The notes beneath the pieces are model-generated. The model made no database searches. It was not told the origin of the DNA and saw nothing but the letters and a program-made list of their open reading frames with translations. From NCBI GenBank assembly GCA_010906935.1, contig JAAFHC010000010.1, forward strand, positions 3,017 to 38,660: a stretch of 35,644 bases of DNA, in the 5' to 3' direction. Positions 1 through 35,644 of this stretch are shown one piece after another. The position numbers and the translations under genes are program-made. The number at the start of each line of letters is the position of its first letter. Within the stretch, counting starts at the first letter, position 1. Source of the stretch: Gelidibacter sp. (lineage in GTDB: Bacteria > Bacteroidota > Bacteroidia > Flavobacteriales > Flavobacteriaceae).

Positions 1-257
1 TAGGTTATAGGTTATAGGTTATAGGTTATAGGTTATAGGTTATAGGTTATAGGTTATAGGTTATAGGTTATAGGTTATAGGTTATAGGTTAAAGCTCAAA
101 GCTATAAGTTAAAAGCTCAAAGTTAAAAGCTCAAAGTTGAAAGCTCAAAGTTGAAAGCTCAAAGTTGAAAGCTCAAAGTTGAAAGCTCAAAGTTGAAAGC
201 TCAAAGTTAAAAGCTCAAAGTTAAAAGTTAAAAGTTAAAAGTTAAAAGTTAAAAGTT
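1..257. repeat. Period-7 tandem repeat array (TAGGTTA, then AAAGCTCAAAGTTR, then AAAAGTT)
   Basis: Bases 1-91 are thirteen uninterrupted copies of the heptamer TAGGTTA, and the array probably continues beyond the left edge. It passes into a 14-bp composite unit (GAAAGCTCAAAGTT and close variants, about 110-215) and then into simple AAAAGTT heptamers up to 257. The unit changes but the 7-bp phase is kept, which suggests growth by slippage from related heptamers. No reading frame or hairpin explains it. The same periodicity recurs in other intergenic gaps of this window. Confidence 0.95.
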
Positions 258-407
258 CATTAAATGTTAGAAGTTAAATAAAAGAGTAAAGGTTTGTAAA
301 AAGAAAGACTGCAATACAAAAATAAAGAGTTACACGAATAAACAGTTAAACAAATAAACGATTAAACACTAAACAGTTAAAAAAATAAACACATAAACAT
401 TCATCAC
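258..407. other. AT-rich leader upstream of lpdA
   Basis: This stretch is strongly A-rich and holds loose repeats ending in TAAAC (for example ATAAAC and TTAAAC spaced 7-9 bases apart between 340 and 400). I see no coding sequence and no clear TAnnTTTG box. It must contain the lpdA translation start region and possibly its promoter, but I cannot place either more exactly. Confidence 0.5.
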
Positions 408-1796
408 ATGAAATACGACATCATCATTTTAGGAAGTGGTCCGGGAGGATACGTTACCGCAATAAGAGCATCACAACTAGGTTTTAAAGTTGCTATTGTA
501 GAAAAAGAAAGTTTAGGCGGCATTTGTTTAAACTGGGGTTGTATTCCAACCAAAGCTTTGTTAAAAAGTGCCCAGGTTTATGACTATTTAAAACATGTGG
601 ATGAATACGGCTTAAAAGCTGAAGCCATCGACAAAGATTTTGGTGCCGTGATTAAACGCAGCAGAAATGTGGCTGATGGCATGAGCAAAGGCGTTCAGTT
701 TTTGATGAAGAAAAACAAAATTGAAGTGATTGATGGTTTTGGAAAACTGAAAACCGGCAAAAAAATGGACGTGACCGATGCCGAAGGGAAAGTGACTGAG
801 TACAGTGCCGACCATATTATTATCGCTACCGGCGCACGTTCCCGTGAACTGCCAAGCTTGCCGCAAGACGGAAAAAAAGTGATTGGCTACAGAGAAGCGA
901 TGACCTTGCCTTCACAGCCTAAAAAAATGATTGTGGTAGGTTCAGGCGCTATTGGCGTTGAGTTTGCCCATTTTTATAACGCAATGGGAACAGAGGTAAC
1001 CATTGTGGAATTTTTGCCAAACTTGGTGCCGCTTGAAGATATAGATGTTTCCAAACAATTTGAACGCTCTTTTAAAAAATCGGGCATTAAAGTGATGACC
1101 AGCTCGTCTGTGGAGTCTGTGGATACTTCAGGAGCTGGCGTTAAAGCGGTGGTTAAAACCAAAAAAGGAGAAGAAATATTGGAAGCCGACATCCTGCTTT
1201 CTGCCGTGGGCATCAAATCTAATATAGAAAATATAGGCTTGGAAGAAGTTGGTATTGTAACCGACCGTGATAAAATTATTGTTAACGATTTTTACCAAAC
1301 CAACATTCCTGGTTATTACGCCATCGGTGATGTTGTTCCGGGTCCAGCCCTTGCCCATGTGGCATCCGCAGAAGGCATTACCTGCGTGGAAAAAATTGCA
1401 GGCTTACATACCGAAGCCATCGATTACGGAAACATTCCGGGTTGTACTTATGCAACGCCAGAAATTGCGAGCGTTGGAATGACAGAAGCACAAGCATTGG
1501 AAAAAGGCTACGAATTGAAAATTGGAAAATTCCCGTTTTCTGCTTCAGGAAAAGCAAAAGCTGCCGGCACGCCTGACGGATTTGTGAAAGTAATTTTCGA
1601 TGCAAAATATGGCGAATGGTTGGGTTGCCATATGATTGGCGCTGGCGTTACCGATATGATTTCCGAAGCTGTTTTAGGAAGAAAATTAGAAACTACCGGC
1701 CATGAAGTGCTAAAAACGATTCATCCGCATCCAACCATGAGTGAGGCGGTTATGGAAGCTGTTGCCGATGCTTATGGGGAAGTTATTCACTTGTAG
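408..1796 (+). CDS. lpdA: Dihydrolipoyl dehydrogenase (E3)
   Basis: FAD-dependent enzyme that reoxidises dihydrolipoyl groups of 2-oxoacid dehydrogenase complexes (or the glycine cleavage H protein) with NAD+. The 462-residue length is normal for the family. Visible marks: N-terminal FAD-binding GSGPGGY (residues 9-15), redox-active disulfide motif with C40 and C45 in CLNWGC, a second Rossmann motif GSGAIGVEFA near residue 180 for NAD, and the C-terminal dimer-interface motif HPHPTMSE, whose H441 and E446 match the catalytic His-Glu pair. The gene stands alone between the repeat array and a strong terminator, so no E1/E2 genes are adjacent to say which complex it serves. A paralogue elsewhere in the genome is possible. 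Confidence 0.95.
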   Translation: MKYDIIILGSGPGGYVTAIRASQLGFKVAIVEKESLGGICLNWGCIPTKALLKSAQVYDYLKHVDEYGLKAEAIDKDFGAVIKRSRNVADGMSKGVQFLMKKNKIEVIDGFGKLKTGKKMDVTDAEGKVTEYSADHIIIATGARSRELPSLPQDGKKVIGYREAMTLPSQPKKMIVVGSGAIGVEFAHFYNAMGTEVTIVEFLPNLVPLEDIDVSKQFERSFKKSGIKVMTSSSVESVDTSGAGVKAVVKTKKGEEILEADILLSAVGIKSNIENIGLEEVGIVTDRDKIIVNDFYQTNIPGYYAIGDVVPGPALAHVASAEGITCVEKIAGLHTEAIDYGNIPGCTYATPEIASVGMTEAQALEKGYELKIGKFPFSASGKAKAAGTPDGFVKVIFDAKYGEWLGCHMIGAGVTDMISEAVLGRKLETTGHEVLKTIHPHPTMSEAVMEAVADAYGEVIHL

Positions 1797-1819
1797 GATT
1801 GGTTTGTTTAAACTTTAAT

Positions 1820-1858
1820 AATTGACAATTGTTACTTAACAATTGTCAATTGTTTTTT
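1820..1858 (+). terminator. Intrinsic terminator after lpdA
   Basis: A perfect 14-bp inverted repeat (1820-1833 with 1838-1851, loop ACTT) is followed by a T-rich run. The stem is AT-rich but long. It ends just before the next gene, and an upstream in-frame start for that gene at 1843 would lie inside the stem, which supports the downstream start at 1870. Confidence 0.8.
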
Positions 1859-1869
1859 ACCTTCGTAAT

Positions 1870-2631
1870 ATGATTGATATCGTAATCCTTGGCGGTGGAA
1901 ATGTGGCCTATCATTTAACAAATGCATTGTTAAAAAACGATGCCGTACATGTTGTTCAGGTTTACAATAGAAGTTTGGAAAAAATTAGCTGTTTTAAAAA
2001 TAACACTTCAATCACAGATAATTTATCGGATTTGAAAGAAGCCGATATTTACATCCTTGCAGTTTCCGACAATGCCATTTCAACACTTTCTTCAGCCTTA
2101 AAATTTAAAAATAAATTGGTGGTGCATATCTCAGGAAGTATGGCGATGGATGAACTTAAATCAGGTTCAAAAAAAGGTGTGTTTTATTTGTTACAAAGCT
2201 TTTCCAAAGAAAGAAAAATCGATTTTTCCAATGTTCCCGTTTGTATTGAAGCTGAAACTGAAAAAGATTTGCACCTGTTGGAAACTTTGGCAAAATCTAT
2301 GTCAAAAAATTGTTACCGCATTAATTCCTATCAACGAAAAAGTTTGCACGTTGCTGCGGTCTTTGTGAATAATTTTGTGAATCATTTGTACCATATCGGC
2401 CATGAGATTTGTGAACAAAACAAGGTTCCTTTTGAAATATTGTTACCTTTAATCTTGGAAACTGCAAATAAAATAACTACTTTGTCGCCGCTAGAAGCAC
2501 AAACCGGACCCGCAAAACGTAATGACACCAAAACCATAGAAAAACATCTTGCCATGCTGCCTAAAACTCAGCAGGAAATTTATACATTGCTCACGAAATC
2601 TATTCAAAATACCTATGGAGAAAAGTTATAA
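1870..2631 (+). CDS. Rossmann-like / DUF2520 domain protein
   Basis: A 253-residue cytosolic protein. The N-terminus MIDIVILGGGNVAYHL is a dinucleotide-binding Rossmann start (GGGNVA), and the C-terminal half matches the all-helical DUF2520 layout of proteins resembling F420-dependent NADP oxidoreductases and 6-phosphogluconate dehydrogenase-like enzymes. The substrate is not known. The start at 1870 is chosen because the longer frame from 1843 begins inside the preceding terminator and adds residues before the glycine motif. The next gene starts inside its last 17 bases, so the two are probably translated together. The pairing with a KdsC-like phosphatase is one I associate with Flavobacteria, but the functional link is unknown. 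Confidence 0.85.
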   Translation: MIDIVILGGGNVAYHLTNALLKNDAVHVVQVYNRSLEKISCFKNNTSITDNLSDLKEADIYILAVSDNAISTLSSALKFKNKLVVHISGSMAMDELKSGSKKGVFYLLQSFSKERKIDFSNVPVCIEAETEKDLHLLETLAKSMSKNCYRINSYQRKSLHVAAVFVNNFVNHLYHIGHEICEQNKVPFEILLPLILETANKITTLSPLEAQTGPAKRNDTKTIEKHLAMLPKTQQEIYTLLTKSIQNTYGEKL

Positions 2632-3142
2632 AGAAATCATGCATCAAATAACCACTTTTATTTTTGATGTTGACGGCGTACTGACAAATGGAAATGTAAG
2701 AGTTACAGAAACGGGCGAATTGTTGCGGGAAATGAATATTAAAGATGGCTACGCGCTTAAAACTGCCTTAAATGCCGGATATCGTGTTTGTATCATCTCT
2801 GGTGGAACCAACGAAGGTGTACGCGAGCGGCTTCATGCTTTAGGAATCAAAGATATCTATTTGGGAACGCACCATAAAACAGACCAGTTTAAAGAATATA
2901 CAGAACTTTATGACATTAAGCCCGAAAATGTATTATATATGGGAGATGACATTCCCGATTATCATGTCATGAAAAAAGTGGGATTGCCTTGCTGCCCAAA
3001 AGATGCTGTTTCTGAAATTCAGGACATTTCATTATATATTTCCCAAAAAAAAGGTGGAAATGGTTGTGTTCGTGATGTTATTGAACAAGTTTTAAAAGTG
3101 CAAGAAAAATGGAATTTTCAATTTGACGCTCATTTATTTTAA
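2615..3142 (+). CDS. KdsC-like HAD family phosphatase
   Basis: A 175-residue HAD hydrolase without a cap domain. Motif I is FDVDGVLTNG with nucleophile D18 and acid/base D20; motif II is the ISGG segment; motif III/IV is the lysine and MGDDIPDYHVM metal-binding segment. Length and sequence match the tetrameric C0 class that contains 3-deoxy-D-manno-octulosonate 8-phosphate phosphatase (KdsC), the step making free KDO for lipopolysaccharide. Related phosphatases act on other nonulosonates, so the substrate is inferred. The start at 2615 overlaps the upstream gene; a second ATG at 2639 begins closer to the conserved core and is possible. Confidence 0.85.
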   Translation: MEKSYKEIMHQITTFIFDVDGVLTNGNVRVTETGELLREMNIKDGYALKTALNAGYRVCIISGGTNEGVRERLHALGIKDIYLGTHHKTDQFKEYTELYDIKPENVLYMGDDIPDYHVMKKVGLPCCPKDAVSEIQDISLYISQKKGGNGCVRDVIEQVLKVQEKWNFQFDAHLF

Positions 3143-3168
3143 TCCTAATTATTAAATTTAATTTTATT

Positions 3169-3597
3169 ATGAAAAAAATCACGCTACTCGTTTTTGTTTT
3201 ATTACTCTCTTTTAATGGCTATTCCCAATCAATTACAGGAAAATGGAAAACCATTGATGATGAAACCGGAAAAGAAAAATCTATTGTTGAAATTTATCAA
3301 ACCAATGGAAAAATATATGCGAAAGTTCTTCAATTATTGACAAAAGGCGAAGAAAATAAAGTTTGTGAAAATTGTCAAGGAGCCAATAAAAATAAACCTA
3401 TTAAAGGAATGGTTATTATTAACGGATTGACCAAAGATGGTGACGAATGGAATGGTGGAAAAATTCTTGACCCAAAAACAGGAAAAGAATATAAATGTTA
3501 TGTTACTTTAGAAAGTCCGGATAAATTGAAGGTACGTGGTTATTTAGGTTTTGCCTTATTGGGAAGAACGCAATATTGGTCTAAAGTTGTGCAATAA
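3169..3597 (+). CDS. Secreted DUF2147 domain protein
   Basis: A 142-residue protein with a typical signal peptide (KK, then a hydrophobic core, with probable cleavage near GYSQS at residues 17-21). The mature part has the DUF2147 pattern: an opening GKWKTIDDETGKEKSIVEIY, an internal CENCQG cysteine pair, a central GGKILDPKTGKEYKC and a closing GYLGFALLGRTQYW. This is a small periplasmic lipocalin-like beta-barrel of unknown role in Bacteroidota and Proteobacteria. It lies 26 bases after the phosphatase gene and just before a strong terminator, so it is probably the last gene of this transcript. Confidence 0.85.
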   Translation: MKKITLLVFVLLLSFNGYSQSITGKWKTIDDETGKEKSIVEIYQTNGKIYAKVLQLLTKGEENKVCENCQGANKNKPIKGMVIINGLTKDGDEWNGGKILDPKTGKEYKCYVTLESPDKLKVRGYLGFALLGRTQYWSKVVQ

Positions 3598-3643
3598 CAA
3601 TACTAATTTTTCCTTGCAATTGCATTTTAGCTTATCCTATCAT

Positions 3644-3684
3644 AAAACAGGAATTATTCTTATACAATAATTCCTGTTTTTTTT
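3644..3684 (+). terminator. Intrinsic terminator between the DUF2147 gene and pcm
   Basis: A perfect 15-bp stem (3644-3658 with 3666-3680, loop CTTATAC) followed by T residues to 3684. It lies between convergent genes. The A run on the left side could also serve transcripts of pcm from the other strand, but it is shorter there. The remaining bases up to 3804 hold nothing I recognise. Confidence 0.85.
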
Positions 3685-3804
3685 ACAGATTTACTTCTTG
3701 CACATGAACATATCCATTTTGTTATACTCGCAATATTTGCAAGAAAAATCAGAAAACAATTTGAAGAATCAAAAAAAATTAATGCAGGCAATTATAGCCA
3801 AAAA

Positions 3805-4446
3805 TTAATTCCGTTTTTTCAACATCGGCACAAATTTAAATTTGCCCAGTTCATGTTTTTCAAAATCTTTTTCGCTGGTTCTAATAAATAAGGTCATAGT
3901 TTGTACTATATCACCAACGGGAATCACCAGCCTTCCTCCTACTTTTAATTGACTGAGCAAAGCTTTTGGCACAAGAGGCGCGCCAGCAGTTACAATAATT
4001 CCGTCAAAAGGAGCATCTTCCGGCAATCCTTTATAACCATCGCCAAAAATTATTTTTTTAGGTTTGTATCCCAGTTTTGGCAGAAATAATTTTGCTTTTT
4101 TAAATAATTCTTGTTGGCGTTCAATGGTGTACACTTTTGCGCCCATTTCCAGTAAAACAGCCGTTTGGTATCCCGATCCTGTGCCAATTTCTAAAATTTG
4201 ATGATTTTCACGAACCTGCAGTAATTCAGTTTGAAAAGCAACTGTATAAGGTTGTGATATGGTTTGGTCGGAACCTATTGGAAATGCTTTATCCTGATAG
4301 GCAAAATCGGCAAAACTTGAATCCATAAACAAGTGTCGTGGCACATTTCCAATTGCAGTCAACACATTTTTGTCCGTTATTCCCTTCTCTGCAATTATTT
4401 TTACCAACTGATTTCTAAGCCCATTATGCTTGTGCGTGTCCTTCAC
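3805..4446 (-). CDS. pcm: Protein-L-isoaspartate O-methyltransferase
   Basis: A 213-residue SAM-dependent enzyme that methylates abnormal L-isoaspartyl residues so that aged proteins can be repaired. The family signature IGSDQTISQPYTVAFQ stands before the SAM-binding motif LEIGTGSGYQT, and motif II FDGIIVTAGAP follows. Length is normal. It is divergent from the oxidoreductase gene at 4534, with under 90 bases between the two starts, so their promoters must be packed together. No partner surE is present. Confidence 0.93.
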   Translation of the reverse strand: MKDTHKHNGLRNQLVKIIAEKGITDKNVLTAIGNVPRHLFMDSSFADFAYQDKAFPIGSDQTISQPYTVAFQTELLQVRENHQILEIGTGSGYQTAVLLEMGAKVYTIERQQELFKKAKLFLPKLGYKPKKIIFGDGYKGLPEDAPFDGIIVTAGAPLVPKALLSQLKVGGRLVIPVGDIVQTMTLFIRTSEKDFEKHELGKFKFVPMLKKRN

Positions 4447-4533
4447 TATTCCCTAAAATTTGAATGCTTAAAAATAGGAATAAATGCCTAAAGATTGTTA
4501 CTTTTACCTGCATAAATATTAACGACTTTAAAT

Positions 4534-5493
4534 ATGCTGAAAGCAGGAGTTTTAGGTGCCGGACATCTTGGCAAAATTCATTTAAAATTAATAAATCAAT
4601 CAGATAAATACGAATTGGTCGGTTTTTTTGACCCAATTAAAGAAAACGCGGAAAAAGTTGAAAAAGAGTTCGGCTACAAGTCATTTGATTCAATTCAGGA
4701 ATTAATTGATGCCGTTGACGTTGTTGACATTGTAACACCAACACTTTCTCATTTCGACTGCGCAAAAGAAGCCATAGAAAAAGGAAAACATGTTTTTATT
4801 GAAAAACCAATCACCAAAACGGTTGAAGAAGCTGAAACGCTTATTGAACTTTTAAAAAAACACAACGTAAAAGGGCAAGTGGGCCATGTTGAACGCTTTA
4901 ATCCGGCTTTTACCGCCGTAAAAGACGCCATCCACAACCCGATGTTTATTGAAACACACCGTTTGGCTGAATTCAATCCGAGAGGAACGGATGTTCCGGT
5001 AGTGTTGGATTTAATGATTCACGACATCGACATTATTTTGAGCGTGGTGAAATCGAAAGTAAAAAGCATCAATGCCAGTGGTGTTTCCATTTTGAGTGAC
5101 ACGCCCGATATTGCAAACGCGCGCATTGAATTTGAAAACGGTTGCGTTGCCAATTTAACTGCCAGCAGAATTTCTTTGAAAAATATGCGTAAAACCCGAT
5201 TTTTTCAACGAGATGCATACATTGCCGTCGATTTCTTTGAAAAAGCCACTGAAGTGGTCAGAATGAAAGATGCGCCTGAAACTCCTGGCGATTTCGATAT
5301 GATTTTACAAAATGCTGAAGGCCTCAAAAAGCAAATCTATTTTGAAAATCCGAAAATCGCAGCCAACAATGCCATTTTAGATGAACTGGAAACTTTTGCC
5401 GACGCCATCAACAACAACACAACACCCATTGTAACTTTGGAACAAGGTACAGAAGCGCTGCGCGTTGCCCAAATGATCATTAACGATTTTTAA
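4534..5493 (+). CDS. Gfo/Idh/MocA family oxidoreductase
   Basis: A 319-residue NAD(P)-dependent dehydrogenase. The N-terminal Rossmann motif is GAGHLGKIH (residues 8-16), the family EKP motif appears as IEKPITKT near residue 90, and the second domain holds the HDIDI segment expected near the active site. Substrates in this family are sugars, inositols or related polyols, and nothing here fixes the choice. First gene of a tight run: the PhzF-like gene starts one base after its stop codon, and a CoA dehydrogenase follows. The mixed neighbours suggest a housekeeping cluster rather than one pathway. Confidence 0.88.
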   Translation: MLKAGVLGAGHLGKIHLKLINQSDKYELVGFFDPIKENAEKVEKEFGYKSFDSIQELIDAVDVVDIVTPTLSHFDCAKEAIEKGKHVFIEKPITKTVEEAETLIELLKKHNVKGQVGHVERFNPAFTAVKDAIHNPMFIETHRLAEFNPRGTDVPVVLDLMIHDIDIILSVVKSKVKSINASGVSILSDTPDIANARIEFENGCVANLTASRISLKNMRKTRFFQRDAYIAVDFFEKATEVVRMKDAPETPGDFDMILQNAEGLKKQIYFENPKIAANNAILDELETFADAINNNTTPIVTLEQGTEALRVAQMIINDF

Positions 5494-5494
5494 T

Positions 5495-6271
5495 ATGGAT
5501 ATATACCAAGTTGACGCATTTAATAACCTGGTTTTTAAAGGAAACCCCGCTGCTGTTTGTCCGTTGGAAAAATGGATTTCTGATGATTTAATGCAAGCTA
5601 TTGCTGAAGAAAATAATTTATCGGAAACTGTTTTCTTCGTCAAAAACGAAAAATTATTCGATATTAGGTGGTTTGCACCAACTTGTGAAATCGATTTATG
5701 CGGCCACGCCACTTTGGCTGCGGCACATATTATATTTAGCGAATTAAATTATAAAGAAAAACAGCTGGAATTTAATTCAAAAAGCGGCAAACTGACTGTT
5801 ACAAAAGCCGGAGATTGGTACACCCTTAATTTTCCTTCAGAAGAAATATCAGCAATTGAAACGCCTGATCTTTTACAACAAGCGTTAAATGTTCCTATTT
5901 TAAAAACATTTAAAGGGAAATGGAAATTGTTGGTTCTGCTGGAAAGTGAAACCGTTATTAAAAATTTGAATCCAAACTTCCATTTATTGTCACAATTGGA
6001 ATATTCAGGAATTGGCGTTACTGCAAAAGGAGATTCATCCGACTTTGTTTCGCGCTTTTTTGCACCAAAGATTGGCATAAATGAAGATCCGGTAACAGGT
6101 TCGGCGCATACCTTGCTTATTCCGTATTGGGCAAAAAAACTCCATAAAACGAAGTTAGATGCAGTTCAACTATCAAAAAGAACCGGAATTTTAAAATGCG
6201 AATATTTAAATGATCGTGTTGAAATGAGCGGGCAAGCGGTCACCTATTTAAAAGGACAATTAATCTTATAA
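5495..6271 (+). CDS. PhzF family isomerase-like protein
   Basis: A 258-residue protein of the PhzF fold (two diaminopimelate-epimerase-like halves). Family marks: N-terminal VDAFNNLVFKGNPAAVC, the catalytic glutamate in NLSETVF (E44), the DLCGHATLAAAH signature (residues 67-78), and a C-terminal DPVTGSAH. PhzF proper isomerises a phenazine precursor, but no phenazine genes are here and most bacterial PhzF-like proteins have unassigned substrates, so a phenazine role should not be read into the name. Likely cotranscribed with the flanking genes (1-base and 9-base gaps). Confidence 0.88.
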   Translation: MDIYQVDAFNNLVFKGNPAAVCPLEKWISDDLMQAIAEENNLSETVFFVKNEKLFDIRWFAPTCEIDLCGHATLAAAHIIFSELNYKEKQLEFNSKSGKLTVTKAGDWYTLNFPSEEISAIETPDLLQQALNVPILKTFKGKWKLLVLLESETVIKNLNPNFHLLSQLEYSGIGVTAKGDSSDFVSRFFAPKIGINEDPVTGSAHTLLIPYWAKKLHKTKLDAVQLSKRTGILKCEYLNDRVEMSGQAVTYLKGQLIL

Positions 6272-6280
6272 TCACAAATT

Positions 6281-7168
6281 ATGAAAAATATAGCTGTTAT
6301 TGGCGCCGGCACTATGGGAAATGGCATTGCCCACGTTTTTGCCCAAAATAAGTACCAAGTACATTTAATTGATATTTCACAAGAAGCTTTAGATCGTGGC
6401 TTGTTAACCATTGTTAAAAATCTGGATCGTTTGGTTGATAAAGGAACCATCACTGCGGAAATTAAAACGCAAACTTTGGCCAACATCACCACTTTTACTG
6501 CCATTGCTGAAGGTGTTAAAAATGCTGATTTGGTGGTTGAAGCCGCCACAGAAAATGTAGATTTAAAATTAAAAATATTCAAACAAATTGACGAAGAAGC
6601 ACCAGATAATGCCATTTTGGCTTCCAATACTTCTTCCATTTCCATCACTAAAATTGCGGCGGTCACCAAACGTCCTGAAAAAGTGATTGGCATGCACTTT
6701 ATGAATCCGGTTCCTATCATGAAATTGGTTGAAATCATTAGGGGATACAATACTTCTGATGAAGTGACCAAAACCATTATGGAACTTTCTCAAAATTTGC
6801 AAAAAACACCTGTTGAAGTCAATGACTATCCCGGATTTGTGGCCAACCGAATTTTAATGCCCATGCTCAATGAAGCTATAGAAACTTTGTACAATGGCGT
6901 TGCCGGTATTTATGAAATTGATACCGTGATGAAATTGGGAATGGCGCACCCGATGGGTCCGTTGCAATTGGCCGATTTTATTGGATTGGATGTGTGTTTG
7001 TCTATTTTAGAAGTGATGTACAACGGATTTAAAAATCCGAAGTATGCACCTTGTCCACTTTTGGTGAATATGGTTCAAGCCGGAAAACTGGGAATAAAAT
7101 CGGGTGAAGGTTTTTACGATTATTCCGAATCGAGGAAAGCGGAGAAAATTGCCAAACAATTTCAATAA
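6281..7168 (+). CDS. 3-hydroxybutyryl-CoA (3-hydroxyacyl-CoA) dehydrogenase
   Basis: A 295-residue NAD(P)-dependent enzyme interconverting 3-hydroxyacyl-CoA and 3-ketoacyl-CoA. It has the GAGTMGNGIA nucleotide motif (residues 7-16), the ASNTSSISI segment, the catalytic-histidine region MHFMNPVPIMKLVEI, and the C-terminal domain motifs NRILMPMLNEA and AHPMGPLQLADFIGLD. Length and single-domain build match the short-chain Hbd/PaaH type rather than multifunctional FadB. Last gene of the 4534-7168 run, closed by a bidirectional terminator. Role in butyrate-like, branched amino acid or phenylacetate degradation cannot be told from context. Confidence 0.92.
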   Translation: MKNIAVIGAGTMGNGIAHVFAQNKYQVHLIDISQEALDRGLLTIVKNLDRLVDKGTITAEIKTQTLANITTFTAIAEGVKNADLVVEAATENVDLKLKIFKQIDEEAPDNAILASNTSSISITKIAAVTKRPEKVIGMHFMNPVPIMKLVEIIRGYNTSDEVTKTIMELSQNLQKTPVEVNDYPGFVANRILMPMLNEAIETLYNGVAGIYEIDTVMKLGMAHPMGPLQLADFIGLDVCLSILEVMYNGFKNPKYAPCPLLVNMVQAGKLGIKSGEGFYDYSESRKAEKIAKQFQ

Positions 7169-7202
7169 AAATCCTTGGAGCATTTTTTCTCCATTGAACA
7201 TA

Positions 7203-7229
7203 AAAAAAGCCGCTTTTAGCGGCTTTTTT
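7203..7229. terminator. Bidirectional intrinsic terminator
   Basis: An 11-bp perfect stem (7203-7213 with 7219-7229, loop TTTTA) with a GC core GCCGC and six A/T pairs on each flank, giving a T run on both strands. It separates the convergent CoA dehydrogenase (+) and RNA helicase (-) genes and can end both transcripts. Confidence 0.92.
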
Positions 7230-7231
7230 AA

Positions 7232-9100
7232 TTATATTCTTTTTCTTCTTTTCGGATTTTGGTCCGATCCAAAAGTGCTTTTACTTATTGTTCCTGGGGC
7301 GCCCGGGCGTTTTCTGCCAAATCCGCCAAAATCGGTTTTAGGTTTTCTGTCTCCGTCACCAGATCTTTTTCTATCGTTTCCTCTATCACTGTCTCCGGTT
7401 CTTTTTCTTGGACCTCTGTCTCTATCGCCTCCTCTACTGCTTCCGCCTCCGCTTCTCGCTTGTCCTGTACGTTGTTTGGTGGTAATTTCAACATTTACGC
7501 TTCTGCCTTCAAAATCTACATCATTTCCTTCAAAAGCGCTCATTGTTTCTTTTTCATAGGTTTTATCCAATTCAAAGAAAGAAAAAGTGTCTAAAATTTC
7601 AATTTGTCCGATTTCAATATTTTTGGCAATTCTTTGGTCGTTGATCAAGCCAATCAATCTTGCAGGATTCAATTTGTCTTTTTTACCGATATTGATAAAG
7701 AAACGCGTCATATTTTCATCATCCCTTCTTTTGCTTCCTCTATCAGAATTTCTGTCAACACCTCTCATATGCTCACTGTCATTTAAATCAGGTGCATTTT
7801 CATAATAGGTTAAAAAGGTATTGAATTCTATGGATACAAATCTTTTTATCAATTCTTCACGATCCAAATCTTTCAATTTCTCATAAATAGAAGGTAAAAA
7901 ATCATTTATTTCAGTCTCATTCACTTTAATATCCTGAACTTTATCAATCAATTTTAACAATTGATTCTGACAAATTTCTTTTCCTGTAGGAATTGGCGTG
8001 CTTATGAATTTTTTGCCGATCAATCTTTCAATTGGGTGCAATTTGCTTTTTTCTCTAACGGTTACAATAGCGATTGAAATTCCTTCTTTCCCTGCACGGC
8101 CTGTTCTGCCGCTACGGTGCGTGTAAGATTCAATTTGGTCTGGAAGTTTATGGTTGATCACGTGTGTTAAATCTGTTACATCCAATCCTCTGGCGGCAAC
8201 ATCCGTCGCAACCAATATTTGCAACGTTTTGCTACGGAATTTTTCCATAACGCTATCACGTTGCGCTTGGGATAAATCGCCGTGAAGCGCATCAACATTG
8301 TATCCGTCGCTGATTAATTTATCAGCAATTTCTTGTGTTTCTCTTCTGGTTCTACAAAAAATGATGCTATAAATATCTGGATTCACATCCGCAATTCTTT
8401 TTAAAGCTGCGTACCTGTTTCTTTCTGAAACCACATAATATTGATGTGAAACCTGGTCAGTTCCTTTATTTTTTTCTCCGGCGCTAATTTCAATAGGATT
8501 CCTTAAATAAGCTTTAGCGATGCCTTCCACTTCTTTTGGAAACGTTGCAGAGAACAACAATGTTTGTTTGTCTTTCGGCGTTACGGCCAAAATTTTATCC
8601 AACTCATCTTTAAAACCCATATTCAACATCTCATCGGCTTCATCTAAAATAAGCCATTTAAGATTTGACAGTTTTAATTGTTTTCTGTTGATTAAATCAA
8701 CCGTTCTGCCTGGAGTTCCAACAATAATTTGAACGCCTTTATTCAGTTTTCTAACTTGATCTTCAATGCTTGCACCGCCATAAACGGCAAGTGTTTTCAC
8801 CCCTTTTAAATGTTTTGAAAAATCGGTGATATTACTGGCAATTTGCAAAGCCAATTCTCGTGTTGGCGATAAAATAATTGCTTGGGTATCACCGCTGTTA
8901 GCGTCAATTTGTTCCAATATTGGCAAACTGAAAGCTGCAGTTTTTCCTGTGCCTGTTTGCGCAAATGCTTTTAAATCTTGTTTGGAAGATAATACTTGAG
9001 GGATTGCTTTTTCCTGAATTTCAGTTGGGGTTTCATACCCTAAATCAGTCAATGCTTGTAAAATTTGGCTGTTAAGCCCTAGTTCTTTAAATGTCGACAT
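7232..9100 (-). CDS. DEAD-box ATP-dependent RNA helicase
   Basis: A 622-residue RNA helicase of the CsdA/DeaD kind. Motifs in order: Q-motif region (about 15-37), Walker A AQTGTGKT (47-54), PTRELA (79-84), TPGR (129-132), DEAD (153-156), SAT (184-186), then in the second RecA domain RGLDV and HRSGRTGRAG. After the helicase core come a DbpA-like RNA-binding domain (the MTRFFINIGKKDKLNP segment onward) and a disordered tail rich in R, G, D and K that probably binds RNA non-specifically. Such enzymes help ribosome assembly and mRNA decay in the cold. A -7 box lies about 55 bases before the start. Could be named deaD or csdA, but paralogues are common. Confidence 0.92.
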   Translation of the reverse strand: MSTFKELGLNSQILQALTDLGYETPTEIQEKAIPQVLSSKQDLKAFAQTGTGKTAAFSLPILEQIDANSGDTQAIILSPTRELALQIASNITDFSKHLKGVKTLAVYGGASIEDQVRKLNKGVQIIVGTPGRTVDLINRKQLKLSNLKWLILDEADEMLNMGFKDELDKILAVTPKDKQTLLFSATFPKEVEGIAKAYLRNPIEISAGEKNKGTDQVSHQYYVVSERNRYAALKRIADVNPDIYSIIFCRTRRETQEIADKLISDGYNVDALHGDLSQAQRDSVMEKFRSKTLQILVATDVAARGLDVTDLTHVINHKLPDQIESYTHRSGRTGRAGKEGISIAIVTVREKSKLHPIERLIGKKFISTPIPTGKEICQNQLLKLIDKVQDIKVNETEINDFLPSIYEKLKDLDREELIKRFVSIEFNTFLTYYENAPDLNDSEHMRGVDRNSDRGSKRRDDENMTRFFINIGKKDKLNPARLIGLINDQRIAKNIEIGQIEILDTFSFFELDKTYEKETMSAFEGNDVDFEGRSVNVEITTKQRTGQARSGGGSSRGGDRDRGPRKRTGDSDRGNDRKRSGDGDRKPKTDFGGFGRKRPGAPGTISKSTFGSDQNPKRRKRI

Positions 9101-9156
9101 TTCTGTAAATATTATGATCTACAGATGCCCATCTATAAATCGGTTAAAATCGGGTG

Positions 9157-9164
9157 CAAAAGTA
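9157..9164 (-). promoter_or_regulatory. Probable -7 box for the RNA helicase gene
   Basis: Read on the minus strand this is TACTTTTG, an exact match to the Bacteroidota -7 consensus TAnnTTTG, 56 bases before the start codon. I found no TTG at the ideal 17-19 base distance upstream, so only the -7 element is claimed. Confidence 0.5.
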
Positions 9165-9254
9165 CACTTTAAAAGCATACAAAAAACATTTTGGTAATTT
9201 ATTTTATTATTTTGCTTGGAGGTCAGTATTTTGGATTGTTGGATTTGAACTTTA

Positions 9255-9337
9255 AATCCTATCCCCAACCCCTGACACGTTAAGCCCGCCTGTTCGGCCG
9301 GCAGGTAAACTTTCCGAAGGAAAGTGCGTTTGATTGA
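9255..9337. repeat. Dispersed hairpin repeat (TATCCCCAACCCCT family), copy 1
   Basis: Starts with AATCCTATCCCCAACCCCT, contains a GC-rich partial palindrome (9284-9305), then a perfect 7-bp hairpin ACTTTCC-GAA-GGAAAGT (9309-9325) and a GTTTGATTGA end. The same head, hairpin and tail occur three times at 12630-12908 and once at 22109-22163. It lies in the gap between the lipoprotein gene and the helicase gene. Confidence 0.85.
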
Positions 9338-9378
9338 AATTGGTATGTGATGACCTCTTTGAACATTTACAATTCCCT

Positions 9379-10764
9379 TTATTGTATCAATTTAATTATT
9401 TCCGATTCTAATTTATAGGAATCCAAACTGGTAAATGCATTTTTAACGATACCGTTACTGTCTATTAAAATGGTACGTGGATATTTGCTGCTCAAATAGT
9501 AATGAGCATCACTGTCTTTAGGAAGCAAATATTGATTATTTATTTCCAATAATTTTAAAAAATCTTCTTTGGTCAGCACTTGTGGCGAAGTTTGCATATT
9601 GATGCCTAAAAACAACAAATCTGGGTGCTTTTTCTCCAGGAATTTGATGCGACTTACTACATAATCGACAGACATATATTCCGTAGACCAAAAACAAATT
9701 GCGGTATTTTTATTTTTAATAATCTCCTTTATTGTTGAAGGAACGTTGTTATAAGAAACCAGGTTAAAGTCGCGGAAAAGTTCATTTGTTGCTATATAAT
9801 TGCAATCCTTTACCAAATTATTCACCAGTTCAATATCTTCTTTATTGGTGCTATTTCCCAAAAACAAACGCAAAGCCTCTTGATTAACACGGCAAGCCGA
9901 TTCACTTTTTAAAAAATCGCTCACTAAAATTCTTTTCAACAGCAAATTCTTAAATGATTCCGCTTTTATATTTTCATTAATCGCGTTTAACATGTTCACG
10001 GTAATGTCATTTTTGGTGCTGTCATTTTCTTTAAGCTGATAACTGATATTGTATAAATAGCTCACCACATAGTTTTGATAAGGATAAAATGAAACCAAAT
10101 TTTCTTCATTTAAACTTATATTATTTCTAAAAGCGTAAAAAGAATCGGAAACTTTAGGGGATTCTTCCAAACTAAAAGTACCTCTATAAAAAATTGGGTA
10201 AACTTCTTTTAATCTGTACAATGGAAATTGAATGGCGGTATTTGTTAATTTTTTAAATCCTTTTGAAACAGCGGTTTCATTTTGAAAAAAATCATTATAA
10301 ATCGCAAATCTTTCTTCAGAAAGTGAATCAATTTTAGCCTGAAAATCTTGTTCATTCAAATCGAAATTTTGGTACATCATTCTTTCCTCTATCTCATTTT
10401 GCAAAAATAAATTAATTAAAAATTCATTTTTAGCACTCCCTTTTCCGCTAAACACAAGCGATTGGTCAAATTCCCATGAATTAAGCCTAATTAAAATACT
10501 GTCGGAAGGCTCAAAATAAATATATTGAAATTCATTTCCGTGCTTAAAAGTGTACAAACCTTCCTGTAATGAAGGAATTCCCTTTAAAAATCTGTTGTTT
10601 TTATCAAGCAATAAAGTATCCAAAACTTTCTCATCTTTTAATAATAAGACAAAGTTGGTTTTTGGATTGATAATTTGCCCACCGAAATAAGTAAGGTTAT
10701 CTCCATTGGTCTTTTTACAACCCATCATTAAAAATACCAATATGCCAACTATCATGTATTTCAT
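9379..10764 (-). CDS. Lipoprotein with thioredoxin-like fold lacking the CXXC site
   Basis: A 461-residue probable lipoprotein: a short hydrophobic signal ending in the lipobox LMMGC, with C16 as the lipid-attached cysteine. The N-terminal part resembles the beta-rich domain (DUF4369 type) that precedes TlpA/AhpC-like thioredoxin domains in Bacteroidota, the middle is helical and unassigned, and the C-terminal ~120 residues have the thioredoxin pattern (TAICFWSTEYMSVDYV, later YPRTILIDSNGIV with the cis-proline position). Where TlpA has W-C-x-x-C this protein has STEYM, so it should not do thiol-disulfide exchange. Probably anchored in a membrane facing the periplasm. Monocistronic, with a -7 box 17 bases upstream. 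Confidence 0.7.
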   Translation of the reverse strand: MKYMIVGILVFLMMGCKKTNGDNLTYFGGQIINPKTNFVLLLKDEKVLDTLLLDKNNRFLKGIPSLQEGLYTFKHGNEFQYIYFEPSDSILIRLNSWEFDQSLVFSGKGSAKNEFLINLFLQNEIEERMMYQNFDLNEQDFQAKIDSLSEERFAIYNDFFQNETAVSKGFKKLTNTAIQFPLYRLKEVYPIFYRGTFSLEESPKVSDSFYAFRNNISLNEENLVSFYPYQNYVVSYLYNISYQLKENDSTKNDITVNMLNAINENIKAESFKNLLLKRILVSDFLKSESACRVNQEALRLFLGNSTNKEDIELVNNLVKDCNYIATNELFRDFNLVSYNNVPSTIKEIIKNKNTAICFWSTEYMSVDYVVSRIKFLEKKHPDLLFLGINMQTSPQVLTKEDFLKLLEINNQYLLPKDSDAHYYLSSKYPRTILIDSNGIVKNAFTSLDSYKLESEIIKLIQ

Positions 10765-10780
10765 AAAAGTTTATTTGAAA

Positions 10781-10788
10781 CAAAAATA
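10781..10788 (-). promoter_or_regulatory. Probable -7 box for the thioredoxin-fold lipoprotein gene
   Basis: Minus-strand TATTTTTG, an exact TAnnTTTG match, 17 bases before the start codon. A very short 5' untranslated region is implied. No convincing -33 TTG is present. Confidence 0.45.
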
Positions 10789-10886
10789 CGCACATCTAAA
10801 TGCCCCGTTAGTTAATGAGTTGTTAAATATGGCAGTAAAGCAACAGAAGCGCAAAAATTAACTTTTGGTTTGCTATTTTTTTATAA

Positions 10887-12557
<1,671 letters not shown>

Positions 12558-12622
12558 TTGTTCCCTTCGGCCCTGCTCAGGGTAAAGGTTGTTGGCTTTT
12601 TAATTTATAACAAAAAACTTTT
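12558..12622. other. Spacer with small palindrome after the ABC-F gene
   Basis: Holds a CCCTG-CT-CAGGG palindrome (12571-12582) within CCCTTCGGCCCTGCTCAGGG, a type of short GC-rich repeat familiar from Bacteroidota intergenic DNA. There is no T run, so it is not an obvious terminator. Confidence 0.45.
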
Positions 12623-12957
12623 AACTTGGAATCCTATCCCCAACGCCTGCCACGGCAGGCAAGCTTTTCCGACGAAAAGGGAGTTTGATTGAGTTAAGAA
12701 TTTTATTTACAACAAAAACTATTAACTTGGAATCCTATCCCCAACCCCTACCATCGTAGCCAAGCTTTTCCGACGGAAAGGGAGTTTGATTGAGTTAAGA
12801 ATCTTATTTACAACAAAAACTTTTAACTTTTAACTTTTAACTTGGAATCCTATCCCCAACCCCTACCACGGCAGGCAAGCTTTTCCGACGGAAAGGGAGT
12901 TTGATTGAGTTAAGAATTTTATTTACAACAAAAACTTTTAACTTTTAACTTTTAATA
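12623..12957. repeat. Three-unit tandem array of the hairpin repeat with heptamer spacers
   Basis: Three copies of a ~100-bp unit begin at 12623, 12724 and 12839 with AACTTGGAATCC. Each unit has the TATCCCCAACCCCT head, a small palindrome, a CTTTTCC/GGAAAGG-type hairpin, GTTTGATTGAGTTAAGAAT, and ACAACAAAAAC leading into TTTTAAC heptamers. The spacing is 101 and 115 bp; the 14-bp difference equals two extra TTTTAAC heptamers. It fills the gap between the convergent ABC-F and wzc-like genes. No coding sequence. Confidence 0.93.
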
Positions 12958-12958
12958 T

Positions 12959-15421
12959 TTACTTACTTTTTTTTCTTTTGAAAATATTTTTAATGAATGA
13001 TTTGGTCGCTATTTCTTCACCGCCATATCCGGTAGCATATTTTCCGTAGCCGTAACCGTATCCATAGCCGTTTCCATAACCGCCGTAACGCAATTTCATG
13101 GTAAAATCGTTCAATATAATGCTGATGTTTGTAATTTCTTCTTTGATATATTTTTCGTTAATCATTTTAAGCATTCCCGTTTGGGAATAGTTTTGTCTGA
13201 CGATATACAGCGTGGAATCGGCATATTTCAACAACTCAACAGCATCACTCACCAATCCCATTGGTGGCGTGTCTAAAATAATATAATCATAATTTTCTTT
13301 TAAATTGCTTATCAATTCTTCCGTTGCTGAACTGATCAATAATTCGGAAGGATTAGGCGGTACCGGACCGGCAATAATAACATCGAGATTGGGTATTTTG
13401 GTTTTTTGAATAATTGTCTCAATATTTTCTTCGCCTATTAAATAATTCACCACGCCTTTTTCATTGGAAACCTCAAAATTTTCAAATATTTTCGGTTTAC
13501 GCAAATCCATTCCGACCAAAATTGTTTTTTTTCCGCCTAAAGCAAAAACCGTAGCCATATTCATGGACACAAATGTTTTGCCTTCTCCACTTACAGATGA
13601 TGTCACAATAATGGTTTTGCACTTGTCTTTTGTGCTTCTGGTAAATAAAAATTGGATGTTTGAACGCAGCGCCCTAAATGATTCGGCGACGCCCGATTTA
13701 GGTTTGGTAAATACAGCCAAATTGCTATCGGTGCCATTGTTTCCCACCACCCCTAAAACGGGGATGGGCGAAATTTTTTCAATATCTTCGGTCGAGTGAA
13801 TTCGGGTATCCAACAATTCTTTGGCAATAATCAAAAATAGCGGCAAAATGGTTCCCAAAAGTAGGGCGACCATATAATTGAACTCTTTTCTCGGAGAAAT
13901 GGAACCTTGTCCGGTATCTTTTGCAGTATCCAATACCGAAATATCCGAAACCGTTGAAGCAATCGCAATATCTGCTTCATAACGTTTCTGCATCAGAAAA
14001 ACATAATTTGATTCGGTTAAACTGTATTTCCGTTGAAAATTTAATAATTTCTGTTCTTTACTCGGAAGCTTATTTAGCTCGGCATTATATCCGCTCAAAC
14101 GATTTCTGCTGTTATTCAGCGTAATTTTAGTTTCATTTTTTAAGGAGGAAAGATTTTCAAGCAACACATTTCTTGTGGTTTCAACTTCTTGATTTACCGC
14201 AATTAATGATGGGTGATTTGGGGTGACTTCTTTCGTTAATTTATCCTTTTTAATGGAAAGTTCCGTTAATTTCCCAACCATACCGGAAATGGAGCCATCT
14301 TCAATATTGATGATCGCCGGCGCTGGAATATTGGTGAAATTTGTATGGGATTTTATGTAGTTTTCCAAATTGTTGAAATACGCGATTCGGTCTCCCAACT
14401 GCTCTTGCATTTTATCTAAATTTAGTGTTTGAGAAAATATTTCACCGCCTTCAGCCGATAATTCATAAATGGCGTTTTCCTGTTTAAACTTTCCGATGTT
14501 GTCTTCAATTAATTTTAAACTGTCGGATGTGTTCCTAAACTGCGCGTCAATAAATTCTTTGGTGCTTCGGGCATAATTTGTTTTTTGCTCCAATTCAAGT
14601 TCTGCCAAAACAACCACCGTTTCATTTAAATAATCGACCAGCCTGCTTTTATTTGGGCCCGACAAGCTCAATTCAATTAAAGAAGTGCCTGTAAGTCCGG
14701 CCGCCCTCACATTCTGATATTCGCCGGCTACCTCGTCAATAGTTCTCATCTGAATATAAATTGATTGGCCTTTTAAGATAATAGCATCATTTTTTCTTTC
14801 AATTTGCGCTTTTAAAAACGGAAGATTGATATATTCATCAATTGAAAATACTTTTGAAAAACGTTTTTTATTGCCTTTATAATCAATTTGCGTTTCGTCT
14901 TTGTAATTGTTTAATTTATACGTTGCATTTCCATTAAAATCGACCGAAAGTTCAAAACGATCATTGTCTAAAAAATCAATTTTTATGACAGTGTTCAGCA
15001 ATTGGTATTGGTTGGGCTGTAATATGACGGTAAATGGTGCTTCGCCATAAGCATCTTCTATTCTGAAACGGCCGTCTTTTAAATAATCAATATAAAAATT
15101 GAGCCTGTTTATCACTTTTTCATTATGGGATCTCGAAGTTAAGGCTTTTCTGATGGATTCAACTTTGTCGCTCACGCCGCCCCAGTTAAAGGCAATATTG
15201 GTTCCCGAGGAAAAAAGCGGATTTTGTTTTTCGTTTACGGCAATGGTAGTTTTCAGCCCATAAATTCGTTGGGTGGAAATATTGATGTAATAGGCAATAG
15301 CAAACGCCACGGCAATTGTGGCCACAAACCATTTCCAATTGGCTAAAATTCGAAATAAATAATCTTTAACGTTTGAGATTTGCTCACTTGGATTTTCAAT
15401 AAATTTGAATTTATGATCCAT
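12959..15421 (-). CDS. Wzc-type polysaccharide co-polymerase / tyrosine autokinase
   Basis: An 820-residue inner-membrane protein controlling capsule or exopolysaccharide assembly. Layout: N-terminal transmembrane helix (about 30-50), long periplasmic Wzz-like region with coiled-coil character, second transmembrane helix near residues 510-530 (VALLLGTILPLFLIIA), then a cytoplasmic BY-kinase domain with Walker A SGEGKT (about 610), Walker A' VGMDLRKPK and Walker B YIILDTPP. The C-terminus has a tyrosine-rich cluster of alternating G and Y before a lysine-rich end, the usual autophosphorylation tail. It lies five bases after the Wza-like gene, so the two are one unit. No Wzb-type phosphatase or glycosyltransferase genes are adjacent. 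Confidence 0.92.
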   Translation of the reverse strand: MDHKFKFIENPSEQISNVKDYLFRILANWKWFVATIAVAFAIAYYINISTQRIYGLKTTIAVNEKQNPLFSSGTNIAFNWGGVSDKVESIRKALTSRSHNEKVINRLNFYIDYLKDGRFRIEDAYGEAPFTVILQPNQYQLLNTVIKIDFLDNDRFELSVDFNGNATYKLNNYKDETQIDYKGNKKRFSKVFSIDEYINLPFLKAQIERKNDAIILKGQSIYIQMRTIDEVAGEYQNVRAAGLTGTSLIELSLSGPNKSRLVDYLNETVVVLAELELEQKTNYARSTKEFIDAQFRNTSDSLKLIEDNIGKFKQENAIYELSAEGGEIFSQTLNLDKMQEQLGDRIAYFNNLENYIKSHTNFTNIPAPAIINIEDGSISGMVGKLTELSIKKDKLTKEVTPNHPSLIAVNQEVETTRNVLLENLSSLKNETKITLNNSRNRLSGYNAELNKLPSKEQKLLNFQRKYSLTESNYVFLMQKRYEADIAIASTVSDISVLDTAKDTGQGSISPRKEFNYMVALLLGTILPLFLIIAKELLDTRIHSTEDIEKISPIPVLGVVGNNGTDSNLAVFTKPKSGVAESFRALRSNIQFLFTRSTKDKCKTIIVTSSVSGEGKTFVSMNMATVFALGGKKTILVGMDLRKPKIFENFEVSNEKGVVNYLIGEENIETIIQKTKIPNLDVIIAGPVPPNPSELLISSATEELISNLKENYDYIILDTPPMGLVSDAVELLKYADSTLYIVRQNYSQTGMLKMINEKYIKEEITNISIILNDFTMKLRYGGYGNGYGYGYGYGKYATGYGGEEIATKSFIKNIFKRKKSK

Positions 15422-15426
15422 AAATA

Positions 15427-16194
15427 TTATAAATTTTTAACTAATAAAACGGAAGTTACCACAAAGGACAATACCGAGACAACGGTTGTAAATGCTTGTA
15501 GTCCGGTAGTTCCAATTCCCCATGATTTTTGTTTTAACGGCGCCACATAAATAATGTCATTGGGTTGAATATAAAAATTTTCCGATTCAAATATGGCCAT
15601 TTCATTCATGTTAATTTTATATTTTTTAACACCATCAAGCGATTTTCTGATGATCAATACATTTTCTCGGTCTCCATAGGTAGAAATTTCCCCTGAATTA
15701 GCAATGGCATCAATGATTGAAACCTGATTTTGCGCCAAGTTTTTTGTTCCCGGCGAACCCACTTCACCAGTGACAATAAAGTTGATACCACCCAATTTTA
15801 CTGTCACAAAAACGGTTTCGGGATTCTTTAAGAACTTGCCCAATTCCATTTCCAATTTTTCTCTGGTTTCTTTTTCTGTATAGCCCAAAACATTCACTTC
15901 CCCAATATAGGGAATTCTAATATTTCCGTGACTGTCAATCGTATATCCGCTAAAATAAAGTCCGCCCGCGCCGCCTCCCGAAGCGCTATTTTTAAAAAGC
16001 GTCACCAATTCCTGGTTTTCAGCTTTAATGTCGATGTATAAAATATCATTAACCTGCAAGCGATAAGGTTCACTATTTAGTTTGGTGATTTCCGATTTGC
16101 TTACCGGTTCACCTTGAAAAGAGGTCACTTGCTTCGTTGAAATACAGGACGATAGCAGACTTAAAACTGCTGCGTATAAAAAAAATTTCTTCAT
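15427..16194 (-). CDS. Wza-type polysaccharide export lipoprotein
   Basis: A 255-residue outer-membrane export protein. The signal peptide ends in the lipobox LLSSC (C17). It is followed by the poly-export domain (YRLQVNDILYIDIKA, about residue 43 onward) and an SLBB beta-grasp region (VTGEVGSPGTKNL). The C-terminus is a hydrophobic helix (VSVLSFVVTSVLLVKNL), fitting the amphipathic helix that crosses the outer membrane in Wza. First gene of the pair with the tyrosine kinase, with a TATATTTG -7 box just upstream. Confidence 0.9.
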   Translation of the reverse strand: MKKFFLYAAVLSLLSSCISTKQVTSFQGEPVSKSEITKLNSEPYRLQVNDILYIDIKAENQELVTLFKNSASGGGAGGLYFSGYTIDSHGNIRIPYIGEVNVLGYTEKETREKLEMELGKFLKNPETVFVTVKLGGINFIVTGEVGSPGTKNLAQNQVSIIDAIANSGEISTYGDRENVLIIRKSLDGVKKYKINMNEMAIFESENFYIQPNDIIYVAPLKQKSWGIGTTGLQAFTTVVSVLSFVVTSVLLVKNL

Positions 16195-16215
16195 AAATAT
16201 TTAGTCAGGCTATGG

Positions 16216-16223
16216 CAAATATA
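16216..16223 (-). promoter_or_regulatory. Probable -7 box for the wza/wzc-like pair
   Basis: Minus-strand TATATTTG, an exact TAnnTTTG match, 22 bases before the Wza-like start. No TTG at the ideal upstream distance was found. Confidence 0.5.
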
Positions 16224-16282
16224 ATTTTAAATAGCGTATTAAAATAATTTTTCAACTATTTTCGCATTAAAATTGACTTGTT

Positions 16283-17062
16283 ATGGTTTGGTTTAAAATT
16301 AGGTCATTTATCGCATTTTTATTGGCTTCAACAAATAAGCATGGCGTGCACTCCCCTTTTGTTTATGATTTGGTGACCAAATGTTTTAACAGCCAAACAA
16401 ATCCTTCCAAAACAGCAGCATTTAAAAGTATTCAAAAGTCATTATATTCAAATTACCACAGCATCTCGATTACAGATTACGGCAAAGGTTCTTCGGTTTT
16501 TAAAAGTAACGTACGAAAAGTGTCGGATATTGCAAAAATAGCAGGCATCTCCAAAAAAAAAGCGGCGCTTCTTCTTCGGATGGCTGACTATTTCAATCCG
16601 AAAAACATACTGGAAATAGGCACATCGGTGGGATTGGGAACCGCTGCTTTAAGTATCGGAAACCCTGATGCACAAATTGTTACGCTTGAAGGATGCAAAA
16701 ACACTGCAGAAGTTGCCAAAGAATTATTCGGCAAGCATCATTTAAACAATATTGAACTGGTTGTTGGAAATTTCAATGAAACACTTTCTGATGTTTTAAA
16801 AAATAAACAAGTCGATTTAATTTATTTTGATGGCAATCATCAAAAGGAAGCTACGCTTCAATATTTCAATCAATGCCTTGAAACGGCACATCACAATTCC
16901 CTATTTATTTTTGACGACATCCATTGGTCGCCGGAGATGCAATTGGCTTGGACCGAAATTAAAATGCATCCAAAAGTTACCGTTTCAATAGATACCTATT
17001 TTTGGGGGCTAATTTTTTTCAGAAAAGAGCAGAAAAAACAACATTTTACAATTAGAGTATAA
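16283..17062 (+). CDS. Class I SAM-dependent O-methyltransferase-like protein
   Basis: A 259-residue protein. The SAM-binding motif is ILEIGTSVGLGTAAL in the middle of the chain, followed by an acidic VTLEG loop, LIYFDGNHQKEAT and LFIFDDIHWSPEM, as in the O-methyltransferase (COG4122) group. The N-terminal part contains GVHSPFVYDL, a segment I associate with Flavobacteriia homologues. The substrate is unknown. It is divergent from the export pair with 88 bases between starts, so a link to polysaccharide modification is possible but not shown. Confidence 0.8.
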   Translation: MVWFKIRSFIAFLLASTNKHGVHSPFVYDLVTKCFNSQTNPSKTAAFKSIQKSLYSNYHSISITDYGKGSSVFKSNVRKVSDIAKIAGISKKKAALLLRMADYFNPKNILEIGTSVGLGTAALSIGNPDAQIVTLEGCKNTAEVAKELFGKHHLNNIELVVGNFNETLSDVLKNKQVDLIYFDGNHQKEATLQYFNQCLETAHHNSLFIFDDIHWSPEMQLAWTEIKMHPKVTVSIDTYFWGLIFFRKEQKKQHFTIRV

Positions 17063-17104
17063 CGCTAAATGCTGTCAATATCTGTAATCTGTTTCCAATA
17101 AATC

Positions 17105-17131
17105 ATTGTTGAATCGTTGAATCGTTGAATT
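17105..17131. repeat. Short GTTGAATC tandem repeat
   Basis: Three consecutive units of 8 bp (GTTGAATC, GTTGAATC, GTTGAATT) from 17108. Related in sequence to the 7-bp GTTNNAR repeats of this window but with a different period. Confidence 0.7.
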
Positions 17132-17236
17132 GTTTATTTGATTTTGTGTTTACCTATAATGAAGAACTTTTAACATATGACTTTTTAACTTTAGTCACTA
17201 ACTTTACAATTCACTAAAATTTAGTTTATTTGCATT

Positions 17237-17281
17237 ATGAAACGAGCCATAACAAATTTTGATACACACAGAAATAATTAA
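17237..17281 (+). CDS. Possible 14-residue micro-ORF in element copy A
   Basis: Reads MKRAITNFDTHRNN. Its stop codon TAA shares its last base with the ATG of the next micro-ORF (TAATG). The same residues (ITNFDT) form the C-terminal tail of HisD, where the element copy is fused to hisD. Translation is unproven; the support is the stop/start overlap and conservation of the frame between copies. Confidence 0.35.
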   Translation: MKRAITNFDTHRNN

Positions 17282-17324
17282 TGGCGAACAGCAGCTGTAC
17301 CAATAAAAAATACAATATAAACAG
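17237..17324 (+). repeat. Start-codon-abutting 88-bp element, copy A
   Basis: One of three copies in the window (others at 28401-28487 and 27227-27335, both on the minus strand). It runs from ATGAAACGAGC to TAAACAG and ends exactly at the start codon of the adenosyltransferase gene; the next three bases AAA are also shared. By hand count this copy differs from copy B by eight substitutions and one inserted C over 88 bases. The inserted C shifts the frame so that this copy opens with its own ATG reading frame. The centre GGCGAACAGCAGCTGTACC is an imperfect palindrome. Confidence 0.92.
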
Positions 17325-17328
17325 ATGA
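17281..17328 (+). CDS. Possible 15-residue micro-ORF overlapping the PduO-type gene start
   Basis: Reads MANSSCTNKKYNINR. It starts in the TAATG overlap with the preceding micro-ORF, and its stop codon overlaps the adenosyltransferase start codon as ATGA (17325-17328). This arrangement suits translational coupling. The element copy in front of hisC has the equivalent frame MANSSCTNKK. Unproven. Confidence 0.35.
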   Translation: MANSSCTNKKYNINR

Positions 17329-17897
17329 AAATATACACAAAAACCGGAGATAAAGGCACAACTTCTCTTTTTGGGGGAACAAGGGTACCAAAATATCATT
17401 TAAGAATAGAAGCATACGGCACTGTAGATGAACTAAATTCGTATATCGGCTTAATTCGCGATCAAAAAATTGATGCGCATACCACTAAAATTCTGTTAAA
17501 GATTCAACATGAATTGTTTACATTGGGTTCCATGTTGGCAACGCCTCCTGAAAAAGAAATTTTAAAAAGCGGAAAGGAACGCTTAAATATTCATAAAATT
17601 TCGGAGGAATCTGTAGCGCTTTTGGAACGTGAAATTGACTTCATGAATGAGTCCTTGCCAGAAATGACACATTTTATTTTACCAGGAGGACACAGCACCG
17701 TGTCATTCTGTCATATCACACGCTGCATTTGCAGAAGAGCCGAGCGAATCACCACACAATTAAGTGACGAAAGCACCATAAATCCGAAAATTTTAGTATA
17801 TTTAAACAGGCTTTCCGACTATCTTTTTGTGCTGGCACGGAAGTTGACTATTGACAATCAGGCCCAAGAAATTCCTTGGATTCCTGAGAAAATATAG
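17325..17897 (+). CDS. PduO-type cob(I)yrinic acid a,c-diamide adenosyltransferase
   Basis: A 190-residue ATP:cob(I)alamin adenosyltransferase that makes coenzyme B12. The N-terminal ATP-binding motif is TKTGDKGTTSLFGG (5-18). The YGTVDELNSYIG segment and the C-terminal RCICRRAERITTQL and NRLSDYLFVLAR helices are characteristic of this trimeric helical-bundle family. The start is supported by the motif position and by the repeat element that ends exactly there. No other cobalamin genes are in the window, so it probably recycles salvaged B12 for enzymes such as methylmalonyl-CoA mutase. Confidence 0.93.
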   Translation: MKIYTKTGDKGTTSLFGGTRVPKYHLRIEAYGTVDELNSYIGLIRDQKIDAHTTKILLKIQHELFTLGSMLATPPEKEILKSGKERLNIHKISEESVALLEREIDFMNESLPEMTHFILPGGHSTVSFCHITRCICRRAERITTQLSDESTINPKILVYLNRLSDYLFVLARKLTIDNQAQEIPWIPEKI

Positions 17898-17935
17898 TAA
17901 GTTCTTTTTTATTTTGAAATAAAAGGATAAATAGC

Positions 17936-17965
17936 TTGCCCAATTGAGTAAAAAAATTATTTTTG
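17936..17965 (+). promoter_or_regulatory. Promoter of the DUF2795 gene
   Basis: TTG at 17936-17938 and TATTTTTG at 17958-17965, separated by 19 bases, match the Bacteroidota promoter pattern TTG-N17-19-TAnnTTTG. The start codon follows 23 bases later. Confidence 0.65.
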
Positions 17966-17988
17966 CAAAAATTTAATACGAAGAAGTT

Positions 17989-18210
17989 ATGTATTGGACA
18001 CTAGAATTAGCATCATATTTGGCGGATGCGCCTTGGCCTGCAACAAAAGATGAATTGATTGATTATGCGATTAGAACAGGAGCGCCTTTAGAAGTTGTTG
18101 AGAACCTTCAAGAGATTGAAGATGAGGAAGAAAATTTCGAGTCTATTGTCGAAATTTGGCCCGATTACCCTTCAGAAGAAGATTATCTTTGGAACGAAGA
18201 TGAATATTAA
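17989..18210 (+). CDS. DUF2795 domain small acidic protein
   Basis: A 73-residue protein, very acidic at its C-terminus (EIEDEEENFESIVEIWPDYPSEEDYLWNEDEY in two stretches). The N-terminal part (LASYLADAPWPATKDELIDYAIRTGAP, in two stretches) has the DUF2795 pattern, a small helical domain of unknown function. It has its own promoter and terminator. Its place just before secA is one I recall from other Flavobacteriaceae, but no role in secretion follows from that. Confidence 0.85.
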   Translation: MYWTLELASYLADAPWPATKDELIDYAIRTGAPLEVVENLQEIEDEEENFESIVEIWPDYPSEEDYLWNEDEY

Positions 18211-18224
18211 AAAATACCAATGCT

Positions 18225-18254
18225 AAAAAAGTCTCGTTAGAGACTTTTTTTTTT
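18225..18254 (+). terminator. Intrinsic terminator after the DUF2795 gene
   Basis: Perfect 11-bp stem (18225-18235 with 18240-18250, loop GTTA) with a T run to 18254. It separates the small gene from secA, so secA needs its own promoter in 18255-18410. Confidence 0.9.
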
Positions 18255-18356
18255 GCTTAATCAGTGAATTGTTTAAACTTTTTTCAATTATAATTTAAGC
18301 CAGAATTAAAACAATTTAACTTTAAAAAAATTAACTTTACCGGCTATTAAATAACA

Positions 18357-18380
18357 ATGTAAATTACAGTAATTTTACAT
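18357..18380. promoter_or_regulatory. Near-perfect dyad upstream of secA
   Basis: ATGTAAATTAC (18357-18367) faces GTAATTTTACAT (18369-18380), an inverted repeat with one bulged base, ending 30 bases before the secA start. It has no T run. It could be an operator or a 5'-UTR hairpin; function is unknown. Confidence 0.4.
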
Positions 18381-18410
18381 GTAATTATTAAAAAATTTGA
18401 CACCTATATT

Positions 18411-21400
18411 ATGAGTATCATCAATTCAGTTCTTAAAATTTTTGTTGGAGATAAAAACAAAAGAGATTTGTCATTGCTGCAGCCGATTGTTGCAAAAGTG
18501 AATGCTTTTGAAAAAGAGATTACAAACCTGACAAACGATCAATTACGAGAAAAAACAGCTTACTTTAAGCAAAAAATAGCAGAAGACACCAAGGAATATA
18601 CTTCAAAAATCAATAAATTAAAAGAAGAAGTTGTTGACGCAAATATAGACCGTAAAGAAGAAATTTACGGTGAAATTGACAATCTGGAAGATGATTTATA
18701 CCATGCTTCAGAAAAAACATTGAACGAAATTATGCCAGAAGCATTTGCAGTAATTAAAGAAACTGCCAAACGCTTTACCCAAAACAATACCATTACGGTT
18801 ACAGCAACTCCGTTTGACCGTGAACTTTCTGCAACACGAGACAATATTGTCCTTGAAAACGATAAAGCCATTTGGGCCAATAAATGGGATGCTCAAGGAA
18901 AAGAAGTAACCTGGGATATGATTCATTACGATGTGCAACTTATTGGTGGATCGGTATTGCATCAAGGTAAAATTGCCGAAATGATGACAGGTGAAGGAAA
19001 AACCTTGGTTTCTACCTTGCCGGTGTATTTAAATGCGCTTACCGGAAAAGGCGTGCATTTGGTCACCGTAAATGATTATTTGGCAAAACGTGATGCTGCC
19101 TGGATGGGACCAATTTATGAATTCCACGGATTAAGGGTTGATTGTATTGATCACCACGAGCCAAATTCTGACGCGCGAAGAAAAGCCTACAACGCCGATA
19201 TTACTTACGGCACAAACAACGAGTTTGGTTTTGATTATTTGCGTGATAATATGGCGCATTCTCCAAATGATTTGGTGCAACGCCCACCCAATTACGCCAT
19301 TGTGGATGAGGTCGATTCTGTTTTAATTGATGATGCGCGTACCCCTTTAATTATTTCTGGTGCAACGGCCAATGCCGACCGCCACGAATTTAACGAGTTA
19401 AAACCAAGTGTGGACAGGATTGTTTCTATCCAAAGAAATTATTTAACCGCTGTTTTGGCCGAAGCTAAAAAATTAATAAGTGAAGGCGACGCCAAGGAAG
19501 GCGGATTTTTATTACTTCGTGTTTATAGGGGATTGCCAAAAAGCAAAGCCTTAATCAAATTTTTAAGTCAGGAAGGCAATAAACAACTCTTGCAAAAAAC
19601 GGAGAATCATTATATGCAGGATAACAACCGTGAAATGCCTAAAATTGATGAAGAGCTGTATTTTGTGATTGATGAGAAAAACAATTCCATTGAGCTGACC
19701 GATAAAGGAATTACCTTTTTATCGGGTGATGACGGCGATGAAAATTTCTTCATTTTACCCGATTTAAGCACTGAAATTGCCCATCTGGAGCGTGAAAATG
19801 ACGCTCCCGAAATTCTCACTGCAAAAAAAGAAGAATTGTACAGAGATTTCAGCATCAAAAGCGAGCGCATTCACACCATGAATCAATTGCTTAAAGCATA
19901 CACTTTATTTGAAAAAGATATTGAGTATGTGATTATGGAAGATAAAATTAAAATTGTTGACGAGCAAACCGGCCGTATTATGGAAGGTCGCCGTTATTCA
20001 GACGGATTGCATCAGGCCATTGAAGCAAAAGAGAACGTAAAAATTGAAGCTGCCACGCAAACGTACGCTACGGTTACGCTTCAAAATTACTTTAGAATGT
20101 ACCGAAAATTGGCGGGTATGACAGGTACTGCTGTTACAGAAGCCGGGGAATTCTGGGAAATTTATAAATTGGATGTGATTGAAGTTCCGAGCAACAGAAA
20201 ATTAGTTCGGGATGACCGTGAAGATTTGGTTTTCAAAACCAAACGTGAAAAATACAATGCCGTTATTGAAGAAATTGAAAATTTGGTGAATTTGGGCCGA
20301 CCAGTATTAGTAGGAACCACTTCCGTAGAAATTTCCGAATTGCTGGGCCGAATGCTGACCATCAGAAAAATAAAACACAATGTATTAAACGCAAAACTTC
20401 ATAAAAGAGAAGCAGACATTGTTGCGGAAGCAGGAAACTCTGGCATTGTAACCATTGCCACAAACATGGCCGGTCGTGGAACCGACATAAAACTTTCAGA
20501 AGAAGTTAAAAAAGCGGGAGGTTTGGCCATTGTGGGTACTGAGCGTCACGATTCCCGTCGTGTAGACCGACAGTTGCGAGGAAGAGCAGGTCGACAAGGA
20601 GATCCGGGTTCTTCACAATTTTATGTGTCATTGGAAGACAATTTAATGCGATTGTTCGGATCAGAACGTATTGCAAAAATGATGGACAGAATGGGACTTC
20701 AAGAAGGTGAAGTGATTCAACATTCCATGATTTCCAAATCCATTGAACGTGCACAACGCAAAGTAGAAGAAAACAACTTTGGTGTTCGTAAACGATTACT
20801 TGAATATGATGATGTGATGAATTCCCAAAGAGAAGTTGTTTACAAACGTCGTCGCCACGCACTTTATGGAGACCGTTTACAGGTAGATATCGTCAATATG
20901 ATTTATGATACCTGTAACTTGTTGGTCAGAGAAAATAAACCATCAAATGATTATCAGAATTTCGAATTTGAATTGATTCGTTTTTCTTCCACCACGGCTC
21001 CTTTCAAAGAAGATGAATTTAAATCGGGTACAGAACAAGAACTTACCGATCAACTTTTTGATGTGGTTTACAAACATTATAAAGAAAAATTAGAACGAAA
21101 TGCAAAAGCTGCTTTTCCGGTAATTAAAGATGTTTATGAAAATCACGGAGAAAAATATGAACGCATTGTAGTTCCTTTTACCGATGGTACAAAAGAATTA
21201 AAAGTAATCACCAATTTAAAAACGGCCTATGAAACTGGCGGTAAAGAGTTGGTAACCGATTTTGAAAAAAATATCACGCTTGCCATTATCGATGATACTT
21301 GGAAAGATCATTTACGACAAATGGATGAACTGAAACAATCGGTTCAAAATGCCACTTATGAGCAAAAAGATCCATTGTTAATTTACAAATTTGAATCATT

Positions 21401-21746
21401 TGAGCTTTTTAATGGTATGCTCGACAAAGTGAATAAAGAAGTATTGTCGTTCTTATTTAAAGGTGAATTGCCTTCTCAAGATGCAACGCGCGTTTTACCG
21501 GCAAGAGAACAGAAACGCGAAAAAGTACAATTAAGTAAAGAAGAATATAGCAATTCAGCACTAAATCAACAAACCAGCCAAACACAAGCGCCAAAAATAG
21601 TTGAAACGATTGTGCGCACAGAGCGAAAAATTGGAAGAAACGAACAAGTGACCATTAAACACGTGCTTTCCGGAGAAAACAAATCGATAAAATACAAACA
21701 AGCAATTCCTTTAATTGATAAAGGCGATTGGGTGTTGGTGGAATAA
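18411..21746 (+). CDS. secA: Preprotein translocase ATPase SecA
   Basis: A 1111-residue motor that drives preproteins through SecYEG. Walker A is TGEGKT (about 193-200), Walker B region [15 protein letters not shown] (about 299), with the preprotein cross-linking domain between the two motor halves, and in NBD2 [26 protein letters not shown] and [18 protein letters not shown]. The length exceeds E. coli SecA (901) mainly through insertions around residues 340-480, usual in Bacteroidota. The C-terminus ends in [18 protein letters not shown] and has no CxCxSGK zinc-binding motif, so SecB-type binding through a zinc tail is absent. Monocistronic, ended by a strong terminator at 21868. Confidence 0.97.
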
Positions 21747-21775
21747 CTATATATGCTTTATTCACAGGTATGAAT

Positions 21776-21857
21776 GTTAAATTGTTATAAGTTAAATGTT
21801 ATATGTTAAATGTTGTATTGTTGAATGTTAAATGTTCGTGTTAAATGTTCGCTTTAA
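21776..21857. repeat. Degenerate GTTNNAR heptamer repeat after secA
   Basis: Consecutive units GTTAAATT, GTTATAA, GTTAAAT, GTTATAT, GTTAAAT, GTTGTATT, GTTGAAT, GTTAAAT, GTTCGT, GTTAAAT, mostly 7 bp. Lies between the secA stop and its terminator. Confidence 0.8.
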
Positions 21858-21867
21858 CTAAATGAAT

Positions 21868-21905
21868 AAAAAAGCTGTCCGAAATGAATTTCGGGCAGCT
21901 TTTTT
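21868..21905. terminator. Strong bidirectional terminator after secA
   Basis: An 18-bp stem (AAAAAAGCTGTCCGAAAT with ATTTCGGGCAGCTTTTTT, one G-T wobble) with six A/T pairs at each base, so both strands give a T run. It can end secA transcripts and also readthrough from the his operon and DUF2461 gene on the other strand. Confidence 0.92.
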
Positions 21906-21980
21906 GGTTAATAATGGTTTTGATAAATTTAACCGAAAACAATCATCAAGTATTTAATATTTTATCCCCTAACCCCAATC

Positions 21981-22103
21981 TCATTAAGTTAAGCTTATAT
22001 ATCATTTTTTGTCCTTCCGAGGTACGAGGAATCTCATAATGCTTTACTAGTTTGTTGCGATTCCTCCTTTGTCGGAATGACAAATATTTCCTTAACTTAA
22101 TGA
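21981..22103. mobile_element. Palindromic MITE-like element with 13-bp terminal inverted repeats
   Basis: Bounded by perfect 13-bp inverted repeats (TCATTAAGTTAAG at 21981-21993, its complement at 22091-22103). Inside is a second inverted pair of 23 bases (22011-22033 and 22059-22081, 18 of 23 positions matching) built on GTCnTTCCGA and GAGGAATC. The 11-mer CCCCTAACCCC occurs directly on both sides (21966-21976 and 22109-22119), like a target duplication. No coding capacity. The inner GTCATTCCGA...GAGGAATC sequence is one I recognise as frequent between genes in Bacteroidota, without a formal name. Confidence 0.7.
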
Positions 22104-22108
22104 CATTG

Positions 22109-22163
22109 CCCCTAACCCCTATCGCGGAAGGTAAACTTTCCAAAGGAAAGGGAGTTTGATTGA
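22109..22163. repeat. Dispersed hairpin repeat (TATCCCCAACCCCT family), copy 5
   Basis: Head CCCCTAACCCCT, perfect 6-bp hairpin CTTTCC-AAA-GGAAAG (22136-22150), and the GGGAGTTTGATTGA tail shared with the copies at 9255 and 12630-12908. The small GC palindrome of the other copies is reduced here to ATCGCGGAAGG. The repeat continues into ATTTATAACAAAATACTTATAAC, then heptamers that contain the stop codon of the DUF2461 gene. Confidence 0.85.
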
Positions 22164-22207
22164 ATTAAGAAAAATATTTATAACAAAATACTTATAACGT
22201 ATAACTT

Positions 22208-22882
22208 TTAACCAACTAAAGATTCTCCATTTAAATCGGTGGTTAGAACGTCGCTCATATAATCCAAATATGGCCGCATTGTCACAAAAGAAGCGACAAC
22301 TTCAGTCAAAAAGTTTGGCGCCAAAACTTCATCATCCGTAAATTCACGTGACACAATAAATTGTTTTAGCCTTATTAAATCGATATTAGGATGGTTCTTG
22401 TCAAAACCTCTTGGTGCCGATTTTACGGCTTCACCCTGTAATTTTTTAAAATGTTTCTTAAAATCCGCCGTATTTACAATCGACCGAATTTCAGTAGCGT
22501 CTGTTTCAAATTCTTTTCTGATGCGTGCCAAATCTTCCTTATTCGGTTCCCAAAATCCGCCAGCCAAAAAGCTTTCACCCGGACTGATATGCAAATAATA
22601 TCCGCCGCGCAATTTGCTCGTTGCCCGCGTAAATTGTCCGCCAAAATGCGATTTAAAAGGCAGCTTGTTTTTTGAAAATCGGACATCTCTATAAATTCTG
22701 AATATTTTTACATTTTCAATAAGGTCAGAAGCTTTTAAATGCTCCATGACTGAAGTATAAAAAGCTTTCACTTTTTTTTGTTCCGCTTCAAAAGTTGGTT
22801 TATGAGCATTAAACCACTCACGATTGTTATTGGCTTTCAGCAATTTTAAAAAATCCAAAGTCGATTTTGAAATTGAAGTCAT
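22208..22882 (-). CDS. DUF2461 (TIGR02453) family protein
   Basis: A 224-residue cytosolic protein of unknown function. It matches the DUF2461 pattern: opening LDFLKLLKANNNREWFNAHKP (in two stretches), then KIFRIYRDVRFSKNKLPFKSHFGG and GGYYLHISPGESFLAGGFW (each longer than shown here in full). Lies 59 bases after hisIE on the same strand and is probably the last gene of the his transcript, though nothing links it to histidine. Its stop codon lies in a TTTTAAC heptamer of the flanking repeat. Confidence 0.85.
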   Translation of the reverse strand: MTSISKSTLDFLKLLKANNNREWFNAHKPTFEAEQKKVKAFYTSVMEHLKASDLIENVKIFRIYRDVRFSKNKLPFKSHFGGQFTRATSKLRGGYYLHISPGESFLAGGFWEPNKEDLARIRKEFETDATEIRSIVNTADFKKHFKKLQGEAVKSAPRGFDKNHPNIDLIRLKQFIVSREFTDDEVLAPNFLTEVVASFVTMRPYLDYMSDVLTTDLNGESLVG

Positions 22883-22941
22883 ATTTTTTTAAGGTATTTG
22901 AAATTAAAAATAATAATTTTTAATTCACAATTCGTAATTTC

Positions 22942-23538
22942 TCAATGTCTTTTTTCTAAAACCTTCACAATATCCTTCAAGGTAAATCCTTTTGCCTGCA
23001 ACAAAATTAGGTAATGAAAAAGCAAATCGGCACTTTCGTTTACAAACAAATCGTCGTTATCATCTTTTGCTTCAATTACGACTTCAACGGCTTCTTCACC
23101 CACTTTTTGGGCAATTTTATTGATTCCTTTTTCAAACAGAGAAGCTACATAACTTTTCTCTGAATTGCCTGCCTCTCGCCTGCTTTTTATCACCTTTTCC
23201 AATTCAGACAAAAATCCGAAAGTTGCTTCGTTTTTTTCTCCCCAGCACGTATCCGTTCCTTTATGGCAGGTCGGTCCAACCGGATTTACCTGAATGAGCA
23301 AAGTATCTTGGTCACAATCATTTTGTACGGAAACCACATTTAAAAAATTGCCGCTTTCCTCGCCTTTTGTCCACAACCTATTTTTGGTTCTGCTGAAAAA
23401 GGTCACCTGATTGGTTTCCAATGTCTTGTCAAAAGCTTCCTGATTCATATAGCCCAGCATCAAGATATTTTTTGTGGTTGCATCTTGAATGATTGCAGGA
23501 ACCAATCCGTCATTATTTTTATTGAAATTTATTTTCAT
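22942..23538 (-). CDS. hisIE: Bifunctional phosphoribosyl-AMP cyclohydrolase / phosphoribosyl-ATP pyrophosphatase
   Basis: A 198-residue fusion catalysing steps 2 and 3 of histidine synthesis. The N-terminal HisI domain has GYMNQEAFDKT, FSRTKNRLWTKGEESGN and the zinc/metal region DCDQDTLLIQV...GPTCHKGTDTCW. The C-terminal HisE domain has the acidic helix EEAVEVVIEAKDD and ADLLFHYLILL. Last biosynthetic gene of the operon, 47 bases after hisF; that gap contains weak GTCNAAA heptamers. Confidence 0.96.
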   Translation of the reverse strand: MKINFNKNNDGLVPAIIQDATTKNILMLGYMNQEAFDKTLETNQVTFFSRTKNRLWTKGEESGNFLNVVSVQNDCDQDTLLIQVNPVGPTCHKGTDTCWGEKNEATFGFLSELEKVIKSRREAGNSEKSYVASLFEKGINKIAQKVGEEAVEVVIEAKDDNDDLFVNESADLLFHYLILLQAKGFTLKDIVKVLEKRH

Positions 23539-23585
23539 TTTATTTTAGTCTAAAGTTTTAAAGTCGAAAGTCGCAATGTAAATAA

Positions 23586-24341
23586 CTAAATTCGTACTTC
23601 AATATTGTTATTTTTAAGTTCTTGTTTTAAATCCATAATTTCAATTTCCTTGAAATGAAATACACTTGCCGCCAAGGCTGCATCAGCTTTACCCATTAAA
23701 AAAGTTTCCACAAAATGCTGCATATTTCCAGCGCCTCCTGATGCAATTATTGGAATATTTACCAATGTGCCCAACTTAGCCAACGCAACATTGGCAAATC
23801 CGTTTTTAGTGCCATCGTGATCCATCGAGGTAAACAGAATTTCTCCTGCGCCGCGTTGTTCCACTTCTTTCGCCCAATCGAATAATTTAATGTTTGTAGG
23901 CACTTTTCCGCCCACCAAATGTACAAGCCATTCTCCGTCAATTTGTTTTGCATCAATAGCAACCACAATACACTGACTTCCAAATTTTGCCGCCAATTCA
24001 TTGATTAATTGCGGATTTTTAACTGCGGAAGAATTGATGGAAACCTTATCAGCTCCCGAATTCAATAGCAATTCCACATCTTCAACCGAGGAAATTCCAC
24101 CGCCGACCGTAAACGGAATATTTATTTTTTGGGCAACGCGCATCACCAATTCCGCCAATGTTTTTCGTTTTTCTTCCGTAGCCGAAATATCCAAAAAAAC
24201 CAATTCATCGGCGCCATTCTGTGCGTAAATTTCAGCCAATTCTACAGGATCGCCGGCATCTCGCAAATCGACAAAATTAACGCCTTTAACGGTTCTTCCG
24301 TTTTTTATGTCTAAACAAGGTATGATTCTTTTTGTTAACAT
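23586..24341 (-). CDS. hisF: Imidazole glycerol phosphate synthase cyclase subunit
   Basis: A 251-residue (beta-alpha)8 barrel that, with HisH, makes imidazole glycerol phosphate and AICAR. Visible marks: [19 protein letters not shown] with the catalytic Asp at residue 11, VGGGISS and the phosphate-binding IASGGAG segment, with the second catalytic Asp in [13 protein letters not shown] feeds back to purine synthesis, whose gene purL lies at the other end of this cluster. Separated from hisA by 84 bases holding heptamer repeats. Confidence 0.97.
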
Positions 24342-24350
24342 TTCTTTTTC

Positions 24351-24385
24351 GTTAAAAGTTAGAAGTTAAATGTTAGAAGTTTTTT
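24351..24385. repeat. GTTNNAR heptamers between hisA and hisF
   Basis: GTTAAAA, GTTAGAA, GTTAAAT, GTTAGAA, GTTTTTT in exact 7-bp phase. Further heptamer-like CTAATATTTAATATTTAAC follows up to the hisA stop codon. Confidence 0.8.
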
Positions 24386-24425
24386 CTTGACTTTGTACTT
24401 CTAATATTTAATATTTAACTTTAGA

Positions 24426-25190
24426 TTAATGATTCAATATAAAATTTTCCAGCTGCTTCATACTAATTTTATGTTCATAAATAGCTTTTCCTATAATGGT
24501 GCCTTCACAGCCCATTTCAGCCAATTTTGGCAATTCATCAAAGGTGGAAATTCCTCCTGAAGCAATTAGTTTTAAGCCATTTGCTTCTGATAACTTCTCG
24601 ACTGCGCTCGAAGTGACGGAACATTGATTGATGATTTTTTTATACAAGTCAAAACTCGGACCTCCCAGCATACCGTCTTTGGCAATATCTGTACAAATTA
24701 CATACTGAATTCCTTTGCTTTGGTAATACTTTATAAAAGGAATCAAATCTTCATTCGAATCTTCCAACCAGCCTGAAACTGCTACTTTTTCGTTATTTGC
24801 ATCTGCTCCCAAAATAATTTTTTCAGGACCATAATGGGCTATCCATTTTTCGAAAACTTCTCTATTTTTCACAGCAATACTTCCTCCGGTAATTTGGTTT
24901 GCACCACTTTCAAAAGCTATTTTTAAATCGGCGTCCGATTTCAATCCGCCACCAAAATCAATTTTTAAGGTTGTTTTTGAAGCGATTTCTTCGAGAATTT
25001 TGTGATTGATAATCTTGCTCGATTTTGCGCCATCCAAATCTACCAAGTGTAAATATTTTATTCCGTGAGCTTCAAACATTTTAGCCACTTCAAGCGGATT
25101 CTCATTATAAATGATCTTGGTATTGTAATCGCCTTTTGAGAGGCGCACACATTTTCCTTCTATGATATCTATTGCTGGTATGATTCTCAT
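24426..25190 (-). CDS. hisA: Phosphoribosylformimino-AICAR ribotide isomerase (HisA) with an inserted palindromic repeat
   Basis: A 254-residue (beta-alpha)8 barrel isomerase, step 4 of histidine synthesis. Catalytic-Asp start [17 protein letters not shown], second Asp in CTDIAKDGM, phosphate-binding GGGLK and ASGGIS. Residues 192-200 (VTSSAVEKL) sit between the DLYKKIIN helix and the [10 protein letters not shown] strand and are encoded by an imperfect palindrome of the ACTTCGAGCGCAGTCGAGAAGT type; homologues I recall have only a few residues at this place, and this protein is about ten residues longer than usual. All active-site motifs are intact, so it should be functional. Confidence 0.96.
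24593..24617. repeat. Palindromic repeat inserted in hisA
   Basis: On the minus strand GTCACTTCGAGCGCAGTCGA then GAAGT, with outer arms ACTTC/GAAGT and inner TCGA/TCGA. I recognise this as a very frequent intergenic palindrome in Bacteroidota. Here it is in frame within hisA and encodes VTSSAVEKL. Confidence 0.7.
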
Positions 25191-25195
25191 GAAAA

Positions 25196-25223
25196 GTTTA
25201 AAGTTTAAAGTTTAAAGTTTAAA
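25196..25223. repeat. GTTTAAA heptamers between hisH and hisA
   Basis: Four exact GTTTAAA units fill the 14-base gap and extend into hisH, so the last HisH residues (NFKL) and its stop codon are written in the repeat. Confidence 0.85.
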
Positions 25224-25840
25224 AAGTTTTTCAAAATTTGTTCTCCAACATCACCGCTTTTTTCTGGGTGAAACTGTACTCCGTAAAAATTGTCTTTTTG
25301 CAATGCTGAAGCATATTTTATTCCATACTCAGTGGTTGCAATGGCTTCATCATTCAATGGAACATAATAACTATGCACCAAATACATATACTCGTTTTCA
25401 GCAATTCCTTCGAATAGTTCTGATTTCAAGTTATAAATTTCGTTCCAGCCAATTTGAGGAACTTTCATTGTATTGCTAAACTTAACAACATCAACATCAA
25501 AAATTCCCAAACCTTTCGTGTCGCCTTCTTCGCAATAATTACACATTAATTGCATTCCCAAACAAATACCTAAAACAGGCTGTTTTAAAGTAGGAATCAA
25601 TTTATCCAAACCAGTTGATTTCAATTTTTTCATCGCGCTGCTTGCCTCGCCCACACCGGGAAAAATGACTTTATCCGCATTGATGATTTCTTCAACATTG
25701 TCGCTTAAAACGGCTTCATAGCCCAAACGCTGGATTGCAAATTTTATGGACTGTATGTTTCCTGCACCGTAATTTATAATGACAATCCCCCCAGCACCCG
25801 AAGGGGGAGTTGACGTTGTTTGTTGATTATTTTGACCCAT
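25205..25840 (-). CDS. hisH: Imidazole glycerol phosphate synthase glutaminase subunit with repeat-derived N-terminus
   Basis: A 211-residue class I glutamine amidotransferase that supplies ammonia to HisF. Nucleophile in GICLGMQL, catalytic His/Glu in QFHPEKSG. The usual family start ([13 protein letters not shown]) appears only at residue 19; residues 1-18 ([18 protein letters not shown]) are extra, and their last part is encoded by a CCCCC...GGGGG palindrome (25786-25808). No ATG, GTG or TTG lies between that palindrome and the conserved core, so the extension is probably translated. The C-terminal residues come from GTTTAAA repeats. Both ends of the gene thus abut repeats. Confidence 0.95.
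25786..25808. repeat. C5/G5 palindrome in the hisH N-terminal extension
   Basis: CCCCC (25788-25792) and GGGGG (25803-25807) form a hairpin with loop AGCACCCGAA. On the coding strand it reads TCCCCC-type DNA giving TPPSGAGG. This is another short GC-rich palindrome type common in Bacteroidota intergenic DNA. Confidence 0.7.
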
Positions 25841-25855
25841 TATTTCATTTATTTT

Positions 25856-25995
25856 GTTTCAGGTTTCAAGTTTCAAGTTTCAGGTTTCAGGTTTCAGGTT
25901 TTAAGTTTCAGGTTTCAAGTTTCAGGTTTCAAGTTTCAGGTTTCAGGTTTCAGGTTTCAGGTTTCAGGTTTCAGGTTTCAGGTTTCAAGTTTCAA
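25856..25995. repeat. Twenty-unit heptamer array GTTTCAG/GTTTCAA between hisB and hisH
   Basis: Exactly 140 bp of 7-bp units, nearly all GTTTCAG or GTTTCAA with one GTTTTAA. Because 7 is not a multiple of 3, all three frames stay open through it and would give a seven-residue repeat (FQVSGFR-like), but no start or homology supports a protein. Confidence 0.95.
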
Positions 25996-26038
25996 GTTCG
26001 AGAGCTGAACTTTAAACTTCTAATATTTGATATTCAAC

Positions 26039-26087
26039 TTTTAACATATAACTTTTAACATATAACATTTAACATATAACGTATAAC
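26039..26087. repeat. TTTTAAC/ATATAAC heptamers after hisB
   Basis: Seven units in exact phase (TTTTAAC, ATATAAC, TTTTAAC, ATATAAC, ATTTAAC, ATATAAC, GTATAAC), ending two bases before the hisB stop codon. They are the reverse complement type of the GTTNNAR heptamers. Confidence 0.9.
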
Positions 26088-26089
26088 CT

Positions 26090-27226
26090 TTAAAGAGTTC
26101 CTTTCGTGCTTGGTAAAATCATTTTTTCTGAATCTCTTTTTACGGCAGCTTTTATGGCTTTTGCAAATGCTTTAAAAATGGCTTCAATTTTATGATGCTC
26201 ATTTGTTCCTTCGGCTTTGATGTTAATATTGGCTTTGGCACCATCAGAAAAAGATTTAAAAAAATGATAAAACATCTCTGTGGGCATTTTCCCAACCATT
26301 TCACGCTTGAATTCTGTTTCCCAAACCAACCAGTTTCTTCCGCCGAAATCAATCGCCACTTGCGCCAAACAATCGTCCATTGGCAAGCAAAATCCGTAAC
26401 GCTCAATACCCAATTTGTTTCCCAGCGCTTTTGCAAAAACTTCACCAAGCGCAATTGCAGTATCTTCTATGGTATGGTGCTCATCCACTTCCAAATCACC
26501 TTTAACCATAATTTCCAAATCCATTTGTCCGTGACGCGCAATTTGGTCGAGCATATGATCAAAAAAAGCAATTCCGGTATCGATGTTGCTTTTGCCTGTT
26601 CCGTCAAGGTTTAGGTTGATGTAAATATCAGTTTCATTCGTTTTTCTTTCTGTTGAAGCCGAACGTTCTGCAAGTTTCAAAAATTCATAAATTATTTTCC
26701 AATCCGTTGTTTGCAAAATAATAAAAGCATCAAGTTCTTCTCTCTTTGAAGAAATTTCAGCGCTGCCCAAAGCTTCGTCGGCGTTGATAAAAATCGCTTT
26801 TGCTCCCATATTTTTAGCCAATTCCACATCGGTTATCCTATCGCCAATCACAAAAGAATTTGCCAAATCATAAGCCGGATTGTCCATATATTTTGTCAAC
26901 AAACCTGTTGCAGGCTTTCGGGTTGGCGCATTTTCGTGCACAAATGTTTTATCAATTAACACTTCTTTGAAAACAACGCCTTCATTTTCAAAAGCTTTCA
27001 TGACCAAATTATGCACTGGCCAAAAGTTAATTTCCGGGTGTGAATCGGTTCCTAAACCATCTTGGTTGGTGACCATTACCAATTCAAAATCTAGTTCCGA
27101 AGCAATTTTTCCCAAGTATTGAAAGACTTTCGGATAAAATTCCAATTTCTCAAAACTGTCTAATTGATAGTCGCTTGGTTCCAAAACCATCGTTCCGTCT
27201 CGGTCTATAAAAAGTATTTTTTTCAT
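26090..27226 (-). CDS. hisB: Bifunctional histidinol-phosphatase / imidazoleglycerol-phosphate dehydratase
   Basis: A 378-residue fusion. The N-terminal HAD phosphatase domain begins [13 protein letters not shown], with the nucleophile Asp in FIDRDG and the [11 protein letters not shown] metal site. The C-terminal dehydratase domain has [26 protein letters not shown] and its repeat [15 protein letters not shown]. It performs steps 6 and 8 of the pathway. I place the start at 27226, where homology begins; the frame stays open upstream to a TTG at 27292 because the repeat element in front (copy C) happens to be in frame, which would add 22 residues including PPAGRQA. Confidence 0.95.
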
Positions 27227-27335
27227 CTGTTTAAATTTTATTTTTTTAGCGGTAACAGCTGCAGCCTGCCTGCCGGCAGGCGGGTTCGCCAATAATCATT
27301 CCTTTATGTATCAAAATTTGTTATGCTCGTTTCAT
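27227..27335 (-). repeat. Start-codon-abutting element, copy C (with nested palindrome), before hisB
   Basis: Same element as 17237-17324 and 28401-28487, ending exactly at the hisB start codon. At the palindromic centre it carries about 22 extra bases containing CCTGCCGGCAGG (27266-27287 region), a self-complementary repeat whose translation PAGRQA is a familiar contaminant of Bacteroidota protein N-termini. The nested insertion shows that one repeat class has entered another. Confidence 0.9.
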
Positions 27336-27347
27336 TTTATTCCTTTA

Positions 27348-28400
27348 TTATTTGAAAGATTGCAATACTTCGATTAATTTTTTATTTTCTTGTGCTGTCC
27401 CAATGGTAAAACGCAAACAATTTTCGCATAAAGGCTGGGTTGTTCGGTTTCTAATCACTATTCCTCTGTCAATCAATTCGTTGTAACGTTTATTGGCATC
27501 ATCCACTTTGACCAAAATGAAATTGGCTTCCGTAGGATAAATCTTTTCCACAAATTTCACTAGCAACAATTCTTTCAACAGTTCATCTCTTTGCGCTATA
27601 ATTGATTCAATTTCAGCTTTCATGTTGTCTTTGTCTTTCAATCTTTCCAAAGCTCTTTTTTGAGACAATTCATTCACGTTGTAAGGTGGTTTAATTTTGT
27701 TTAAAACTGCAATAATTTCTTTGGAAGCATAACAAATTCCCAACCGTATTCCTGCCAAGCCATAAGCCTTAGAAAGTGTTTGCGTAATGACCAAGTTAGG
27801 ATATTCATCAAATTCATTGATCCAACTTTCTTTTTTTGAAAAATCGATATACGCTTCATCAATCACCACCAATCCTTTAAAATATTGTAATAAATAAGCC
27901 ACGCTTTCATCTGAAAATGAATTACCGGTTGGATTGTTTGGCGAACACAAGAAAATAATTTTCGTATTTTCGTCAATAGCCTCCACGATTTTTTCAATTT
28001 GCGGCTGAAAAGTATCTGAAAGCAACACTTCCCTGTTTTCAACGGCATTGATATTGGCTAAAACCCTATACATTCCGTAGGTTGGTGGAAGCGTAATAAT
28101 ATTATCCGTTTTTGGTTCACAAAAGGCCCTGAAAATTAAATCGAGGACTTCATCGCTTCCGTTTCCCAATAAAATTTGTTTTTCAGAAACTCCTTTTAAT
28201 TTTGCCAATGCATTTTTCACGGAAATTTGTTGCGGATCCGGGTAGCGATTTACGCCATTTACAAACGGATTTTCATTGGCATCCAAGAAAATCATATCTG
28301 CCGTGTCGAAATCCCCAAATTCATCGCGAGCCGACGAATAAGGTTTCATTTGCTTCACGTTTTCCCGAACCAAATTATTTATATTGAAACTATTTTTCAT
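27348..28400 (-). CDS. hisC: Histidinol-phosphate aminotransferase
   Basis: A 350-residue PLP-dependent class I/II aminotransferase, step 7 of the pathway. N-terminal LDANENPF and RYPDPQQ, the PNNPTGN motif, DEAYIDF, the PLP lysine in TQTLSKAYGLAGIRLG, and the C-terminal RFTIGT arginine that binds substrate phosphate/carboxylate. Length is normal. It is flanked on both sides by copies of the same ~88-bp element in the same orientation. Confidence 0.96.
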   Translation of the reverse strand: MKNSFNINNLVRENVKQMKPYSSARDEFGDFDTADMIFLDANENPFVNGVNRYPDPQQISVKNALAKLKGVSEKQILLGNGSDEVLDLIFRAFCEPKTDNIITLPPTYGMYRVLANINAVENREVLLSDTFQPQIEKIVEAIDENTKIIFLCSPNNPTGNSFSDESVAYLLQYFKGLVVIDEAYIDFSKKESWINEFDEYPNLVITQTLSKAYGLAGIRLGICYASKEIIAVLNKIKPPYNVNELSQKRALERLKDKDNMKAEIESIIAQRDELLKELLLVKFVEKIYPTEANFILVKVDDANKRYNELIDRGIVIRNRTTQPLCENCLRFTIGTAQENKKLIEVLQSFK

Positions 28401-28487
28401 CTGTTTACATTTTATTTTTTATTGGTACAGCTGCTGTTCGCCATTAGTCATTCCCTTTTGTATCAAAATTTGTTATGCTCGTTTCAT
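28401..28487 (-). repeat. Start-codon-abutting 87-bp element, copy B, between hisD and hisC
   Basis: Runs from ATGAAACGAGC to TAAACAG and ends exactly at the hisC start codon. Its first 44 bases are in frame with hisD and encode the HisD tail NETSITNFDTKGND; the hisD stop codon overlaps an ATG (TAATG) that opens a ten-residue frame MANSSCTNKK inside the element. Closest to copy A at 17237-17324, which is in the opposite orientation. Confidence 0.92.
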
Positions 28488-29769
28488 TCTCAATCGCTTT
28501 TAAACGCAAGGTTACCGCATTTTTGTGTGCATCCAAACCTTCTGCTTCCGCCATCAACTCAATGGTTTTTCCAATATGCTGAATGCCTTTTTCTGAAATT
28601 TTCTGAAAGGTCATCGATTTTAAAAAAGAATCGAGGTTCACGCCCGAATACGCTCTTGAATAACCGTTTGTCGGCAAGGTATGGTTGGTTCCTGAAGCAT
28701 AATCACCAGCACTTTCCGGCGTATAATTCCCAATAAAAACTGAACCTGCGTTTTCAATATTTTCGATATAAAAATCGTTGTCGTTGGTGCAAATTATAAA
28801 GTGTTCCGGACCATATTCATTGATGATTTCCATGGCAATTTCTTTGTCTTCCACAAAAATTAATTTTGAATTTTCTATGGATTTTACAGCTATTTTTTTA
28901 CGCGACAATAAAGATAGCTGGATTTCAATTTCCTTTTCAACTTCTTTTAGCATTTCCATGGAAGTCGATACCAAAATCACCTGGCTGTCGGTTCCGTGTT
29001 CAGCCTGGCTCAACAAATCGGAAGCCACAAAACTTGCATTTGCCGAGTCATCGGCAACGATTAACAATTCACTTGGTCCGGCCGGCATGTCAATCGCCAC
29101 GCCGTATTTGGTAGCCAATTGTTTTGCAACAGTAACGTACTGATTTCCGGGACCGAATATTTTATACACCTTCGGAATTGTTTCAGTTCCAAATGTGAGT
29201 CCGGCAATGGCCTGAATTCCGCCCACTTTTAAAATTTTGGTGATCCCGCAAAGTTGTGCTGCGTAAAGAATGGCCGGATTAATTTCTCCTTTTTTATTGG
29301 GTGGCGAACATAATACAACCTCTTTACAACCTGCAATTTGCGCCGGAATGGCCAACATCAACACCGATGAAAACAAAGGTGCGGTGCCACCCGGAATATA
29401 CAATCCCACTTTTTGGATCGGTCTTTTTTCTTGCCAACATTCCACGCCTTCAGCGGTTTCCACAAAAACTTTGGCTGTTTTTTGGGCCAAATGGAATTTT
29501 TCAATAGCTAATTTTGCTTGCTGAATGGCCTCTTTTAATTCATCGGACAAAGCTTTTTCCGCTTCAAAAATTTCTTTGGCAGAAACACCTAAATCATCCA
29601 AAGAAACACCATCAAAAATTGCGGTATATCTTTTTATGCCATCGTCGCCGTTTCTTTTGACATCATCAAAAATAGAAGTCACCGTATTTTCAACAGCTTC
29701 AATGGTTTGTGTGGGTCTTTTTAAAATTGAGAGCCATTCGCTTTTTGGCGGATTTAATATTTTTTTCAT
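28444..29769 (-). CDS. hisD: Histidinol dehydrogenase with element-derived C-terminal tail
   Basis: A 441-residue zinc enzyme oxidising histidinol to histidine in the last two steps. Marks: GLYIPGGTAPLFSSVLML, GPGNQYVT, PAGPSELLIVAD, LLSQAEHGTDSQ with zinc ligands, and GTNHTLPTNGYSRAYSG. Family members normally end soon after HKNAVTLRL; here about 14 more residues (ETSITNFDTKGND) follow, all encoded by repeat element copy B. The core is intact, so activity is expected. Confidence 0.96.
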   Translation of the reverse strand: MKKILNPPKSEWLSILKRPTQTIEAVENTVTSIFDDVKRNGDDGIKRYTAIFDGVSLDDLGVSAKEIFEAEKALSDELKEAIQQAKLAIEKFHLAQKTAKVFVETAEGVECWQEKRPIQKVGLYIPGGTAPLFSSVLMLAIPAQIAGCKEVVLCSPPNKKGEINPAILYAAQLCGITKILKVGGIQAIAGLTFGTETIPKVYKIFGPGNQYVTVAKQLATKYGVAIDMPAGPSELLIVADDSANASFVASDLLSQAEHGTDSQVILVSTSMEMLKEVEKEIEIQLSLLSRKKIAVKSIENSKLIFVEDKEIAMEIINEYGPEHFIICTNDNDFYIENIENAGSVFIGNYTPESAGDYASGTNHTLPTNGYSRAYSGVNLDSFLKSMTFQKISEKGIQHIGKTIELMAEAEGLDAHKNAVTLRLKAIENETSITNFDTKGND

Positions 29770-29950
29770 TTTTTCAATATTATATATTTGATATTCGAAG
29801 TATAAACTGACATACTGTTGTAAATCAATATTTTAAACCTTAATAACTACTTTTAACTTTGCCCCTCTTGATACCTAATACCTGATACCAGTTACTTTTT
29901 ACTTTTTACTTTTTTAACTTCTAACTTCTAATATTTAACTTTTAACTTTT
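29770..29950. repeat. hisG-hisD gap filled with heptamer-type repeats
   Basis: The hisG-hisD junction, usually a few bases, is 181 bp here. From 29893 it is built of TTTTTAC, TTTTTAC, TTTTTTAAC, TTCTAAC, TTCTAAT, ATTTAAC, TTTTAAC units that run to the base before the hisG stop codon. The part nearest hisD is plain AT-rich sequence with no feature I can name. Confidence 0.75.
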
Positions 29951-30808
29951 TTAAACAACCATTTTCTCAATAGGAACCACCAGCAAACCTTCGGCACCCA
30001 GCAGTTTTAGCTCATCTATCACTTCCCAAAAAGTATCTTTTTCAATAACGGTATGAATAGAGCTCCAGCCTTTTTCCGCCAATGGCAACACGGTCGGACT
30101 CCGCATTCCCGGTAATATTTTAATGATTTCAGCAATTTTATCATTGGGCGCGTTCATTAAAATATATCGCGATTTTCGTGCTTTTAACACGGCCTCAATC
30201 CGAAATTGAAGTTTATCTAAAATCAACTGGCTTTCCGCAGAAATCGTTGGCGAAACAGCCAAGACAGCTTCACTTTTCAGCATGACTTCAACTTCCTTCA
30301 AATTATTTTTAAACAAGGTGCTTCCGCTTGAAACTATATCACAAATGGCATCAGCCAATCCAATGCTCGGTGCAATTTCTACCGATCCACTAATCACGTG
30401 AATGTCAGGCGTTAAATTAAATTTATTAAAGTATTCCTTTACGGTATTTGGGTAAGAAGTGGCGATGCGCATACCATCCAAATCGTTGATGTTTTTATAA
30501 TTTACACCTTTTGGAACCGCCAAAGAAACACGGCATTTTGAAAATCCGAGTCGTTCTATCACTTTGATGCCATTTCCTTTTTCAATCAACACATTGTCGC
30601 CAATAATAGCGATATCAACCACGCCATCATTTAAATATTGAGGTATGTCTCCATTTCTCAAATACAACACTTCCAAAGGAAAGTTACTTGCCGAGGCTTT
30701 TAGCTGGTCTTTTCCGTTATCGATGGAAATGCCACAATCTTTGAGGAGTTGAAGAGAATCTTCGTTTAACCTTCCTGCTTTCTGAACTGCGATTTTTAAT
30801 TTACTCAT
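29951..30808 (-). CDS. hisG: ATP phosphoribosyltransferase, long form
   Basis: A 285-residue enzyme for the first, feedback-controlled step of histidine synthesis. Start at 30808 (MSKLKIAVQKAGRL) where homology begins; an upstream in-frame TTG at 30841 would add 11 unconserved residues. Seen: the catalytic core with DICDIVSSGSTLF (phosphate-binding loop) and a C-terminal ~75-residue domain (PGMRSPTVLPLAEKGWSSIHTVIEK in two stretches) matching the HisG regulatory domain that binds histidine in long-form hexamers. First structural gene of the operon, directly after the attenuator terminator. Confidence 0.96.
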   Translation of the reverse strand: MSKLKIAVQKAGRLNEDSLQLLKDCGISIDNGKDQLKASASNFPLEVLYLRNGDIPQYLNDGVVDIAIIGDNVLIEKGNGIKVIERLGFSKCRVSLAVPKGVNYKNINDLDGMRIATSYPNTVKEYFNKFNLTPDIHVISGSVEIAPSIGLADAICDIVSSGSTLFKNNLKEVEVMLKSEAVLAVSPTISAESQLILDKLQFRIEAVLKARKSRYILMNAPNDKIAEIIKILPGMRSPTVLPLAEKGWSSIHTVIEKDTFWEVIDELKLLGAEGLLVVPIEKMVV

Positions 30809-30850
30809 TTTATTTTTTGTTCTTATGTTCGAGTAAATCAATGGATTCTA

Positions 30851-30885
30851 AAGAAAAAACCCGCTTGATGAACTCAAACGGGTTT
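30851..30885 (-). terminator. Attenuator terminator of the his operon
   Basis: On the minus strand AAACCCG-TTTGA / TCAAG-CGGGTTT forms a 12-bp stem with one G-T wobble and loop GTTCA, followed by TTTTTTCTTT. It stands between the leader peptide stop and the hisG start, with no gene in between, as expected for an attenuator. Confidence 0.9.
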
Positions 30886-30901
30886 TAAATATATGTTTAA
30901 T

Positions 30902-30970
30902 TTTTACACAATACATTTTCAACTCACCTGAGTGCGATTATGAAAATGATGATGATGGTTTTGTGTAAAA
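30902..30970 (-). promoter_or_regulatory. Leader stem enclosing the His codons
   Basis: TTTTACACAA written in leader codons 2-5 (minus strand, 30970-30961) is perfectly complementary over 10 bases to TTGTGTAAAA at 30911-30902, just before the terminator. The pairing encloses the run of His codons and would be broken by a ribosome stalled there. I did not find a convincing alternative antiterminator pairing by eye. Confidence 0.55.
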
Positions 30971-30975
30971 TTCAT
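30919..30975 (-). CDS. hisL: Histidine operon leader peptide
   Basis: An 18-residue frame MNFTQNHHHHFHNRTQVS with five His in six consecutive codons (all CAT). Promoter upstream, intrinsic terminator downstream and the complete his operon after it make this a translational attenuation leader: scarce charged tRNA-His would stall the ribosome in the His run and alter RNA folding. It is too short to be found by length-based gene calling. The symbol is used by analogy of role with enterobacterial hisL, not of sequence. Confidence 0.85.
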   Translation of the reverse strand: MNFTQNHHHHFHNRTQVS

Positions 30976-30996
30976 TTTTCTTATTTTATTCTTTGG

Positions 30997-31025
30997 CAAA
31001 TATAGAAAATTGTTTCATACACAAA
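30997..31025 (-). promoter_or_regulatory. Promoter of the histidine operon
   Basis: Minus strand: TTTG at 31025-31022, 17 bases, then TATATTTG at 31004-30997. This fits the Flavobacterium consensus TTG-N17-TAnnTTTG exactly. The expected transcript start is about 15 bases before the leader peptide ATG. Confidence 0.78.
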
Positions 31026-31110
31026 CCTATGTTTTTTAAAATATTTACAAACTTCAACGTTTTGTTAAATAATTAACAGTTTTATTTATGGTTGAATCAA
31101 CAATCTTTTT

Positions 31111-31199
31111 TGGGCGTTCCCTTGCAGGTCGCGCTTTCCGTTCCATATTTTTAGCGGTAAAAACCACTAAAAAGTATTTCACTTCAATCACTAACGCAA
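31111..31199. repeat. Probable dispersed intergenic repeat with hairpin
   Basis: GGGCGTTCCCTTGCAGGTCGCGCTTTCCG, stated here as GGGCGTTCCC and GCGCTTTCCG segments, is followed by a hairpin TTTTTAGCGGT-AAAA-ACCACTAAAAA (31148-31173, one mismatch) and TTTCACTTCAATCACTAACGC. I recall very similar sequences between genes in other Flavobacteriia, but only one copy is present here, so the repeat status is from memory rather than seen. Confidence 0.5.
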
Positions 31200-31280
31200 A
31201 TTGAATTACGATTCGGGATTTCCAATTTTAGAATTTTAATGTATCATAAAAGAACAGGTTGCAATTATTTTTTTTAGGCA

Positions 31281-31470
31281 ATAATTCTACCTTCCGGGAT
31301 TAAGGGACTTTTATTTTTTACTTTCAGCGAATAATTCCCTCATCAGAGGTAAAGGGGCTTTTATTTTTTTGGCCCAACGCCCCGGCTGGCCCTATCGCTA
31401 AAAACAGCCACTGGCTGTTTTCTTTACGCTCTGTCCCCCATTCGGGAGTTAGGGGGCTTTAATCTTTTCA
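31281..31470. repeat. Three degenerate GGGGCTTTTATTTT modules and a 9-bp hairpin upstream of purL
   Basis: Two direct copies start with ATAATTC and end with GGG(A/G)CTTTTATTTTTT (31281-31319 and 31331-31370). A third, more distant one (31431-31470) ends with AGGGGGCTTTAATCTTTT. Between modules 2 and 3 is a perfect hairpin AAAACAGCC-ACT-GGCTGTTTT (31401-31421). No coding sequence; the purL promoter follows directly. Confidence 0.65.
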
Positions 31471-31498
31471 TCTTTCAATATTATTGTCTTTTTTTAAT

Positions 31499-31506
31499 TA
31501 AATTTG
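31499..31506 (+). promoter_or_regulatory. Probable -7 box for purL
   Basis: TAAATTTG, an exact TAnnTTTG match, 29 bases before the purL ATG. A TTG at 31484 is only 12 bases upstream, so the -33 box is unclear. Confidence 0.5.
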
Positions 31507-31535
31507 CGCATCCTAACATACAAAAAAATCAATTT

Positions 31536-34500
31536 ATGATTCAATTCTTTGGAAACAAAAGCAGTAAAATATACGCTGTACAAACGTCAAAAGAACTTAT
31601 CCAAACCGACATTCAAAAATTACACTGGCTTTTTGGCAACCAGGAAAATTTAGCTGAGGCATCTTTGGATGCTTTTTTTATTGGTCCGCGCGCCGCGATG
31701 GTGACTCCTTGGAGCACAAATGCCGTTGAAATTACCCAAAATATGGGTATTGAAGGCATTGTGAGAATAGAGGAATTTAACGCTGCAATACAAGATGCGC
31801 CCTTTGACCCGATGATTTTTCAAAAATATGCCCAATTAAACCAAGAGATTTTTACCATTCACATTGAGCCAGCCGCTATTTTAGAAATTGGAGACATCGC
31901 GGCTTACAACAGCCAGGAAGGTTTGTCGTTAAACGAAGAAGAAATTGATTATTTGAATGAAATGAGCAAACGAATCGGACGTAAATTAACCGATTCTGAA
32001 GTGTTTGGATTTTCACAGGTGAATTCAGAACATTGCCGGCATAAAATTTTCAACGGAACGTTTATTATTGACGGTGTAGAAATGCCTTCGTCGCTATTTA
32101 AACTCATCAGAAAAACTTCTGAAACACATCCAAACGGCATTGTTTCAGCCTATAAAGACAATGTGGCTTTTGTGGAAGGTCCGATTGTGGAGCAATTTGC
32201 GCCAAAAACTCCGGACAAGCCCGATTTTTATCAAAAAACAAATTTTAAATCGGTGATTTCATTAAAAGCCGAAACGCATAATTTTCCAACAACCGTTGAA
32301 CCATTTAATGGTGCTGCAACAGGTTCTGGGGGAGAAATCAGAGACCGTTTGGCCGGCGGAAAAGGCTCATTGCCATTGGCTGGAACTGCCGTTTATATGA
32401 CTTCCTATTCGCGGTTAACGCAGGACAGGCATTTCGAATCGCCGCAGGACAGGCCTTGGGAAAAAGGAATGGAAGAAAGAAAATGGCTGTACCAAACACC
32501 TTTGGATATTTTAATTAAAGCGTCAAATGGCGCTTCTGATTTCGGAAATAAATTCGGGCAGCCTTTAATTACGGGTTCTGTATTGACTTTTGAACATGAC
32601 GAATCCACTTCGGATTCGCTCAGTACACGCTCACGCAAATTGGGTTACGATAAAGTGATTATGCAAGCCGGTGGCATTGGTTATGGAAAAGCAGATCAGG
32701 CTTTAAAAGACAAACCGGCTGCAGGAGATAAAATAGTGATTCTTGGTGGCGACAATTACCGAATTGGCATGGGCGGTGCCGCGGTTTCATCGGCTGATAC
32801 CGGAGAATTTACCAGTGGCATTGAACTAAATGCCGTACAACGCTCTAATCCCGAAATGCAAAAAAGAGCCGCAAATGCCATTCGCGGTATGGTAGAAAGC
32901 GATATCAATCCAATCGTTTCCATTCACGATCACGGAGCGGGCGGACATCTAAATTGCTTGTCCGAATTGGTGGAAGAAACAGGCGGATTAATCGATTTGG
33001 ATAAATTACCCATTGGTGATCCAACCCTTTCAGCCAAAGAAATTATAGGAAACGAATCCCAAGAGCGTATGGGATTGATTATCGGCAAAGAAAATGCAGC
33101 TATTTTAAAACGTGTTGCGGAAAGAGAACGCGCTCCTTACTATGAAGTTGGGGAAGTCACCAGCAACAACCGATTTACCTTTGAATCTAAATCCACCGGA
33201 AAAAAACCAATGGATTTGGCCTTGACCGACATGTTTGGCAGTTCGCCAAAGACCATCATGAACGATGTTTCTGTCGAAATAAATTATAGTAAAATAACTT
33301 ATAATCAGGAAGATATATATATTTATCTTAAGCAAGTGTTACGGTTAGAAGCTGTGGCCTGTAAAGATTGGCTAACCAATAAAGTGGACCGTTGTGTTGG
33401 CGGAAAAGTGGCCAAACAACAATGCGTGGGTCCGTTGCAATTGCCCTTAAACAACTGCGGTGTGATGGCATTGGATTACAACGGAAAGGACGGTATTGCA
33501 ACTTCTATTGGCCACGCTCCAATCTCCGCGCTTATTGATCCGGTTGCTGGAAGCAAAAATGCCATTGCGGAAGCGTTGACCAACATTGTTTGGGCACCGT
33601 TTCAAAACAATTTGTCCTCCATTTCCTTATCCGCAAACTGGATGTGGCCTTGCAAAAATGAAGGTGAAGATGCGCGTTTGTATAAAGCTGTTAAAGCTGT
33701 ATCCGATTTTGCGATTGCATTGGGCATCAATGTTCCTACGGGAAAAGACTCTTTGTCCATGAAACAAAAATACCCGAATGACGAAGTAATCTCTCCTGGA
33801 ACGGTGGTTATTACTGCGGCAGGACATTGCAACGATATTTCAAAAGTAGTTGAACCTTTAATTAAGGAAACAATAAATAACAAACTGTATTACATTAATT
33901 TATCTAACGATACTTATAAATTAGGAGGCTCGTCATTTGGTCAGATTCATCATAAAATTGGAAAGGAAACGCCGACTATCAAAGATGCCGCTAAATTTAA
34001 AATCGCTTTCAACACCCTTCAAAAATTAATCAAAGAAGATCGAATTTTAGCCGGACACGATATTTCTTCTGGCGGAATGATTACCACCTTGCTTGAAATG
34101 TGTTTTTCGCAGCAAACGTTAGGCTTAAACATTGACCTTACCGCTATTGCGGAAGTTGATACCGTAAAATTGCTTTTTGCAGAAAACAGCGGCATCATTT
34201 TCCAAAGTGCAGATGAAAAAGTGCCAGCTATTTTAGCCGAAAACAATATTGAATTTTTTGAGATAGGTTTTGCCGCTAAAAGTGATTGCGTGACCATCAT
34301 CAATTTCGATGAAACATTCACCTTTAACATTGCCGAACTGCGCGATGTTTGGTATGACACGTCTTATTTATTGGATCAAAAACAATGCGCCAACAACAAA
34401 GCGCTGGATCGATATGAAAATTATAAAAATCAACAGTTAACATATGTTTTCCCAAAACATTTTACCGGTAAGTTAGAAGACGTCATTGCGAGTGAAACGA

Positions 34501-35303
34501 AGCAATCTGTTTCTAATGGAAAGATTGCCGCGGCGTCAACGCCTCGCAATCACGGTAAAAGGCCAAAAGCTGCCGTTATTCGTGAAAAAGGAAGCAATTC
34601 TGAACGCGAAATGGCAAATGCCATGTATTTGGCAGGTTTCGATGTGAAAGATGTGCATATGACCGATTTAATAAGCGGCCGTGAAACCTTGGAAGACATT
34701 CAGTTTATTGGTGCTGTTGGCGGTTTCTCCAACTCTGATGTTTTGGGTTCTGCAAAAGGCTGGGCTGGCGCATTTTTGTACAACGAGAAAGCAAAAAACG
34801 CCTTGGATAATTTCTTCAAAAGAGAAGATACGTTATCGGTTGGAATTTGCAATGGATGTCAGCTTTTTATGGAATTGGAAGTCATTAATCCAGAACACGA
34901 AGTTCATGGAAAATTACTGCATAACGATTCCCAAAAACACGAAAGCGGATTTACTTCTGTAACCATACAAGAAAACAATTCGGTGATGCTCTCTACTTTG
35001 GCTGGCAGCACCTTGGGGGTTTGGATTTCACATGGTGAAGGGAAATTTAACCTTCCTTTAGAAGAAAATGACTATCATATTGTGGCTAAATACGGTTATG
35101 ATGCATATCCGGCAAATCCGAACGGCTCCGATTACAATGTGGCGATGATGAGCTCAAAAGATGGTAGGCATTTGGTGATGATGCCACATATTGAACGCTC
35201 CCTTTTTCAATGGAATTGGGCCTATTATCCGGAAGGCAGAAACGATGAAGTTTCCCCTTGGGCAGAAGCTTTTGTGAATGCCAGAAAATGGTTAACTAAA
35301 TAA
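31536..35303 (+). CDS. purL: Phosphoribosylformylglycinamidine synthase, single-chain, with palindromic insert
   Basis: A 1255-residue large-type FGAM synthase: FGAR + glutamine + ATP to FGAM, step 4 of purine synthesis. N-terminal PurS-like part, first AIRS-like half with [11 protein letters not shown] and [27 protein letters not shown] (in two stretches), second half with [12 protein letters not shown], and a C-terminal glutaminase domain (from about residue 1010) with nucleophile Cys in GICNGCQLF and the catalytic pair in MPHIERSLF. Residues 983-1006, just before the glutaminase domain, are encoded by an in-frame palindromic repeat (VIASETKQS then [13 protein letters not shown]). All catalytic motifs are intact, so the protein should work. 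Confidence 0.97.
   Translation: [1255 protein letters not shown]
34481..34554. repeat. Palindromic repeat inserted in the purL coding sequence
   Basis: Outer arms CGTCATTGCGAG (34481-34492) and CTCGCAATCACG (34543-34554) match in 11 of 12 positions; inner arms GCAATCT (34502-34508) and AGATTGC (34522-34528) match perfectly. This is the CGTCATTGCGAG...GAAGCAATC type palindrome that I know as abundant between genes in Bacteroidota, here in frame within PurL. Confidence 0.85.
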
Positions 35304-35523
35304 TAAAATGAAGCTGTCTTAAAAGTAAAATTTTCTTCAATATAAGCAAATTTCAGGTTCATATAATGATTAATAATCAGAATGATGAGATTCTGAAATT
35401 GAAGATTTACGAGCTCAGTCTAATAAAACAAAAAGACAGTGCGTAAATAAATTCAGAATGAATGCTTTAAGGATTTTTTAAACAGTTTCATGATCTCTAA
35501 TATTTATTTAAATAAAACATCAT
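35304..35523. other. purL downstream region, no gene recognised
   Basis: AT-rich sequence with stops in all frames as far as I could follow it. The octamer AGCTGTCT occurs at 35312 and again at 35542, and AAGACAG at 35433 is complementary to CTGTCTT at 35314. It may be a decayed insertion sequence, but no transposase segment can be read. Confidence 0.4.
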
Positions 35524-35554
35524 AAAGAGACCGTTGTTTATAGCTGTCTCTTTT
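35524..35554 (+). terminator. Possible terminator between purL and the next gene
   Basis: AAAGAGAC (35524-35531) pairs with GTCTCTTT (35546-35553), loop 14 bases, followed by TTCC. The stem is short and the loop large, so it is only a moderate candidate; it lies about 220 bases after the purL stop. Confidence 0.45.
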
Positions 35555-35579
35555 CCATAATTTCATATGAACCTTGACT

Positions 35580-35644
35580 ATGAATATACCAAAAAAATAC
35601 CAGTTTATAATTGAATTAGGAAAAGCACTGCATACCTACGGAAT
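35580..35644 (+). CDS. Start of a probable threonine/serine exporter (partial)
   Basis: An open frame from ATG at 35580 to the window edge: MNIPKKYQFIIELGKALHTY followed by G. The LGKALHTYG segment matches the N-terminal start of ThrE/DUF1212-type threonine-serine exporters (LGKAL..YG..A.RLE), which are membrane proteins. Only 21 residues are visible, so the assignment rests on this short motif. Confidence 0.5.
   Translation, partial: MNIPKKYQFIIELGKALHTYG

Follow-up and report, generated by a model that had tools for sequence, protein, structure and literature searches.

A probable family of small insertion elements at ATGAA(A) start codons in Flavobacteriaceae

Described systems and the repeat in the window

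REP/BIME sequences associated with RAYT (Y1) transposases, and the palindromes derived from IS200/IS605, are small, foldable and non-autonomous, occur in many copies and lie in one orientation to a short target. Integron cassettes form head-to-tail arrays with a short common core, GTTRRRY, and the attC core half-site pairs with an internal inverse half-site. The element reported here from the window, the whole 35,644-nt stretch of Gelidibacter sp. DNA that was analysed, resembles the REP/BIME and IS200/IS605 derivatives in size, foldability, non-autonomy, copy number and single orientation to a short target, but its place is the start codon and not the space between genes, it rarely occurs near Y1 genes (2 of the 40 stretches examined) and it is carried by several genomes that lack Y1. 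Like MITEs, it is short, non-coding and multicopy and is bounded on either side by a short direct repeat, two ATGAAA being present in filled sites and one in the best empty sites; unlike them, it has a fixed ATGAA(A) target, its parent transposon was not found and it lacks terminal inverted repeats. Among 275 distinct bodies, 2.28 of 12 nucleotides were identical at the exact termini, and the best 15-nt match (7.75 versus 6.84 in shuffled sequences) showed only a slight excess, so that no inverted repeat was convincing. With integron cassettes, judged by the properties given above, it shares head-to-tail units with a common core and a half-site paired internally, whereas its basic unit holds no gene, its core is ATGAAA and its copies are mostly scattered.

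The initial annotation reported a repeat at 17237-17324 (+), 28487-28401 (-) and 27335-27227 (-), each copy ending exactly at the start codon of a gene, namely a PduO-type adenosyltransferase, hisC and hisB. All three copies were found at these places, Pfam agrees with the three host genes (Table 1), and the base following each copy is the A of the start ATG. ATGAAA also opens each of the three copies, the unit being ATGAAA-body-ATGAAA. Copy B proved not to be purely intergenic, because it overlaps the 3' end of hisD and the last hisD codons are rewritten; in the empty-site relative L254, hisD was read by eye as ending in ..AIENEK followed by a stop. Copy C is longer because a 20-nt palindrome is nested inside it, and nested palindromes occupy the same position in other copies.

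Table 1. Element copies, host genes and internal features, in window coordinates
Feature	Coordinates	Strand	Details
Element copy A	17237..17330	+	5' ATGAAA 17237-17242, body 17243-17324, 3' ATGAAA 17325-17330 (start of the cobalamin adenosyltransferase gene)
Internal segment of copy A, CAGCTG, one base off CATCTG	17292..17297	+	Faces terminal CAGATG 17322-17327
Host gene of copy A, PduO-type cobalamin adenosyltransferase	17325..17897	+	PF01923, E 5.9e-63
Element copy B	28395..28487	-	5' ATGAAA 28487-28482, 3' ATGAAA 28400-28395 (hisC start)
Host gene of copy B, hisC (HisC-type aminotransferase)	27348..28400	-	PF00155, E 4.1e-59
hisD ORF	28444..29769	-	Last codons (..ETSITNFDTKGND) supplied by copy B
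Element copy C, with nested palindrome	27221..27335	-	5' ATGAAA 27335-27330, 3' ATGAAA 27226-27221 (hisB start)
Nested REP-like palindrome in copy C, CCGCCTGCCGGCAGGCAGGC	about 27264-27283	-	20 nt
Host gene of copy C, hisB (HAD + IGPD)	26090..27226	-	PF00475, E 1.5e-61

Empty sites, start codons and distribution of the family

Relatives without the element have a single ATGAAA at hisC, hisB and pduO, where filled sites read ATGAAA-body-ATGAAA, and what the best empty sites at the three loci (L254, L258 and L294) lack is the body and one ATGAAA; the start codon is thus the insertion site, and a start codon again stands before the gene afterwards. The hisC locus has a precise empty site in L254, and of the 30 orthologous loci fetched only our own is filled. 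The hisB locus, likewise filled only in our own of 30, is empty with ATGAAA in L258, and as hisB begins with ATGAAG in closer relatives (e.g. L254, L255 and L256), it is uncertain which sixth base was ancestral at this locus. The pduO locus is empty in L294 and filled in 12 of the 30 orthologous loci fetched, our own included. ATGAAA stands on both flanks of 278 of the 332 copies with both ends readable. Deviating flanks comprise 10 copies with 5' ATGAAA and 3' ATGAAT/C/G, 5 with 5' GTGAAA and 3' ATGAAA, 3 with 5' ATGAAA and 3' GTGAAA, and one (L372) with TTGAAA on both sides; most of them can be explained by later mutation.

A search of the complete genome and of other Flavobacteriaceae, proposed at the outset as a check, returned 53 copies in our genome and element matches in 112 of 299 genomes and 101 of 236 genera. 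Within the genome, 40 copies end at a start-like ORF (at least 60 codons, or at least 40 if running off the stretch) and 8 end at ATGAA without one. Copy B as blastn query gave 42 matches there (best after itself E 7e-33), and 43 sites matched a 22-nt core when up to 3 mismatches were allowed, with 0 for the reversed control, far more than chance would produce. The body is usually 81-84 bp long, some copies being enlarged by nested palindromes; tandem copies have an ATGAAA in common, and genome G245 carries identical copies at different genes. Rfam returned no match around copy A (E up to 1) or on eight loci from other genera (E up to 0.1), and at gathering scores its only match in the whole window was Flavo-1, elsewhere than the element. 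Phages and viral contigs, queried with both the Lutibacter and the non-Lutibacter element types, gave no match, nor did plasmids, queried with the non-Lutibacter type only. A pattern match in Lachnospiraceae (L120) is not an element according to the profile. The element is not described among the literature matches listed, and the family is apparently undescribed.

Copies are not scattered irrespective of gene starts. In the set made up mainly of Lutibacter, non-tandem copies fell at 164 start, 37 intergenic and 7 genic positions, against 372, 340 and 1853 for background ATGAAA; in other genera the corresponding numbers were 58, 3 and 1 against 27, 29 and 166. Start versus intergenic differed with p = 2e-14 and p = 5e-9, respectively (Fisher test). 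The A-enrichment typical of real start codons is also seen upstream of the 5' ATGAAA. The empty sites, with insertion exactly at the gene's own ATGAAA, and the excess of non-tandem copies at start-like ATGAAA over background support the early suggestion of an element targeting gene starts. We consider it probable that the repeat is a small insertion element, non-coding and non-autonomous, with a specificity for ATGAA(A) start codons, and that its A-rich 3' end provides the gene with its leader.

Internal pairing, the gene leader and competing readings

An internal CATNTG is complementary to the terminal CANATG, whose ATG is the start codon. The central pair of the two motifs is complementary in 278 of 290 copies (184.5 expected), with all four Watson-Crick types represented, but only one of seven helix pairs covaries, strongly, among 74 sequences. 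Nor is the pairing universal: the internal motif is absent from 29 of 328 CANATG-ended copies, a palindrome replaces the internal pairing segment in at least 15, and CAGCTG, with a G-A mismatch, occurs in 97 of 341. RNAalifold on 25 diverse copies gave no consensus structure. With regard to translation, As at -6, -12 and -13 are reported to be positive determinants in Flavobacterium johnsoniae (PMC6847099), and the A-rich 3' end of the element has As at the same three positions. The A-rich, Kozak-like initiation regions of Bacteroidetes treated in that paper are, however, features of individual genes, whereas the element is an inserted repeat, and its C at -3, required by the pairing, differs from the translation-favoured A. 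From its sequence, a role as a portable translation start region is plausible. A conserved leader peptide was rejected as too inconsistent: in 165 of 298 copies a stop follows the 5' ATG within 5 codons, and in the others it comes later.

That two of the three window copies lie in the his operon would fit a single ancestral his-operon spacer that was duplicated, but this has practically no chance of being right given the number of copies in the genome, the presence of the repeat in so many genera and the empty hisB and hisC sites in 29 of 30 orthologous loci. A mobile element with an ATGAA(A) target might instead insert anywhere and show a start preference only as a by-product, with copies elsewhere removed or eroded by selection. 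ATGAAA is frequent at starts, which account for 372 of the 2577 background sites of the main set, genic insertions would disappear and detection favours intact copies; even against intergenic ATGAAA alone, however, the odds ratio is 4.1, and 20.8 in other genera. We give this reading a considerable chance, if one somewhat smaller than that of its being wrong, and part of the preference may indeed come from selection and decay, since copies at other places erode and the models are biased towards intact 3' ends. The pairing could also mean that the host retains the repeat as a portable regulatory RNA leader, using the sequestration of the start codon by CAUNUG to control translation of many genes. 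The covarying pair lies within the helix that contains the start codon, 6 of the 290 pairs are wobble pairs, and for 120 sampled leaders at 37 C a mean probability of 0.52 is predicted for the central pair, with an unpaired start codon only 0.30 of the time. Yet predicted pairing is about equal for single-stranded DNA and RNA, diverse copies yield no consensus fold, non-pairing variants persist, hisC and hisB are each filled in a single orthologous locus, and the host proteins have no evident common function (10 by Pfam, others by eye), which makes regulation distinctly unlikely as the reason for the element's retention.

With respect to the mover, we did not find an autonomous copy or mobilising enzyme in our own genome, six genomes, G245 or the stretches around Y1 matches. 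One-ended or far-apart-ended copies were inspected in our genome and G245, and left- and right-end patterns were searched in the six genomes, one of which matched neither; the enlarged copies that were read hold nested palindromes, another mobile element or other repeats, and no gene of their own. A Y1 tyrosine transposase of the IS200/IS605 or REP/RAYT type could be responsible, with ATGAA as 5' target and the 3' ATGAA as an element-encoded cleavage site beside a hairpin, a version of the favoured explanation rather than its opposite. The 5' target with a matching 3' end, the tandem insertions and the foldable single strand near the 3' end agree with this, as do the five copies with 5' GTGAAA, although these may equally well be later transitions and the L372 copy has TTGAAA on both sides. 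Y1 transposases go with copy-rich Lutibacter genomes: PF01797 is found in 15 of the 18 other same-genus genomes with a best element match below E 1e-30 and in 4 of the 19 remaining, an association that could be explained by shared ancestry. On the other hand, Y1 is missing from 7 of 20 copy-bearing genomes, where it may have been present in the past, and from G030, which carries at least 14 copies. An adjacent case in G001 had suggested a Y1/RAYT linkage, which was dropped since only 2 of the 40 stretches fetched around Y1 matches (two of the 40 overlap) contain a copy; the flanks of 19 Y1 genes, read by eye, mostly hold other palindromes, while in L233 the element itself lies upstream. On balance, we regard a Y1 mover as rather unlikely.

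Proposed insertion cycle and its meaning

We propose that the start-codon-specific element inserts at ATGAA(A) in one orientation, mostly where this is the start plus second codon, putatively moved in trans by a recombinase or transposase. Insertion would leave ATGAAA at both ends, the 5' one standing where the gene formerly started and the 3' one serving as its start codon from then on, with the A-rich 3' end presumably acting as its new ribosome-loading leader. As the element would supply both start codon and leader, insertion would be tolerated even before usually essential genes. Recognition or processing of the element may require the CATNTG/CANATG pairing, formed either in the transcript or in single-stranded DNA. 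Whether the family forms a class of mobile elements that targets the translation start codon itself through base pairing, CATNTG being an internal guide to the terminal CANATG, is a bolder suggestion, possible but on the doubtful side; insertion would then be nearly harmless because the element brings a replacement start codon and a ready initiation region.

While selfish DNA normally avoids genes, this widespread family lands on start codons and putatively survives by leaving one behind, so that dozens of unrelated genes in a genome share one 5' leader. It can alter annotated starts as well as the ends of proteins, as in the hisD tail. A putative targeting mechanism is directly testable through the covarying pairing with the start codon, and the copies amount to natural repeated experiments on what Bacteroidetes ribosomes require at a start. 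The family also points to a mobilising activity across Flavobacteriaceae.

Copy number and spread of the element

Each of the three copies in the window was confirmed at the position given by the initial annotation, and its 3' ATGAAA is, as claimed there, the start of a gene, namely those for cobalamin adenosyltransferase (pduO), hisC and hisB, identities which are supported by Pfam. The 5' end of each copy is ATGAAA as well, and the hisB copy is longer because a 20-nt palindrome is nested within it; the same kind of palindrome, or a different one, occupies this place in many other copies.

Features located in the window, and fetched loci (L-numbers) carrying a composite unit
Feature	Location	Strand	Remark
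Flavo-1 RNA (RF01705)	31123-31202	-	55.9 bits (gathering 42); 5' of the his operon
Second repeat family	9244-9362, 12602-12944, 22137-22188		Spacing about 100-115 bp; CCTGCC..GGCAGG palindromes in part; three near-tandem copies at 12602-12944
Heptad tandem repeats	4-264, 25843-26010		GTTATAG/GTTAAAA and TTTCAGG types
Composite unit with 22-codon ORF	L111, L127, L137, L156, L159, L174, L183, L188, L191, L192, L210

Within the window's genome, 3.3 Mb in 296 contigs, blastn with the hisC copy gave 42 matches, itself included, and a profile search found 53 copies after removal of duplicates, excluding a single duplicated his-operon spacer, the alternative considered initially. By their 3' ends, 40 of the 53 lead into a start-like ORF, 2 continue into a further copy, 2 are cut short, 8 have ATGAA without a start-like ORF and 1 lacks ATGAA. 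Matches were found in 42 of 120 related genomes searched (own among them), and Lutibacter records predominate among the named hits of a pattern search, for which 80 stretches out of at least 112 were listed. A sequence-only covariance model built from 25 diverse copies matched 112 of 299 genomes of Flavobacteriaceae, counting the own one, and 101 of 236 genera, with copy numbers that are lower bounds since at most 14 candidates per genome were scored. Genes judged by eye to be coaD-like and ddl-like (L018, L017, L331, L364) are preceded by the element not just in the window's genome but also in that of other genera, reflecting either old common insertions or repeated hits.

Insertion at start codons

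Element-free orthologues in some relatives have a single ATGAAA. The empty hisC site at locus L254 reads ..gattgaga-ATGAAA-AATAGTTAC.. and the filled site in the window ..gattgaga-ATGAAA-body-ATGAAA-AATAGTTTC.., and the same empty-site pattern was found for hisB (L258) and pduO (L294). By eye, the last codons of hisD were replaced through the insertion at hisC. Among 30 loci compared per gene, from 38 genomes with a match, hisC and hisB are each filled in one, the window's own, and pduO in 12 (one a weak match), which fits an older insertion, decaying today in some lineages. In closer relatives hisB starts with ATGAAG, therefore its ancestral target may be ATGAA plus G. Upstream of the 5' ATGAAA, A is enriched at -12 to -10 and -3/-2 across 264 non-tandem copies. 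The 389 genuine ATGAAA starts at these loci have a similar profile and the 2399 other ATGAAA sites a different one, so that, judged by sequence context, the 5' ATGAAA looks like a former start codon.

Of 370 distinct copies, 353 had a 3' end good enough for sorting them by position. The set made up mainly of Lutibacter (loci as far as L326, a few of them from other genera) comprises 164 at starts, 37 intergenic, 7 genic, 64 in tandem, 8 lacking ATGAA and 4 at edges, against background ATGAAA counts of 372 start, 340 intergenic, 1853 genic and 12 edge; for other genera the copies number 58, 3, 1, 4, 2 and 1 in the same classes, and the background 27 start, 29 intergenic, 166 genic and 3 edge. 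Start-codon placement exceeds chance, and also target choice alone, with odds ratios for start versus intergenic of 4.1 (mainly Lutibacter) and 20.8 (other genera; Fisher, copies versus background), a comparison in which decay of copies outside genes goes undetected, intact ends are favoured by the search models and the other-genera copies are the top-scoring ones. The earlier suggestion of an element targeting gene starts is thus supported, and scatter without start preference was not seen in the window's genome.

Mobility and candidate enzymes

Identical copies precede different genes in genome G245, which has 45 full or partial matches, and adjacent tandem copies have one ATGAAA in common. 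In a longer composite unit, a 22-codon ORF (MKRLQQNHLTEKRKMLSVPFDK) lies between ATGAAA and the element, and the unit start is again ATGAAACG; the inner ATGAAA has become ATAAAA in 9 of 11 readable junctions, suggesting that a damaged inner end shifted the working boundary to the next ATGAAA upstream. At three contig ends of the window's genome (L055, L065, L314), where the assembly breaks, one and the same mobile element seems to have split the inner palindrome of copies; its inverted ends read AGCTACCGTGT.. / ..ACACGGTAGCT.

We propose that an enzyme supplied in trans inserts the element site-specifically. The element shows no convincing terminal inverted repeats, no autonomous copy was found among the loci and genomes inspected, and phage, plasmid and viral collections and Rfam gave no match. 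The evidence for a Y1 transposase as mover is mixed: within the genus, 15 of 18 genomes with strong element matches have it versus 4 of 19 others, but genome G030 lacks it, as do 7 of 20 copy-bearing genomes, and a copy near a Y1 gene is rare (2 of 40 stretches). Distinct palindromic repeats of their own border the Y1/RAYT-like genes at L234, L236, L240, L243, L251 and L252.

Probable start-codon pairing and the leader

The element ends in CANATG, with an internal CATNTG about 30 nt upstream. In 74 3' halves (75 less one omitted), a diverse selection in which rare end types had priority, 88% of the cells of a seven-pair helix are paired; its central pair (CG 39, GC 25, UA 4, AU 3, plus two wobbles) has a covariation score reached by 0 of 500 shuffles, covariation being limited to this one of the seven pairs. 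The central position is complementary in 278 of 290 distinct copies with both motifs (184.5 expected), the remaining 12 being 6 wobbles and 6 neither; the internal motif is missing in 29 of 328 CANATG-ended copies. Against pairing count CAGCTG in 97 of 341 copies, which gives the neighbouring pair a G-A mismatch, and a palindrome instead of the internal segment in at least 15 copies. In PHDE records (e.g. L118, L148, L172, L178), palindrome TCCCGAATTTTCGGGA replaces the pairing segment at many loci. Also against pairing, RNAalifold predicted no structure from 25 diverse copies. Predicted RNA pair probability was about 0.5 in 120 sampled leaders and similar for single-stranded DNA, thus the fold alone cannot separate an RNA from a DNA role.

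Mobile repeats that are small and non-autonomous are known as a kind. No description of a start-codon-aimed, start-restoring family with covarying start-codon pairing was found among the results listed by searches of open full texts.

The Lutibacter-type element ends in AAAATTTAAACAG before ATG, with A at -6, -12 and -13. Baez et al. (2019, PMC6847099) report that in F. johnsoniae A at each of these three positions, and at -3 as well, is a positive determinant. At -3 the element carries the C that pairing demands. Pfam was run on ten genes behind own-genome copies, the window's three among them, and the other seven belong to families which we take to be CoaD-, LpxD-, RodA-, DapA-, TrpE-, RlmH- and LipB-like. 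Several of these host genes are usually essential, from which we infer that the leader must allow expression.
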